Source: Candidatus Thioglobus autotrophicus (lineage in GTDB: Bacteria > Pseudomonadota > Gammaproteobacteria > PS1 > Pseudothioglobaceae). Taken from it: a stretch of DNA of 64,000 bases. A program made the position numbers and the translations under genes. The stretch covers positions 992,001 through 1,056,000 of the forward strand of contig NZ_CP010552.1 of NCBI RefSeq assembly GCF_001293165.1, given 5' to 3'. Positions 1 through 64,000 of this stretch are shown in pieces (the stretch's first letter is position 1; every line of letters starts with the position of its first letter). Under the pieces are notes generated by a model, which saw nothing but the letters and a program-made list of their open reading frames with translations, was not told the origin of the DNA and did no database searches.

Positions 1-117
1 CCTGGTGGTTACATCCGTATTTTAAAAGCTGGTTTCCGTACTGGCGATAAAGCACCAATGGCAATTGTTCAATTGGTTGATTTTGACAGCAGTACTGCTG
101 ATTCTACAGATTCATAA
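1..117 (+). CDS. rplQ: 50S ribosomal protein L17, C-terminal part (5' truncated by window edge)
   Basis: The reading frame is open from base 1 and stops with TAA at 115-117. The last 38 residues contain the [20 protein letters not shown] segment and end in QLVDF plus a short Ser/Asp-rich tail, which matches the conserved C-terminus of bacterial L17. L17 sits in the large subunit near the peptide exit tunnel. The start and most of the gene lie upstream of the window. It is followed 12 bp later by rpsU in the same direction. Identification rests on this C-terminal motif only, but the motif is distinctive. Confidence 0.85.
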
Positions 118-129
118 GGAAAAAATAAC

Positions 130-345
130 ATGCCTTCAATTAAAGTAAGAGAGAACGAACCATTTGATATTGCCCTTAGACGTTTTCGTCGTTCATGCGA
201 CAGAGCGGGTGTGATTACTGATGTGCGTAAAAAAGAATTCTTTGAAAAGCAAACATGGGTTAACAAACGCATGAAAGCTGCTGCCGTTAAGCGTACTCAT
301 AAAGAGATGGCTAAAAACCGCGTTCATAGAAAGAGAATGTATTAA
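130..345 (+). CDS. rpsU: 30S ribosomal protein S21
   Basis: The 71-residue protein begins [19 protein letters not shown] and ends in a highly basic tail (HRKRMY), which is the full-length S21 pattern of gammaproteobacteria. S21 binds the small subunit near the anti-Shine-Dalgarno end of 16S rRNA and helps initiation. An AAGGA ribosome binding site lies about 10 nt before the ATG. It follows rplQ closely and is followed by a strong terminator. In many gammaproteobacteria rpsU precedes dnaG and rpoD; here it sits after the L17 gene and before yqeY. Confidence 0.97.
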
Positions 346-352
346 GAGAAAT

Positions 353-413
353 TTAACACTATTTTGAGTGTTAAAAATTTTTCAAATGCCGATCTTTGTA
401 TCGGCATTTTTTT
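353..413 (+). terminator. Tandem hairpins ending the ribosomal protein operon
   Basis: Two hairpins follow rpsU. The first has arms TTAACACT (353-360) and AGTGTTAA (367-374). The second has arms AAATGCCGAT (384-393) and ATCGGCATTT (400-409) with a 6 nt loop and then runs into T residues. The second is a canonical intrinsic terminator. It overlaps an upstream in-frame ATG of the next gene, which argues against that ATG as the start. Confidence 0.85.
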
Positions 414-431
414 CAACTAAATAATAAAATT

Positions 432-878
432 ATGTCAGAATTAAAAGCCCGTATTACAAATGATATGAAGTTGGCCATGAAAGCCAAAGATAAGCCAGCT
501 GTTAAAGCAGTGCGTATGATTTTGGGTGCCATTAAACAAAGAGAGGTTGATGAGCGCATTGAGCTTGATGACACTCAAGTGCTAGTGGTAATCCAGAAGA
601 TGGTTAAGCAGCGTAATGACTCTATTGCCCAATTTAAAGCAGCAGGTCGTGATGATTTAGTTGACGTGGAAGAAGCTGAACTGGTTATTATCAATAACTA
701 TAGGCCTGCACAACTCTCTGAGGCCGAAATATCTAGTGCAGTTGATAAGGCTATTGCTGATTCTGGTGCCTCTTCGATGCAAGATATGGGTAAGCTTATG
801 GGATTGTTAAAAAATCAGTTAGAGGGTAAAGCTGACATGGGTTCTGTTTCAGCATTGATTCGTTCTAAGCTTTCATAA
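432..878 (+). CDS. yqeY: GatB/YqeY domain protein
   Basis: From the ATG at 432 this encodes 148 residues starting MSELKARITNDMKLAMKAKD, the typical start of the YqeY family, with the conserved AVKAVRMILGAIKQREVDER and MVKQRNDSIAQFKAAGRDDL blocks. The family resembles the tail domain of GatB (amidotransferase subunit B) and is thought to bind tRNA, but its exact role is not settled. An in-frame ATG at 396 lies inside the rpsU terminator stem and is rejected. No clear Shine-Dalgarno is visible before 432. rpsU-yqeY adjacency is common in proteobacteria. Confidence 0.9.
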   Translation: MSELKARITNDMKLAMKAKDKPAVKAVRMILGAIKQREVDERIELDDTQVLVVIQKMVKQRNDSIAQFKAAGRDDLVDVEEAELVIINNYRPAQLSEAEISSAVDKAIADSGASSMQDMGKLMGLLKNQLEGKADMGSVSALIRSKLS

Positions 879-1068
879 GTAGTTCTTAGTTACGCTATTT
901 ATAAAAAATAGCAGCTTTATTAATTAGGGTGTTTTGTTTTTTACCTGTCATGTATTTAATCTGATTAGGCCCTTATTAATAGGCTGGGTATGCAAGTATG
1001 CGGAATACCGCTATATGAATTAGCGCTCAATATTTGTATACTGGCTAAGTGTTAAATATAAAAAAACC

Positions 1069-1214
1069 CTCTCCCCAAGAAGGTTGTATTTAATGCACTT
1101 CTTACATAGTTAAATTTTTTCGGAAATTTTACTAATGCAAGTAAGTTTTGAGTGATATTCGCGTAAAAAGTTGTTTTTTCATGCTCTTCTCCTGAGAATA
1201 TCACTCTTTTTTTT
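1069..1214 (+). ncRNA. Candidate small RNA transcription unit
   Basis: A TTGTAT (1034-1039) and TATAAA (1057-1062) pair is separated by exactly 17 bp and would start RNA near 1069. The candidate ends at a long hairpin with perfect 11 bp arms (1150-1160 with 1196-1206) followed immediately by T8, a terminator arrangement. Inside the 35 nt loop a further GCGTAAAAA / TTTTTCATGC pairing is possible. The unit would be about 146 nt, with an unstructured CCTCTCCCC stretch near its 5' end. No known RNA family is recognised; the existence of the transcript is inferred. Confidence 0.3.
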
Positions 1215-1356
1215 GATTTTTTTTTCATAATTAATCAAAAAAAGTCTAATTCCCCCTATTTTTAGCTAAAAACGACTGTTTTTATCCTTATTTTGTATAT
1301 TTCTTCTATTTTTGTCCAAATTTAGTCGTTTGCATTATTTCGTAAATTTTTACCTT

Positions 1357-1383
1357 TATAATAATTAAATCTTTTAATGGGGA
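1357..1383 (+). promoter_or_regulatory. -10 box and ribosome binding site for the DUF3530 hydrolase gene
   Basis: A consensus TATAAT lies at 1357-1362, and a GGGGA Shine-Dalgarno at 1379-1383 precedes the ATG at 1391. No good -35 is seen at the expected distance; the nearest TTGCAT (1330-1335) is 21 bp away. Confidence 0.45.
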
Positions 1384-1390
1384 AAATAAA

Positions 1391-2116
1391 ATGAAACTAT
1401 TGGTATCACTATTATTAATGAGTGGGTTGGTTAATGCACAAACCACACCTGATTATGCCAAAGAGACGCGTTGGGCCGAGCAAGTAGAAGATGGTTTGAT
1501 GGATGGCGATGTGGTTTGGCTAAAGGCCAACAACCATGAGTTTATGTCGATTTACACACCGAGCGAAACCGACACTCAAAAAACAGCCATAATCGTGCAT
1601 GGTTTAGGCGTGCACCCTGACTGGCAACAAGTTATTCAACCGTTGCGCGTGGCGTTAACAACTCAAGGATTTAATACCTTGTCAATTCAAATGCCGGTGT
1701 TAGATAACGAGGCGCATTCGGGTGCTTATAGGTCAGTATTTGATCAAGCAGATCAGCGTATTCAAGCGGCAGTTGACTATTTACAAAAAAATGATTTAGT
1801 CGCTGATGTATTGGTTGCCCATAGTTTGGGTAGTGTTATGTCAACACATTATTTAGCCAATTATCCACATCCATTTAAGCGTTTTGTTGGTGTTGGTATG
1901 CCGAGCGATAATGTCGATTATTTACCAAAATTGTCTATTCCAGTCTTAGATTTATATGGTGATCAGGATATTGAATCTGTCTTAACTAGTGTTAAATCTA
2001 GAGCGCAAGCAGCCAAGGGTAATAATGATTACACACAGATAATGGTGGGTGCAGATCATTTCTTTAACGACAAAGATGACGTGTTGATTGATTCAGTTGG
2101 GGCGTGGCTGAAATAA
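1391..2116 (+). CDS. Exported alpha/beta hydrolase, DUF3530-like
   Basis: The 241-residue protein has a signal peptide (MKLLVSLLLMSGLVNA, cleavage near residue 16). It shows an alpha/beta-hydrolase layout: an HGLG oxyanion motif (70-73), a nucleophile elbow AHSLGS with Ser145, an acid in YGDQD (Asp191 or Asp193) and a histidine in ADHFF (His223). It resembles the DUF3530 family; its substrate is unknown. The start is supported by a GGGGA site 7 nt upstream. Its 3' end overlaps the next gene, a TauE/SafE-type permease, by 13 bp, so the two are probably translationally coupled and may act on related compounds, which is inference only. Confidence 0.65.
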   Translation: MKLLVSLLLMSGLVNAQTTPDYAKETRWAEQVEDGLMDGDVVWLKANNHEFMSIYTPSETDTQKTAIIVHGLGVHPDWQQVIQPLRVALTTQGFNTLSIQMPVLDNEAHSGAYRSVFDQADQRIQAAVDYLQKNDLVADVLVAHSLGSVMSTHYLANYPHPFKRFVGVGMPSDNVDYLPKLSIPVLDLYGDQDIESVLTSVKSRAQAAKGNNDYTQIMVGADHFFNDKDDVLIDSVGAWLK

Positions 2117-2886
2117 TTTCATTCTTATTGCTAGGCGCATTTTCAGGTTTTATTGCTGGCCTGTTAGGCGTTGGTGGTGGGCTGATTATTGTTCCGGCTT
2201 TACTGTATTTACTAGCAGGGGATATTGATCAAGCTATTCTAATGCACAGCGCAGTTGCTACCGCTCTGACTGCTATTATTTTTACCTCACTCTCCAGTGT
2301 TAGGGCGCATCATCAACATAGAGCTATTCACTGGCATTATTTTAAAAAACTCACACCGACAATCTTACTTGGCGCTTTTAGTGGTGCGTTATTAACACAA
2401 CTAATGAGCTTTGATTTCATGCGACTATTTTTTGCTGGTTTTGAACTGTTAGTCGCGGCCATCTTGTACTTTGGCTTAAGCAGTCAACAGCATATTGATC
2501 ATCTATCTGGTTGGATTTGGAAAGTGGTGGGCTATACGATTGGCTTGATATCTGCCATTGTTGGTATCGGTGGTGGCACGTTGACTACGCCATTTTTAAC
2601 TTACAATAATGTGGCTATTAAAAACGCCATTGCTACTTCTGCTGCAGTTGGCATGCCGATTGCGATAGCAGGTGCTTTTGGGTTTTTGGTTGCTGGCTGG
2701 GATGTAGAATCTGCAACGAACAACTTAGGTTTTATTCATATTCAAGCGCTGGTTAGTATTGTGGTGATGAGTGTGATTTTTGCGCCACTTGGCGCTAAAG
2801 TGGCGCACCGTACCAATGGCCAAAAGCTTAAAAAATTCTTTGCATTATTTTTAGCTTTTTTAGGAATTTCTGTCCTTGCTTTTTAA
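2104..2886 (+). CDS. TauE/SafE family sulfite/organosulfonate exporter-like permease
   Basis: This 260-residue polytopic membrane protein carries the two repeated Gly-rich halves typical of TauE/SafE permeases: LLGVGGGLIIVPALLYLLAG near residues 21-40 and AIVGIGGGTLTTPFLTYNN near 151-169. The family exports or imports sulfite, sulfoacetate or related anions across the inner membrane; the substrate cannot be read from sequence. Translation starts at GTG 2104, inside the end of the preceding hydrolase gene. In a sulfur oxidiser an exporter for sulfite or a related anion would be sensible, but this is inference. The downstream neighbour is convergent. Confidence 0.85.
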   Translation: MAEIISFLLLGAFSGFIAGLLGVGGGLIIVPALLYLLAGDIDQAILMHSAVATALTAIIFTSLSSVRAHHQHRAIHWHYFKKLTPTILLGAFSGALLTQLMSFDFMRLFFAGFELLVAAILYFGLSSQQHIDHLSGWIWKVVGYTIGLISAIVGIGGGTLTTPFLTYNNVAIKNAIATSAAVGMPIAIAGAFGFLVAGWDVESATNNLGFIHIQALVSIVVMSVIFAPLGAKVAHRTNGQKLKKFFALFLAFLGISVLAF

Positions 2887-2902
2887 GTGTCTGTCACCAG
2901 CG

Positions 2903-3502
2903 TTAACCTTGCCAAGGGGGTGCTAAGCTGTGTTCTACATCTAAGTGATCTAGAATACGAGCCACCACAAAATTGACCAAATCTTGAATACAGCTTGGGT
3001 TTTGATAAAACGCAGGATTGGCATCCATAATCACCACACCGAGTCGGGAAAGCTTAAGCATATTTTCCAAATGAATGGCTGAATAAGGGGTTTCTCTAGG
3101 CACTAAAATGAGTTTTTTCTGTTCTTTAATGACCACATCAGCGGCGCGATGCATAAGGTTGTCTGCGTGGCCATGAGCAATAGCAGACAGCGTGCTCATG
3201 GTGCATGGGCAAACGACCAGCGCCCGTGGCGGGTTGGATCCTGAGGCAACAGGCGCTGTCCATTGGTTTTTGGAGAATACTTCAATTTGTCCCTCTTTAG
3301 CCCCTAAGTATTGGCTTAGGTTTTTTTCAATGGCGTTCGTGTCTGCACCCAGCTTAAGATCGGTTTCCATAGCAATAACGGTATTCGCTGCGGCTGATAT
3401 CATCACGTAAATTTTGTCTTGAGTTTTGACCAATTCTTTTAGTAAGGTCAGAGCGTACGGCATGCCTGAGGCGCCAGTTAGGGCAATTGCAATGGGTTTC
3501 AT
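2903..3502 (-). CDS. ubiX: Flavin prenyltransferase UbiX
   Basis: The 199-residue protein starts MKPIAIALTGASGMPYALTL, with the GASGM nucleotide-binding loop of UbiX (residues 10-14), and contains the VVCPCTMSTLSAIAHGHADN and LVPRETPYSAIHLENMLKL blocks diagnostic of the family. UbiX prenylates FMN with dimethylallyl phosphate to make the cofactor used by the UbiD decarboxylase in ubiquinone synthesis. Its ATG overlaps the stop of mpl by four bases (ATGA), so it is the last gene of an msrB-mpl-ubiX operon. The gene is full length. Confidence 0.95.
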   Translation of the reverse strand: MKPIAIALTGASGMPYALTLLKELVKTQDKIYVMISAAANTVIAMETDLKLGADTNAIEKNLSQYLGAKEGQIEVFSKNQWTAPVASGSNPPRALVVCPCTMSTLSAIAHGHADNLMHRAADVVIKEQKKLILVPRETPYSAIHLENMLKLSRLGVVIMDANPAFYQNPSCIQDLVNFVVARILDHLDVEHSLAPPWQG

Positions 3503-4797
3503 AAGCGTTTTATTAGTTTGTTAAAAATATCGTCAAAACTGCCATTTGACATTACCACTAAGTGGCCTTTTTGAATGTGACTTAGAGTCTGTACTATTTC
3601 ATCAACCGAGTTAAATAATACCGATTGATCAAATAACGCCTCTATATTCCAATCTTGGTTTGCAGGTCTAAGAATTAAAACTTGGTCAGCAACTGTTAGT
3701 GCATCAACCAGACTTTGCTGGTGGACACCAGATTTCATGGTATTAGATCTCAACTCTAAAATAGCCACAATTGGCTCATTACCCACTTTGGCACGCAAAC
3801 CTTTTAGTGTGGTTTGGATGGCGCTAGGGTGGTGGGCAAAATCATCATAAAGAGTCAGGTGATCTGTTTGATGTTTAATCTCTAAACGGCGCTTAACACC
3901 CTTGAATTGGTTTAGCGCTTCACAAGCTAGAGCAAAAGGTATGCCGACATGGTGAGCGGCATAAATAGCACTTAGGCCATTTTGCATATTGTGCTCACCC
4001 AGTAAATGCCAGTCAACGCTCGCGCCTTGCACATCAAAACTACTACCTGTTTTTGTTGTGGTTAGTTGCTGAGCAGGCAAGGCCTGCTCATGAGACCAAA
4101 GGCCTTGTTTAAGGACATCATCAATAGCTTGATGATTGGCTGGGTGGATAATTAGACCGTCATTCGGCACAGTGCGAATGAGATGGTGAAATTGTTTTTG
4201 AATATCTTTGAGTGAGTCAAAGATGTCACCGTGGTCAAATTCAAGATTATTAATGACTAAGGTTTTTGGATGATAATGAACAAATTTTGAGCGCTTATCA
4301 AAAAACGCTGTGTCATATTCATCAGCTTCAATCACAAAAAAGTTTGAATCGCTCAGACGTGATGAAACGCCAAAATCCTCCACCACACCACCAATTAAAA
4401 AACTGGGATTGTAGCCGGAAAATTCTAAAATACAGGCAAGCATACTTGCTGTAGTTGTTTTACCGTGAGTGCCTGATACCGCTAACACCCATTGATTGCG
4501 CAAGACATTCTCACTTAACCACTGGGCGCCAGAAGTGTAAGCATATTGCTTGGTTAGGATTTCCTCTACACAGTCATTGCCACGAGACAAAGCATTGCCA
4601 ATAATGTAGATATCAGCCTTAGGCATGTCAGCGACTTGATAACCATGCGTATAAGAGATATTTTGTTCATCAAGCTGTGTACTCATGGGTGGATAAACGC
4701 CTTGATCTTGGCCGGTGACGGTGTGGCCAAGTTGCTTAGCAATGAGAGCGAGTGAACCCATGAATGTGCCGGCAATACCTAAAATATGTAAATGCAT
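3499..4797 (-). CDS. mpl: UDP-N-acetylmuramate:L-alanyl-gamma-D-glutamyl-meso-diaminopimelate ligase
   Basis: The 432-residue protein begins MHLHILGIAGTFMGSLALIA and carries the Mur-ligase ATP loop GTHGKTT (about residues 109-115), followed by the NNLEFDHGDIF and YDDFAHHPSAI motifs. Mpl reattaches recycled murein tripeptide to UDP-MurNAc in peptidoglycan recycling. The frame stays open 37 codons further upstream, but that extension overlaps msrB and does not resemble Mpl, so the ATG at 4797 is chosen; it lies 2 bp after the msrB stop. The stop overlaps the ubiX start. Mpl implies active cell-wall recycling. Confidence 0.93.
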   Translation of the reverse strand: MHLHILGIAGTFMGSLALIAKQLGHTVTGQDQGVYPPMSTQLDEQNISYTHGYQVADMPKADIYIIGNALSRGNDCVEEILTKQYAYTSGAQWLSENVLRNQWVLAVSGTHGKTTTASMLACILEFSGYNPSFLIGGVVEDFGVSSRLSDSNFFVIEADEYDTAFFDKRSKFVHYHPKTLVINNLEFDHGDIFDSLKDIQKQFHHLIRTVPNDGLIIHPANHQAIDDVLKQGLWSHEQALPAQQLTTTKTGSSFDVQGASVDWHLLGEHNMQNGLSAIYAAHHVGIPFALACEALNQFKGVKRRLEIKHQTDHLTLYDDFAHHPSAIQTTLKGLRAKVGNEPIVAILELRSNTMKSGVHQQSLVDALTVADQVLILRPANQDWNIEALFDQSVLFNSVDEIVQTLSHIQKGHLVVMSNGSFDDIFNKLIKRL

Positions 4798-4799
4798 AA

Positions 4800-5165
4800 T
4801 TATTTTGCTTGAAAGTTTAGTGAGGCAGAGTTGATACAGTAGCGCTGTCCAGTTGGTGCAGGACCATCTGTAAAGACATGGCCTAGATGGGCATTGCAAT
4901 TTTTGCACCTGACTTCCGTGCGTGTCATGGCGTGTGAGTTGTCTTGAATAAGAGTAACGCTATCAGCTTCGACCATATCGTAAAAGCTGGGCCAGCCGGT
5001 GCCTGAATCAAATTTAGTAGCCGATGAAAACAAGACTTGATCACAACAAATACAGGTGTAATAGCCTGTTTCATGGTGATTCACAAATTCTCCGCTAAAG
5101 GGTGTTTCGGTGCCACATTGCTGTGTCACTTTAAACTGTTGGGGGGTTAATTTAGATAAATCCAT
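4800..5165 (-). CDS. msrB: Peptide methionine (R)-S-oxide reductase MsrB
   Basis: The 121-residue protein has the four zinc cysteines (Cys38 and Cys41 in CICC, Cys87 and Cys90 in CKNC), the GTGWPSF block, and the catalytic cysteine in RYCINSASL (Cys110). It reduces methionine-R-sulfoxide in proteins using thioredoxin. There is no signal peptide, so it is cytoplasmic, and no fused MsrA domain. It is the first gene of an msrB-mpl-ubiX run and is divergent from cca, with only about 40 bp between the two start codons. Confidence 0.95.
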
Positions 5166-5206
5166 TCGTGTATTATATGAGAATTAATAAAATTCTTCCC
5201 ATAAGT

Positions 5207-6292
5207 ATGAAAGTTTATTTAGTTGGCGGTGCGGTTCGTGATCGTTTATTGAACCTTGCAGATGATAACACCGAGAAAGATTGGGTAGTGGTGGGTGCTT
5301 CGCCTGAGGAAATGTTGGATTTAGGTTATCGCCAAGTGGGTAAAGAATTTCCTGTTTTTTTGCATCCAGGTACGCAGGAAGAATACGCCCTAGCTAGGCT
5401 TGAGCGTAAAGTAGCGGCTGGCTATAAAGGCTTTGAATTTGATACCTCAAAAGCAGTTACCCTAGAGCAGGACTTGTCTCGACGTGATCTTACTATTAAC
5501 GCCATGGCAGAAAAAAATGGTGAATTGGTCGATCCTTTTAATGGTCAAGAAGATTTAGACAAAGGCTTACTCAGGCATGTTTCTAGCGCTTTTAGTGAAG
5601 ATCCGGTGCGTATCTTGCGTGTTGCACGTTTTGCAGCGCGTTTTAATCCAGCCGGCTTTAAAGTGGCACACTCAACCCACAAGTTGATGAAAGATATGGT
5701 GAGCTCGGGCGAGGTTGATGCACTAACCCCTGAGCGTGTTTTTAAAGAGTTGGAAAAATCTTTAGCGTATAAAACACCCTCTGCTTTTTTTAAGGTGTTA
5801 TCTGCTTGCGGGGCTTACGAGCGTGTTTTTGTACCTTTGTCTATTAGTGCGCATCAAAACCACGATAATGCTTTTGAGTTGTTAGATACCTTAAAGACTA
5901 ACCAGTCACAGTTGAAATTTTGTGTCTGGCTTATTCAGGAATCGGTTGAAAATATCGATCAACTATGTCAACGGCTAAAATGTCCAAAACATTATGAACA
6001 GCTAGCCAAACTGAGTGCTCAGTTTTATCAGTTTGTACAGTCTTTTACTCAGCAAACGCCCGAAGAAGTTTTTGAATTTTTTGCTAAGACCGATGCACTC
6101 AGGCGTAAAGACCGATTTGTAGATTTGCTGGCAGTTTATCAACTTTTGTCTATTAATGTAGATGCGATTAATCGACTCGCAGAGCAGCTGGCTACGATTG
6201 ATATTGCCAGTCTTGATAAGTCCAATATTGCACAAGCCATTGCAAATGAGAAGAGATCAATTATTCAATTATTTTTGAATTCTGCACAATAA
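5207..6292 (+). CDS. cca: CCA-adding tRNA nucleotidyltransferase lacking a recognisable HD domain
   Basis: From ATG 5207 the protein has 361 residues and starts [15 protein letters not shown], as in enterobacterial Cca. The class II polymerase head is well preserved: [46 protein letters not shown] and [15 protein letters not shown]. The enzyme adds CCA to tRNA 3' ends. Two oddities stand out. The catalytic DxD pair of the Escherichia coli enzyme (Asp21, Asp23) is Glu23 and Asp25 here. The C-terminal HD phosphohydrolase motifs (HTLMxLxxA, CHDLGKG, HHGHG) are missing and replaced by unrelated sequence, making the protein about 50 residues shorter. The gene converges on the next one with a 24 bp overlap. 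Confidence 0.93.
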
Positions 6293-8743
6293 GTCGAATT
6301 CACAATAATCACAGGCAGTTTTATTGGGCAAGACTTGTGCTTGGCCTGATTGAAAATCCTGACTAGCTTGATTGAGTCTTTGTGTCCAAAGCTCTAATTG
6401 CTGATCCCATTCTTGACAGCTGCTTTTACGCCTGGATTGTTTGGGAAGGGAGTCAGGGTCTTTTGATAAACCTTTAAAACTTACTGCACTTGAGTTGAGT
6501 TCAATAAAAGCAGCGCCTTGGGTGTTATTAGTGACACTGTAGATGGGTAATTGTGGCTCGATAATATCTGCTGAGCACCATTTGGCGGTTGAAGTATCGC
6601 CCGTTTTGTAATCGAATACAATTTGATCGCCATTATCCATTTGATCAAGTCGGTCAAGTCGTGTATTGAAGCTTAATCCAACAATATCAACACGCACACT
6701 TTGCTCGGTGGCCAGTACGCGGAAATTCTCCCTAGCTTTATCGGTTTCGATAAATTTATGCAGCAGCTGTGTTAGTCTGATTTTTTCAATGGCTTTGTAG
6801 CCAGAGCTAGGATGGCGTTTGAGTGCAGCGTAAACTTTTTGATCAATGAGTGTGCCAAGCTCAGCAGGCGCTAATTGTAATAGTACTTCCTTTGAATCAA
6901 TTTCTTGATAGATATATTGCAAGGCGTTATGAATTGCATTGCCTTGTTCGCGCCTGTCTAGGCCGATATGGGGTTCATCATAACGCGCTAAATTGAGTCG
7001 ATGAGCAAACCCCTTAAAAGCGCAAGCCATTTGGTCTTTGAGTAGGCCAACCCCAGATTTAACCTCGGTCTGTGTATACCAAGTGCTAGTGTCATCTTGA
7101 AGTGATTCTGTTGCACAAGTGTTGACTGGTGTATCAGGAGGGGTAATGCTTTCAGTATCAAAGTAAACCAAGGGTGAGGGTAGTTGCTCGAGTGCCAAGT
7201 GGGATTTGGCATAAGATAAAATTACGCGATTTGATAATGAACACAAATTAGCTAACGTGTTTTGCGCATCCGTTTGAATAAGTTCATAACTACTATGCGT
7301 GATGGCGTGATGAATGGCGATATCAGTACTAATAAAGCGTGGCGCATTAAGTTTGGCGGGCAAAAAATCATGGCTCATGCCCATAACCCAAGCTTTATCA
7401 AAGCGCAAACCTTCTGCCTCTAAAGAGCCAATAATTTGAATGTTAGTCTGGCTGGATTGCGCTTGAAAAACAGTTTGATTATTAATGTCTTTGAGTTGTT
7501 GCAGCGCCGTTGTTGCAGAGCATTTATTTTGATGATGTGAAAGCTGGTTTAGCTTAAGAGAGCTAATTAAGTATTTGTTAAATAACTGGTATTCGCTACT
7601 ACTAAGTGGGCGATCTGTGGCAAATCCCCAATGGGTTAGTACGGCATTAAAGCTAAGCAAGTGCTCACTTAGTAGTTGATTTTTTAAGTCATTGAGTTGA
7701 ACAGTTTGAAACATATCCAGTAATACAGGGCATTGGCTGAGCGCCTGCTCTAAACGCTCTAATTGAAAATATTCAAGGGATAAAGATAAGGCGTGATTGG
7801 CGAGTAAATGTCGAGCACTACGCTCCAGTTGGTAGCCTCGAAGATAAACACTGGTTACGACTTGATTGAATAGAGTGGTTTGAATATGGTTAGCTTTAAT
7901 TTGAGCATTTAACTCAAGTAGGCCGAGTAAATCTTGAATTAGGGTGTAGTGAGATAAGGGTAGGCCTAACGAAATATTGTAAGCTTTTTGCCCCGTTTCT
8001 GTTAATAGGTCATCAAATGTTTGATCAAAAATTGAGCTTAATAGGTATTGCATCTCGCTGAGTTGTGGACACACGATAGCAATTGATTGATTTGGATTTT
8101 TAGCTTGCTGATGCTTAGCCCAAAGTGCAGCAGCCTTAATTTCATGAGTACTATTGTCAAAGCACTTTTGCTCAGTTTCATGTGTATATTGAGCGCCAAT
8201 AGTCTGATAATTTAGAGCATTAAATACTTGTTGTTGTAGCGGTGTAAGCGTTTTAAAGCCATAAACATGGGGTGCTTGAAGGCTATCCTTGTCTTTTAGT
8301 AGAAGTGCAGGTAGATCATTTGCATCAATGAGTTTTAAGTTGTGCTTGGTTTTTTGGTAATGCTTGATCCAATCTGTAAAAACCTCACAAATCTGAATTT
8401 TAGACTGGGCTAGTGTATCTAGCTCAATTAGATGATTAATGCAATAATCGTAATTTTTAATCACCTCATTGGTTAGTTGAGTTTGACGAGTTTGATCGAA
8501 TTGCTGTAATGAGGATTCGATCAAGTAACGCTGTTCCGTAGCGTCAATTAGACGCAGTGCGTTATGAGTTTGCTGTGACTGCCAATAGTGTTTGAGGTAT
8601 TGCTGCCAAGATAAGATATTTGGCAGTTGTGTCAGCGGTTGTTGTTTAGAAAAAGTGTATTTAAAAGCTAAAACTTGACGATTATTGGCAACAACAACTG
8701 TATCTGTTGTAACAAGGTGGGTCAGATCAGCATTTAAATGCAT
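6269..8743 (-). CDS. PD-(D/E)XK nuclease family protein, AddB/RecB-like probable DNA repair protein
   Basis: The 824-residue protein has a weakly conserved helicase-like N-terminal region and a C-terminal RecB-type nuclease. The catalytic core includes [17 protein letters not shown] and the IVFDYKTGD (D-x-K) motif near residue 705. Cysteines in QMACAFKG and in [11 protein letters not shown] near the C-terminus match an AddB-like four-cysteine iron-sulfur clamp. I would place it with the gammaproteobacterial 'probable DNA repair protein' group. No clear Walker A motif is visible, so it may not hydrolyse ATP itself. It starts directly after the engB stop and its 3' end overlaps that of cca on the other strand. 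Confidence 0.75.
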
Positions 8744-9343
8744 TTATTCGCCATAGCCAAAAAAAGTATCTAGGCGCGACCACAGCTCTTCTAAGCCTTG
8801 TTTTTTCAGGCTAGAGAATAGCTGAACATCGACGTAAGGATGGTTTTTAATGGTTTTTTTAACTTGTTGATAGGTATTAGCCGCTGCACCTTTTTTAAGT
8901 TTGTCAGACTTGGTTAAAATGATTTGTGTGGGCAGATTAATACTAACACACCAGTCCAGCATCATTTTGTCAAAAGGCTTGAGTGGATGACGAACATCCA
9001 TGACCAAAACAGCACCACGTAAGCAGTCACGCTTATCAAAATATTCGCTCATGTCTTGGTGCCATTGTTTTTTAACATGTTCGGGCACTTTGGCGTAGCC
9101 ATATCCAGGTAAATCAACCAGACGTCTATTTTCATCCAGTTCAAAAAATACTAAATGCTGAGTACGTCCTGGCGTGCGTGAAACTTTGGCCAACTTATTT
9201 TGCATGGTAAGGGTGTTAATAGAGCTCGACTTACCTGCATTGGATCTGCCCGCGAAAATAACCTCAAAACCTTCATCGGGTGGACAGCCTTTTAAAGAGG
9301 GGCAAGAGAGTAAGAATTTAGCTTGATGGTAGTGTTTGCGCAT
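8744..9343 (-). CDS. engB: Ribosome biogenesis GTP-binding protein YihA/EngB
   Basis: The 199-residue GTPase has the P-loop GRSNAGKS (residues 32-39), the G2/G3 region [28 protein letters not shown], and the G4 motif [10 protein letters not shown]. EngB is needed for assembly of the 50S subunit. The two Gly-Tyr-Gly-Tyr-Ala residues after DLPG are typical. Its stop codon abuts the start of the nuclease gene, so the two form an operon. It is divergent from the cytochrome gene at 9426, with 82 bp between starts. Confidence 0.96.
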
Positions 9344-9357
9344 TTATTGAAATTATG

Positions 9358-9420
9358 TATAATCAGAAATCAGTGGTATTTGAACTACTTACCATTTTAT
9401 ATTATTAAAAAACAAGGAGA
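9358..9420 (+). promoter_or_regulatory. Promoter -10 and ribosome binding site for the cytochrome c gene
   Basis: A TATAAT lies at 9358-9363 and a second AT-rich TATATT at 9398-9403. A strong AAGGAGAG ribosome binding site follows just before the ATG at 9426. No convincing -35 element is visible for either box. Confidence 0.4.
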
Positions 9421-9425
9421 GAGTA

Positions 9426-9707
9426 ATGAGAAAGGTTTTATTAGTAGCATCAGCTGTATTGGCAATGGGTTCTGTTCAGGCAAATCCATTTGACGCATTA
9501 GGTTGTTCAGGTTGTCATGGTGCGGGTGGCAAATCAGCAATTCCAACTTACCCATCATTAGCAAAATCAGCGCGTCCTGATCTGGATGTTGTGAAAGCGC
9601 TTAAAGATTTTCAATCTGGCGCTCGTGTAGATCCTACGATGAATGCAATGGCACCAATGGCTGCTGGTCAAGAGCAGGCGATTGCAGACTACTTAGCAGG
9701 ACAATAA
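9426..9707 (+). CDS. Small periplasmic monohaem cytochrome c (c553/c4-like)
   Basis: The 93-residue precursor has a signal peptide (MRKVLLVASAVLAMGSVQA) and one haem site CSGCH (Cys27-His31). A Met in the MAPMAAGQEQ segment near the C-terminus can serve as the second axial ligand. The mature protein is about 74 residues, small even for a cytochrome c, and resembles one half of a c4 cytochrome. It should shuttle electrons in the periplasm. It has a strong ribosome binding site and its own terminator, and is followed by a dihaem c4, which suggests a related role. Confidence 0.88.
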   Translation: MRKVLLVASAVLAMGSVQANPFDALGCSGCHGAGGKSAIPTYPSLAKSARPDLDVVKALKDFQSGARVDPTMNAMAPMAAGQEQAIADYLAGQ

Positions 9708-9744
9708 ATTACTTGGCGTCTTTTAAGACGCATTTGGTAAATTT

Positions 9745-9783
9745 AATAAGCCGATATTAACGTATAATATCGGCTTATTTTTT
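9745..9783 (+). terminator. Intrinsic terminator between the two cytochrome genes
   Basis: Perfect 14 bp arms (9745-9758 and 9766-9779) enclose a 7 nt loop and are followed by a T run. This separates the monohaem gene from the c4 gene. The stem contains a TATAAT at 9763-9768 that could double as the -10 box for the c4 gene. Confidence 0.9.
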
Positions 9784-9801
9784 TCTAAAAAGAGATACAT
9801 T

Positions 9802-10443
9802 ATGAATAAATTAGCACTGATCTTTGCAACGGCTCTAGCCCTTGTTTCCACTTACACTTTTGCTGCGGGTGACGCTGCTAAGGGTAAAGCTAAGTCTGCA
9901 ACGTGTACAGCTTGTCATGGTGCTAATGGCAATTCAATGGTGCCAAATTTTCCGAAATTAGCGGGACAAGGTGAAAAATACCTTTTTAAACAGCTTAAAG
10001 ATTTTAAATCGAATCAGCGTCAAGATGGATTAATGGCAGGTATCGTGGCAGTTTTAACGCCAGAAGATATGGCAGATTTATCCGCACACTTCTCTAAGCA
10101 AGTAATTACTCAAGGTGTTGCTAGTAAAACAGCTAATATTGCACTTGGTGAAAAACTTTACCGTGGTGGCGATAAATCTAGAGGTATTGCCGCTTGTATG
10201 GCTTGTCATGGTCCTCAAGGTGCAGGCATTCCATCTGCAGGATTTCCAGCACTTGCTTCTCAGCATGTTGCCTATACGACTAAGCAGTTAAAGGATTTTC
10301 GCCAAGTTTCTATCAATGCGCAAACAGATGCAAAAGCGCCAGCTAGAACTAATGATGATCGTAACATGATGATTGCATTTACCAAGGGCTTAACCAACGC
10401 TGAAATTGACGCTTTAGCTCAGTATATTGCTGGCTTGCATTAA
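9802..10443 (+). CDS. Dihaem cytochrome c4
   Basis: The 213-residue precursor has a signal peptide ending near TYTFA (residue 21) and two class I cytochrome domains. The first has CTACH (Cys35-His39) and the second CMACH (about residues 133-137), each with a downstream Met ligand. The repeated GxNGNS...P..P.LAGQ..Y pattern is typical of c4. These proteins carry electrons between the bc1 complex or periplasmic donors and terminal oxidases. The gene has its own terminators on both sides, so it is probably monocistronic. Confidence 0.93.
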   Translation: MNKLALIFATALALVSTYTFAAGDAAKGKAKSATCTACHGANGNSMVPNFPKLAGQGEKYLFKQLKDFKSNQRQDGLMAGIVAVLTPEDMADLSAHFSKQVITQGVASKTANIALGEKLYRGGDKSRGIAACMACHGPQGAGIPSAGFPALASQHVAYTTKQLKDFRQVSINAQTDAKAPARTNDDRNMMIAFTKGLTNAEIDALAQYIAGLH

Positions 10444-10464
10444 AAGCATAAAATAAACGTATCA

Positions 10465-10489
10465 AAAGGCAGTCTTTACTGCCTTTTTT
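10465..10489 (+). terminator. Intrinsic terminator after cytochrome c4
   Basis: Arms AAAGGCAGT (10465-10473) and ACTGCCTTT (10478-10486) enclose a 4 nt loop and are followed by T residues. Confidence 0.9.
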
Positions 10490-10506
10490 ATTGTCTGCAA
10501 TTTAGG

Positions 10507-10512
10507 TATAAT
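10507..10512 (+). promoter_or_regulatory. -10 box upstream of tig
   Basis: A perfect TATAAT lies 40 bp before the tig ATG, between the c4 terminator and the gene. A -35 at 16-18 bp upstream would fall in the terminator's T run and is not convincing. Confidence 0.45.
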
Positions 10513-10551
10513 TGAGCGTTTTATATAAACAAAGAGACGGATTTAAAGCAC

Positions 10552-11847
10552 ATGAAAACTTCACTAGAAACATTAGAAGGTCTAAAAAGATCATTAACAG
10601 TAGACGTATCAATTGATACTTTTAACCAAAAAGTTGACAAAATCTTAAAGACAATGGCTTCTCAAGTAAGTATTGATGGCTTTAGAAAGGGTAAAGTTCC
10701 TGTCTCAATGGTTAAGCAACGTTTTGGCGACAATGCTAAATCTGATGCGGTCAATGAAATTGTTAATGAAACTTTGGTGGAAGCTTTAACGGAGGCAAAA
10801 GTAACGCCTGCTGCGCGTCCATCTGTCAGTAAGATTGATTCAGAAGGTGATACTAACTTTTCTTACACGGTTGAGTTTGAAGTATTTCCAGAAGTTAAGA
10901 TTGCTGATTTTGCTAAATTAGAAGTTGAACAGATTAAGGTTGACATCACCAAGGCTGACGAAGAAAGAACTTTAAGTGGCTTGCAAGAACAGTTGATTGA
11001 ATTTAAAGCGGTTAAGCGCAAGTCTAAAGAAGGCGATCGCGTTGCCATGGATTTTGTGGGCACAATTAATGGCGAAACTTTTGAAGGTGGCGAAGCCAAA
11101 GATTTTAAATTAGTACTTGGTAAAGGCACCATGATTCCTGGTTTTGAGGAAGCAATTACCGATGTTGTTGCTGGCAAAACCGTTGATCTAGATGTTAGCT
11201 TCCCTGACGATTACCACGCAACACATTTAGCGGGCAAGCCAGTTAAATTTGATATTACAATTAATGAAGTGGGTTCACCAAAAGAGCCGAAGCTAGATGC
11301 AGAATTTGCTAAGAAGTTTGGCGAAAGCGATATGGACGCGTTATTAGTCAGCATGAAAGAGCAAATGCGTACTGAAATTGACGGACGTATTGAGCAGTTG
11401 AATAAAGACGCATTGTTTAATGCTTTAGCATCTGCTAATAAGTTTGATGTGCCTCAAGGAAGTATTGACGGTGAAGCGCAAAACTTACTGAGCGAAATGC
11501 AAGAACGCATGCAGCAGCAAGGCCAAACACCGCAAACAGATATGCCAGCGTCATTATTTAATGAAGAAGCTGAGCGTCGTGTGAAGTTAGGCTTGTTGGT
11601 GGGTCAAATTGCCAGTGATAACCAAATGCAAGCGAGCATGGAGCAAATTGATGCACGCATTCAAGAAATGTCTCAATCGTATGGTGAAAATGCACAGCAA
11701 ATGGTTGATTATTACAACGAAGATGTTTCAAGAAAATCAAGTGTTGAGCTGATGATCGTTGAAAAAATGGTACAAGAGAAGATTTTAGAAGGTGCCAAAG
11801 TTAAGACGGTTAAAAAGAAATTTACAGATATTACTGAGCAAGCTTAA
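10552..11847 (+). CDS. tig: Trigger factor
   Basis: The 431-residue protein shows the three trigger factor parts in order: a ribosome-binding N-domain with the signature GFRKGKVP (about residues 43-50), an FKBP-type peptidyl-prolyl isomerase domain around GDRVAMDFVGTINGETFEGG, and a helical C-terminal chaperone domain. It binds nascent chains at the ribosome exit. It heads the run tig-clpP-clpX-hflX-lon, and clpP begins directly after its stop codon. Confidence 0.97.
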   Translation: MKTSLETLEGLKRSLTVDVSIDTFNQKVDKILKTMASQVSIDGFRKGKVPVSMVKQRFGDNAKSDAVNEIVNETLVEALTEAKVTPAARPSVSKIDSEGDTNFSYTVEFEVFPEVKIADFAKLEVEQIKVDITKADEERTLSGLQEQLIEFKAVKRKSKEGDRVAMDFVGTINGETFEGGEAKDFKLVLGKGTMIPGFEEAITDVVAGKTVDLDVSFPDDYHATHLAGKPVKFDITINEVGSPKEPKLDAEFAKKFGESDMDALLVSMKEQMRTEIDGRIEQLNKDALFNALASANKFDVPQGSIDGEAQNLLSEMQERMQQQGQTPQTDMPASLFNEEAERRVKLGLLVGQIASDNQMQASMEQIDARIQEMSQSYGENAQQMVDYYNEDVSRKSSVELMIVEKMVQEKILEGAKVKTVKKKFTDITEQA

Positions 11848-12444
11848 ATGGGTATCAGTAATCTGAATCAAATACCAATGGTGGTAGAGCAATCTGCCCG
11901 AGGTGAACGCTCATATGATATTTATTCGCGTCTTTTAAAAGAGCGAATTATCTTTTTGGTTGGTCCAGTTGAAGATTACATGGCGAATGTGGTAGTTGCT
12001 CAGTTATTATTCCTTGAGTCTGAAAACCCAGATAAAGATATTCATTTATATATCAATTCTCCAGGCGGCTCGGTCACTGCAGGATTGGCAATCTATGACA
12101 CTATGCAGTTTATTAAGCCTGACGTGTCCACGTTGTGTATTGGCCAGGCAGCGTCTATGGGTGCTTTGTTGTTAACAGCGGGCGCGAAAGATAAGCGTTT
12201 TGCTTTGCCAAATGCGAGAATGATGATACACCAGCCATTAGGCGGATTTTCTGGCCAAGCCAGTGATATTGATATTCATGCGCAAGAGATTTTAACGGTG
12301 AGAGAAAAACTCAATACCATCTTAAAAACACATACAGGCCAAAGCTTGAAGTCTATCCAAAAAGACACCGATAGAGACAATTTTATGTCGGCAGCAGCTT
12401 CTGCTAAATACGGCCTTATTGATAAGGTTATTGATAAGCGCTAA
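11848..12444 (+). CDS. clpP: ATP-dependent Clp protease proteolytic subunit
   Basis: The 198-residue serine protease carries Ser103 in [11 protein letters not shown] and His128 in MMIHQPLGG; the catalytic Asp lies in the DRDNFMS segment. It forms the tetradecameric barrel that degrades substrates fed by ClpX. The ATG follows the tig stop with no gap, and clpX begins 5 bp after its stop. The order tig-clpP-clpX-lon is classical for gammaproteobacteria. Confidence 0.98.
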
Positions 12445-12449
12445 ACATT

Positions 12450-13715
12450 ATGGAAGACGATAAAAAAGAACTTTCTTGTTCGTTTTGTGGCAAGGCAAAA
12501 TCTGAAGTTGAGCGTTTAATTGCCGGTCCTGGTGTTTACATTTGTAACGAATGTATTGAATCTTGCCATGATTTGATTGAAGAACAGTCTGTTAAAGAAG
12601 TTAGTGAAGAATACCAAGATTGGGACTATACCCCCATGCAACTTCGTGATTTTTTAAATGACTATGTGATTGGCCAAGATCATGCCAAGAAGGTTTTATC
12701 AGTTGCGGTTTACAATCATTACAAGCGTTTAAAAAACGACTATATTGCCAATGATGTAGAGCTTGATAAATCTAACATTTTAATGATTGGTCCAACAGGA
12801 TCTGGCAAGACATTATTAGCACAAACCTTGGCACGTATTCTGGATGTGCCTTTTACAGTAGCAGATGCCACCACACTTACCGAAGCGGGTTATGTGGGCG
12901 ATGATGTTGAAAATGTGATTAAAAATCTATTATCAAAATGTGATTTTGATCCGGTTCGTGCAGAGCGCGGTATTATTTTTATTGATGAAATTGATAAGAT
13001 TTCTCGTCGTTCTGATTCGCCATCAATTACGCGCGATGTGTCTGGCGAAGGTGTTCAGCAAGCCATGCTAAAGCTAATTGAAGGCACTGTTGCTTCTGTG
13101 CCACCACAAGGTGGGCGCAAGCATCCAAACCAAGAAACCATCGATGTGGATACATCAAAAATCTTGTTTATCTGTGGCGGTGCATTTGATGGGCTTGATG
13201 CTATTATTAATCGCCGCGTTGAAAAAGTTACGGGCATTGGTTTTGCCGCAGCAGTCAAAGACAACAACGAAAAGAAAACATTGACCGATTTATTCGACCT
13301 TATTCAGCCTGAAGATTTGATTAAATTTGGTTTAATTCCAGAGTTGGTCGGTCGCTTGCCGGTACAAACTGCCCTAGGTGAACTAGATGAGGCGGCATTA
13401 GTACAAATTTTAACCAAGCCTAAAAACTCAGTTGTTAAGCAATTTCAAGAAATTTTTAAACTAGAATCGGTCAAGCTAACCTTTAGAAAGGCATCGTTAC
13501 TAGCCATCGCTAAGCTGGCGATTAAGCGCAAAACTGGTGCTCGAGGCTTACGCTCTATCTTAGAAGATTTATTATTAGATACCATGTTTGAACTGCCTTC
13601 TTTGGAGCAAGTTTCAGAAGTTGTGATTGATAAATCAACCGTTGAAACCGATAAGGCGCCACTCATTGTTTATAAATCTGAAAAGAAGAAAAAATCAGAT
13701 AAGAAAGCCAGCTAG
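12450..13715 (+). CDS. clpX: Clp protease ATP-binding subunit ClpX
   Basis: The 421-residue AAA+ unfoldase has the N-terminal zinc-binding domain (Cys10, Cys13, Cys32, Cys35), Walker A GPTGSGKT (114-121), Walker [10 protein letters not shown], and the [13 protein letters not shown] sensor region. The ClpP-binding IGF loop appears here as IGFAAAVK. It recognises and unfolds substrates for ClpP. The C-terminus is Lys-rich. It sits directly downstream of clpP and 11 bp before hflX. Confidence 0.98.
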
Positions 13716-13726
13716 GTCAATTTTCA

Positions 13727-15037
13727 TTGGAATTATTTGATCGTCAAAAAGATGCTGTAGGTCAGGGTGAAAGAACTCTGTTGGTGTATGTTGAATTGCC
13801 AAGTACGCGCAATATCCATAATGCCAAGTCTGAATTTAAAGAGCTAGCCCAATCCTCGGGACTCGATATCATTGAAACTATTCAAGTTAATCGAAATTCG
13901 GCACTGGCACAATATTTTATTGGCACCGGAAAGGTAGATGAAATTGCGCAAATGGTGCAAGATTTGGAGCTCGACTTGGTGATTTTTTCACCAGAACTCA
14001 CCCCTTCCCAAGAGCGAAACTTAGAAAAAACCTTAGCCTGCCAGGTGATGGATCGCACGGGCCTTATTTTGGATATTTTCGCACTCAGGGCCAGCTCTTT
14101 TGAGGGTAAATTGCAAGTTGAATTAGCGCAGCTCAGACACCTCTCAACGCGTTTAGTACGCGGCTGGACTCACCTAGAAAGACAAAAAGGTGGTATTGGT
14201 ATGCGTGGTCCTGGCGAGACTCAGCTGGAAACTGATAAGCGTTTAATTGCTGTGCGCATTAAAAACATTACCAAGCGCCTAGACAAAGTGCACAAACAAA
14301 GAGATCTGGGGCGTAAATCACGTACTAAGAACGAACTACCTATGATTGCATTGGCAGGATACACCAATGCCGGAAAATCGACTTTATTTAATACCTTAAC
14401 TGACGCCAAAGTCTTTGCTCATGATCAATTGTTCGCCACCTTAGACTCGACCATTAGGCGTGTTATTTTGCCTGCCTCTGGAGAAGCTGTAATTGCTGAT
14501 ACGGTAGGCTTTATTCAAGACTTGCCACATGACCTTGTTGATGCCTTTAAATCGACTCTAGAGGAAACTAAGCGCTCTAATGTGCTACTTCATGTTGTTG
14601 ATGCGGCGGATGAATACAATATTGAGAAAATTGGCCAAGTAGATGAAATTATCGAAGAAATTGGCGCTGGAAAAATTCCAACAATTTTGGTGATGAATAA
14701 AATTGACTGCTTAGAAAATTTTGCACCGCGTCTAGATAGAGATGAATTTGGTAGAGTTTATCGAGTTTGGATTTCTAGCATGACAGGCAAAGGTGTTGAT
14801 TTGTTATATCAAGCCTTAGCAGAGCAACTGAGTGGTATGATGACGCGAGCTAAGATACAGTTGGATGTAAAAAGCGCCTATATTCGTAGTGAAATTCACA
14901 ATATTGGTTATATCCACAACGAGAAGGTGGATGATTTTGGCCAGTGGATACTTGAAATTAACGTCACGCATCACTATCTATCTAAATTATTAAACAAGAA
15001 AGGTGTTAAGCTATTATGGGAACAAAGCCGGAAGTAG
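13727..15037 (+). CDS. hflX: GTPase HflX
   Basis: The 436-residue protein has the Gly-rich HflX domain ending in GGIGMRGPGETQLETDKRLI, followed by a GTPase domain with GYTNAGKSTLFN, DTVGFIQDLP and NKID. HflX splits stalled or heat-damaged ribosomes. The start is a TTG at 13727; the frame immediately after it (ELFDR) aligns with the start of known HflX proteins and no ATG is available nearby. The usual hfq neighbour is absent; instead the gene lies between clpX and lon, and its 3' end overlaps lon by 22 bp. Confidence 0.95.
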   Translation: MELFDRQKDAVGQGERTLLVYVELPSTRNIHNAKSEFKELAQSSGLDIIETIQVNRNSALAQYFIGTGKVDEIAQMVQDLELDLVIFSPELTPSQERNLEKTLACQVMDRTGLILDIFALRASSFEGKLQVELAQLRHLSTRLVRGWTHLERQKGGIGMRGPGETQLETDKRLIAVRIKNITKRLDKVHKQRDLGRKSRTKNELPMIALAGYTNAGKSTLFNTLTDAKVFAHDQLFATLDSTIRRVILPASGEAVIADTVGFIQDLPHDLVDAFKSTLEETKRSNVLLHVVDAADEYNIEKIGQVDEIIEEIGAGKIPTILVMNKIDCLENFAPRLDRDEFGRVYRVWISSMTGKGVDLLYQALAEQLSGMMTRAKIQLDVKSAYIRSEIHNIGYIHNEKVDDFGQWILEINVTHHYLSKLLNKKGVKLLWEQSRK

Positions 15038-17352
15038 AAGAAATCGATTTAAATCTTGAAAATGTTCCATTGCTGCCCCTTAGAGACGTGGTGGTATTTC
15101 CACATACGGTCATGCCATTATTTGTTGGTCGACAAACTTCAGTCAATGCGATTACTCAGGCAATGGGCGGCAATAAATATATCTTTTTAGTCACCCAAAA
15201 AGACGATAAAGTTGAAAACCCACAATTTAGCGACCTACATGAAGTTGGTACACTGGCTACTATTCTGCAAATGTTAAAACTACCAGACGGCACAATCAAA
15301 GTGCTGGTTGAGGGTGTTAAGCGTGCTAAAGTTGAGGCGATTGTTGAGCTGGAAGAATACAGTGAGGTAAGCCTAAGCGATTTAAGTCTAGAGGGCGAGA
15401 ATGAAACTGAAGTAAAAGCGATGATGAGATTGGCGCTTGAAAGTTTCGAGCAATACATCAAGCTTAATAAAAAAATCCCAGAAGAAGTCTTAAAAATGCT
15501 CAAAGATGTGAGCGATGTTGAGCGTTTTAGTGATGTGATTATTGCCAACTTATCGCTTAAAGTTTCAGAAAAGCAAGCGTTATTAGGTGGGAACAACTCT
15601 CAAGATAGACTCGATAAAATCTTAACGGTTATCCAAAGTGAGATTGAAGTGCTCGATACAGAGCATAAGATCCAATCACGCGTACGCAAGCAAATGGAAG
15701 GCAATCAGCGCGATTATTATCTGAATGAGCAAATGAAGTCCATTCAAAAAGAGCTGGGCAATGCAGAAGATGAAAATGAAATAGAAGAATTACAGCTAAG
15801 CATTAACAAAGCGAAAATGCCTAAAGCTGCCAAAGAAAAAGCACAAAGCGAGCTTAAAAAACTTTCGCGTATGTCCTCTAACTCGTCAGATGCGTCAATT
15901 ATTCGTACTTATATTGAAAATTTGTGTGAAGTGCCTTGGAAGAAAAAAACCATTATCAATAAAGATCTAAAGAAAGCACAGAAAATCTTGGATGATGATC
16001 ATTATGGTTTGGATAAAGTCAAAGAACGAATCTTAGAGCACTTGGCGGTACAAACTCGAGTTAGTCACAATAAAGCCAATATTTTGTGTCTTGTTGGTCC
16101 TCCAGGTGTGGGTAAAACATCACTCGGTGAATCAATCGCCAAAGCAGTTAATCGTAAATACGTGCGCATGGCGCTAGGCGGCGTTCGTGATGAGGCAGAA
16201 ATTCGTGGTCACAGGCGTACTTATATTGGCGCCATGCCAGGCTCGATTGTTCAAAAAATGCAAAAAGTGAAGGTAAAAAACCCTTTATTTTTGCTTGATG
16301 AAATTGAGAAAATGGCCAGTGATTACCGTGGAGACCCTTCTTCAGCTATGCTTGAAGTACTAGATCCAGAGCAAAATCATACCTTTAATGATCATTACCT
16401 AGAGGTGGATTATGACCTCTCGCAAGTGATGTTTGTGGCAACTGCTAACTCACTTGATTTACCCCAGCCATTATTAGATCGAATGGAAATTATTGAACTG
16501 TCTGGATACACTGAGGACGAAAAAGTTCAAATTGCCAAGCGTCATTTGCTTAAACAAGCAATGGACAATAACGGCATTAAAGCGGGCGAGATTAATTTTA
16601 AAGATTCTGCGATTTTGGATATTATTCGTTACTACACTCGTGAAGCGGGTGTACGAGGACTTAATAGAACTATTAGCACAATCTGTCGAAAAGTGGTGAA
16701 AGAGGTGGTTTTAAAGAAGCGCAAAACCAAGGCAACCATCACTGATAAAAATTTAGAAAAGTATCTAGGCGTTAAAAAACATCGCTTTGGCTTAGCTGAA
16801 GAAAACAATCAAGTGGGCGAAGTAACAGGCCTTGCTTGGACATCTGTTGGCGGTGATTTACTCACCATTGAGGCTACAGCTTACAAAGGCAAAGGCAAGC
16901 TTAATTACACGGGCCAATTAGGTGACGTGATGAAAGAGTCAATCCAAGCAGCAATGAGTGTTACTCGTACGCGTGCCAAAGAATTAGGCATTGCTGATGA
17001 TTTCCAGGAGAAGCTAGATATCCATATTCACGTGCCTGATGGCTCCACCCCAAAGGATGGTCCAAGTGCTGGTGCAGCAATGTGTACAGCTTTGGTGTCA
17101 GTGTTAACGGGTAGAAAGGTGAAGGCAGATGTGGCGATGACAGGTGAGATTACCTTGCGAGGTGAAATCACTCCCATTGGCGGCCTTAAAGAAAAAATGT
17201 TGGCCGCACTTCGTGGCGGCATTAAGACGGTCATCATTCCAGATGATAATGAACGCGAACTTTCTGAAGTGCCTGAGAAAATCAAAGGCAAGTTAAATGT
17301 CATTAAAGTCAAGTGGATTGATGAAGTGTTAGATATTGCTTTAGAGAAATAA
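15016..17352 (+). CDS. lon: ATP-dependent protease La (Lon)
   Basis: The 778-residue protein has the N-terminal substrate-binding domain (PLLPLRDVVVFPHTVMPLFVG), an AAA+ module with GPPGVGKT and FLLDEIEKM, and a C-terminal serine-lysine protease domain with the catalytic Ser in PKDGPSAGAAM and Lys in GGLKEKMLAALR. It degrades damaged and regulatory proteins. The ATG lies within the end of hflX, suggesting translational coupling. A strong hairpin terminator closes the proteostasis operon. Confidence 0.98.
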   Translation: MGTKPEVEEIDLNLENVPLLPLRDVVVFPHTVMPLFVGRQTSVNAITQAMGGNKYIFLVTQKDDKVENPQFSDLHEVGTLATILQMLKLPDGTIKVLVEGVKRAKVEAIVELEEYSEVSLSDLSLEGENETEVKAMMRLALESFEQYIKLNKKIPEEVLKMLKDVSDVERFSDVIIANLSLKVSEKQALLGGNNSQDRLDKILTVIQSEIEVLDTEHKIQSRVRKQMEGNQRDYYLNEQMKSIQKELGNAEDENEIEELQLSINKAKMPKAAKEKAQSELKKLSRMSSNSSDASIIRTYIENLCEVPWKKKTIINKDLKKAQKILDDDHYGLDKVKERILEHLAVQTRVSHNKANILCLVGPPGVGKTSLGESIAKAVNRKYVRMALGGVRDEAEIRGHRRTYIGAMPGSIVQKMQKVKVKNPLFLLDEIEKMASDYRGDPSSAMLEVLDPEQNHTFNDHYLEVDYDLSQVMFVATANSLDLPQPLLDRMEIIELSGYTEDEKVQIAKRHLLKQAMDNNGIKAGEINFKDSAILDIIRYYTREAGVRGLNRTISTICRKVVKEVVLKKRKTKATITDKNLEKYLGVKKHRFGLAEENNQVGEVTGLAWTSVGGDLLTIEATAYKGKGKLNYTGQLGDVMKESIQAAMSVTRTRAKELGIADDFQEKLDIHIHVPDGSTPKDGPSAGAAMCTALVSVLTGRKVKADVAMTGEITLRGEITPIGGLKEKMLAALRGGIKTVIIPDDNERELSEVPEKIKGKLNVIKVKWIDEVLDIALEK

Positions 17353-17357
17353 TCCAA

Positions 17358-17396
17358 CCCAATAAAAAAGGCGCTTTAAGCGCCTTTTTTATTGGG
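17358..17396 (+). terminator. Intrinsic terminator after lon
   Basis: A near-perfect palindrome with 19 nt arms (17358-17376 and 17378-17396) contains the GC core GGCGCTT/AAGCGCC flanked by A6 and T6 tracts. It can work for both strands; rsmB on the minus strand ends just downstream at 17484. Confidence 0.92.
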
Positions 17397-17443
17397 GTAT
17401 TTTTTTTGACCAAGGTCTAATGTAAGAATAATCTTGCTGTTGC

Positions 17444-17465
17444 AATACTAAGTAGTATTTTTTTC
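17444..17465 (+). terminator. Second hairpin with T run downstream of lon
   Basis: Arms AATACT (17444-17449) and AGTATT (17454-17459) with a 4 nt loop are followed by a T run. It may be a backup terminator, or it may end a short unrecognised transcript from the lon-rsmB gap. Confidence 0.35.
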
Positions 17466-17483
17466 ATGATTCTCCCCCGAGAG

Positions 17484-18749
17484 TTATTCTACCTGCTTTT
17501 GTAGTTTTGCATAATAAAAGCCATCAAACTCATGAGTGGGTAGTTGTTGCCGGCCAATAGAAGTCTTGATTCCCCAGTCTAGATCGATTTTTATTTCGCT
17601 AGCATCATTTCGATCATTTAAAAAGTTGGCAATTTGAAACTCATTTTCTGCTTTTAAAACAGAGCAAGTGGCATATAGCAGAGTACCGCCAGGTTTTAGC
17701 ATTTGCCAAAGGTTGTCTAATATTTGAGCTTGAAGCTTGACTAGATTAACAATATCTTTGGGCTTTCTTAAGAGTTTAATATCAGGATGTCTGCGGATAA
17801 CCCCGGTGGCTGAACAAGGTGCATCTAGCAGGATTTTGTCAAACAATTCACCGTCCCACCAGTCTTGTTGTTGAGCATTGCCCTGGACGATATCAATACT
17901 GTTAATATCAAAGCGCTGAGCATTTTGTTTGACTCGTTCTAAGCGTTCTAAATCGCTATCAAGTGCGATAATTTTTGCTTTTGGCGCCAGCTCATGGAGA
18001 TGAGTGGTTTTGCCACCTGGTGCGCTACAAGCATCAAGAATTATATCGGTATTTTTCGGCTCGAGAAGTGCTGCTGCTAGTTGGGCTGAAGCGTCTTGCA
18101 CGTAGCATGATCCAGATTCAAAATCGGGTAAATCATAAACACTAACGGGTTTTTCAAGCACTAAGGCCTGAGGCGCAACACTTACAGTATCAGCATTAAT
18201 GCCGCATTCAGCTAGCTCTTGTTGGTATTCAGCAAGTGTATATTTAGGATGAATGCGAATAGTCATCGGTGCTTGAGTGTTATTTTGGGTAAAAATTTGT
18301 TCAAAATTATCTGGGTAACTTTGTTTGATTTTTTTTACCATCCAAGTTGGGTGGGAATAATGCACTTGTTTTTTAAGCTGCTCTTGGTCGCGATCAATTT
18401 GTCTAAGTATGGCATTAACCAAGCCTTTAGCCCACGCTTTATCAAGCTCATTAAGCACATTTACAGTTTCGTAGATGCTGGCATGAATAGCGACTTTAGA
18501 ATATAGAATTTGATAAGCACCTAAGAGCATTAAGCAATGAATATCCAAATCTTCTTTTTCCAAAGAATGATTAAGCAGGTCGGTTACTATGTCGTTCAGT
18601 TGGTGATAAAAACGAATGGTACCAAATACTAAGGATTTAGTTAGGGCGCTATCATCCTGATGATAAACAATAGAGGATAAAGAGCGTTTGTCTAAAACAA
18701 CGGAGCAAATTACCTCTAGTGCGACTGATCGAGCGTGGCTAGTTTCCAA
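17484..18749 (-). CDS. rsmB: 16S rRNA (cytosine(967)-C(5))-methyltransferase RsmB
   Basis: The 421-residue protein combines an N-terminal NusB-like RNA-binding domain (about residues 1-140) with an RsmB/NOP-type methyltransferase domain. It shows DACSAPGGKTTHL for SAM binding and the two catalytic cysteine motifs LDAPCSATGVIRRHPD and LLYATCSV. It methylates C967 of 16S rRNA. The start overlaps the end of the DsbC-like gene by 11 bp, so the two are co-transcribed. No fmt or def neighbour is present, unlike in many relatives. Confidence 0.95.
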   Translation of the reverse strand: METSHARSVALEVICSVVLDKRSLSSIVYHQDDSALTKSLVFGTIRFYHQLNDIVTDLLNHSLEKEDLDIHCLMLLGAYQILYSKVAIHASIYETVNVLNELDKAWAKGLVNAILRQIDRDQEQLKKQVHYSHPTWMVKKIKQSYPDNFEQIFTQNNTQAPMTIRIHPKYTLAEYQQELAECGINADTVSVAPQALVLEKPVSVYDLPDFESGSCYVQDASAQLAAALLEPKNTDIILDACSAPGGKTTHLHELAPKAKIIALDSDLERLERVKQNAQRFDINSIDIVQGNAQQQDWWDGELFDKILLDAPCSATGVIRRHPDIKLLRKPKDIVNLVKLQAQILDNLWQMLKPGGTLLYATCSVLKAENEFQIANFLNDRNDASEIKIDLDWGIKTSIGRQQLPTHEFDGFYYAKLQKQVE

Positions 18750-19458
18750 GAGTAGTTTGAATTTTTATTAATAGTTTATCAGCAGGCAAGTAGCCAGGTA
18801 GATGTGTGCCATCAGCTAAGAAGATAGCAGGTGTGCCAGTAACCCCCAGTTGCTGGGAGATTGCTAACTGACCAGCGACCGGATTTTCACAAGCAGGCGT
18901 GTTGGCAATTGTGCCATGATTGTTGTAATCATCCATAGCTTGGTTTCGATCCTTTGAGCACCAAATTTTTTGCATTTTTCCTTGAGCTTTAGGGTGTAGT
19001 GAGGCCAGTGGTGAAGCTAGATATTTTACGGTAATGCCTAGCGCATTCATCTGTTCCATATTGTTGTGCAGGCGTTTGCAAAATGGGCAATCGACATCAG
19101 TAAAAACATGAATTTGGTATTTTTCATCAGCTGCTGTATAGATAATCTTATCGCTTTCGTTAATTGTGCCGAGAAGTGCTAGTTTTAAATTTTTGACTTG
19201 ATTACTTTTTCGAATTAGACTCCTGGTTGTGAGATCGACCACATCGCCTTGGATTAAATAGCGACCATCTTCAGAGATCAGCATTGAGTCAATTGGATTG
19301 TAAGTAATCACTTCATACACGCCTTTAAAAGGTGAGTGAGTAATATCTTTTTTGTCGATCTCACCAAAGAAGCGGCTTAAATGTTGAATAACCTCATCTT
19401 TTGTTGCAAATGCTGAGCCAGATAAGAGTGTGATAACTAAAAAAAGCGATTTAATCAT
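18739..19458 (-). CDS. dsbC: DsbC-type periplasmic thiol:disulfide interchange protein
   Basis: The 239-residue precursor has a signal peptide (MIKSLFLVITLLSGSAFA), an N-terminal dimerisation domain, and a thioredoxin-fold domain with the active site DVDCPFCKRLH (Cys124, Cys127). A further cysteine pair (in KIWCSK and PACENP) matches the structural disulfide of DsbC, and VTGTPAIFLADG carries the cis-proline. It isomerises wrong disulfides in the periplasm. The active site reads CPFC rather than the commoner CGYC, which may shift its redox potential. It is divergent from pepA. Confidence 0.88.
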   Translation of the reverse strand: MIKSLFLVITLLSGSAFATKDEVIQHLSRFFGEIDKKDITHSPFKGVYEVITYNPIDSMLISEDGRYLIQGDVVDLTTRSLIRKSNQVKNLKLALLGTINESDKIIYTAADEKYQIHVFTDVDCPFCKRLHNNMEQMNALGITVKYLASPLASLHPKAQGKMQKIWCSKDRNQAMDDYNNHGTIANTPACENPVAGQLAISQQLGVTGTPAIFLADGTHLPGYLPADKLLIKIQTTLGN

Positions 19459-19540
19459 GAGAAAAATATAAGGGAAAAATGAATAAATTTTACCTTTTTA
19501 GGTAGAATATCGGGATTATATTTTTTATTTAGGAAGTGAC

Positions 19541-20965
19541 GTGGAATTTTCATTAATTAATACACCTGTACAAAAATTTGACGGTGATATGGTGGTGGTT
19601 TTTGCCAACTCAGAAGCTACTTTTGGTGATGCTAATATTCAGCAACTTATTGAATTAAATCATTTTGAATCAAAATCAGGATCAACGTTATTATTAAACT
19701 TGGTTCAGGGTTTTAAAGCTAAGCAAGTTCTAGTGTTAGGCTTAGGAGAATTACCAAATAATGCCAAGAATTATATCAAAGCATTAACAGCAGCAAGCAG
19801 CATACTAAGTTCAACCAAGGCTAAAAGTACGATGATTGAGCAGGTTAACATTGAAGGTTTTGATGAAAACTGGAGGCACAGAGTTTCTGCCAGAGTTTTA
19901 AAAGATGCAGAATACGAAATTCAACAGGTGGGCGCACAAGAGCAAGTGACCAGCTTGGAAAATATTGCCATTCAATCTACACAAACGGATGCGCAGGCAA
20001 TGCTTCAGGGCGGCTCTATTGCGAGTGGTATGAAGCTCACGCGTCATCTAGGAGACCTACCCTCAAACATCTGTACGCCTACTTACTTGGCGCAGACAGC
20101 GCAAGATCTATCACAAGAATTTAATCTTGATTGCGAAGTATTAGATGAGGCTGAGATGTCAGTATTGGGTATGGGCTCTTTATTGTCCGTTTCTAAAGGT
20201 TCAATCGAACCCCCTAAATTGATTAGCCTGAGTTATAAAGGTGATGGCAATGCAAAGCCGATTGTGTTAGTGGGTAAGGGAGTGACTTTTGATAGTGGCG
20301 GCATTTCACTAAAACCGGGTGCTGGCATGGATGAGATGAAATATGACATGTGTGGTGCGGCTTCCGTATTAGGCACCATGCGTGCTATTGCAGAAATAAA
20401 GCCCAAGCTTAATTTAACCATTGTTGTGCCAGCGGTTGAAAACATGCCGGCACATAATGCTTCAAAACCTGGTGATGTAGTGACCAGTATGTCAGGACAA
20501 ACGATTGAAATTTTAAATACCGATGCAGAAGGACGCTTAATTTTGTGTGATGCGCTTACTTATGTGGAGAAGTTTAATCCAGAAGTGGTGATTGATACCG
20601 CAACCTTGACGGGTGCAGTAATTGTCGCCTTGGGCAAGCATCATTGTGGCCTTATGGCGAACGATCAAGACTTGGCGAATGATTTAATTTCTGCTGGCCA
20701 GCAATCTTTGGATACGGCGTGGCAGCTGCCACTTGATGATGAATACGATGAACTGCTTAAATCGAATTTTGCCGATATGGGTAATATTGGCGGACGTGAA
20801 GCGGGTACAGTAACAGCAGCCTGTTTCTTAGCAAGATACACCAAAGATTATCGTTGGGCTCATTTAGATATTGCGGGCACAGCTTGGGTTAGTGGTGCTA
20901 AGAAGGGCGCGACAGGCAGACCCGTACCTTTATTGACCCAATATATTTTAGATCAAGCCAAATAA
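19541..20965 (+). CDS. pepA: Leucyl aminopeptidase (cytosol aminopeptidase, M17)
   Basis: The 474-residue protein has the M17 catalytic domain with VGKGVTFDSGGISLKPG (metal ligands and catalytic Lys), MKYDMCGAASVLG and the family signature NTDAEGRL. It is a hexameric two-metal aminopeptidase of the cytoplasm. Translation begins at GTG 19541, preceded by an AGGAAG ribosome binding site. The small ppnP gene follows 9 bp downstream with its own AAGGAAAAG site. Confidence 0.96.
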   Translation: MEFSLINTPVQKFDGDMVVVFANSEATFGDANIQQLIELNHFESKSGSTLLLNLVQGFKAKQVLVLGLGELPNNAKNYIKALTAASSILSSTKAKSTMIEQVNIEGFDENWRHRVSARVLKDAEYEIQQVGAQEQVTSLENIAIQSTQTDAQAMLQGGSIASGMKLTRHLGDLPSNICTPTYLAQTAQDLSQEFNLDCEVLDEAEMSVLGMGSLLSVSKGSIEPPKLISLSYKGDGNAKPIVLVGKGVTFDSGGISLKPGAGMDEMKYDMCGAASVLGTMRAIAEIKPKLNLTIVVPAVENMPAHNASKPGDVVTSMSGQTIEILNTDAEGRLILCDALTYVEKFNPEVVIDTATLTGAVIVALGKHHCGLMANDQDLANDLISAGQQSLDTAWQLPLDDEYDELLKSNFADMGNIGGREAGTVTAACFLARYTKDYRWAHLDIAGTAWVSGAKKGATGRPVPLLTQYILDQAK

Positions 20966-20974
20966 GGAAAAGAT

Positions 20975-21286
20975 ATGTCAAGTTTTGAAAATGTAGAAGT
21001 TGTTAAAGCGGCCAATATTTATTTTGATGGCAAGGTAACGTCACGTGTTGTGGTATTTGCAGATGGCTCAAAAAAGACCCTAGGAATCATGATGCCGGGT
21101 GATTATGAGTTTGGTACTGATGATAACGAGCTGATGGAAATTCAAGCAGGCGAGATGGATGTATTATTACCTGGTGAGAGTGATTGGCAAGCTTTTGCGC
21201 AAGGCTCGTCTTTTGAGGTGCCTAAAAATTCAAACTTTAAGCTCAAGGTTAAAGAGGTGACAGATTACTGTTGCTCTTACTTTTAG
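20975..21286 (+). CDS. ppnP: Pyrimidine/purine nucleoside phosphorylase PpnP (YaiE, DUF1255)
   Basis: The 103-residue single-domain cupin has the family's [30 protein letters not shown] and [11 protein letters not shown] blocks. PpnP phosphorolyses a broad range of nucleosides to base and ribose-1-phosphate. It is full length. It follows pepA in a likely two-gene operon. Its stop overlaps by four bases the stop of the convergent MBL hydrolase gene, so the two transcripts have overlapping 3' ends. Confidence 0.93.
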
Positions 21287-22227
21287 GCTGTTTTATCTAG
21301 CCAAACACCCAGACCCTGGGCGCAAATTTCTAAATCCCCTTTAAAGAGCTTAATTTGCTGGGATTCATCAAGTGTGACGCCGTGTTTGCTGGCAATTTCT
21401 AGTAAATAATCAAGCAAAGCCTTTTTAATCACCTGGTGACGATTAGGCTGATCTGCTGATTTTTTAGCAATTTTAACAAAGCCATTGATGTGCTGTATGA
21501 GCATATCAGCTGATTTTTTGGTAAATTCTATTTGGTTGAAATGGGTTAAATAAGCCATTTTTGGTTGCAACGTCATGAGGTGATTAACGGTATTAATCCA
21601 GGCTTCAGGGTCAAATTGTACGGGTGTTGTAGGCGGGAAAATTAATACACCTTGTTCAGTGTCAAATTCACGATAACTCACACCTAGCGTGTCACCCGAA
21701 AAAATACCTTGTGATAGTTCGTCCCAAATACACAGATGGTGCCTGGCGTGTCCAGGCGTGTCAATAAATTTTAATAGTCTTCCACCCAGATCAAGGCTAT
21801 CACCATCTTTGGCAATGATGACTTTATCAGCTGCAATAGGAATCAAATCACCTAAAAATTGTTTGAAAAATAGCTCTCCATACACACCAATGACACCGGC
21901 ACGCAGTTTTGAGGGGTCAATTAAATGTTGTGCACCGCGCTCATGAACATATACCTTGGCATTGGGTAGGTGTCTAATTAGCTCACCTGCACCACCCGCA
22001 TGATCTAGGTGAATGTGGGTGAGGATAATACAGTCAACTGTATCAGTGCTGATATTTTTTTCTTTAAGGGTTGCGAGTAGTGCCGGTACTGATAAGTGAC
22101 AGCCAGTATCGACAAATGCAGCTCGACCATTGTGCTCAATTAAATAGGCCGCCACAAAATCTTGGCGCATATGCTCAGTATCAATACAAGTGATATTGAA
22201 GTCGAGTTGGTGATAAATAGGTTTCAT
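21283..22227 (-). CDS. MBL-fold metallo-hydrolase
   Basis: The 314-residue protein has the metallo-beta-lactamase metal site [10 protein letters not shown] (His71, His73, Asp75, His76), with later ligands in DTPGHARHH and FSGDTLG. It resembles glyoxalase II-like hydrolases of unassigned substrate. The last 100 residues form a helical extension that may shape the active site. There is no signal peptide. A strong terminator lies only about 20 bp before its start, so its promoter must be very short or expression depends on read-through from the DUF302 gene. Confidence 0.8.
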
Positions 22228-22246
22228 AAGCTTATTTTAGAGCAAA

Positions 22247-22272
22247 AAAAACCGCCCAATTGGGCGGTTTTT
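22247..22272 (-). terminator. Intrinsic terminator after the DUF302 gene
   Basis: A perfect palindrome with arms AAAAACCGCCCAA (22247-22259) and its complement (22260-22272) is flanked by an A tract that reads as a T run on the minus strand. Confidence 0.88.
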
Positions 22273-22290
22273 AACTGATTCAACTACAGC

Positions 22291-22911
22291 TTAGAAGTCT
22301 CCTTCTGCGCCACCATCTTGAATCGCTGTAATGACACGCTTAACCTCTAATGCTTTTTCAAGTAAGTAGTCTGGTAATGGTGCACCACCGTAAATCATAG
22401 CGTTCATGTCTAATGTGTACAACCATCTCTGGCCTTCTTTATCTTCAATAAGTGCTAAACGACAAGGCAAGTAAGCTGAGAACGCATCTGAATGATCAAC
22501 CATAGTCATTGCGGTACGTGGAGAGCAATATTGGTAGATTTTTAAGAAACGCTGCTTTTCACCTGTTTGCAATTCAACCATTTCAGATAATGGTAGCATG
22601 CCAACTGAGCGAATTCCTTCAGCCGTTGCGATACTTTCCATTGCCTCTTCAACATCGCTGTTTGACACATCGTCAGCCACTTTAACACGCACAATAGAAG
22701 CCATGGTGATATCGCCTGTATCTAATAATGTATTAGTCATTGGCATATATACCTTAGACATAGAATCTGGGTGCAGCTTTGGTGAAACCATTTCGCTAAT
22801 AACTTTGCCAGTTACGCCATCGTACTTCATTTGTAGTGACACACCGTAATAAACAGCAATGGCGCCAATAACAATTAACACCCATTTAACCAAACTAATA
22901 ATTCCACCCAT
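22291..22911 (-). CDS. DUF302 domain protein with an N-terminal membrane anchor
   Basis: The 206-residue protein has one N-terminal transmembrane helix (about residues 5-24) and a DUF302 domain toward the C-terminus, including YQYCSPRTAMTMVDHSDAF and LPCRLALIED. DUF302 proteins are common in sulfur-oxidising bacteria but have no established activity. Two cysteines (in YQYC and LPCR) are of interest for thiol or redox chemistry, as inference. An AGGAGA ribosome binding site precedes the start. It is separated from the upstream CBS gene by 84 bp and has its own terminator. Confidence 0.75.
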   Translation of the reverse strand: MGGIISLVKWVLIVIGAIAVYYGVSLQMKYDGVTGKVISEMVSPKLHPDSMSKVYMPMTNTLLDTGDITMASIVRVKVADDVSNSDVEEAMESIATAEGIRSVGMLPLSEMVELQTGEKQRFLKIYQYCSPRTAMTMVDHSDAFSAYLPCRLALIEDKEGQRWLYTLDMNAMIYGGAPLPDYLLEKALEVKRVITAIQDGGAEGDF

Positions 22912-22995
22912 TCTTATCTCCTTTTTGTATTTTTAAGTTTAATATGAATTACAGATTTTAGCACTATCGTTAACCATAATGGTGAAAATATATCA

Positions 22996-23409
22996 TTATG
23001 CAATTCTTAGCCCGTTAAAAACAATACTGGTTAAGCTGATAACGCCAACTACTTTGCCATTGTCTAGTACAGGACACCTGGATAAATTAAAATGAGTAAG
23101 TAGTTCAGCGCAGTAGCGAATATCCATATCAGGATGAACCGACATGGCTGGCTTATTCATAATTTCGTAGATATTGACTCGGTCAAGTGCACGATCTTTA
23201 GCAATAACTTTTGAAGCAATATCTGCAATTAAAACAACGCCATATTCATCATGGTCATGTGATTTTTCTACTAAAAGCACTTTTGTTTTTTTGTATTTCA
23301 TGTCAGCAAGCGCTTGTTCTACAGTAGTTTTTCCATCAACAATATCAACCTGTGGCCACATGACATCTTTGACAAAAGTAGGTGTTTTTCTTTGTGTATT
23401 AGTACTCAT
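22996..23409 (-). CDS. CBS-domain protein
   Basis: The 137-residue protein consists almost entirely of a CBS pair (Bateman module): the first repeat runs from VKDVMWPQVDIVDGKTTVEQ to about residue 80, the second from MNKPAMSVHPDMDIRYCAEL to the end. CBS pairs bind adenosine nucleotides and regulate attached or partner proteins. Here it is free-standing and its ATG overlaps the stop of the PII-like gene by one base. This is the last gene of the DUF1538-DUF1538-PII-like-CBS unit, so a regulatory role on the transporter is likely but inferred. Confidence 0.85.
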   Translation of the reverse strand: MSTNTQRKTPTFVKDVMWPQVDIVDGKTTVEQALADMKYKKTKVLLVEKSHDHDEYGVVLIADIASKVIAKDRALDRVNIYEIMNKPAMSVHPDMDIRYCAELLTHFNLSRCPVLDNGKVVGVISLTSIVFNGLRIA

Positions 23410-23759
23410 TATATTTTCTCCTCTACGGTGTGTTCTAGTGCTTGAATTTGATGCATAACACCCATGGCGTCTTCTACATCTATTTGGAAAGCGATACCCT
23501 CTTGTGAATTTTCCTCAAAACTACCTGCTTGAGCAATACTTTCTAAGATTTCTCTTGCTAAGTGCTGTTCTACAAGTAAGAGTAATACATCTCTAGGGGT
23601 TTCCAAGCTTAATCCTAAAAATGTTTTGGTGTGCTCAAGACCTTCTCCTCGAGCTTGAGAGATGATGGTGGATCCTGTGGCGCCTTTTTCTCTAGCAGCC
23701 TCAAGAATTTTGTCGGTTTTGTCGCTATCAACAAAAGCGATAATCAATTTAAAATGCAT
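23409..23759 (-). CDS. PII-like nitrogen-regulator superfamily protein
   Basis: The 116-residue protein has the ferredoxin-like PII pattern: MHFKLIIAFVDSDKTDKILEA at the N-terminus, a segment GATGSTIISQARGEGLEH where PII proteins carry the start of the T-loop, and LLLLVEQHLAREILESIAQAG. The modified tyrosine of classical GlnB/GlnK is not seen. PII-like proteins sense adenine nucleotides and small signals and often control a neighbouring transporter. It lies 11 bp after the second DUF1538 gene and overlaps the CBS gene by one base. Confidence 0.8.
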   Translation of the reverse strand: MHFKLIIAFVDSDKTDKILEAAREKGATGSTIISQARGEGLEHTKTFLGLSLETPRDVLLLLVEQHLAREILESIAQAGSFEENSQEGIAFQIDVEDAMGVMHQIQALEHTVEEKI

Positions 23760-23770
23760 AATGCCTCCTG

Positions 23771-24517
23771 TTATTGATTGGGTTTGTCATGGTTGGAAAG
23801 ATGAATAATTTGTACATAAGCCAGTACACTCATAATGGGAAAGAGTGAAGCGAAGGCAATCAAGCCAAAGCCGTCTGTGAGTGGATTTCGCCCATCAATA
23901 GCACTGGAAAGGCCGAGTCCTAAAGCGGCAATAATGGGTACGGTTACAATGGAGGTGGTTACCCCACCTGCATCATAAGCGAGTGCAACAATACTTTTGG
24001 GCGAAAAATAAGTTTGAATCAGGACTAATATATAGCCACTAATAATAAAATAATGCAGGGGTAATCCGGTCACAATTCTAAAGCTTCCCAGTGCAATACC
24101 AATCGCCACGCCAATCGCCACTGTAATTCGTAACGCCTTAACTTTGATAAAACCACCCGATACCTGGTTAGCTTTAATTGCTACCGCTAATAGTGAAGGC
24201 TCAGCAATGGTGGTGGCAAAGCCAATACACCCTGCAAAAATATAAACCCAATAATAGCCGTACCAATCTAGCGGGTTGCTGACTAAATCGCTTGATGTAA
24301 GCTGTTTTGCCATGATTTTCCCGAGTGGGAATAGGGCTTTTTCAAGGCCAATGATTAAAAAAGTAAGGCCTAGCCAAACTAAGATAAACCCAACAATAAT
24401 GCGTTTTAAATGTGGGATTTTTTGCTTAAGTATGCCTACTTGGAAAATAAACAAAATAGCGATAATGGGTACAACCGCCCAAAACGTTTCAACAAAATGG
24501 TGTGTGAATGACATCAT
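23771..24517 (-). CDS. DUF1538 membrane protein, second subunit
   Basis: The 248-residue integral membrane protein has about six hydrophobic segments and the DUF1538 hallmarks GCIGFATTIAEPSLLAVAIK and LAYDAGGVTTSIVTVPIIAA, followed by GRNPLTDGFGLIAFASLFPI. It is a paralogue of the neighbouring upstream gene. From memory, a DUF1538 pair from Halomonas (UmpAB) was reported as a two-component cation/proton antiporter; whether that activity applies here is not shown. Its start overlaps the stop of its partner by four bases, implying balanced production of the two subunits. Confidence 0.85.
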   Translation of the reverse strand: MMSFTHHFVETFWAVVPIIAILFIFQVGILKQKIPHLKRIIVGFILVWLGLTFLIIGLEKALFPLGKIMAKQLTSSDLVSNPLDWYGYYWVYIFAGCIGFATTIAEPSLLAVAIKANQVSGGFIKVKALRITVAIGVAIGIALGSFRIVTGLPLHYFIISGYILVLIQTYFSPKSIVALAYDAGGVTTSIVTVPIIAALGLGLSSAIDGRNPLTDGFGLIAFASLFPIMSVLAYVQIIHLSNHDKPNQ

Positions 24518-25245
24518 TGAAAAATACCAAATATCATAATTGCGACAATGGGCAGTAATGAGGCGATGGCAATCATACCAAAGCCGTCAATAAGAGGGTT
24601 TCTAGCACGAATACTGCTACTAAGTCCAACGCCCAATGCGGTTAACAAAGGGACGGTAATTGGCCCCGTGGTCACACCACCTGCATCATAAGCAATGCCA
24701 ATAATAAAGTCAGGTGCCAACAGTGTACCCACCATAACTAACAGATAGCCGCCGATAATCAAATATTGAATGGCCCAGCCTTTAAGGATTTTAATCACAC
24801 CAATCACCACTGAAATCCCAACTGCAATGGCTACAGTGTAACGCAGGGTTTGAGCATACTGATTCAGCTCAGCATCTGAAGTAATAATACCGCCAAATTG
24901 GGCTACTTTCGCCGCTTCATTGGCCATCACAATGAGATCAGGCTCGGCAATTGTAGCGCCAAATCCTAGTGCAAAAGAAAAGACAAGTAGCCAGGCAATA
25001 GAGCCTTTTTTTACAAAAGAGAAGGCTAAGACTTCGCCAATGGGAAACAAGCCCAGCTTTAATCCATGCATAAACAGAGTAAGGCCAATCAGTACAAAAC
25101 CCGTACCTATGACAATATTGTCCATATTGGGGATGGATTGTTGCAATACCACAATCTGAAAAAAAGCGATAACTAACACAATTGGCGCTAAATCTTTGGA
25201 ACTGTCGACTAGATTTTTAGCAAATTGATAAAGTGTTTTCTTCAT
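24514..25245 (-). CDS. DUF1538 membrane protein, first subunit
   Basis: The 243-residue integral membrane protein carries the DUF1538 motifs LGFGATIAEPDLIVMANEAA and IAYDAGGVTTGPITVPLLTA, then ARNPLIDGFGMIAIASLLP. The AEP and YDAGG motifs are shared with the adjacent paralogue. It is the first gene of the four-gene unit and is divergent from pabC-mltG, with about 40 bp between the two start codons. The conserved acidic residues inside predicted membrane segments fit ion transport, which is inference. Confidence 0.85.
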   Translation of the reverse strand: MKKTLYQFAKNLVDSSKDLAPIVLVIAFFQIVVLQQSIPNMDNIVIGTGFVLIGLTLFMHGLKLGLFPIGEVLAFSFVKKGSIAWLLVFSFALGFGATIAEPDLIVMANEAAKVAQFGGIITSDAELNQYAQTLRYTVAIAVGISVVIGVIKILKGWAIQYLIIGGYLLVMVGTLLAPDFIIGIAYDAGGVTTGPITVPLLTALGVGLSSSIRARNPLIDGFGMIAIASLLPIVAIMIFGIFQ

Positions 25246-25272
25246 AAGTGTTCTTTTATAGGTGCACTGAAT

Positions 25273-25286
25273 TATAATACTTGCTC
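25273..25286 (+). promoter_or_regulatory. Consensus -10 box immediately before the pabC-mltG start
   Basis: TATAAT (25273-25278) ends 8 nt before the ATG at 25287. Transcription would start at or next to the ATG, and no Shine-Dalgarno sequence is present, so the message is probably leaderless. The -35 region (TTCTTT at 25251-25256) is weak. Confidence 0.5.
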
Positions 25287-27077
25287 ATGAGTCATATCAT
25301 CTTAATTAATGGAAAAAAACAAACCAAATTGAGTGTGTTTAATCGCTTAGTTCAGTTTGGCGATGGTTTGTTTGAAACCTGTTTAATAGTCGATCAAAAA
25401 TTACTTTTGGCTGAGGCGCACTTTCAGCGATTAGAAAAGGGCGCAAAACGCTTAAAAATAGCGCCAGTGTCGCGTTCAATCTGGATTAAGGAAATTTCCA
25501 GAGCGGTCGTTATGGCTAAGTTAGATCGAGCCGTGGTTAAAATTATACTCTCTCGTGGTGAAACCTCTAGGGGTTATGGATATGATAAATCCATCACTCC
25601 AACACGCATCATCATCGTCTCCAAAGTGCCTGATTTGCCAAACGACTACAGCTTAAGTTTGTGTGATAGTGGCTACGCAACCAATCAGCTATTATCTGAA
25701 ATTAAGCACTGCAATCGTTTGGAACAAATTCTGGCACGCACGCACCTTAAAACCCAAGAGTGCATTATGCTTGACCCACAGGCACAAGTCATTTCCGCTA
25801 CTCAAGGTAATATCTTTGCCTTTAAAAATGGTGTCCTATTAACACCTGGGTTGAGTGAGTGCGGCATTGAAGGCACAAGAAGGCAAATGATTATTGAGTT
25901 GGCTAGAGGGCTCGGAATATCGGTAGAGATTTGTCGTTTGAGTGTGGCAGAGTTGCTAGCCTGTGATGAGATATTTATCAGTAATAGTGTCATGGGAATT
26001 AAACCGGTTAGACAGATTAATGAGCAAAAATATTCACAGCATCAATTGACCACTCAATTGCAAAATACTTTAAATGAATATTTACTGAAGCGTGAAAATT
26101 TCACTTTATTAAAGCCAAAAAAAAGCTCTTTAAAAGGTTGGTTGGTGCTAGCTTTGGGTCTGTTTGTGGCTTGGTCGCTGTGGGCAAATAAAATCAACAC
26201 AGTTGAGTCGACGGTTTATCAAGTGCCACAAGGGGCAACTATTTATTCAACAGCTGACAGTCTCAAGCGCCACGGTTTGGTCAATTCGGCTCAGTTTGTG
26301 GTGTGGGCTGCAAAAGCGCTTGGCGTAGGCAATTCGCTAAAATCGGGCTATTATGATGTGGGTACAAACACCAGTGTTTTAAGTCTACTTGATGATTTTT
26401 CCAACGCTCGTGTTGCCACTCGAACAGTAACTTTAGTTGAAGGCCAAACTGTGCAAGAATATTATCAGTTGCTCAGTCAATCTCCTAGTCTAGCCTCATC
26501 ACGTTCTTTTGCACAAGTTTTGCAACAATCTGGTGCTAAAGCACCGTATGACGGTAAATTTTGGCCAGATACTTATCGGGTTAATTATGCAGATAGCGTA
26601 CTGAGTGTATTTAACAGGTCACATGTATTATTACAAGAAAAGCTATCCGAAGCTTGGAAAAATAGAGCAAAAGACCTGCCTTTGGAAAATGCCAATCAAG
26701 CATTGGTATTAGCCTCGTTGATTGAAAGAGAAACGGCAAACAATGCTGAAAAATCTCAAATTTCTGGCGTGTTTATCAATCGTTTGAAAAAAAATATGCG
26801 CCTGCAAACCGACCCAACGGTTGTATATGCTTTGGGTGATGCTTATCAAGGGAAGCTGAGTAAGCAAGATTTATGGTTTAAAAGCCCGTACAATACTTAT
26901 CGACACAAAGGCTTGCCACCGGGTCCAATTGGCTCAGTTGGCCAAGAATCTTTAAATGCAGCCATGCATCCTTTACAAACTGATGATGTGTATTTTGTGG
27001 CCAAAAAAGACGGTACTCACGCCTTTGCAAAAACTTACAAACAACATCTTCTTAATATCAAGAAGTATCTAAAATAA
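25287..27077 (+). CDS. pabC-mltG: Fused aminodeoxychorismate lyase (PabC) and endolytic murein transglycosylase (MltG)
   Basis: The 596-residue protein is a fusion. Residues 1 to about 265 are a class IV aminotransferase-fold PabC, with FGDGLFETCLI near the start, the PLP lysine in SEIKHCNRLEQ (about Lys140) and the ATQGNIFA motif. PabC makes 4-aminobenzoate for folate. A single transmembrane helix follows (about 284-299), then a complete MltG (YceG) domain with IERETANNAEKSQ (catalytic Glu), RLQTDPTVVYALG and SPYNTYRHKGLPPGPIG. MltG cleaves nascent glycan strands in the periplasm. In Escherichia coli pabC-mltG-tmk-holB are consecutive separate genes; here the first two share one frame. A TTG six bases upstream is a less likely start. 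Confidence 0.9.
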   Translation: MSHIILINGKKQTKLSVFNRLVQFGDGLFETCLIVDQKLLLAEAHFQRLEKGAKRLKIAPVSRSIWIKEISRAVVMAKLDRAVVKIILSRGETSRGYGYDKSITPTRIIIVSKVPDLPNDYSLSLCDSGYATNQLLSEIKHCNRLEQILARTHLKTQECIMLDPQAQVISATQGNIFAFKNGVLLTPGLSECGIEGTRRQMIIELARGLGISVEICRLSVAELLACDEIFISNSVMGIKPVRQINEQKYSQHQLTTQLQNTLNEYLLKRENFTLLKPKKSSLKGWLVLALGLFVAWSLWANKINTVESTVYQVPQGATIYSTADSLKRHGLVNSAQFVVWAAKALGVGNSLKSGYYDVGTNTSVLSLLDDFSNARVATRTVTLVEGQTVQEYYQLLSQSPSLASSRSFAQVLQQSGAKAPYDGKFWPDTYRVNYADSVLSVFNRSHVLLQEKLSEAWKNRAKDLPLENANQALVLASLIERETANNAEKSQISGVFINRLKKNMRLQTDPTVVYALGDAYQGKLSKQDLWFKSPYNTYRHKGLPPGPIGSVGQESLNAAMHPLQTDDVYFVAKKDGTHAFAKTYKQHLLNIKKYLK

Positions 27078-27082
27078 AACCT

Positions 27083-27700
27083 ATGAAAACAGGAAAATTT
27101 ATCACTATTGATGGCGTTGAAGGTGCAGGAAAAAGCACCCAAATAAAATTTATTTGTGACTATTTGCAGACCAAAGGTATTAACGTTATTTTAACGAGAG
27201 AGCCAGGCGGTACTGACTTAGGCGAAAAAATTCGCGAGCTCTTACTTAGCACTCAAACCCAATCAATGCACAATGATAGCGAACTACTTTTGATGTTTGC
27301 TGCTAGAAATGAGCACATTCATCACAAAATTATGCCGGCACTTGAGCGTGGGAACTGGGTATTGAGTGATCGTTTTACTGACGCTTCATATGCTTATCAA
27401 GGTGGTGGTCGTGGGCTTGATATTGAGCGTATAGAGCAATTAGAACATTGGGTGTTGGGAGATTTTGCACCCGATATGACTTTATTGTTAGATATACCGG
27501 TAGAGCAAGGTATGTCTCGTGTTGAATCTAGAGGTGAAAAAGACCGCATTGAGCTTGAAAAAATGGATTTTTTCCAACGCGTAAGACAGGCTTATATTGA
27601 TAGATCTAAAAAATATCCTAATCGAATCAAACTGATTGACTCTTCAAAAGAGCGTGAACATACCTCGCAACAAATACAACAAATTTTAGACAGCTTATGA
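27083..27700 (+). CDS. tmk: Thymidylate kinase
   Basis: The 205-residue kinase has the P-loop DGVEGAGKSTQ (about residues 9-19), the LTREPGGTDLGE block with the dTMP-binding arginine, and the DRFTDASYAYQGGGRGL lid/substrate region. It makes dTDP from dTMP. It begins 5 bp after the pabC-mltG stop and overlaps holB by four bases, keeping the classical gene order. Confidence 0.97.
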   Translation: MKTGKFITIDGVEGAGKSTQIKFICDYLQTKGINVILTREPGGTDLGEKIRELLLSTQTQSMHNDSELLLMFAARNEHIHHKIMPALERGNWVLSDRFTDASYAYQGGGRGLDIERIEQLEHWVLGDFAPDMTLLLDIPVEQGMSRVESRGEKDRIELEKMDFFQRVRQAYIDRSKKYPNRIKLIDSSKEREHTSQQIQQILDSL

Positions 27701-28710
27701 ATCTTCCTTGGCACGATCAAGCTTTGTCAAAATTACAAAAGATGATTGATCAAAATCATCTGCCACATGCTTTGTTAATTACCGGTAGTGAAAAAATCGG
27801 GAAATTTGAATTAATGCAGCAGTTGGTAGGTATTTTGCTTGATAATGATGAAATCATCAGGCGCGATAATATTCGCGAAGAGCTTGACCATCCGGTGTTA
27901 ATTAGGCGCTCGAACTACACCAATATGATTTATTGTCGAGCGGGTGAAATTAATGAAAAAACCAAAAATCGCTCCAAGGATATTCTCATAGATCAGGTTC
28001 GTGCTTTTTGTGAAGCGCTCAATAAAACCGCAGATCAATTGCAAATTGGTGTTATTTTTTATGGCGATCAGATGAATGTCAATGCAGCAAATAGTTTGCT
28101 AAAAACCTTAGAAGAGCCACGAGAAAACACCCTTATTATTATTTTAACGCACAATATTCAAAACCTGCCAGCTACGGTTATTTCTCGCTGTCAAAATATC
28201 CATATTGCACCGAGTTATAGTGAGACAACTCAAACATGGCTTCGTGCACAACTTAGCGACACTCAAAATGCAGATTTTGATGTCAAGCAACTGCTTGAAA
28301 ATACCCATGGAGTACCATTTAAGGTGCTTAGTGAGCTTACAGATGGCGGTTTTATTGCGTATCAAGAATATCAAAACCAATTGCTTAATATTGCTACACA
28401 TCCGCTAAATATTAATCAAACACAGTGTTTTGAAGGTAGGGAATTAGAGGTGTTACGCTGTTTACAAAATTTAATTATTGAAGCCATTAAGCTTAAAACC
28501 ACACAGCAAGAAGGCGGTTTGATAGAGCTTAATCAGCTGGTAGAGCGGGTCAAAGCAGATTTTTTATTTCAGTTATTGAATGATGTTTCTCACGCCATTC
28601 GTTTGTCAGAAACTAGTGTCAACCTTAAATTATTATTGGATAATATCTTAATTGTGTGGTCACACATTACCCATTTAAAGCAGTATCCGCAAATAAGCGC
28701 AAATTATTAG
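27697..28710 (+). CDS. holB: DNA polymerase III delta-prime subunit
   Basis: The 337-residue protein starts [30 protein letters not shown], a typical delta-prime opening, and has the SRC motif of clamp-loader subunits in [12 protein letters not shown] plus [20 protein letters not shown]. The P-loop position reads [10 protein letters not shown] and is degenerate, as usual for delta-prime, which does not hydrolyse ATP. It is part of the clamp loader. It overlaps tmk by four bases and precedes hemL by 8 bp. Confidence 0.93.
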
Positions 28711-28718
28711 GAGCAAAT

Positions 28719-30002
28719 ATGAGTCAATCAGATATTTTATTCGAACAAGCAAAGCAAGTTATTCCAGGCGGGGTTAATTCACCCGTTCGTGCCTTTAATG
28801 GTGTGGGTGGCAATCCTATATTTTTCACTCGTGGTGAGGGGGCTTATTTATTCGATGCAGATGACAAAAAATATATCGACTATGTGGCTTCTTGGGGTCC
28901 AATGATTCTTGGTCATGCTAATCAAGCGGTTATTTCTGCAGTTAAAAAGACCTTGGAAAATGGGTTGGGTTTTGGTGCACCCACGCAAATTGAAACCACT
29001 CTGGCTGAAAAAGTTTGTGAGCTTGTACCTTCAATTGAGATGGTACGTATGGTTAGTTCTGGCACCGAGGCGACCATGAGCGCTATTCGCTTAGCACGCG
29101 GACACACGGGCAGAGATAAAATTGTTAAATTTGAGGGGTGTTACCACGGACATTCTGATTCGCTATTAGTTAAGGCAGGATCAGGCGCACTTACCTTGGG
29201 CGTGCCAACATCACCTGGTGTACCGGCTGATTTTGCCAAGCATACGCTCACCCTTGAATACAATAATATTGAGCAAGTACGCGAAACTTTGAGTGAGGTG
29301 GGCGATGAAGTGGCTTGTATTATTGTTGAGCCAGTTGCTGGTAATATGAACTGCATCCCCCCTGTGGAAGGGTTTTTACAGGGCTTACGTGAGGTATGCG
29401 ATGAGCACGGTATTATTCTTATTTTTGACGAGGTAATGACAGGGTTTCGTGTGGCATTAGGGGGTGCGCAGGCATTTTATGGGGTAACACCCGATCTAAC
29501 CACTTTAGGAAAAGTTATTGGTGGCGGATTACCAGTCGGCGCTTTTGGCGGTAAGTATGAAATTATGTCATCCATTGCGCCACTCGGGCCTGTATATCAA
29601 GCAGGTACATTGTCGGGCAACCCTATGTCAATGTCGGCGGGCCTCGCTATGCTCAATGCTTTATCAGCTGATAAAGATTTTTATCAAACATTGGGTGCTA
29701 AAGTGCAAAAACTAACTGATGGCATATTGGCTAAAGCTAAAGAAAATAACATTGGCATGACGGCAAATGTTGTTGGCGGAATGTTCGGCTTGTTTTTTAC
29801 AGATTCAACAACGGTCACTAACTTTCATGAAACTTCAGAGTGTGATGTAGATAAATTTAAGAAATTTTATCATTTGATGCTAGAGGAGGGTGTTTATATG
29901 GCGCCTTCGGCTTATGAAGCGGGGTTTGTTTCTAGTAGTCATACTGACAAAGATATTGAAGATACCATTGACGCCGCTGGACGTGCATTCGCTCAGCTCT
30001 AA
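28719..30002 (+). CDS. hemL: Glutamate-1-semialdehyde 2,1-aminomutase
   Basis: From ATG 28719 the protein has 427 residues, the usual family length, and begins [20 protein letters not shown]. Key blocks are [52 protein letters not shown] and the PLP lysine in [17 protein letters not shown]. It makes 5-aminolevulinate for haem. An open extension to 28656 overlaps holB and is unlike HemL; a TAGGAG site supports 28719. Haem supply fits the cytochrome-rich content of the window. Confidence 0.96.
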
Positions 30003-30008
30003 AATTTT

Positions 30009-30599
30009 ATGAATATTGAGGCTGTTGAGTCAGAGCTAAAGCATGCTGCAACAGTACTGGGCCAGTTTACCTGTAATATTAGTATTTTTGGCTCGGCTCG
30101 AATTTCTGACGACAGTGATCTAGCAAAAACCGCTTACCAATTAGGTAGGCAGTTATCCGATCAAGGTTTTAATGTTTTAACGGGTGCAGGTCCTGGCATT
30201 ATGAAGGCGGCTAATAAGGGTGCTTTTGAAGGTGCATCTAGCAGTATCGGTTTAAATATCAAGTTGCCGAAAGAGCAAAGCCCCAATTCCTATTTAAACC
30301 AGTGCTTAATGTTTGAACATTTTTTTACTCGTAAAGTTGCTTTAATTAAATATGCCAATGCTTGTGTGTTTTTCCCTGGTGGTCTTGGTACGGTTGACGA
30401 GCTAATGGAAGTACTCACCTTGTTGCAAACTAGAAAAGGCAGAAAAATTAAAATATTCTTATTGAGTGAGGCATTTTGGCGACCGTTAATTAACTGGTTA
30501 GAAACACTTGAACAGTCTCAATATATCAGCAAGTCTGATTTGGAATTATTTTGTATTGTTGATGATATCGACAATATTATCAAACAAATTAAGGAGTAA
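30009..30599 (+). CDS. LOG-family (TIGR00730-type) nucleoside phosphate-binding protein
   Basis: The 196-residue Rossmann-like protein has the hallmark motifs GAGPGIMKAANKGAFEG and PGGLGTVDELMEVLTLLQ, placing it in the LOG / 'lysine decarboxylase-like' family. Members act as cytokinin-type nucleoside 5'-monophosphate phosphoribohydrolases or as AMP/pyrimidine nucleotide hydrolases; the physiological substrate here is unknown. It starts 6 bp after hemL and is followed 2 bp later by a HAD phosphatase, so the three are probably co-transcribed. Confidence 0.85.
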   Translation: MNIEAVESELKHAATVLGQFTCNISIFGSARISDDSDLAKTAYQLGRQLSDQGFNVLTGAGPGIMKAANKGAFEGASSSIGLNIKLPKEQSPNSYLNQCLMFEHFFTRKVALIKYANACVFFPGGLGTVDELMEVLTLLQTRKGRKIKIFLLSEAFWRPLINWLETLEQSQYISKSDLELFCIVDDIDNIIKQIKE

Positions 30600-30601
30600 T
30601 T

Positions 30602-31255
30602 ATGGCGTTAGCTATTTTTGATCTAGATAAAACTTTAATTAACGGAGACAGTGATTTTCTCTGGGGTGAGTTTATGAGCGAGATAGGGGCGGTGGATGCA
30701 GATACTTATCAAGCAAAAAATCAATATTTTTTTGATCAATACGCGCTTGGAAAACTAGATATTAATGAATATCTGGAGTTTTGTTTAGAGCCATTATCAC
30801 AGCACGATATGCCCACCCTTAATGCCTGGCATCAGCGCTTTATGCAGGACAAAATTAACGATATTTTACTCCCTAAAGCGCAAGCAGTAGTTGATGAGCA
30901 TAGGGCCAAAGGCGACACACTCCTAGTTATTACTGCTACTAATAGCTTTGTAACTGCACCGATTGTTGAGCGCTACGGCATTGAAAATCTTTTGGCCACC
31001 AATCCTGAAGTTAAAGATAATCAGTTCACCGGCAAGGTGCTGGGCGAGCCTTGTTTTCAACAAGGGAAAATTATTCATTTAAAACAATGGCTTGAGCAAA
31101 CAGGTGAAAGCATAAAAGGCGCTTATTTTTATTCTGACTCTCATAACGATCTGCCTATGCTTGAGTTGGTCGACCACCCTGTGATTGTGCATGGCGATGA
31201 TACTTTGCAGAAAATAGCCAAACAGCGAGACTGGCCGAGTCTAGATTGGCACTAG
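30602..31255 (+). CDS. HAD-IB family phosphatase
   Basis: The 217-residue protein has HAD motif I FDLDKTLINGDSD (Asp7 and Asp9), motif II in VITATNSFV, and motif IV YSDSHNDLPML. It belongs to the HAD-IB group related to SerB and resembles short-chain phosphatases of unknown substrate. A histidinol-phosphatase-type or phospholipid role in relatives cannot be confirmed here. An AAGGAG site overlaps the end of the preceding gene. A terminator follows. Confidence 0.85.
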   Translation: MALAIFDLDKTLINGDSDFLWGEFMSEIGAVDADTYQAKNQYFFDQYALGKLDINEYLEFCLEPLSQHDMPTLNAWHQRFMQDKINDILLPKAQAVVDEHRAKGDTLLVITATNSFVTAPIVERYGIENLLATNPEVKDNQFTGKVLGEPCFQQGKIIHLKQWLEQTGESIKGAYFYSDSHNDLPMLELVDHPVIVHGDDTLQKIAKQRDWPSLDWH

Positions 31256-31275
31256 TCAGTCATTAGTATTTAGAC

Positions 31276-31307
31276 AATAAAAAACCGCCCGAAGGCGGTT
31301 TTTTATT
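31276..31307. terminator. Bidirectional terminator between HAD phosphatase and dsrE2
   Basis: Arms AATAAAAAACCGCC (31276-31289) and GGCGGTTTTTTATT (31294-31307) with a 4 nt loop and flanking A and T tracts can end transcription from both converging operons. Confidence 0.92.
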
Positions 31308-31326
31308 ACAGGTAGTTTTAAGAAAA

Positions 31327-31848
31327 CTACATATAAAGGTGGTGGTCACCACTTGAAGCTTCATCAAAGTACATGGCAGCGCCAGCAAACTCAACACCAT
31401 CGATAAAGTCTTCTTTATCAAAGCCGAATAGCTCTACTGTCATTTCACAAGCGATAAACTTAACGTCAAATTCTTGACACATAGAGCGCAGCTCTTCAAT
31501 CTTGGCAACGCCGTGCTTAGCCATGGTTTTTTTCATTAACCAAGTAACCAAAGCTTCTGTGCCAGGAATGTTCCATAAAATATTTGGGATTTTAGGGCCA
31601 AAATCAATTTTTTGTAACCACTTAGGACCAAAAGGCATTTTCATTGGCATACCAGGGTTGGCAACCGGAGAAACCTTTAGCTTAGAAGTGTCTTTTAGTA
31701 AAAGATTTAAACCGTAAAAAGTAAAGAAAATAGTTACTTCCTTATCCATGGCAACACCCGTAGAGGCAATAATGAATGGGGGAAATGCCCAGTCAAAAGT
31801 ACCTTTAGTGGCGATAATAGTCATCTTATTGTTATCTTTATCTGACAT
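31327..31848 (-). CDS. DsrE2-like sulfur relay protein
   Basis: The 173-residue protein belongs to the DsrE/DsrF-like superfamily and resembles DsrE2 proteins of sulfur oxidisers: MTIIATKGTFDWAFPPFIIA at the N-terminus, a long MPFGPKWLQKI insertion, and a cysteine in KFIACEMTVELFG that is the likely persulfide site. A second cysteine lies in RSMCQEF. DsrE2 works with TusA and often a rhodanese in trafficking sulfane sulfur in the cytoplasm. The insertion is hydrophobic and could associate with the membrane. The gene lies 28 bp after tusA. Confidence 0.85.
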   Translation of the reverse strand: MSDKDNNKMTIIATKGTFDWAFPPFIIASTGVAMDKEVTIFFTFYGLNLLLKDTSKLKVSPVANPGMPMKMPFGPKWLQKIDFGPKIPNILWNIPGTEALVTWLMKKTMAKHGVAKIEELRSMCQEFDVKFIACEMTVELFGFDKEDFIDGVEFAGAAMYFDEASSGDHHLYM

Positions 31849-31876
31849 AGTTATTCTCCTCTGAAGCGATTATGAA

Positions 31877-32101
31877 TTATACTTTTTCAATGGTGAAGAT
31901 GTACTTGCCGCCATCTTCAGTTGTAGAAACTAATTTATTGCCCGTCTGATTACAAAAAGCTTCAATGTCTTTTACTGAACCAGCATCGGTAGAAATTACG
32001 TCTAAGATCTTACCAGTATCCATTTTTGATAATGCTTTCTTAGTTTTTAAAATTGGTAATGGGCAGTTTAAGCCTGATGCATCTAAAGTTTCGTCAGCCA
32101 T
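31877..32101 (-). CDS. tusA: Sulfur carrier protein TusA
   Basis: The 74-residue protein has the defining CPxP motif in LDASGLNCPLPILKTKKAL (Cys13) and the short two-layer fold of TusA. The cysteine carries persulfide sulfur. In dissimilatory sulfur oxidisers TusA passes sulfur between rhodanese, DsrE2 and DsrEFH or heterodisulfide-reductase-like systems. Pairing with dsrE2 directly downstream suggests that role over tRNA thiolation. An AAGGAGT ribosome binding site lies before the start. No rhodanese gene is adjacent. Confidence 0.93.
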   Translation of the reverse strand: MADETLDASGLNCPLPILKTKKALSKMDTGKILDVISTDAGSVKDIEAFCNQTGNKLVSTTEDGGKYIFTIEKV

Positions 32102-32141
32102 TGTGGACTCCTTTTTTTGTTTTTTAAATAGTGAAATTAAT

Positions 32142-32160
32142 CTTGTTTTTTTTAAACAAG
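32142..32160. promoter_or_regulatory. Inverted repeat in the tusA / M48 protease divergent promoter region
   Basis: CTTGTTT (32142-32148) and AAACAAG (32154-32160) form a 7 bp inverted repeat with a 5 nt spacer, 41 bp upstream of tusA. It may be an operator or an RNA leader hairpin; no factor can be named. Confidence 0.25.
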
Positions 32161-32197
32161 TCCGTCTATTTTAGTCGCACGGCGTGTAAGAGTCAAA

Positions 32198-32209
32198 TAT
32201 AATGGAGTC
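32198..32209 (+). promoter_or_regulatory. -10 box abutting the M48 protease start
   Basis: TATAAT at 32198-32203 ends 6 nt before the ATG at 32210, so RNA would begin close to the ATG. A GGAG sits only 2 nt before the ATG, too near for normal use. Confidence 0.4.
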
Positions 32210-33541
32210 ATGATAAAGATTATTGTTGGTTTTTTGTATTTAACGGCGAGTGCTTATGCGCTAGATTTGCCTAAGGCAAACCTATCCGAATCACTCCAAG
32301 AGCAGAAACAGGGTAATGAATTTTTGCAAATTATTTGGAATACTGACAGGGTTGTTGCGGATGTTGAAACTCAAGCCTACTTAAAAAAAATTGGCAGAGA
32401 GATGAGTATTTATAGTGAAGACCCGAGTAAGCATGTTGATTTTTTAATGCTTAATGATGGCAGTATCAATGCATTTGCCGGCCCTTATGGGTATATTGGT
32501 GTGCATACTGGCCTGCTGCTAAGTTCGGAGACAGAGTCGGAGTTGGCGGGTGTTTTAGCTCATGAGTTGTCACATATTACCCAAAACCACCTAAAGCGTT
32601 TTAGTGAAAAAACCGACAAACAAACCTATCTTATGGTGGCAGGTATGCTGGCTGCTGCCTTGGTTGATAATTCTAATGCTTCTCAGGCAATTGCCGCTTC
32701 AACGGTGGCAGGAGCAGCGCAACAAAATATCAACTTTACTCGAGAGCATGAGTGGGAGGCTGATAGAATTGGCACGAGCATGCTAAGCAAATCTGGCTTT
32801 GATCCAAGTGGTATGGCGCATTTTTTTGAAAAACTCAAAGACGATGTCAATGCACAAGAATTTTTGCGCTCGCACCCACTGAGTATTAATCGAGTCTCTG
32901 ATGCTATGCAGCGCTCTAGCCGACTAACGGGTGACTATCGAAAAGATTCGTTTGAGTATAAAAGTATTAAAGCCAAGCTGTATTACCACCAACACAAGCG
33001 TATTAATCTTGAAAAAGATCCAAGCTTAACGCTATATATGCAGGCCTATCAAGCGTTAGACGAGCAAAAATACGCGTCTGCTGAGCGCTATGTTGTTCAA
33101 CTTTTAGAGCAAAATAAAGACGCACCAAGCCATATTTTAGCTGGCAGAATTTATGCTAAATTGGGGCAGTTAGAAGTGTCACAACAATATTTTTCAAAGG
33201 TTTTAGACCGTGAGTCGGGCGTGTATTATGCAGCTAAGGCTTATTTAGATAATCAGCAAACCCAGCAAGGTATTTTACTTTTAAGGCGCTATTTAAAGCA
33301 AAATTCAGGCACCTATCAGTCGCACAAGTTACTGTCTTCTTTATATGTGGGTGTAGGGAGTTTAGATCGAGCCCATATTCACAATGCCAAAGCGCTAGCT
33401 ATTCAGGGCAAATTAGAGCAAGCGATAGATCGTTATGAGCGGGCTAAAACAACGACTCGCTCTCAAGACTTGTTTGATATTATTAGTGTTGAAATCGAAC
33501 GCTTGGAAAAACGCATCGATCTTTATAAAGAGCTGCCTTAA
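32210..33541 (+). CDS. M48-family periplasmic metalloprotease with TPR region, BepA-like
   Basis: The 443-residue precursor has a signal peptide (cleavage near SAYA, about residue 18), an M48 domain with the zinc motif AHELSHITQNH and the third ligand in REHEWEADRIG, and a C-terminal helical repeat region that looks like TPRs (from about residue 270). The layout matches BepA, a periplasmic quality-control protease for outer-membrane proteins, which is about 490 residues in Escherichia coli. It is a single gene flanked by divergent tusA and convergent rpiA. Confidence 0.88.
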   Translation: MIKIIVGFLYLTASAYALDLPKANLSESLQEQKQGNEFLQIIWNTDRVVADVETQAYLKKIGREMSIYSEDPSKHVDFLMLNDGSINAFAGPYGYIGVHTGLLLSSETESELAGVLAHELSHITQNHLKRFSEKTDKQTYLMVAGMLAAALVDNSNASQAIAASTVAGAAQQNINFTREHEWEADRIGTSMLSKSGFDPSGMAHFFEKLKDDVNAQEFLRSHPLSINRVSDAMQRSSRLTGDYRKDSFEYKSIKAKLYYHQHKRINLEKDPSLTLYMQAYQALDEQKYASAERYVVQLLEQNKDAPSHILAGRIYAKLGQLEVSQQYFSKVLDRESGVYYAAKAYLDNQQTQQGILLLRRYLKQNSGTYQSHKLLSSLYVGVGSLDRAHIHNAKALAIQGKLEQAIDRYERAKTTTRSQDLFDIISVEIERLEKRIDLYKELP

Positions 33542-33547
33542 AGGTTT

Positions 33548-34207
33548 TTAAGCACTAACAACTTTAACGCCATTTGGCGTACCTAATAATAAAACATTAG
33601 CACCACGATTAGCAAATAAGCCATTTGTGACCACGCCAACAATACCGTCTAGTTTTGTTTCTAAGGCTTTGGCATCCGTAATTTTTAAACCTTGAATGTC
33701 TAAAATGTGATTGCCATTATCCGTGGTAAAGTCTCTTAGAATAGCTTGCCCGCCAATATCTTTTTCAATGATGCGTTTAACATAGTTGGCCGCCATTGGA
33801 ATCACTTCAACAGGCAGTGGGAACTCACCCATAACGCCCACTAATTTTGACTCATCTGCAATACACACAAAGCTATCGGCTACAGCCGCTACAATTTTTT
33901 CACGAGTTAGTGCGCCACCGCCACCTTTAATAAGATTTAGACCATCATCAGATTCATCTGCACCATCAATATAAACAGAAATTGATTCAACTTCGTTTAA
34001 ATCAAATACTTTAATGCCATGACTTTCTAGGCGCTCCGCTGTAGCCACCGAGCTAGCAACAGCACCAATGATATCGTCTTTCATTGTTGCTAAGGCATCA
34101 ATGAAAAAATTAGCAGTAGAGCCGGTGCCCACGCCTATAATAGTATTTTTTACAACGTATTTAAGCGCTGCTTGCGCCACGTCGAATTTCATTTCGTCTT
34201 GAGTCAT
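33548..34207 (-). CDS. rpiA: Ribose-5-phosphate isomerase A
   Basis: The 219-residue protein begins [18 protein letters not shown] and has [16 protein letters not shown]-type phosphate binding (here [13 protein letters not shown]), YIDGADESD and [15 protein letters not shown] with the catalytic Glu. It interconverts ribose-5-phosphate and ribulose-5-phosphate, feeding the pentose phosphate pathway or the Calvin cycle. An upstream in-frame ATG at 34219 overlaps the GGAG ribosome binding site and is rejected. It is divergent from rdgB with about 42 bp between starts. Confidence 0.96.
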
Positions 34208-34249
34208 AATGTGCTCCATAAATTCTAAATATCTAATTAATTATACACG

Positions 34250-34837
34250 ATGAAAAAAATCATTCTCGCCAGCAATAACAGCGGAAAAATACGTGAATTC
34301 AACACCATGCTTGCCGGTATGTATGAGGTAGTTTCTATGCATGAAATGCAGGTTGAAGAAGTACCAGAAACCAGCCTAACCTTTGTTGAAAACGCCCTAA
34401 TTAAAGCTCGCAATGCCAGCGCGCAATCAGGCTTGCCTGCACTCGCTGATGATTCGGGCATTGTGGTGGATGCTTTAGAGGGTGCGCCTGGTATTTATTC
34501 GGCGCGTTTCGCGGGTAATCATGGTGACGATGAAGCGAATACACAAAAGCTTCTTGATGAAATGGCACAAGTGCCTGATGCTCAGCGTAGCGCGCGTTTT
34601 TGGTGTGCGATTGTATTTGTTGAGCATGCAAATGACCCAACCCCAATTATTATTCAGAGAGGTTGGGAGGGTGAAATTTTGCGAGAAAAATCAGGTAATA
34701 ATGGCTTTGGTTATGATCCAATTTTTTATGTGCCAACGCATAAAAAATCTTCAGCAGAGCTTTCTGCGGAGCAAAAAAATACCATTTCGCATCGAGGTAA
34801 GGCGTTGCAGGCGTTACTAGCAGAGTTAAAAAAATAA
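34250..34837 (+). CDS. rdgB: XTP/dITP diphosphatase (RdgB/HAM1)
   Basis: The 195-residue protein starts MKKIILASNNSGKIREFNTM and has PETSLTFVENALIKAR, ALADDSGIVVDALEGAPGIYSARFAG and SGNNGFGYDPIFYVP. It removes deaminated purine nucleotides (dITP, XTP). AT-rich promoter-like sequence ends just before the ATG, and no ribosome binding site is seen, so this may be another near-leaderless message. hemW follows 6 bp after the stop. Confidence 0.96.
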   Translation: MKKIILASNNSGKIREFNTMLAGMYEVVSMHEMQVEEVPETSLTFVENALIKARNASAQSGLPALADDSGIVVDALEGAPGIYSARFAGNHGDDEANTQKLLDEMAQVPDAQRSARFWCAIVFVEHANDPTPIIIQRGWEGEILREKSGNNGFGYDPIFYVPTHKKSSAELSAEQKNTISHRGKALQALLAELKK

Positions 34838-34843
34838 ATCTAA

Positions 34844-35950
34844 ATGCTAGAATTGCCACCACTATCGCTTTATATTCACTATCCATGGTGTGTTAAAAAG
34901 TGTCCCTATTGCGATTTCAACTCCCATGAAGGCGAGGATAGAGATGGGTATATTTCGGCATTATTAGCAGATCTTGATAATGATTTATCATACGTACAAG
35001 GCCGGTCTATTCATTCGATATTTATTGGCGGCGGCACGCCAAGTTTAATGACCGAACAGGACTTATCACAGTTGTTTAACGGCTTGAAATCTCGTTTGAT
35101 TTTTGACGATAATATTGAAATCACACTTGAGACAAACCCAGGCACGTTTGAGATTGAAAAATTTAAAGCCTTTAAAGAAATAGGCATTAATCGCTTATCC
35201 GTTGGTGTCCAGTCTTTTAATGATAAATATCTAAAATCCCTAGGCCGCATTCATAATGCACAAGAAGCAGGCAAGGCCTGCACCCAAGCAGCAAAGATTT
35301 TTGATAATTTCAATATTGATTTAATGTATGGATTGCAAGGGCAATCTACTAATGAATGTCTGGCTGATTTAAACCAGGCAATTAAGCTTAATCCTACGCA
35401 TATTTCTTTTTATCAACTCACGATTGAGCCTAATACTTTGTTTGCAAAATTCCCACCCACACTACCACAAGAGGATGATATTTACACTATGGGTGAGCAG
35501 GGCGTAAAACTCCTAGAGCAGCATGGATACACTAGATATGAAGTATCAGCCTTTGGCAAAAAAGCCTCAAAGCATAATATCAATTATTGGGAATTTGGTG
35601 ATTACCTCGGCATTGGTGCTGGTGCGCATGGCAAAATTACACTCGCCAAAGATAGCTCAATGATTAGAACACTTAAATCAAAAGCGCCCAAAGAGTACAT
35701 TCAAAATCGCAAAAAAACCACCGAATTAATTGAAAACCCAGCCTTTGAATTTATGCTCAATGCGCTCAGATTAAAACAGGGGTTTGACAAGTCTTTATTT
35801 TCTAATAGAACTGGAAAGTCTTTAAGCTCGATTCATGATAAACTGAATAAAGCCAAGGACTTAGAGCTATTAAAACAGCGTGGATCAAAACTTATACCCA
35901 CTCAAAAAGGCTTTAATTTTTTAAACGATTTACAGGCATTATTTCTATGA
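34844..35950 (+). CDS. hemW: Radical SAM haem chaperone HemW
   Basis: The 368-residue protein has the cluster motif YPWCVKKCPYCDFNSH (Cys16, Cys20, Cys23), FIGGGTPSLM, and a C-terminal HemW domain. HemW resembles coproporphyrinogen oxidase HemN but acts as a haem-delivery chaperone. The RdgB-HemW order is widespread in gammaproteobacteria. Its stop overlaps the start of a cytochrome lipoprotein gene by four bases, a fitting neighbour for a haem protein. Confidence 0.93.
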   Translation: MLELPPLSLYIHYPWCVKKCPYCDFNSHEGEDRDGYISALLADLDNDLSYVQGRSIHSIFIGGGTPSLMTEQDLSQLFNGLKSRLIFDDNIEITLETNPGTFEIEKFKAFKEIGINRLSVGVQSFNDKYLKSLGRIHNAQEAGKACTQAAKIFDNFNIDLMYGLQGQSTNECLADLNQAIKLNPTHISFYQLTIEPNTLFAKFPPTLPQEDDIYTMGEQGVKLLEQHGYTRYEVSAFGKKASKHNINYWEFGDYLGIGAGAHGKITLAKDSSMIRTLKSKAPKEYIQNRKKTTELIENPAFEFMLNALRLKQGFDKSLFSNRTGKSLSSIHDKLNKAKDLELLKQRGSKLIPTQKGFNFLNDLQALFL

Positions 35951-36354
35951 AATTTTTAATACTATTCGCTAGTGCATTATTGCTAACAGGATGCTTTGAC
36001 AATGACGATGCGCCAGCTCAAAATACAAGCAGTGCTCAATTAGGGAAAGCTACATTTGAAAAAAACTGTGCCACTTGTCATGGCAAACAGGGGCAAGGGC
36101 TTGTTAAAGATTGGAAAAAAAGACAGGCTGATGGCAAATTTCCCGCGCCACCGGTCAATGGGGCGGCGCACGCTTGGCACCATTCTCCAAAAGCACTATT
36201 GAATACGATTAACAATGGCGGTATTAAACTAGGTGGCTGGATGCCTGGCTTTAAAGATCAGTTAAACGAGGCTGAAAAACAAGCAGTTTTGGATTATATT
36301 TACAGCCTTTGGCCAGAAGACATTCAGCAAAAATACAGTTCAAGATTTAAATAG
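35947..36354 (+). CDS. Cytochrome c lipoprotein
   Basis: The 135-residue precursor has a lipoprotein signal with lipobox LLTG-Cys16 and one haem site NCATCHGKQG (Cys41, Cys44, His45). A downstream Met in GGWMPGFKDQL is the probable second axial ligand. It resembles class I cytochromes c of the c551/CccA type and should be anchored to a membrane facing the periplasm. The stop-start overlap with hemW suggests translational coupling. Its redox partners are unknown. Confidence 0.9.
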   Translation: MKFLILFASALLLTGCFDNDDAPAQNTSSAQLGKATFEKNCATCHGKQGQGLVKDWKKRQADGKFPAPPVNGAAHAWHHSPKALLNTINNGGIKLGGWMPGFKDQLNEAEKQAVLDYIYSLWPEDIQQKYSSRFK

Positions 36355-36389
36355 TTAGATTTTTAGAGTGTTAAAGGTTGGTAAAATAG

Positions 36390-38148
<1,759 letters not shown>

Positions 38149-38205
38149 CTTCTCCTTTTTTCCATCCTGACCACGTTGGATTTAAAAAAATATTCGCTAA
38201 AACCA

Positions 38206-38850
38206 ATGTCTATGATTGCTGAAAATTTAAAAAATGTTCAAAACCGTATCAATGCTGTTGATACAAAAAAACAAGTAACCCTTATTGCGGTTAGTAAAAC
38301 CAAACCAGCTTCAGACCTGCAGCAAGCGATTGACGCAGGGCAGCTGCATTTTGGTGAAAATTATCTGCAAGAAGCGCTGGATAAAATTGAAGCTCTAAAA
38401 GGTCAGAATCTTATTTGGCATTTTATCGGCCCGATTCAATCCAACAAAACTAAGCAAATTGCCGAAAATTTTAGCTGGGTACACAGTGTTGATCGCCTTA
38501 AAATCGCCAAACGACTCAATGATCAACGTCCGGAAAATCTAGAAAAACTCAATGTACTCTTGCAAGTTAATATTGACAATGAACCGACTAAATCAGGCGT
38601 ATTAATTGACGAAATTGATGAAATCATTCCCCATTTTGAAAATTTCCAAAATATTTCTCTTAGAGGGTTTATGTGCATACCCAACCCTGATAATTCACAG
38701 CAAAGTTTTGCTAAAATGGCCAAAATACTGCAAAAAAACCCCGATTTAGACGTTTTAAGCATGGGAATGAGTGCTGATCTCGAGTTAGCCATTGAAAATG
38801 GCGCTACTTTTGTACGAATTGGTAGTGATATCTTTGGAAAAAGAGCTTAA
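38206..38850 (+). CDS. yggS: YggS-family PLP homeostasis protein (PLPBP)
   Basis: The protein of about 214 residues has the PLP lysine in LIAVSKTKPASDLQQAI, FGENYLQEALDKI, WHFIGPIQSNKTKQIA and the phosphate-binding SMGMSADLELAIENGATFVRIGSDIFG end. It buffers pyridoxal phosphate. Start choice is between ATG 38206 and ATG 38212; the alignment with relatives (MIAENLKNVQNRI) slightly favours the second, and a TTG at 38176 is less likely. It lies about 60 bp after the PyrK-like gene. Confidence 0.92.
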   Translation: MSMIAENLKNVQNRINAVDTKKQVTLIAVSKTKPASDLQQAIDAGQLHFGENYLQEALDKIEALKGQNLIWHFIGPIQSNKTKQIAENFSWVHSVDRLKIAKRLNDQRPENLEKLNVLLQVNIDNEPTKSGVLIDEIDEIIPHFENFQNISLRGFMCIPNPDNSQQSFAKMAKILQKNPDLDVLSMGMSADLELAIENGATFVRIGSDIFGKRA

Positions 38851-38885
38851 ACTTGCTCATTCGTAAAATTCCCGAAATTTTTGAA

Positions 38886-38891
38886 TATAAT
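38886..38891 (+). promoter_or_regulatory. -10 box abutting the asparaginase-like gene
   Basis: A perfect TATAAT ends 7 nt before the ATG at 38899; no ribosome binding site lies between. This predicts a leaderless message. Confidence 0.45.
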
Positions 38892-38898
38892 AAATACT

Positions 38899-39384
38899 AT
38901 GAAAATTAAAGTTTTAATCACCGGCGGCACGATTGACAAAACCTATAAAGAGTTAGCCGGCGAATTGTCATTCACCGAGACTCATATGGTGGATATGCTA
39001 AATCGTGGGCGCTCAATGGCGGATACCTTGTCTGAGGTGTTGTTTTTAAAAGACTCTCTGGAGATGGTGGATTCGGATCGAGCTTTTATTTTGGATAAAT
39101 GCCAAGCATGTGACGAGCAGCATATTCTCATTACTCACGGCACTGACACCATGGTGGAAACAGCCAGCTATTTGGCTAAATCGCTTAAGGATAAAACCGT
39201 GGTTTTGTTTGGCTCAATGATTCCGTATTCGGTTAATAATTCTGACGCATTGTTTAATTTAGGCATGGCATTAAGTGCTGTGCAACTTAAGCCAAGTGGT
39301 GTGCATATTGCCATGAATGGCAAAGTATTTGATTTTGACAAAGTCCAGAAAGACAAAAGCCTAGGAATCTTTATAGACGCCTAG
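38899..39384 (+). CDS. Short asparaginase-domain protein
   Basis: The 161-residue protein matches only the N-terminal domain of bacterial asparaginases: the first catalytic Thr in LITGGTIDKTY and the second in ITHGTDTMVETASYL, with SMIPYSVNNSDALFNLG. Full asparaginases have about 330 residues with a second domain contributing to the active site; this short form appears in many proteobacteria and its substrate is unsettled. The gene's last codons form one strand of a terminator hairpin, with the TAG stop inside the stem. A frame opens slightly upstream (38881) but the ATG at 38899 fits the family. Confidence 0.83.
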   Translation: MKIKVLITGGTIDKTYKELAGELSFTETHMVDMLNRGRSMADTLSEVLFLKDSLEMVDSDRAFILDKCQACDEQHILITHGTDTMVETASYLAKSLKDKTVVLFGSMIPYSVNNSDALFNLGMALSAVQLKPSGVHIAMNGKVFDFDKVQKDKSLGIFIDA

Positions 39385-39393
39385 GCTTTTTGT
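39355..39393 (+). terminator. Terminator overlapping the end of the asparaginase-like gene
   Basis: Arms AAAAGCCTAGG (39355-39365) and CCTAGGCTTTT (39380-39390) enclose a 14 nt loop. The 5' arm lies in coding sequence and the 3' arm contains the stop codon. The A/T flanks make it usable by the convergent cytochrome gene as well. Confidence 0.85.
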
Positions 39394-39413
39394 TGATTAA
39401 ATAAAAGTGCTTT

Positions 39414-39851
39414 TTATTTAATCATGTGTTCAATGGCTGCTTTTAGCTCATCATCAGAACAATCCATACAAGTACCTTTTGGTGGCATAGCGCCTGTACC
39501 CGTAATAGCCACTTTAACTAAATCGGCAATGCCGCGTTTAACTCTTGGCGCCCAATCAGCTTTATTGCCAAATTTAGGTGCACTTAAAACACCAACTGCG
39601 TGACATGATGCACAAACTGAAGTATAGACTTCTTCACCGCTTCGAGCTTTTGCAGCAGTTTTAACCGGTGCTTTAATAGCGTTAACGTCAATATCACCCT
39701 CTAGGTAAACTTGGCCGAGTGGCTTGATACGCTCCGCAACAGTTAAGTTGTCGTTATAGCCAACGTGAACAAGATTGCTAAAGAATGTTTTTGTGCCAAA
39801 AATAATGGCAAAAATAACGATGATAGCTGCAACTGAGTTTTTAAAGTACAT
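39414..39851 (-). CDS. Membrane-anchored cytochrome c5-type protein
   Basis: The 145-residue protein has an N-terminal hydrophobic helix (about residues 7-24) that may remain as a membrane anchor, a linker, and a cytochrome c5 domain with CASCH (Cys80, Cys83, His84), Met122 in GAMPPKG as axial ligand, and the extra disulfide CMDC (Cys128, Cys131) typical of c5. It probably carries electrons at the periplasmic face of the inner membrane. It is a single gene, convergent with the asparaginase-like gene and divergent from yhdP. Confidence 0.92.
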   Translation of the reverse strand: MYFKNSVAAIIVIFAIIFGTKTFFSNLVHVGYNDNLTVAERIKPLGQVYLEGDIDVNAIKAPVKTAAKARSGEEVYTSVCASCHAVGVLSAPKFGNKADWAPRVKRGIADLVKVAITGTGAMPPKGTCMDCSDDELKAAIEHMIK

Positions 39852-39905
39852 GGTGATTTCCTTGTTTAGTAAGTTATAATTCTCAAAGAGCAGAATTATA
39901 TCAGA

Positions 39906-42392
39906 ATGATTAAGAGAACACTATCAAATGGCGTTAAAGTATTAAAAGTGAGCACTTGGATAAGTGCCGTTTTTTCTGTTTTACTGATCTTAGTCGTTGG
40001 CTTTTTTGTGGTTTTTCCAAACTTTATAAAAGCGCCAATTGAGTCTGAATTGAGCGAAATAACTGGGCTTGAGGTAGTGGTGTCATCGGTAAATTTTGAG
40101 CTTGATTCAGGCGGAATCACCCTTAATGTTGATGAGTTAACATTCAAACGCCCAACTTCTGAACAAATGCTAGCCCAAATTCAAGGGCTGCATTGGCGCA
40201 TTCAATTAGCCAACTTTTTTGAAGATGTGTATCGACCAAATCGAGTAGGCATTGATACGCTAATATTAAATACTAGTCAGCAAGCCGATAGTGCTGATTT
40301 TTCACTGGAAGGCTTGAAGCGTTCATTGTCATTAGAAACGCTTGAAATTGTTAGCTTTTTTGAGTCGCTAACCATTGCAAAAACACGCATTGAGGGTGAA
40401 CAAACATTTGAAATTGCCTCTTTAGATATTGGTCGTAATGAGCAGCAGTTACTCTTGCGTATTACTGATCAAGAAATTAATCAACAGCTATTTGATCTTA
40501 CACTGGCATTGTCTGTGGAGCAGTTGGATCGTGATGGTTTTTTAACCCTGCCTATGGTGATGAAAAATGAGGAGTTTTCCTTACTTTCAAATCTTAAAAT
40601 CTATCATCAGAATGCGCAGGATTATCTTGAATTTTCAGGATTTATTGACCAAGTTCAAGCTGCAGATCTTGATAAATATTTGCCAGCAGCTTTGATTGGA
40701 GAGTCGACCAATCAGTGGATGGCGCGTGGGTTTAAATCTGGCATGTTGCAAGATGTTAAGCTTCATGCGCTTAAAAATATCTCGCAAAATTTGCCCGTAG
40801 AGGCTAATCTATCAGCACATTTAACTGATTCAGAGTTGATTTTTAATGCCGATTGGCAAGCGCTTAAGCATTTGAACGCTGATATTAATACTGACGGCAA
40901 GGCGATTAATGTCTTGGTGAATAGTACAACGTTATACGATTTGCCACTAACTAATATCGCGCTGGCCATGGAAGATATGAGTCAAGCCAATTTGGATGTA
41001 TCGATAGTTGGCAATATTCAGACTGATAGCAAGGACTTGACTGATTTTTTAGCGCAAGCGCCATTAGGCAATACGGTACATAACGTGATTGAGCAATTTA
41101 GCTTGACGGGCGGGCTAACTGGCGAGCTTGATTTGATTATTCCACTGGATAATCGAACGTCAACTCTAGATATTGATTTAAGCATTAAAGATAATCAGTT
41201 GACAACTTTAGAAGGCGCTGTGGTGATTGAAAACTACAACTCAGATATTGCTTTTCACGATGACCAAATCAGTAGCAATGGCATGGGCACAATTCGCGGC
41301 ATACCTTTTGATATTCGGATTAATCCTCATAATAGGCAAGACGACAAAGATGCGTCCTTTGCGGTAGAGCTGGTGAATAATGAGAATGATTTCGAGTTGT
41401 ATATTACCCAGCGCCTAGATCAATCTTGGCGCGCGCGCGTGGAGTCTGACACGCTGAAAACCAATATAGAAATTGGCCTAACGAATGACTTGCCAAGTGT
41501 GCGAATTTTGGGTCTGCAGGCTACCACTTTTGACAGTCTAAAAGGTGATTGGCATATTGAGCCTAAAGATTTACCTAGTATGTATCTTAGTGCTCATGGT
41601 GTGTTTATTGATGAGCAAATTGTGCCAAATTTTAGTGCGAAGCTAGAGTCAAATAATAATGTCCTCGAGATTAGCGACTTGGCACTTGAGGGTGTTGGCG
41701 TTGGCCAACAAGATTTGCGTTTTAATGGTGCTTGGGTGGCGGGTAAAACAGCGCTTATTGCCAAAGCAAAAGGCGATGCTTTGAGCGAATTTTTAGAAAA
41801 AATGAATATTGATGAAAAGGTCAATGGCGGTCAGTTTGATTTTGACATACGCCTATTTTGTGATTGTGCACCGTGGAATATGAATCTAAAGCAAATTAGC
41901 GGTATTGCTAATATGAATATTCGCCATGGCGTGTTTACTAATCAAGATCCTAATATTGGTCGAATTTTATCGTTGCTGAATATTAGGTCTGCTGCTAGAC
42001 GTTTAAAGCTGGATGTAAAAGATTTAACTGACAAGGGTTTTGCTTATGACAATATCGATGCGCAAATAACCCTGCAAGCCGCAATTGCTAAAATTGACAA
42101 TTTTAAATTAAGTGCCAGCGCTAGTGATATCACCCTGTCTGGACAGAGTGACATTGTTGAGCAGTTGTATGATGTTGAGGCGAAAGTGATCCCGGCGTTT
42201 GGCGACGCCGTACCTGCGGCGACGTATTTAGCAGGTGGTGGTTTGATTGGACTAGGGGTTTGGCTGGTAGATGAAAGCTTATTTGAGGGCAAGTTAATTA
42301 ACAAGATTGTGGATAAGGTAGTTGAATTTAAATATAAAATTACCGGTCCATGGAGCGAACCCACTATTGAAAATATATCAAGTATTTTATGA
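39906..42392 (+). CDS. yhdP: YhdP/AsmA-like family protein
   Basis: The 828-residue protein has an N-terminal transmembrane helix (about residues 18-40) and a long beta-rich periplasmic part ending in the AsmA-like C-terminal domain, including GRILSLLNIRSAARRLKLD and VIPAFGDAVPAATYLAGG. YhdP in Escherichia coli (1266 residues) bridges the envelope and moves phospholipid to the outer membrane; this one is a third shorter. The order yhdP-tldD with a four-base overlap is conserved with Escherichia coli, supporting orthology. Confidence 0.85.
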   Translation: MIKRTLSNGVKVLKVSTWISAVFSVLLILVVGFFVVFPNFIKAPIESELSEITGLEVVVSSVNFELDSGGITLNVDELTFKRPTSEQMLAQIQGLHWRIQLANFFEDVYRPNRVGIDTLILNTSQQADSADFSLEGLKRSLSLETLEIVSFFESLTIAKTRIEGEQTFEIASLDIGRNEQQLLLRITDQEINQQLFDLTLALSVEQLDRDGFLTLPMVMKNEEFSLLSNLKIYHQNAQDYLEFSGFIDQVQAADLDKYLPAALIGESTNQWMARGFKSGMLQDVKLHALKNISQNLPVEANLSAHLTDSELIFNADWQALKHLNADINTDGKAINVLVNSTTLYDLPLTNIALAMEDMSQANLDVSIVGNIQTDSKDLTDFLAQAPLGNTVHNVIEQFSLTGGLTGELDLIIPLDNRTSTLDIDLSIKDNQLTTLEGAVVIENYNSDIAFHDDQISSNGMGTIRGIPFDIRINPHNRQDDKDASFAVELVNNENDFELYITQRLDQSWRARVESDTLKTNIEIGLTNDLPSVRILGLQATTFDSLKGDWHIEPKDLPSMYLSAHGVFIDEQIVPNFSAKLESNNNVLEISDLALEGVGVGQQDLRFNGAWVAGKTALIAKAKGDALSEFLEKMNIDEKVNGGQFDFDIRLFCDCAPWNMNLKQISGIANMNIRHGVFTNQDPNIGRILSLLNIRSAARRLKLDVKDLTDKGFAYDNIDAQITLQAAIAKIDNFKLSASASDITLSGQSDIVEQLYDVEAKVIPAFGDAVPAATYLAGGGLIGLGVWLVDESLFEGKLINKIVDKVVEFKYKITGPWSEPTIENISSIL

Positions 42393-43813
42393 TCGAACAA
42401 TTACTAGATGATCACCATCTAAATCAAGAAAAAATTTATTCACTATTATCGTCATTGTCAGACAAAACACCTGATTATGCAGATTTGTATTTCCAGTATT
42501 CGGTGGCTGAATCGTGGTTTTTGGAAGAAAGTATTGTTAAATCAGGCACTTATAATATCAGCCATGGTGTGGGTGCACGCTCGGTGAATGGCGAGCAAAC
42601 AGGTTTTGCTTATTCAGATGATTTGAATATAGGGGCGATTGAAAAAGCTATTGATTTTGCCAAAGGTATTAGTGATAGTCATTCACCCGTGCAAATGCAA
42701 GCCTTTCAATCAGTACCTGAAATTGCTAAATATAGCGGTCTTAATCCACTAGGTAGTTTGAACTCTCAAGAAAAAGTTGATTTTTTAAATCGTATTGATG
42801 CGCTAGCTAGAAAAGAGCCAAAAGTAAAGCAAGTTAGCGCTTCTATTTCTGGGGCTTATTCTGAGGTACTGATTGCCTCAAGTGATGGTGTGTATCAGAA
42901 AGATTATCGCCCTATGGTTCGAGTCAGTGTCAGTGTTATTGTTGAGCATGATGGGCGCATTGAATCTGCCTCAAGTGGCGGCGGCGGTCGCTATGATTAT
43001 CGTTATTTTATTGATCATAATTTAGATGAGATTTATGTGGCTGAAGCTATTAGACAAGCGTTAGTAGCTCTAGAGTCTAAGGGCGCACCAGCTGGTAAAT
43101 TGCCTGTTATTTTAGGCCCTGGATGGCCAGGTGTTTTGTTGCACGAAGCAATTGGACATGGCCTGGAAGGCGATTTTAATCGCAAAGGCTCTTCAGTGTT
43201 TACAGATAGAATTGGCGAGCAAGTGGCCAGTTCAAAATGTAGTATTGTTGATAATGGCACATTGGCCAATCGACGCGGTAGTCTCACTATTGATGATGAG
43301 GGTACGCCTACTCAAAACACCACACTGATTGAAAATGGCATTCTTAAAGGTTATTTGTTTGACAAAATGAATGCCAAGCTTATGGGGGTTGAGTCAACCG
43401 GCAATGGTAGGCGCGAATCTTATGCGCATATGCCAATGCCAAGAATGACTAACACTTATATGCTTAATGGAGCTGACAATCTTGATGATATGATCGCCTC
43501 GGTTGATGAGGGTATTTATGCGCTGAATTTTGATGGCGGTCAGGTCGATATCACCTCAGGTAAATTTGTCTTTAGTGCTAATGAAGCGTACTTAATTAAA
43601 AATGGCAAAATCTCTCACCCCATTAAAGGGGCGACATTAATTGGCTCTGGCGATGAGGTGTTAAAGAAAATCTCGATGGTGGCAAATGACTTAAAGTTAG
43701 ATGGCGGTATTGGTATTTGTGGCAAAGATGGACAATCAGTGCCAGTGGGCGTGGGTCAGCCTAGCCTTAAAATTGACGAGCTAACCGTTGGTGGGACGCA
43801 GTTAAATCCATAG
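42389..43813 (+). CDS. tldD: Metalloprotease TldD
   Basis: The 474-residue protein has the zinc motif HEAIGHGLEGDFNRKGSSVF and the later cysteine-containing KIGGTEGICGKDG-like region (here GGIGICGKDGQSVPVG). TldD forms a heterodimer with TldE/PmbA and trims peptides such as modified microcin precursors. tldE is not in the window. The start overlaps the yhdP stop by four bases. Confidence 0.95.
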   Translation: MIEQLLDDHHLNQEKIYSLLSSLSDKTPDYADLYFQYSVAESWFLEESIVKSGTYNISHGVGARSVNGEQTGFAYSDDLNIGAIEKAIDFAKGISDSHSPVQMQAFQSVPEIAKYSGLNPLGSLNSQEKVDFLNRIDALARKEPKVKQVSASISGAYSEVLIASSDGVYQKDYRPMVRVSVSVIVEHDGRIESASSGGGGRYDYRYFIDHNLDEIYVAEAIRQALVALESKGAPAGKLPVILGPGWPGVLLHEAIGHGLEGDFNRKGSSVFTDRIGEQVASSKCSIVDNGTLANRRGSLTIDDEGTPTQNTTLIENGILKGYLFDKMNAKLMGVESTGNGRRESYAHMPMPRMTNTYMLNGADNLDDMIASVDEGIYALNFDGGQVDITSGKFVFSANEAYLIKNGKISHPIKGATLIGSGDEVLKKISMVANDLKLDGGIGICGKDGQSVPVGVGQPSLKIDELTVGGTQLNP

Positions 43814-43839
43814 AATTTACCCTTGAATGTATTTGTCGT

Positions 43840-43873
43840 TATCTATAGATAGCACGGCCAAATTAGATATAAT
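43840..43873 (+). promoter_or_regulatory. nuo operon promoter region with a 12 bp palindrome
   Basis: A consensus TATAAT at 43868-43873 lies 33 bp before the nuoA GTG. A perfect palindrome TATCTATAGATA (43840-43851) occupies the place where a -35 would be and may be an activator site or chance AT-rich symmetry. Confidence 0.35.
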
Positions 43874-43906
43874 GTTTAGATTGAAATTTTAACGTTGGAG
43901 CGTTGG

Positions 43907-44263
43907 GTGTTAGAGAACTATCTACCTATTGTTGTATTTATCATGCTGGGGCTTGGATTTGGCGCCGGACCAATGCTAATTGGTTATTTGCTCGGTCCAA
44001 GTAAGCCTAGCGAGGAAAAAAACTCCCAATTTGAGTGCGGATTCCCTGCTTTCGGTGATTCACGCATGTATTTCAATGTACGTTATTATTTAGTCGCTAT
44101 TTTATTTATTTTATTTGATCTAGAAGTGGCCTTTGTTTTTCCATGGGCAGTGGTTCAATCTCAGCTTGGCTGGTTTGGTTTTATTGCGATTAGTATCTTT
44201 TTATTCATATTGGTGGTTGGCTTTATTTTCGAATGGAAGAACGGGGCTTTGGAGTGGGAATAA
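43907..44263 (+). CDS. nuoA: NADH-quinone oxidoreductase subunit A
   Basis: The 118-residue membrane subunit starts [20 protein letters not shown] and has the conserved [34 protein letters not shown] core. Three transmembrane helices are evident. I choose GTG 43907 because a TTGGAG ribosome binding site (43895-43900) lies 6 nt upstream; an in-frame TTG at 43895 would put that site inside the gene. First gene of the 14-gene nuo operon. Confidence 0.95.
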
Positions 44264-44266
44264 GCG

Positions 44267-44746
44267 ATGGCTATTGAAGGACTAATGAAAGAAGGTTTTG
44301 TCACCACCTCACTTGATAGTGTCATCAATTGGGCGCGTACAGGCTCGTTATGGCCAATGACATTTGGCTTGGCTTGTTGTGCGGTAGAAATGATGGAAGC
44401 AGGCTCTTCACGTTATGATTTAGACCGTTTCGGTATCGTATTCAGACCCACACCGCGTCAATCAGATTTAATGATTGTGGCCGGCACACTAACTAACAAA
44501 ATGGCTCCCGCTCTTAGAAAAGTTTATGACCAAATGCCAGAACCTAAGTGGGTAATCTCAATGGGCTCGTGTGCGAATGGTGGTGGTTATTATCACTATT
44601 CTTATGCGGTGGTTCGTGGTTGCGATCGAATTGTGCCAGTTGATATTTATGTGCCAGGTTGTCCGCCAACGGCGGAAGCATTGCTGTACGGTATTATGCA
44701 ATTACAAGACAAAATTCGTCGTACTAACACCATCGCGCGCACATAA
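44267..44746 (+). CDS. nuoB: NADH-quinone oxidoreductase subunit B
   Basis: The 159-residue subunit carries the N2 [4Fe-4S] ligands in [21 protein letters not shown] and [15 protein letters not shown]2 is the last cluster before ubiquinone. It starts 3 bp after nuoA and ends 2 bp before nuoC. Confidence 0.98.
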
Positions 44747-44748
44747 TC

Positions 44749-45366
44749 ATGCAAGAACTTAAAGAACAATTAGAAGAGATTTTTGCAGAGGCTGAGCTAG
44801 TTTCGGCATTTGGTGAGTTAACATTAACCGTTGATAGTGCCAATATTATTGATACTTGCTTAAAGCTACGCGACCAACTGGCCTTTGACACTTTGATAGA
44901 TTTGTGTGGTGTTGACTACTTAACTTATGGCCAATCAGAATGGGCAGGTGATGTTAGCAATTCGGGCTTCTCTAGAGGTCGTCATGCACAAGGCGAAAAG
45001 GATAGACATCAACAGCGTTTTGCTGTGGTTTATCATTTGTTATCAGTGAGTAAAAATTACCGAATTCGAGTCAAAGCCTTTGTTGATGAGGCTGAGCCTA
45101 TCATTAAATCAGTCACGGGTATTTGGGCATCAGCTGATTGGTATGAGCGTGAAGCTTTTGATTTAATGGGAATTTTGTTTGAAAATCATACCGACTTACG
45201 TCGAATTTTGACAGATTATGGTTTTGTCGGCCATCCACTACGTAAGGACTTCCCGCTAATTGGAGAAGTAGAAATGCGTTATGACGAAGATTTGGGTCGC
45301 GTGGTGTATGAAAAAGTCAGTATTGAGCCAAACATTAGTGTTCCTAAAGTAATCAGGAAAGGATAG
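44749..45366 (+). CDS. nuoC: NADH-quinone oxidoreductase subunit C
   Basis: The 205-residue peripheral subunit has the 30-kDa signature around [24 protein letters not shown] and [15 protein letters not shown]. It is a separate gene, whereas enterobacteria have a fused nuoCD. This separate arrangement is the one seen in alpha- and betaproteobacteria and many non-enteric gammaproteobacteria. Confidence 0.97.
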
Positions 45367-45368
45367 AT

Positions 45369-46622
45369 ATGGCTGAAATTCGCAACTACACCCTTAACTT
45401 TGGCCCTCAACATCCAGCAGCGCATGGCGTACTGCGCCTGATTTTAGAGATTGACGGTGAGGTAATTGAGCGTGCTGATCCGCATATTGGTTTGCTTCAT
45501 CGCGGTACTGAAAAATTAGTAGAGTCTAAGCCATACAACCAATCTATTGGCTATATGGACCGCTTAGATTATGTTTCGATGATGTGTAATGAGCATGCCT
45601 ATGTGATGGCGATCGAAACCATGCTTGAGCTAGAAGTGCCAGAACGCGCCCAATATATTCGCGTTATGTTTGATGAGATTACCCGAATTCTAAACCACTT
45701 GATGTGGCTAGGTACGCACGCACTCGATGTGGGCGCGATGAGTATTTTCTTGTATGCTTTTCGTGAGCGTGAAAAACTGATTGATTGTTACGAGGCGGTT
45801 TCAGGCTCGCGTATGCATGCAACCTATTATCGTCCGGGCGGCGTGTATCGAGATCTGCCAGAGCGTATGCCAAAATACCTAAAGACAGAATCGCGTACAG
45901 ACAAAGAATTAAAAGCCATGAACGAAAATCGTCAAGGCTCACTACTAGATTTTATTGAAGATTTTGTTGTAGAGTTTCCTCGTCATATCAAGCAGTATGA
46001 TGATCTCTTGACTGAAAATAGAATTTGGAAGCAGCGCTTGGTCAATATTGGCATTGTGTCAGCCAAGCGAGCTAAACAACTAGGTTTTACTGGTCCAATG
46101 TTACGTGGCTCTGGCGTGGCTTGGGATTTAAGAAAGAATCAGCCATATGCAGTTTATGATCAGCTCGATTTTGATATTCCAGTGGGCGTTACCGGCGATA
46201 GTTATGATCGTTATTTGGTGCGCATGGAAGAGTTACGTCAGTCGAATAAGATTATTGGTCAGTGTGTCTCGTGGCTGAAAGCCAATCCAGGTCCAGTGAT
46301 GAGTGATGATAAGAAAGTCTCACCTCCAAAACGTAGTGACATGAAGGACGATATGGAGTCGCTTATTCATCACTTTAAATTATTTACTGAAGGTTATTCA
46401 TTGCCTGAAGGTGAAGTGTATAAAGCGGTTGAGCATCCTAAAGGGGAGTTTGGTATTTACCTTATTTCTGATGGCGCCAATAAGCCTTATCGCGTTAAGA
46501 TTAGAGCGCCAGGCTTTGCACATTTGGCCTCAATGGATGAGATGACAAAAGGCCATATGCTCTCTGATGTAGTAACTATTATTGGTACACAAGATATTGT
46601 ATTTGGAGAAATTGATCGATGA
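45369..46622 (+). CDS. nuoD: NADH-quinone oxidoreductase subunit D
   Basis: The 417-residue subunit has the 49-kDa family blocks [41 protein letters not shown] and [23 protein letters not shown]-type sequence near the C-terminus. It forms the quinone pocket with NuoB. An unusual 139 bp gap with a large palindrome separates it from nuoE; elsewhere in the operon genes abut or overlap. Confidence 0.98.
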
Positions 46623-46623
46623 G

Positions 46624-46745
46624 AAACTTCGTCTTTTTTTACTTTTCTGCGTTACGCTTAAAAAATACGCAGTCATATAGCCATATCTATACTTCTTTGT
46701 ATTTTTTCTCGCAAGCCTTGAAAAATAAAAAAATACTCGCTTCTA
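46624..46745. repeat. Large imperfect palindrome (REP/BIME-like) between nuoD and nuoE
   Basis: The spacer is an imperfect dyad centred at 46683.5. Matching segments stay in exact register: TATAG 46676-46680 with CTATA 46687-46691; A6TAC 46660-46668 with GTAT6 46699-46707; TTTTC 46643-46647 with GAAAA 46720-46724; T7 46634-46640 with A7 46727-46733. Each half can also fold as its own hairpin, for example CTGCGT 46647-46652 with ACGCAG 46667-46672. This twin-hairpin layout resembles REP/BIME or MITE-type elements. No second copy was noticed in the window. Confidence 0.65.
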
Positions 46746-46761
46746 ATATTGAGACTTTGGC

Positions 46762-47238
46762 ATGATGATTTCAGATAGTGCAAAAAAACAAATTAATAGT
46801 TGGATTGAAAAATATCCAGAAGGGCGTCAAAGTTCTGCCGTGATGGAGGCTTTGAGAGTGGTTCAAGCAGAGAATAATAATCAGCTAAGTCATGAGGCTA
46901 TTCAAGCAGTGGCTGACTATTTGCAGATGCCAGGGATTGCTGCTGCGGAAGTAGCTACCTTTTATGAAAATTACAATCATAAGCCTATGGGCAAGCACAT
47001 TATTCGTTTTTGCCATAATATTTCGTGCATGCTAAATGGTGCTGATGAATTGATTGCTCATCTTGAAACCAAGCTTGGCGTTAAAACCGGCGAAGTGAGC
47101 GAAGATGGTCTAATTAGCGTGAAAAAAGTAGAGTGTTTAGGTGCCTGTGTAGGTGCGCCAATGTTTCAGATTGGCGATCAATACTATGAAAATTTAACCA
47201 CTGATAAAATTGATGATATTGTGGACAACTTAAAATGA
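46762..47238 (+). CDS. nuoE: NADH-quinone oxidoreductase subunit E
   Basis: The 158-residue subunit has the thioredoxin-like N1a [2Fe-2S] ligands in CHNISCML and [10 protein letters not shown]. It starts ATGATG; either ATG is possible. No good ribosome binding site precedes it, and it is the only nuo gene separated from its upstream neighbour by a long spacer. The stop overlaps nuoF by four bases. Confidence 0.96.
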
Positions 47239-48503
47239 ATGAAGTTTGTTTTAAAAACCTAGATAAAGACCAATGTTGGTCGCTAGAAACCTATGAGGCT
47301 AGTGGCGGCTATAGTACTTGGCGCAAAATTCTTAAAGGTGAATATACGCCGGATCAAATTATTAATGAATTAAAAACCTCGGGTCTTAGAGGGCGTGGTG
47401 GTGCTGGCTTTCCAACTGGATTGAAGTGGAGCTTTATGCCGCGTAATGCACAAGGTCAAAAGTACGTTGTGTGTAATTCTGATGAGGGTGAGCCAGGTAC
47501 GTGCAAGGATCGTGATATCTTAAGGTTCAACCCGCACGCTGTTATTGAAGGCATGGCAATTGGTAGTTATGTCATGAATGCGACGGTTGGTTATAACTAT
47601 ATTCGTGGTGAATTTATGGAGCCTTTTAATCGCTTTGAAGGCGCTTTGAAAGAAGCCTATGCAGCAGGTTTATTAGGCAAAAATATTAATGGCTCAGAGG
47701 TGAGTTTTGATTTATATTCTCATCTGGGCGCAGGCGCTTATATTTGCGGCGAAGAGACTGCCTTGTTAGAATCGATTGAAGGTAAAAAAGGTCAACCAAG
47801 ATTTAAGCCGCCATTCCCAGCGAATGTTGGCTTATTTGGTAGGCCGACCACGATTAACAATACAGAAAGCTTTGCTTCTGTGCCTGATATTATGCAAAAC
47901 GGCGGTCAATGGTTTGCGGATTTGGGTGTTGAGAATTCTGGTGGAACTAAGTTATTTTCTGTGTCTGGACACGTTAATAATCCAGCCAATTTTGAGGTTT
48001 CAATGGGCATGCCGTTTAGCGAATTATTGGCGCTAGCAGGCGGTATGCGCAATGGTGCAAAGCTTAAGGCTGTCATTCCAGGCGGATCTTCCACGCCAGT
48101 ACTAACAGCAGAGGCCGCTATGAAGATGACCATGGACTATGATGGCATTGATAAAGCAGGCTCTATGCTGGGCGCAGGCTCAGTGATTGTTATGGATGAG
48201 TCAACCTGTATGGTTGAAGCTTTAACGCGTTTGGCGCATTTTTATTACGACGAGTCTTGTGGGCAATGTACGCCATGTCGTGAAGGCACAGGTTGGTTGT
48301 ATCGAGTACTAAAACGTATTATGGACGGCAAAGGCAAGGCCGATGATATTGATTTATTATTAGGCGTGCAAGAAAAAATTATGGGCAATACTATTTGCGC
48401 TTTGGGTGATGCGGCGGCAATGCCTGTTGAAAGCTTTCTTCGATGTTTTCGTGAAGAGTTTGAATACTACATTGAGCATGGCAAAAGTATGGTGAAAGGA
48501 TAA
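47235..48503 (+). CDS. nuoF: NADH-quinone oxidoreductase subunit F
   Basis: The 422-residue subunit has the NADH/FMN site [16 protein letters not shown] and [15 protein letters not shown], and the N3 [4Fe-4S] ligands [11 protein letters not shown] with a later cysteine in [10 protein letters not shown]. It accepts hydride from NADH. Overlaps nuoE by four bases and nuoG by one. Confidence 0.98.
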
Positions 48504-50761
48504 TGGCTGATATTAAAATTGAAATCGATGGTCAAATCGTTAACGCCAAAGCGGGCGAAACACTGATTGCCGTTACTGATCGAGAGGGTATTAGCGTACC
48601 AAGATTTTGCTACCATAAAAAATTATCCACCTCGGCTTCGTGCCGTATGTGTTTAGTAGATATTGAAGGAACGCCAAAGCCACAAACCTCTTGTTCAACG
48701 CCTGTTTCTGATGGTATGAAAATCCATACTCAAAATGAAAAGGCTATAGCTTCTCAAAAAGCCGTGATGGAATTTCTACTAATTAACCACCCGCTAGACT
48801 GCCCAATTTGCGACCAAGGTGGTGAATGTGAGTTGCAAGATGTAGCGGTTGAGTATGGTTCTGATGTTTCACGTTTTAGTGAAGGTAAGCGTGTCGTTGC
48901 AGTTAGCGATATTGGCCCTTTAATTCAAACAGATATGACTCGCTGTATTCACTGTACGCGCTGTGTTCGATTTGGTAGTGAGATTGCCGGAATGATGGAG
49001 ATGGGTGGTACGGGTCGTGGTGAAGATTTAAAAATTGAGCCATTTTTAGCCCAAGGTATTACTTCTGAATTATCCGGCAATATGATTGATGTTTGCCCAG
49101 TGGGTGCACTCACTTCTAAACCCTTTAGATATGAGTTAAGATCTTGGCAAATGGCCTCGGTAGATAGTATTGCTCGCCACGATTTAACTGGCTCAAATAT
49201 CTATGCGCAAACCTACAAAGGTCAGGTTAAACGTGTTGTATCAGGCGACAACGATTCGGTTAATGAAACTTGGATTTCAGACCGAGATCGTTTTTCTTAT
49301 GAAGGGCTAAGTCATGAAAATAGACTACTTGCACCACAAATCAAAGTAGCAGGCCAATGGAAAGAAGTTGAGTGGGATGTGGCGCTTGATTTTGCTATTA
49401 AAGGGCTAAATAAAAATGTTCTTAATAATCGAAAAGCGCATCAATTAGGCGGATTAGCCTCTAATACAGCCACCACAGAAGAGTTTTACTTAATGCAAAA
49501 ACTCCTTCGAGAAGTAGGTTGTGAAAATATAGACTATCGCTTAAATGTTAATAATCTAGAGCAAGCAATCCATCTAGACTCTACGCTTAAGTTAGAAGAT
49601 CTTGAGCAAGTGGACCAGGCATTGGTGATCGGTGCAAATCTCCGTTTAGAACAACCGATGATTAACCACAGATTGCGCAAAGCTCAGTTGGCCGGTGCTC
49701 AAATCTCCGCTATCAATGTTAAAGCATTTGACTACAATCACACCACCAATCATACAACTGTTGCGCCACAAGAAATAGCGGCGGTATTAGCGGGTATCTT
49801 AAAGATCATCCTAGAGAAAAAGTCTGTTGAAATTCCAGCTTATTTGAGTGCGATAAAGCCTAATAAACTGTCGCTTGATTTGGCAGAAAAACTACTAAAT
49901 GCTAATCGTTCAGTGCTTATATTGGGCGAGCACATTGTTAATAACGCTCAGGCTGCCGGCATTGCTCAATTGGTAGCTGCCATCGCTAAACAAATAAAGG
50001 CTGACACGTTAAATGTAAGTATGACGGCTAATGCCTTAGGTGCACAGCACGCTCATTTCGTGCCAAGTGGCGCGGGCATGAATGTTAATAAAATGCTGCA
50101 AGCAGATATGCGTGCCTTCTTGCTCTTGGATATTTATCCTGAATACGATTTTCATCATTCTAACTCAGCCATTGAGGCTTTATCTAAAGAGGATGTGTTT
50201 GTCGTGTCTTTAAACAGTTTTAGTAATGACTTGGTTTCCCAGTATTCTGACGTATTGTTGCCAATGGCGTCGATGTATGAAACTTCTGGCACACATGTCA
50301 ATATTAATGGTGATATACAATCTTTTGCAGCGGTCGTTAAAGCGCCAGAAGAGGCTAAGCCCGCTTGGAAAATTTTAAAAGTGTTGGCTGATTTACTAGA
50401 GCTACCTGGTTTTCATTATGAAAACTCTAGCCAAGTATCCAGCGAGCTTACGCATCAATCAGCCCATGAGTACAATCAAGATGTTACTCTAGAGTTGAAT
50501 ACTAAATCAACCACGATTGAGACCATTTGGACGCACTCTGCTTACCATTCAGATGTTTTGCTTAGACATGCAAAATCATTAAGCATGAGCAAAATTGGGC
50601 AAACTAATTTTGCCTCAATGAGTGCTAGCACTGCCAAAGAATTATCATTAGAAGAGGGTGGTTGTTATTTAGGCGTGCCTGTTGATATTACGCCAAGTGT
50701 TGCTGAGCGATGTGTTTTTGTTAGTAGCAACCAAGCAACCAAGTCAGGAGGTGTTTCATGA
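48503..50761 (+). CDS. nuoG: NADH-quinone oxidoreductase subunit G
   Basis: The 752-residue subunit has an N-terminal ferredoxin-like domain with ligands in [18 protein letters not shown], then [31 protein letters not shown] and [13 protein letters not shown], followed by a molybdopterin oxidoreductase-like domain that is less conserved. It holds several iron-sulfur clusters of the peripheral arm. The C-terminal half has diverged most, as usual for NuoG. Confidence 0.97.
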
Positions 50762-51837
50762 TGGAACTTTGGCAGTCTTTTGTTGGCTTGGTGTATGAGT
50801 CAATACCTTGGCTTGATGGCAATATTGCCGCCATTATCATTATTCTAGTTAAAGCCGTTGCTTTGATTATGCCACTGCTATTAACTGTGGCTTACTTTAC
50901 CTACGCAGAGCGCAAAGTCATTGGCTATATGCAGTTAAGAATCGGGCCAAATCGAGTCGGCCCTAAGGGTTGGTTGCAACCAATTGCTGATGCTTTAAAG
51001 CTAATGACCAAGGAGATTATTTTTCCAAGTAAGGCTAATATTTACTTATTCTTACTTGCGCCAATTTTAGCCATCGCCCCTGCAATAGCAGTCTGGGCGG
51101 TTATTCCGTTTGACGAGGGTATTTACGTTACCAACCTTGATGTGAGCTTGCTCTACGTTCTAGCCATTGGCTCAATCGGTGTTTACGGTATTATTTTGGC
51201 AGGTTGGGCTTCTAACTCTAAATATCCACTTCTAGGCGCACTCCGCAGTGCATCGCTATTAGTCTCTTATGAAATTGTCATAGGCTTTGCTTTAGTAACT
51301 GTGGTGATGATTGCCGGCAGTGTTAATCTTAATACCATTGTGGCCGACCAGCAGGGCGGCATGCTAAATTGGTACTTTATTCCTTTATTCCCTATGATGA
51401 TTATCTTCTTTATTTCTGCCCTGGTTGAAACAAACCGTGCGCCTTTTGACGTGGTTGAGGGTGAATCAGAAATTGTGGGCGGTACGCATGTAGAGTATTC
51501 AGGCATGACCTTTGCGGTGTTTTTCTTAGCAGAATATGCCAATATGATTCTGATGGCGGTATTGGCCGTGGTGATGTTTTTTGGTGGTTGGCATTCTCCG
51601 TTTGAAGGCGTGCCTTATCTAGAGGCTGTTTTTGCTTGGGTGCCTGGCATTATCTGGCTACTCGCCAAATCTACTTTCTTTATGTTTTTGTATTTATGGG
51701 TGAGAGCAACTTTTCCGCGCTTTAGGTATGATCAAATTATGCGCTTAAGCTGGAAGGTGTTTTTACCGATGACCATTGTTTGGATTTTTGTTGTCGCACT
51801 CATGACGCAACTTCACATTGGCCCTTGGTTTGCTTAA
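50758..51837 (+). CDS. nuoH: NADH-quinone oxidoreductase subunit H
   Basis: The 359-residue membrane subunit has [33 protein letters not shown] and [20 protein letters not shown], which line the quinone entry channel. About eight transmembrane helices are visible. It overlaps nuoG by four bases. Confidence 0.98.
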
Positions 51838-51849
51838 GGAGTTATAGAG

Positions 51850-52341
51850 ATGATAAATAACATAAAAAAATTAGCAAAAAGTCTGAGTTTAAGTGAATTG
51901 CGCTCTGGCATGAAAATTACGGCCAAAGAGTTGGTTAACACCAAAATTACCGTACAGTACCCTGAAGAAAAAACCCCAATTTCACCTAGATTTAGAGGCT
52001 TGCACGCACTGCGTCGTTATCCGAATGGTGAAGAACGCTGTATTGCGTGCAAATTGTGTGAGGCAGTTTGCCCGGCTAATGCCATCACTATTGAATCAGA
52101 AGTACGTGATGATGGAACGCGCCGTACCACTCAATACGACATTGATCTGTTTAAGTGTATTTTTTGTGGTTTTTGTGAGGAGGCTTGCCCGGTAGATGCG
52201 ATTGTGGAGACGCAAATATTTGAATATGCGTTCGAATCACGAGACGGCAGTATTATGACTAAAGATCGATTATTGAAAGTGGGCGATGACAATGAAAAAG
52301 TCATTGGCAAGGCAAAATCTGAAGATTCAAAATATCGATAA
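51850..52341 (+). CDS. nuoI: NADH-quinone oxidoreductase subunit I
   Basis: The 163-residue ferredoxin-like subunit has two [4Fe-4S] motifs, [12 protein letters not shown] and [14 protein letters not shown], holding clusters N6a and N6b. An AAGGAG ribosome binding site precedes it. Confidence 0.98.
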
Positions 52342-52353
52342 GGATAATAACAA

Positions 52354-52965
52354 ATGAGTTCTGAGCAAATAATTTTTTATATTTTGTCATTTTGGTTTAT
52401 AGCCTCATCACTGGCGATGATTTTTGCCCGTAATGCAGCTAAAGCGGTGTTATTTTTGGTTTTAGGTTTCTTTTCAGCGGCGAGTATTTGGATTTTGCTA
52501 GAAGCTGAATTTTTGGCCATCACCTTAATTCTTGTTTATGTGGGCGCTGTCATGGTGTTGTTTTTGTTTGTTATTAAGATGCTTAATATCGACAAATCAA
52601 CCTTGCGTGCTAAGTTTGCGGGCTACTTGCCGCTCGGGTTGATTGTGGCACTTATTATTATTGCAGAAATGACTTTAGTCTTGGGTAGTGCTCAATTTGG
52701 CCTAGACGCCATGCCTTCGCCAGCGCGACACGCCGCTGATTATAGCAACATCACCGAGCTGGCTTTACAGCTCTACACTACGTATGTTTATCCGTTTGAG
52801 TTGGCCGCTGTTCTGCTATTAATTGCGATTATTGCTGCGATTACTTTGGTTCACAAGCAAGAAATTAATCGCAAAAAACAATCGATTTCTGAGCAAGTTA
52901 ATGTACAAGCTAAAGATAGGGTAAGAATTGTTTCAATTGCCTCACCACCTAAGGAGGATAAGTAA
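52354..52965 (+). CDS. nuoJ: NADH-quinone oxidoreductase subunit J
   Basis: The 203-residue membrane subunit has five hydrophobic helices, including the conserved [20 protein letters not shown] segment with the pi-bulge helix. The C-terminal tail is basic and hydrophilic. It overlaps nuoK by one base. Confidence 0.96.
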
Positions 52966-53270
52966 TGGTCAGTTTAAGTGATTACTTAATTTTAAGCAGT
53001 GTGATTTTTTGCATTGGCTTGGTGGGGATTTTTATTAATCGTACTAATATTATTACCTTGCTGATGTGTGTAGAGCTGATATTAGCAGCAGTTAACACTA
53101 ACTTTATTGCTTTTTCTCATTTTCTGGGTAATGAAGCGGGTCAGATTTTTGTATTTTTCATCTTGACTGTTGCTGCTGCAGAAGTAGCCATTGGATTGGC
53201 CATCTTGACACTCTTATTTAGAGTGCGCGGATCGATCGATGTTGACGTCACTAATAGTTTAAAGGGGTAA
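52965..53270 (+). CDS. nuoK: NADH-quinone oxidoreductase subunit K
   Basis: The 101-residue membrane subunit has three helices, with the conserved glutamates in [13 protein letters not shown] and [13 protein letters not shown] that take part in proton transfer. It abuts nuoJ and nuoL by one-base overlaps. Confidence 0.97.
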
Positions 53271-55243
53271 TGATGGAGCAAATATATTTAACAATTGCTT
53301 TGGCGCCTTTGGTAGGAGCGATCTTTGCTGGATTTTTTGGCTCGTTACTCGGCAGAATGGCCACTAACGTTGTTACTATTTTGGGCGTGCTGATTTCGAC
53401 TATTTTATCTTTATACGTGTTTAATCATCATGTTTTAGATGGCGGTGAAATCTTCAATCAAAACCTTTATACCTGGATGCAAATTGGCGAGCTTAATGTT
53501 AGTGTTGGTTTCTTAATAGACAACCTAACCGCCATTATGCTAGTGATTGTCTCGTTTGTATCGTTGATGGTACACATCTATACTATTGGCTATATGCACG
53601 ATGACGCCGGCTACACTAAGTTTTTTAGCTATATTTCACTATTCACTTTTTCGATGTTTATGCTGGTGATGAGTAACAATTTCATGCAGCTATTCTTTGG
53701 TTGGGAAGCAGTTGGTTTGGTCTCGTACCTGTTAATTGGTTTCTGGCATCATAAAGAAAGCGCTGTTGAAGCAAACCTGAAAGCTTTTTTAGTTAATCGT
53801 GTAGGCGATTTTGGCTTTTTACTAGGTATTGCTTTGGTGCTTATGTATTTTGGCTCGCTAGATTATGTCGAAGTATTTGCAAGCCTAGGCAATGTCACTG
53901 GCGTAACCATGCTTGACGGCACCAGCGTTATTACTGTTATTTGTATTTTATTATTCATTGGTGCAATGGGTAAATCTGCCCAAGTGCCACTTCACGTTTG
54001 GTTACCAGGTTCGATGGAAGGCCCAACACCAATCTCAGCATTGATTCACGCAGCCACTATGGTGACAGCTGGTATCTTTATGGTGTCGCGCATGTCGCCA
54101 ATGTTTGAACTTAGTGAAACAGCACTAATGGTGGTGATGATCGTTGGCGCTATTACTGCCTTATTTATGGGCTTGCTGGGTATTGTGCAAAATGATATCA
54201 AGAAAGTGGTGGCTTATTCAACCTTATCACAACTTGGCTATATGACAGTCGCACTCGGTGTTAGTGCTTATTCGGTGGCTATTTTTCACTTGATGACGCA
54301 TGCCTTCTTTAAAGCACTGCTTTTCTTAGGTGCGGGCTCGGTGATTGTAGCATTACATCATAAGCAAGATATACGGGAGATGGGTGGCTTACGCAAGAAA
54401 ATGCCGATCACTTATTGGACAGCTTTGATCGGCACCTTGGCACTGATCGGCTTCCCAGGCTTTGCAGGATTTTATTCCAAAGACATGATTATCGAGGCAG
54501 TACATTTCTCACAATTGCCATTTTCAGATTGGGTTTATGTAGCCGTGATTTTAGGTGTCTTTATCACCGCTTTTTATTCACTCAGAATGTTTTTCTTGGT
54601 ATTCCATGGTGAATCAAGAATGGACGAACATACCACCTCACACGTTAAAGAATCACCTTTTAGTATTACTCTACCACTCGTGGCTTTGGCGATACCGTCT
54701 GCGGTAATTGGCTATCTGACAATCGACCCAATGTTGTTTAATGGCTGGTTAGACAATGCCATTACGGTTGGTGCAAATCATAGTTCTATGGTCAGCCTCA
54801 AAGAGAGTTTCCATGGCGCAAGTGGCATGATTCCACATGCACTACAAACATGGCCTTTCTGGATGATGGTAGGTGGTATTGCGAGTGCTTGGGTACTAAC
54901 TTTACATAGAGCTGAGTGGGCTACATGGATTCAGAAAAAATTTCACCGCAGCAATTACGTACTAGAATCGCTTTACGGTTTTGATCGTTTTAATGACATT
55001 GTCTTTGTACAAGGTGTTAAAAAACTGGGTAACTTTTTATGGAAGGTGTCAGATTCTGGCCTAATTGACAAGATATTGGTTAATGGTAGTGCGAGATTAG
55101 TGGGTTTTATTGGCTCAATAGTACGTCCAATCCAAACAGGCTATGTTTATCATTATGCATTTTTCATGATTTTCAGTTTATTAATTATTTTAACCTGGGT
55201 GCTGTTTGCCGGCGATAACCCACTTTTAAAAATCGAGTTTTAA
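53270..55243 (+). CDS. nuoL: NADH-quinone oxidoreductase subunit L
   Basis: The 657-residue antiporter-like subunit has FFGWEAVGLVSYLLIGFW, KSAQVPLHVWLPGSMEGPTPISALIHAATMVTAG-type sequence and AYSTLSQLGYM, with a long C-terminal lateral helix region. It pumps protons at the distal end of the membrane arm. Translation starts at ATGATG, either codon being possible. Confidence 0.98.
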   Translation: MMEQIYLTIALAPLVGAIFAGFFGSLLGRMATNVVTILGVLISTILSLYVFNHHVLDGGEIFNQNLYTWMQIGELNVSVGFLIDNLTAIMLVIVSFVSLMVHIYTIGYMHDDAGYTKFFSYISLFTFSMFMLVMSNNFMQLFFGWEAVGLVSYLLIGFWHHKESAVEANLKAFLVNRVGDFGFLLGIALVLMYFGSLDYVEVFASLGNVTGVTMLDGTSVITVICILLFIGAMGKSAQVPLHVWLPGSMEGPTPISALIHAATMVTAGIFMVSRMSPMFELSETALMVVMIVGAITALFMGLLGIVQNDIKKVVAYSTLSQLGYMTVALGVSAYSVAIFHLMTHAFFKALLFLGAGSVIVALHHKQDIREMGGLRKKMPITYWTALIGTLALIGFPGFAGFYSKDMIIEAVHFSQLPFSDWVYVAVILGVFITAFYSLRMFFLVFHGESRMDEHTTSHVKESPFSITLPLVALAIPSAVIGYLTIDPMLFNGWLDNAITVGANHSSMVSLKESFHGASGMIPHALQTWPFWMMVGGIASAWVLTLHRAEWATWIQKKFHRSNYVLESLYGFDRFNDIVFVQGVKKLGNFLWKVSDSGLIDKILVNGSARLVGFIGSIVRPIQTGYVYHYAFFMIFSLLIILTWVLFAGDNPLLKIEF

Positions 55244-55245
55244 CT

Positions 55246-56745
55246 ATGGAATTATTGAGTTTATTAATTTGGTTGCCAATATTGGGCGGTATTTTCGTCA
55301 TCTTAATTGGCAATGATCGCGCTGATACCGCACGCTGGGTTTCTGTGGCTATTTCGATTTTAGTTTTTGTTATATCGCTGAGTTTATACACCGAGTTTGA
55401 TTCGACCACGCATCTCATGCAGTTCGAAGAAAAAGCCTCTTGGATTTCTCAATTTAACATTTATTATCATTTAGGCGTGGACGGCATTTCCATGCCACTG
55501 ATTATCCTAACAACCTTCTCAACAATTTTGGTGCTGGCGGCCGGCTGGGAAGTTATTCAAACTCGTCCAGCGCATTACATGGCTGCTTTCTTAATGATGG
55601 AAGGGCTAATTATCGGTGTATTTTCAGCACTTGACGCAATTCTGTTCTATGCATTTTGGGAGGCGTCACTCATTCCAATGCTATTAATCATTGGTGTTTG
55701 GGGTGGCGATAATCGTGTTTATGCGGCGATTAAGTTCTTTTTATACACATTCTTAGGCTCGGTATTTATGCTGGTATCGCTGATCTATATGTACAATAAA
55801 GGCGGTTCATTCTCAATTTTAGACATGCATAATCTAAGCTTAACCGCGACTGAGCAAGCTTGGATTTTCTGGGCGTTCTTTATGGCTTTTGCAGTTAAAG
55901 TGCCAATGTTTCCTGTACACACATGGCTGCCAGATGCACACGTTCAAGCGCCAACAGGTGGCTCGGTAATTCTGGCAGCCATCATGCTGAAAATGGGTGG
56001 TTACGGTTTCTTTAGATTTTCGCTACCCATTACACCTGATGCCTCTTTAGAGTTTTCAGAGATTGTGATCATTCTTTCTTTGATTGCTATTGTGTATATT
56101 GGCTTTGTGGCTTTGGTTCAGCGCGACATGAAAAAACTCATCGCTTATTCTTCAATCTCACACATGGGCTTTGTGACACTCGGTGTCTTTGCTTTATTTC
56201 TAGCTTATCAGCCAGGTGCTGCTGAAGGTGCACTACTTGGTCTTGAAGGCGCAATGGTGCAAATGATCTCACACGGTTTTATCTCTGCTGCAATGTTTTT
56301 GGTAGTAGGTGTATTGTATGACCGCCTACATTCAAGAGAAATCTCCACCTATGGCGGCGTGATTAACTCTATGCCGAAGTTCACCGGCTTTGCCGTACTA
56401 TTTGCCATGGCCAATGCCGGTTTGCCGGGAACCTCGGGTTTTGTTGGAGAATTTATGGTGATTCTGGGTGCGGTCCAAGCTAATATTTGGTACGCTGTGC
56501 TTGCAGGTACAACATTAATTGTAGGCGCAGCTTATACCCTGTGGATGGTTAAGCGCGTATTTTGGGGTGCAATAACCAACCCAGAAGTATCAACCATGTC
56601 AGACCTTAATGCCAGAGAATTTAGCATCTTAGCCGTGTTGGCTGTAGCTGTTATTGCCATGGGTATTTACCCTCAACCAGTCATTGAAGTGATGCAGGTT
56701 TCTATTGAACATTTATTAAACCAAGCATTAGTCTCTAAACTTTAA
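55246..56745 (+). CDS. nuoM: NADH-quinone oxidoreductase subunit M
   Basis: The 499-residue antiporter-like subunit has FWEASLIPMLLIIGVWGG, KVPMFPVHTWLPDAHVQAPT and AYSSISHMGFVTLG, with the conserved channel lysines and glutamate. It starts 2 bp after nuoL. Confidence 0.98.
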   Translation: MELLSLLIWLPILGGIFVILIGNDRADTARWVSVAISILVFVISLSLYTEFDSTTHLMQFEEKASWISQFNIYYHLGVDGISMPLIILTTFSTILVLAAGWEVIQTRPAHYMAAFLMMEGLIIGVFSALDAILFYAFWEASLIPMLLIIGVWGGDNRVYAAIKFFLYTFLGSVFMLVSLIYMYNKGGSFSILDMHNLSLTATEQAWIFWAFFMAFAVKVPMFPVHTWLPDAHVQAPTGGSVILAAIMLKMGGYGFFRFSLPITPDASLEFSEIVIILSLIAIVYIGFVALVQRDMKKLIAYSSISHMGFVTLGVFALFLAYQPGAAEGALLGLEGAMVQMISHGFISAAMFLVVGVLYDRLHSREISTYGGVINSMPKFTGFAVLFAMANAGLPGTSGFVGEFMVILGAVQANIWYAVLAGTTLIVGAAYTLWMVKRVFWGAITNPEVSTMSDLNAREFSILAVLAVAVIAMGIYPQPVIEVMQVSIEHLLNQALVSKL

Positions 56746-56758
56746 GCCATTAAACATT

Positions 56759-58213
56759 ATGAATAATACATTCACATTTGATACTTCTACTTTATGGGCG
56801 GCGATGCCTGAAATTTTCTTACTGAGTGCGATTGTTGTTGTGCTGTTGTTGGATCTATTCTTAACCAAGCCTTTTAAGCAAGTCACTTATTATCTAACAC
56901 AAGCCAGCTTGCTGATCACCGGCGTTCTAGCCTTTAGTTTAATGGGTGAGCCACAAACCATTATCTTTGGTGGATCGTTTATTCTAGATAATATGGCCTC
57001 AGTATTTAAAGTCTTTATGGCGGGATCAACCATGGTGGCAATGGTCTATACGCGTCATTATCTCACCCAACATTCACTCTTCAGAGGCGAGTATTTTGTA
57101 TTAGTCATGTTGGCCGTATTGGGCATGATGGTGATGATTTCTGGCTATAGCTTATTAACGTTGTACCTTGGGCTGGAGATTTTATCTTTATCACTTTACA
57201 CCCTGATTGCTATTGCGCGTGAGCGTGCGGGTGCGGTGGAAGCAGCGCTTAAATACTTTGTGCTGGGTGCGATTGCCTCGGGTTTATTACTTTACGGCAT
57301 GAGTATGATTTACGGCATTAGTGGTAGTATCAATATTACTGATATTGCCAACTTTGCTACCAGTGCTAATCTCGCTTCTAGAGAAACACTGATCCTTAAT
57401 TTTGGCTTAGTGTTCTTAGTGATTGGTATTGCTTTCAAATTAGGTGCAGTGCCGTTTCATATGTGGGTGCCAGATGTTTATCAAGGCGCGCCTACTTCAG
57501 TCACTTTGTTTTTATCCACGGTGCCAAAAATTGCCGCTGTGGCGATGTTGGTACGCATTTTGGTAGATGGTCTAGGGGCGATGCATGCCTATTGGGCAGA
57601 TCTATTTATGGTGTTGGCAGTGTTATCCATTGCACTCGGATCAGTCGTGGCACTTATGCAAACCAATATCAAGCGCATGTTGGCGTATTCAACCATCTCT
57701 CATGTTGGTTTTATTATGCTCGGTTTTGTCACGGGCGTTGTTAGTGGCTATGGCGCCGCTGTGTTTTATGTGCTGGTTTATATTTTGATGAGTTTGGCAG
57801 CTTTCGGCATGATTATTCTACTCAACAAAAAAGGCTTTGAGGCCGATCAAATTTCTGATTTTAAGGGTTTGAGCAAGCATTCGCCTTGGTTCGCTTTGAT
57901 GATGTTAGTTATTATGTTGTCCATGGCGGGCGTGCCACCGTTCATTGGCTTCTACTCTAAGCTCTTTATTCTTCAGCAAGTTATATCTGCAGGCTTTGTA
58001 ACGATCGCCGTCATCGCGGTTGTTTTTGCGGTGATTAGTGCTTACTATTATTTACAAATTATCAAATCGATGTATTTTGAAGATGGCGACACCCAAAGAA
58101 CGATCACCGCACCAATGGATATGCAATTGATCTTATCGATCAATGCCATATTGATTCTAGCCGTAGGTCTATTCCCTGATTTTTGGATGAAACTCTCCGT
58201 ATCATTGTTTTAA
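56759..58213 (+). CDS. nuoN: NADH-quinone oxidoreductase subunit N
   Basis: The 484-residue antiporter-like subunit has LGLEILSLSLYTLIA, KLGAVPFHMWVPDVYQGAPT and AYSTISHVGFIMLG. It is the last nuo gene. No clear T-run terminator follows; a hairpin CAGCAC/GTGCTG (58261-58266 with 58272-58277) lies about 50 bp downstream. Confidence 0.98.
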   Translation: MNNTFTFDTSTLWAAMPEIFLLSAIVVVLLLDLFLTKPFKQVTYYLTQASLLITGVLAFSLMGEPQTIIFGGSFILDNMASVFKVFMAGSTMVAMVYTRHYLTQHSLFRGEYFVLVMLAVLGMMVMISGYSLLTLYLGLEILSLSLYTLIAIARERAGAVEAALKYFVLGAIASGLLLYGMSMIYGISGSINITDIANFATSANLASRETLILNFGLVFLVIGIAFKLGAVPFHMWVPDVYQGAPTSVTLFLSTVPKIAAVAMLVRILVDGLGAMHAYWADLFMVLAVLSIALGSVVALMQTNIKRMLAYSTISHVGFIMLGFVTGVVSGYGAAVFYVLVYILMSLAAFGMIILLNKKGFEADQISDFKGLSKHSPWFALMMLVIMLSMAGVPPFIGFYSKLFILQQVISAGFVTIAVIAVVFAVISAYYYLQIIKSMYFEDGDTQRTITAPMDMQLILSINAILILAVGLFPDFWMKLSVSLF

Positions 58214-58306
58214 AGTGGTTCATTTTAATAATTTCCAAAATTTTTAATCAGAATGATAAACAGCACCCAATGTGCTGATTATTAACTAGAAAATACCCTT
58301 GTTAGC

Positions 58307-58335
58307 CTGTCAAAAGTCTGTTTTATAGCTATAAA
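58307..58335 (+). promoter_or_regulatory. Promoter-like pair ahead of a long leader for the RRM gene
   Basis: CTGTCA (58307-58312) and TATAAA (58330-58335) are separated by exactly 17 bp. RNA starting near 58342 would give a leader of about 160 nt before the RRM gene at 58502. The rest of the 288 bp gap holds no conserved gene. A 31-codon frame (58347-58442) with no ribosome binding site is noted but not called. Confidence 0.4.
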
Positions 58336-58501
58336 TTGAGATTTTTATGAAGATTAAGAGTGGTAAGGTGTTTTTAATGAGTGTTTGGGCTTATTATCAT
58401 TATTTCCGATATTTTTTAATCAATAAAACGCCTATTTATTAGTGTGTTTGGCTCATCATGCTAAAATCCAATCCTAATTACACTTAATACACAGCCAGTC
58501 A

Positions 58502-58753
58502 ATGAAAATACTCATCAGAAACTTACCTCGCACATTATTAGAAAACAGCCTTAAAGAGTTGTTTGAAGCTTATGGAGAGGTACAATCTTGCACAATAGTA
58601 TTAGATAAAACAAGCGGCGAGTCTAAGGGCTTTGGTTTTATTGAAATTGCAAAAGTAGGTGATGCAAAAGCTGCCATTCAGGGTCTAAATGGCAAACCGA
58701 TTAATGGCAATAAAATTAGAGTTAAAAAGGCCGAGACAACAAAAAACGCCTAA
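58502..58753 (+). CDS. RRM-domain RNA-binding protein
   Basis: The 83-residue protein is a single RNA recognition motif with RNP2 in ILIRNLPR (about residues 3-10) and RNP1 in KGFGFIEI, followed by a short basic tail (RVKKAETTKN). Bacterial RRM proteins of this size bind single-stranded RNA and in several groups are induced by cold. Nothing C-terminal to the RRM is present. It is followed 31 bp later by the VF530-type gene. Confidence 0.93.
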   Translation: MKILIRNLPRTLLENSLKELFEAYGEVQSCTIVLDKTSGESKGFGFIEIAKVGDAKAAIQGLNGKPINGNKIRVKKAETTKNA

Positions 58754-58784
58754 TAATCAATCAATGGCCACAACATTAGAATAG

Positions 58785-58994
58785 ATGCACAACCAAGATC
58801 CACTACATGGAATTACGCTCAAAACAATCGTTACTGAGCTAGAAGCACATTTTGGCTGGAAAGAGTTAGCTAAGCGTATTGATATAAACTGTTTTAAGAG
58901 TGATCCCAGTATCAACTCTAGCTTAAAGTTCTTACGGAAAACCCCATGGGCAAGACAAAAAGTTGAACGTCTTTATTTGAAATTTTTCGCCTAG
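58785..58994 (+). CDS. VF530-family small DNA-binding protein
   Basis: The 69-residue protein matches the VF530 (DUF2132) family: [21 protein letters not shown], then [24 protein letters not shown] and VERLYLKF. Structures of the family show a helical fold suggested to bind DNA; the cellular role is unknown. No strong ribosome binding site is visible. It is convergent with bioC. Confidence 0.85.
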
Positions 58995-59014
58995 GCTGTC
59001 GCTACCCATTTTTT

Positions 59015-59803
59015 TTAGTTATTACTTAGCTTAATTACACCAATCTCAGAGGTTTTCTTCCAGGCATGCCCATAAATTACTTCATAAGTAGCAGGTAGTT
59101 TTCCATCTTGACGGTAAGATTCATACATCTCAACCATGAGCTTGAATTTATCTTTTCCCATGAGTGCTTTTGAGCGCGCGTTGACACTTTGTGCACCGAT
59201 GGCCTTAAGGTCTCTGAGTAAATCCGTAACTGTTTGATAGGTAAGGGTGAGAGTTTCCATTTCCATCACTGGTGATTGAAAACCGGCACCAAGCATTTGA
59301 TCGCCAATGTCATGCATGTCGGTGAATGTATTGACGTGGGTTTCGTTGTCCACCACTGACCAGCTCTTTTTAAGCTCTTTAAGGGTATCGGGGCCAAAGG
59401 TAGAAAAGAGGATTAATCCGTCATTTTTAAGCACTCTATGGATCTCTGAGAATAACTGATTCAGATCAGGACACCACTGCATCATTAAACTTGAAACAAC
59501 GATATCAACACTATTATCTGCCAAAGGTAGATGACTAGCATTAGCGCAAATTTTGTGGCTTGCTGGGTTATGCTTAAGAGAGTTTTGGGCAAAATCTAGG
59601 CAGATAACCTGCGAGCCCACAAAACGCTTTTCAAGCTGCTGAGACAGTAGCCCTGTACCAGCACCTAAATCAAGAATAACATCAGACTTGGTGGTAATGA
59701 CATCAAGTTTTTTACTGAGTCGAGTGGCGATTTCTTTTTGCAAAAATGCATGATCCTCATAATCATTTGAAGCTTTGTTAAAGGCCGCTCTTACTTGAGA
59801 CAC
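59015..59803 (-). CDS. bioC: Malonyl-[acyl-carrier protein] O-methyltransferase
   Basis: The 262-residue class I SAM methyltransferase has VILDLGAGTGLLSQQLEKRF for SAM binding, VSSLMMQWCPDLNQLFSEIHRVLK, and FSTFGPDTLKELKKSW, characteristic of BioC, which methylates malonyl-ACP to start pimelate synthesis for biotin. The other biotin genes are not adjacent, which weakens the assignment slightly. Its start overlaps the znuA end by 13 bp. Confidence 0.88.
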   Translation of the reverse strand: MSQVRAAFNKASNDYEDHAFLQKEIATRLSKKLDVITTKSDVILDLGAGTGLLSQQLEKRFVGSQVICLDFAQNSLKHNPASHKICANASHLPLADNSVDIVVSSLMMQWCPDLNQLFSEIHRVLKNDGLILFSTFGPDTLKELKKSWSVVDNETHVNTFTDMHDIGDQMLGAGFQSPVMEMETLTLTYQTVTDLLRDLKAIGAQSVNARSKALMGKDKFKLMVEMYESYRQDGKLPATYEVIYGHAWKKTSEIGVIKLSNN

Positions 59804-60654
59804 TGCACAGCCTTATGAGTGATATCTTGTATGAGTTTTAAATAATGATTAGCACCCGGTTTAATATCAAAGCCGATAATATCAATATCTGCTGTTTTAA
59901 TTTTTAATCCTTCGGTTAAGGTGTTAATGCGCTTATCTGAGGCTTCACTCGTGAAGAGCAAGCAAGTAACTTTCTCATCTTTGATGATTTGTTTGGCTTT
60001 TAGGATTTTAAAAATACTCAAGTTTTCACCATGTTGACGACTTACGCTGCCAACACTCTTAAGCTTATAATTTTCAATAAAATGCTCAAATGCATTATTA
60101 TAAGTCATTAGTGGCTGGTTGGTATAGTTTGATAATTGTTGTTGAGTAGTATCTTGAAGTTCATCTAGCTTAAGTTTAAGTGTGTCTAAATTGGCAAGAT
60201 AAATAGCTTTGTTTTTTGGATCAATTTTTATAAGCCTTTGACTGAGTGCTTGAGTAAAACCCTGCATATCTTCTATATTTAACCAACTATGATGATTAAC
60301 TGAGCCGGCATGTTCATGCTCATGTTCATGTTCGTTACCTTGCTCGACTTCATTTTGATCAACCGTTAGTACTTTATCTGCTTGAATATTACGAATAGAT
60401 TTGGCTAAGCCTTCTTCAAAATCAGGATGAACAATCACTACTAAATCAGCTTTTTCAAGTAAAGATATTTGTGATGGCTTTAGATGTGCATGGTGCGCTG
60501 ATTGATTGCCACTCAGTAGTAATGTTGGCGTGCTAACACCTTGGGTAAGAGTACTTACAATTGAATGAATGGGTTTAATGCTCACCACAATGTTTGGATT
60601 AGCAAATGTATTGGTGGCTAGTAGCAGAGTGAGGAAAAATAGGTGAAATTTCAT
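59791..60654 (-). CDS. znuA: Periplasmic zinc-binding protein, ZnuA-like
   Basis: From ATG 60654 the precursor has 287 residues with a signal peptide (MKFHLFFLTLLLATNTFA). It is a cluster A-I metal-binding protein with the first His in NQSAHHAHLKPS, a His/Glu-rich loop (NEHEHEHEHAG) before VNHHSWLN, and the late His and Asp ligands near SVSRQHGENLS and FTSEASDK. This pattern is typical of ZnuA. No permease or ATPase gene is adjacent. The open extension to 60693 lacks a signal-peptide look and is rejected. It lies between cmoB and bioC. Confidence 0.88.
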   Translation of the reverse strand: MKFHLFFLTLLLATNTFANPNIVVSIKPIHSIVSTLTQGVSTPTLLLSGNQSAHHAHLKPSQISLLEKADLVVIVHPDFEEGLAKSIRNIQADKVLTVDQNEVEQGNEHEHEHEHAGSVNHHSWLNIEDMQGFTQALSQRLIKIDPKNKAIYLANLDTLKLKLDELQDTTQQQLSNYTNQPLMTYNNAFEHFIENYKLKSVGSVSRQHGENLSIFKILKAKQIIKDEKVTCLLFTSEASDKRINTLTEGLKIKTADIDIIGFDIKPGANHYLKLIQDITHKAVQCLK

Positions 60655-60667
60655 GTTGGTGATTATA

Positions 60668-61621
60668 CTATTTTTGGCAAATAAAGACAGCACGCTTAGG
60701 TGCAGGCAAACCTTCGATGGTTAAATTGTCATCATTTGGATCGAGAAAGTCTTTGATAGATTGGGTGTTATCCCCAATCCAATGGGTGGCGCGCTGTTCT
60801 GCTGGCGTGGTTTTGGTGACATCGACTAGTTTAATATTTTTAAAACCAGCTGTTTGTAGCCAGCTGTGCAGTGTGTCAGTAGAAGGCAGGCACCAAACAT
60901 TACGCATACGCGCATAACGATCTTCTGGAATGATTTGATCGCCATGCTGTTTGTCAATAATTAAGGTTTCTAAAATAAGCTCACCTTCATCAGCCATAAC
61001 ATTCATCAGTTGCTGAAGATGCAAGTTATGGTCTTTTTGGTGATACAAAACACCCATGGAAAAAACACTATCAAACAAAGGCTGCTCAGGCATTTGTTCA
61101 AGTTTTAAAGGTAGAACATAAGCTTTTGGCGGCTGGTTTATGAGTGCACGAATGGCTTGAAATTGATAGTTAAAAAGTAGAAAAGGCTCAATTCCGAGCG
61201 CTATTTCAGCGCCTTGCATGGCCATGAGATAGGTGAAATAACCATTGCCAGAGCCAACATCTAACACTATTTTTCCTTGTAAGGGCTTGACATGGTCTTT
61301 GAGTCGATCCCATTTCATATCCCCACGCCATTCACTTTCCAGCTTTAATTCTCCAATTTGATAAGGACCTTTGCGCCAAGGCATGAGCTGTTTTAAAGAT
61401 TGTGCTAGCGCCTGGTCGTTAGTATGGGTATCGATCGCAATATAAGGATGTTTAAAGCTCAGCACTCCTGACTGAGTCTTTTGGATATTGGTAATAGCAC
61501 CTTCCCACTTAGGGATGTTGCCATTATTAACGGCAAAAGCCTGCTTCGACAACTCAACTAATTGATTACAAATAGCAGATAGGCGCGTCATATTACAATG
61601 TTTTTTAAAATCGTTAATCAT
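60668..61621 (-). CDS. cmoB: tRNA U34 carboxymethyltransferase CmoB
   Basis: The 317-residue protein has the CmoB-specific LMPWRKGPYQIGELKLESEWRGDMKWDRL-type region, the SAM site VLDVGSGNGYFTYLMAM, and VFSMGVLYHQKDHNLHLQQL. It transfers a carboxymethyl group from carboxy-SAM to hydroxyuridine 34 of tRNA. The partner CmoA is not in the window. It is the first gene of a cmoB-znuA-bioC run. Confidence 0.94.
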   Translation of the reverse strand: MINDFKKHCNMTRLSAICNQLVELSKQAFAVNNGNIPKWEGAITNIQKTQSGVLSFKHPYIAIDTHTNDQALAQSLKQLMPWRKGPYQIGELKLESEWRGDMKWDRLKDHVKPLQGKIVLDVGSGNGYFTYLMAMQGAEIALGIEPFLLFNYQFQAIRALINQPPKAYVLPLKLEQMPEQPLFDSVFSMGVLYHQKDHNLHLQQLMNVMADEGELILETLIIDKQHGDQIIPEDRYARMRNVWCLPSTDTLHSWLQTAGFKNIKLVDVTKTTPAEQRATHWIGDNTQSIKDFLDPNDDNLTIEGLPAPKRAVFICQK

Positions 61622-61687
61622 ACAAAACCAAGGTGATATAAAATATAGTCAAGAAGAGGAATTTTAAATTATTTGGAGATTAAGGAT

Positions 61688-62071
61688 ATGATGAATAAAA
61701 CATTAACTTTTGCAGCAGCAATTACTTTAACAACCGCGCTAATTGCTGGTGGTGATGATCGTGATATGGGCCCAGTTGAATCATTTGATTCAATGCAGCC
61801 TGTTGCTGAAAAAACTGTGATTACTGAACAAACACCAGGATCAATGAAATTAAGCAAAGTGATTGGTCAAACGCCATCAGGTTTTGCAGTGACTCAAGGT
61901 GCGCATGCAGCTTGTCAAGTAACATTAGACTTATCAGCTGACAATATTGCTAGATTTGAAGATGCACTAGCTGGCGGCTTCTTGTTTAACACCGGACCAA
62001 TTGATGCTATGGGTACGTTATTTTCACCTGAGCGTTGGGCAGATTATTTTGCTTGTGTAAAAGGTCAGTAA
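61688..62071 (+). CDS. Hypothetical secreted protein
   Basis: I do not recognise this family. The 127-residue protein has a probable signal peptide (MMNKTLTFAAAITLTTALIA) and a mature part of about 105 residues, acidic near its start (GGDDRDMGPVE), with two cysteines (in HAACQVTLD and FACVKGQ) that could form one disulfide. There are no transmembrane or haem motifs. An AAGGA site precedes ATG 61688 (or 61691), and TATAAA sequence lies about 50 bp upstream. It has its own strong terminator and is flanked by divergent cmoB and convergent frr, so it is monocistronic. Confidence 0.7.
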   Translation: MMNKTLTFAAAITLTTALIAGGDDRDMGPVESFDSMQPVAEKTVITEQTPGSMKLSKVIGQTPSGFAVTQGAHAACQVTLDLSADNIARFEDALAGGFLFNTGPIDAMGTLFSPERWADYFACVKGQ

Positions 62072-62092
62072 GCGTTATTCTTGAATACCAAT

Positions 62093-62120
62093 AAAAAGGC
62101 CTGCAATTGCAGGCCTTTTT
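62093..62120. terminator. Bidirectional terminator between the hypothetical gene and frr
   Basis: Perfect 14 bp arms (62093-62106 and 62107-62120) with the core GGCCTGCA/TGCAGGCC and flanking A and T tracts serve both converging transcripts. Confidence 0.92.
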
Positions 62121-62137
62121 TATGTCTAAAGAAAAGT

Positions 62138-62695
62138 TTAAATTTCTAGCAGTGAATTTTCTTTCTCGGTTAATTTAGCTTCCACTTCTTTAACACTAGC
62201 ATCTGTTATTTTTTGGACATTTTCTTCTGCTTTTCTTGCCTCGTCTTCTGAGATTTCTTTTTCTTTTAATAAATCTTTAAAGTCGCCATTGGCATCACGG
62301 CGAATATTGCGAATGGCAATTTTGGCATGTTCTGCTTCGTCTCTAACGACTTTAACTAAATCACGTCGACGCTCTTCGGTGAGTGGTGGTAGCGGGATGC
62401 GAATCACTTGGCCCATGGTTTGAGGATTAAGGCCAAGATCTGAAGTCATAATGGCTTTTTCCACAGCGGCTGACATGTCTTTTTCCCAAACAGATACCTT
62501 AAGCGTGCGGGAATCTTCAGCAACAATATTACCCACTTGAGACAGAGGCACCATTGAGCCGTAATATTCTACTTGAACCTGTTCTAGTAAAGAAGGGTGT
62601 GCACGGCCGGCACGAATTTTTCCAAAATTTGTTTCGAGAGAGTCAACACTCTTGCCCATGCGCTCTTTGGCGTCTTGTTGAATTTCAGCTAGCAT
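62138..62695 (-). CDS. frr: Ribosome recycling factor
   Basis: The 185-residue protein has [20 protein letters not shown] near the N-terminus and [18 protein letters not shown], both hallmarks of RRF, which splits post-termination ribosomes with EF-G. It starts 2 bp after pyrH. rpsB and tsf, the usual upstream partners, are not next to pyrH here because uvrA lies there in the opposite direction. Confidence 0.98.
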
Positions 62696-62697
62696 AT

Positions 62698-63411
62698 TTA
62701 ATTCCTTACAATGGTTCCTAGGGCTTCACCCTTGAGAATGTTAGACAAAGTGTTGGTGTCTTCAAGCATACTAAAGACACAAATTTCGATATCATGTTCA
62801 CGACACATGGCAAAAGCTGACGTGTCCATAATTTGTAAATTTTTGCTAATGGCTTCATCAAAACTCAAAGTATCGTAGCGAGTTGCACTTGGATCTTTCA
62901 TTGGGTCAGCGGTATAAACACCATCAACTTTAGTGGCTTTAAATACTGCCTGCGCACCAATCTCAATAGCTCTGAGTGTGGCACCGGTGTCTGTAGTAAA
63001 GCATGGTGCACCAGTTCCAGCAGAGAAAATAACCACTTTACCCTCGCCAAGTGCTTGCTTGGCTTTGTTGTGGTCTACAGGTTCACAAACACCACCACCA
63101 ATTGGAAAGCCAGACATAACTAATACGTCAACGTTATTTTTGCGACAAGAATCTGAAATAGCGAGTGCATTCATCACTGTAGCGAGCATACCCATATGAT
63201 CACCTGTAACTCGGTTCATGCCGGCCTCTGCCAACGCTGCACCACGGAAGATATTGCCACCACCAACAACAATACCCACCTCTACACCTTGATCTTGGAC
63301 AGATTTAATAATGCCAACAACTTTATCTAATGTGGCTGGATCAACTGTGTTTTCTGAGCTAGCTAGCGCTTCTCCACTCAATTTTAATAAGATGCGTTTA
63401 TATTTGCTCAT
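62698..63411 (-). CDS. pyrH: Uridylate kinase
   Basis: The 237-residue amino acid kinase-fold UMP kinase has [49 protein letters not shown] and [18 protein letters not shown]. It makes UDP and is essential. It forms an operon with frr and is divergent from uvrA with about 98 bp between starts. Confidence 0.98.
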
Positions 63412-63470
63412 GCTTGGTTAAATATTAATAATAGTCATTAGAATAGGGTGATTTTACCTATCTTACTCAT

Positions 63471-63476
63471 TATAAT
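63471..63476 (+). promoter_or_regulatory. -10 box upstream of uvrA
   Basis: A perfect TATAAT lies 33 bp before the uvrA ATG. No good -35 and no LexA-type CTGT-N8-ACAG box was seen in the 98 bp intergenic region. Confidence 0.4.
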
Positions 63477-63509
63477 GAACCCTTTGTCCGACATAATTTA
63501 AGCCCTAAT

Positions 63510-64000
63510 ATGGATCAGATTAGCATACGCGGCGCTCGCGTTCACAATTTAAAGAATATTGATATCAACATACCGAGAAATAAGCTGGTGGTGATTACCG
63601 GTTTGTCAGGCTCAGGTAAATCCTCATTAGCTTTTGATACGATTTATGCAGAAGGACAAAGGCGTTATGTTGAGTCTTTGTCGGCCTATGCGAGGCAGTT
63701 TTTGTCGCTAATGGAAAAGCCAGATGTGGACCACATTGAAGGCCTGTCTCCGGCAATTTCTATTGAGCAAAAAGCCACATCTCATAATCCTCGTTCGACC
63801 GTTGGCACAATTACTGAGATTTATGATTATTTAAGATTGTTGTTTGCACGAGCCGGCATTCCAAAATGTCCTGAGCACGAGATTGATTTAGAGTCGCAAA
63901 CAATCTCTCAAATGGTTGATAGCATTATCACACTGCCTGAGGGTGAAAAGATTATGCTACTGGCGCCTATTGTGCAAAATCGTAAGGGTAGTCATAAAAA
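63510..64000 (+). CDS. uvrA: Excinuclease ABC subunit A, N-terminal part (3' truncated by window edge)
   Basis: The frame opens at ATG 63510 with [19 protein letters not shown] and runs to the window edge (about 163 residues). Walker A is [10 protein letters not shown] (residues 31-40), followed by [25 protein letters not shown] and [11 protein letters not shown], both diagnostic of UvrA. UvrA is the damage-sensing ATPase of nucleotide excision repair. It is divergent from pyrH. Confidence 0.97.

Follow-up and report, generated by a model that had tools for sequence, protein, structure and literature searches.

A PII-like protein as near-constant partner of the DUF1538 (UmpAB) family: a candidate PII-regulated cation/proton antiporter in Candidatus Thioglobus autotrophicus

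The window analysed here, a stretch of 64,000 nucleotides from Candidatus Thioglobus autotrophicus (contig NZ_CP010552.1, positions 992,001 to 1,056,000), contains four minus-strand genes for two DUF1538 membrane subunits, a PII-like protein and a free-standing CBS-pair protein, and these form a real, conserved and functionally coherent unit in which the PII-like protein is a near-constant partner of DUF1538. We think it reasonably likely that these genes encode an UmpAB-type cation/proton antiporter gated by the T-loop of a dedicated PII-like control protein, with the CBS protein as a second cytosolic sensor. A wider proposal, to which we give somewhat better than even chances, is that near-obligate PII control extends to the whole DUF1538 transporter family, across several phyla, the two- and three-domain PII chains being an asymmetric gate in which one domain is conserved and the others have drifted. 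Both the kind of transporter and PII control of transporters are known; what is new, as far as our searches tell, is their near-obligate combination and the existence of double and triple PII forms.

The unit begins with umpA (24514..25245, minus strand; 243 aa; Pfam DUF1538, E 1.1e-64), which overlaps by four bases its paralogue umpB (23771..24517, minus strand; 248 aa; Pfam DUF1538, E 2.7e-66). After a spacing of 11 bases follows the PII-like gene (23409..23759, minus strand; 116 aa; Pfam P-II, E 9.4e-11), which has one base in common with the gene for the CBS-pair protein (22996..23409, minus strand; 137 aa; Pfam CBS, E 1.1e-17), and the four genes constitute a single compact unit. The initial annotation had described two overlapping DUF1538 paralogues with shared AEP and YDAGGVTT motifs, in agreement with Pfam, with the presence of the two motifs in both UmpA and UmpB, with the 42% identity of these proteins and with the coordinates, and its account of the spacing around the PII-like gene proved exact to the base. 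All four genes are under strong purifying selection: against the corresponding locus of another Candidatus Thioglobus sp. (L043), dN is 0.04-0.06 and dS 0.68-1.42, giving dN/dS of about 0.03-0.07 by the Nei-Gojobori method. A conserved four-gene neighbourhood across genomes, which the initial annotation had set beforehand as a test of its proposal, was indeed found, the order umpA-umpB-PII-CBS recurring in distant bacteria. This recurrence, together with low dN relative to dS, argues that the arrangement is not due to chance, and chance clustering is ruled out by the class co-occurrence and adjacency counts given below and by the dN/dS values against L043.

Outside the four genes conservation is slight. 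A gene for a DUF302 protein (22291..22911, minus strand; 206 aa; Pfam DUF302, 3e-10) is a possible fifth member in the window's own family only, where 25 of the 34 loci that could be assessed have it within 400 bases 3' of the CBS gene and 11 further loci are too short to judge. Flanking genes are otherwise not conserved, the largest common neighbour family occurring in 9 of 65 loci, and a larger conserved operon was rejected on this count, DUF302 of the window's family apart. On the 3' side of the DUF302 gene there is a terminator-like hairpin of 11 pairs followed by a T-run (22247..22272, minus strand); it has the longest stem among the three terminator-like sites of the region, a number close to the 2.9 expected from shuffled sequences, and promoter-like sites in the region are likewise not enriched (10, against 9.3 in shuffles). 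The host genome is a single contig of 1.51 Mb with one DUF1538 pair, and the UmpA of one Candidatus Thioglobus locus is 90% identical to that of the window.

The two membrane proteins belong by sequence to the UmpAB (DUF1538) family. Both far exceed the Pfam PF07556 gathering cut-off of 22.6 bits (UmpA 218.1, UmpB 223.4). The cut-offs of the NCBIfam equivalog models NF041627 and NF041628 for UmpA and UmpB are not reached (320.5 bits against 490 for UmpA, 304.6 against 500 for UmpB), yet the top model of each protein is the expected subunit. Among 99 aligned UmpA and UmpB sequences, E101, P102, D187, G189, G190, T192, T193 and D220 (umpA numbering) are invariant, and the predicted model of UmpA is helical (mean pLDDT 90.9), with helix breaks at the AEP and DAGGVTT motifs. 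Comparison of this model with solved folds gave no convincing relative (best Foldseek E 0.66; best VIA-align Z 5.7), which is not proof of a new fold; a search of PDB sequences with the 99-row DUF1538 profile gave no match, and a comparison of the two halves of UmpA detected no internal repeat (hhalign probability 1.5%).

The closest characterised system is UmpAB of Halomonas zhaodongensis, known since 2017 and reported as a Na+(Li+,K+)/H+ antiporter (PMC5484666), in keeping with what the initial annotation had said of this pair. Likeness to the window lies in the two overlapping paralogous DUF1538 genes and in the top-ranking NCBIfam models, and the difference in scores that, for the window proteins, stay under the equivalog cut-offs. 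The Halomonas genes were ORF3 and ORF4 of a 4.2-kb clone holding a truncated ORF1 and ORFs 2-4, and the available text of that article has no mention of PII, P-II or CBS (PMC5484666). Since Halomonas UmpAB is reported to be active by itself in E. coli (PMC5484666), the PII-like and CBS proteins would be dispensable for basal transport, and a role in control is their natural reading.

Association of the PII-like protein with DUF1538 was examined in an even sample of 369 genomes of the window's class, the PII-like family being counted at E 1e-9. DUF1538 occurs in 125 of these genomes, spanning 98 genera, and the PII-like family in 124; both are present in 121, DUF1538 alone in 4, the PII-like family alone in 3 and neither in 241 (Fisher P 3e-88, a value not corrected for kinship). 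Broken loci or a diverged PII gene account for most of the seven exceptions. In two of the genomes with PII alone the contig stops at the locus (G180, G398), and the third has a DUF1538 fragment just upstream (G272); as to those with DUF1538 alone, two have a diverged PII gene directly downstream (G225, G276), one has a PII gene recognised by eye (G315), and the locus of the last is broken by a run of N (G365). Physical linkage is also close: loci were checked in 123 of the class genomes, and in 114 of these no more than 200 bases separate the PII gene from DUF1538. Of the other nine, four run into a contig end, two have gaps of 302 and 1389 bases, one has the order PII-CBS-UmpAB, and the last two are G315 and G365; in the remaining two of the 125 (G045, G422) the coordinates also place PII adjacent to DUF1538. 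In PII-regulated transporters the gene for a PII-fold protein is coupled to a single transporter family, and the co-occurrence and adjacency seen here amount to such a coupling.

Named genomes gave the same picture on a wider scale. Among the best 80 of at least 546 loci (L042-L121), a selection biased to close relatives, a PII-like gene stands beside DUF1538 in 74 and a CBS gene in 70. Four of the six loci lacking PII end within 180 bases of DUF1538, and two are real gaps: the assembly of L058 has kept a PII-CBS pair away from umpAB, and in L061, a locus of a Thiomargarita MAG, umpA-umpB stands without PII beside it, no PII being found elsewhere in the assembly. According to record titles these best 80 loci include Gammaproteobacteria, Alphaproteobacteria, Desulfobacterota, Bacteroidota and Zixiibacteriota. 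The bias to close relatives does not apply to the samples taken from the class, from Bacteroidota and from Desulfobacterota. Among 247 genomes of Bacteroidota, the phylum of a Lutibacter record (this phylum name and the next are deduced from the record titles of L077 and L073), DUF1538 exceeds the cut-off in 9, with PII adjacent in all nine and with two or three PII domains in eight. In Desulfobacterota, the phylum of a Desulfobacula record, DUF1538 was found in 12 of 247 genomes; PII is adjacent by HMM at 10 of these 12 loci and by eye at one more (G719), and one locus is cut. Nine plasmid records and six phage-labelled records also contain DUF1538, and PII adjoins it in all eight that were examined (seven plasmid, one phage-labelled). 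The pairing of DUF1538 with the PII-like protein thus extends to Desulfobacterota, Bacteroidota, Alphaproteobacteria and Bacillota. It is already visible in public annotation, the PII gene being labelled 'P-II family nitrogen regulator' in all five annotated plasmid or phage-labelled records; text searches of the open-licence literature found no account of a PII-DUF1538 link and no paper that contains both 'DUF1538' and 'P-II family'.

While the partner stays DUF1538, the number of PII domains varies from one to three, and the system takes several architectural forms. The commonest, that of the window, has umpA, umpB, PII and CBS as separate genes. In a second form an UmpA-UmpB fusion of about 500 residues is accompanied by PII and CBS (e.g., G188, G202, G239), and in a third a fusion of about 590 residues is accompanied by PII without CBS (G085, G127, G200, G276, G313, G396, G411). 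A fourth form, in Bacteroidota, Clostridia and some Desulfobacterota, has two PII genes or one chain of two PII domains and no CBS, double PII being present in all five Clostridia records; in a fifth, a fusion of about 630-730 residues is followed by a chain of 380-405 residues with three PII-like segments. The C-terminal domain outscores the N-terminal one in all 13 distinct double-PII chains. When aligned, the segments of the triple chains match the PII-like profile with pairwise E values of 1e-9, 5e-14 and 1e-7, and in single triple chains only the middle segment, or the first and the middle, scores well.

In the commonest version of the system the CBS protein is present as an accessory. 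In the class sample the CBS family and DUF1538 occur together in 111 genomes, DUF1538 alone in 14, CBS alone in 3 and neither in 241, a count that set aside six genomes (G154, G193, G219, G252, G283, G364) in which the sole CBS match falls within a much longer frame, of 591-1196 aa; with these kept, the figures are 111, 14, 9 and 235. The PII-like family is present in all 114 class genomes with the CBS family, and the CBS gene is missing at loci L076, L088 and L101 though sequence room is ample. The initial annotation had suggested a nucleotide-regulated transporter with dual sensing; its regulatory part is likely, given the tie between the PII-like protein and DUF1538, nucleotide sensing is putative, and dual sensing would be a feature of one clade, since several whole versions are without the CBS protein. 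Among solved sequences the closest to the CBS-pair protein is the CBS half of CBS-CP12 of Microcystis (5NMU; E 3.2e-19 with the single sequence, 7.7e-38 with the family profile), from which the window protein differs in being free-standing, with 137 aa, no CP12 and CBS as the only domain over its Pfam cut-off. CBS-CP12 itself is reportedly AMP-dependent.

The PII-like protein scores 42.4 bits against a P-II Pfam cut-off of 25, and its single-chain model is predicted to adopt the PII fold (mean pLDDT 85.7). Foldseek places CPII, SbtB and GlnK level at E of about 1e-6, and VIA-align puts a nitrogen PII first (Z 12.7, rmsd 2.8 over 96 residues). Searches with the protein as a single sequence reached at best E 0.11 in the PDB and found no relative among viral contigs, and the SbtB sequence matches the family profile weakly (E 0.73-0.74). 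A loop between strands at residues 37-55 of the model, 19 residues long, occupies the T-loop position, and 6 of the 17 residues invariant in the 47-sequence family alignment fall within it (R37, G38, G40, F47, G49, L50); around the presumed nucleotide cleft, G26, T28, G29, T31, R37, G38 and G40 are invariant. Classical nitrogen PII proteins (GlnB/GlnK) carry a T-loop tyrosine, a B-loop lysine and C-loop arginines, and their basic residues hold the phosphates of the nucleotide. These features are absent from the PII-like family alignment and present in both GlnK copies of the host, which have the T-loop tyrosine, GDGKIF and VRIRTGE where the PII-like family has GIAF and VG. As the basic phosphate-contact residues are not conserved in the family, ATP or ADP should not be assumed to be its ligand. 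The two other PII proteins of the host each lie directly upstream of an amtB-like gene, and with two ordinary glnK-amtB pairs in the genome the PII-like protein represents a separate PII lineage; that it is a third ordinary GlnK copy is ruled out by its differences from these two at the classical residues. One stray family member lies upstream of a CPA2 Na+/H+ exchanger that has a TrkA_N domain, with 58 bases between them, which independently ties the lineage to cation/proton exchange, and a second PII copy in genome G441 adjoins cytochrome bd oxidase genes and no transporter.

With so close a tie to DUF1538, the PII-like protein is best read as a regulator, and since it accompanies such exchangers in nearly all the genomes examined, it probably turns the exchanger on or off. 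In the mechanism that we infer, contact, trimer, ligand, inhibition and substrate included, UmpA and UmpB would form the membrane transporter, as others have shown for Halomonas UmpAB, and the PII-like protein, probably a trimer, would bind a small molecule from the cytosol, for which an adenine nucleotide or related metabolite is the likeliest candidate, and this ligand would set the shape of its T-loop. By analogy with GlnK-AmtB and SbtB-SbtA, the T-loop would dock on the cytoplasmic face of UmpAB and there open or, more likely, block ion exchange. A further signal, an adenylate of the AMP type, would come in through the CBS protein, with either the PII-like protein or the transporter as its target. 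It is the conserved T-loop, the constant pairing and the precedents of GlnK-AmtB and SbtB-SbtA (PMC10710835, PMC8352866) that suggest docking of this kind, most likely inhibitory. In the SbtA-SbtB structure, solved with AMP, the T-loop of SbtB lies within the transporter cleft (PMC8352866). The window unit resembles GlnK-AmtB in that a PII-fold gene adjoins its putative target transporter and the T-loop is of similar length, but the transporter family is another one and the PII-like protein is without the GlnK T-loop tyrosine and phosphate contacts. With SbtB-SbtA it shares a PII-like regulator tied to an ion-coupled transporter, and with SbtB and CPII a similar predicted fold, but its partner is DUF1538 and not SbtA or a carboxysome locus; SbtA or carboxysome genes were not found conserved in the flanks of the window unit and 65 relatives.

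Other explanations for this association can be weighed against the same evidence. PII proteins have many soluble targets, and the PII-like and CBS proteins might be made together with UmpAB and act elsewhere, on transcription or on an enzyme, reporting ionic or energy state without gating; the stray PII near cytochrome bd genes and the PII-CBS pair apart from umpAB in L058 show that the linkage is not absolute. We regard this as unlikely, as the near-total co-occurrence with DUF1538 and the lack of any other conserved neighbour point to the transporter as the shared target. The Thioglobus-like lineage of the window is autotrophic, and in autotrophs the DUF1538 pair could move bicarbonate or another anion with Na+ or H+, the PII-like protein being a carbon sensor of the SbtB/CPII type. 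That CPII and SbtB, both carbon-linked, are top Foldseek matches of the model would fit, as would the kinship of the CBS protein with CBS-CP12, a cyanobacterial regulator of carbon fixation (PMC9514657), but the former tie with nitrogen-type GlnK in Foldseek and VIA-align prefers nitrogen PII, the system is also found in Clostridia and Bacteroidota, which mostly do not fix CO2, the stray family member adjoins a CPA2 antiporter, and transport has been reported for a single DUF1538 member, an exchanger of Na+, Li+ and K+ (PMC5484666), so that an anion carrier appears quite improbable. Least probable of all, in our estimate, is that the PII-like protein senses no ligand and is constitutively a third subunit or an assembly factor, any extra PII domains being structural: its constant presence, the loss of the classical phosphate contacts and the low-scoring N-terminal domains of the double-PII chains could be read in this way, but Halomonas umpAB alone is active in E. 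coli (PMC5484666), and the residues near the presumed nucleotide cleft are invariant.

An exchanger controlled by its own PII-like protein would matter for the organism as well as for the PII field. A machine-learning study tabulates DUF1538 among genes of pH adaptation (PMC13255231), and a search of the host genome covering the PF00999 family found no antiporter of that family, so UmpAB may be a main exchanger of this marine Thioglobus-like lineage. The transporter targets of PII listed in a review are AmtB/Amt1, NrtABCD, UrtABCDE and SbtA, a list from which, in the available part of the review, a target class of the DUF1538 type is absent, and PII use is described there as apparently limited to transporters able to act as trimers (PMC10710835). 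If our reading is correct, either UmpAB assembles in threes or this trimer rule fails, and with the natural two- and three-domain PII chains one could explore how many T-loops it takes to gate a transporter. PII control would thereby be extended to the balance of pH, Na+ and K+, and a transporter so far studied without any control would have one built in.

A gene encoding a DUF302 protein lies 3' of the unit on the minus strand (window 22291-22911), and within the window's family a DUF302 gene holds this position in 25 of the 34 assessable loci. A few further loci, such as L074, L160, L163 and L168, likewise contain related DUF302 genes. The host genome carries two ordinary glnK-amtB pairs (locus L295:1597-3219 and 8489-10055), which are separated from each other by about 5 kb and from the unit by about 55-60 kb. 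Stray members of the PII-like family were observed at two loci: one (L232:7001-7348) is followed 58 bases downstream by the gene for a CPA2 Na+/H+ exchanger with a TrkA_N domain (L232:7407-9383), and another (L233:5959-6354) adjoins cytochrome bd oxidase genes.

DUF1538 is also present in six phage-labelled records, L303 (MT835548.1) and five others, and PII accompanies it in L303, the single one of the six examined. These scaffolds, which are unannotated and derive mostly from human faeces, may be mislabelled bacterial DNA.

Among loci with a fused DUF1538 protein, in which UmpA and UmpB form a single chain, L187/L244 (genome G161) shows the tandem order fused DUF1538, PII and a second DUF1538 gene. 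Directly 3' of long fused proteins (~630-730 aa), L237, L238, L243, L270 and L282 encode proteins of 380-405 aa that each contain three PII-like segments and are candidate covalent PII pseudo-trimers.
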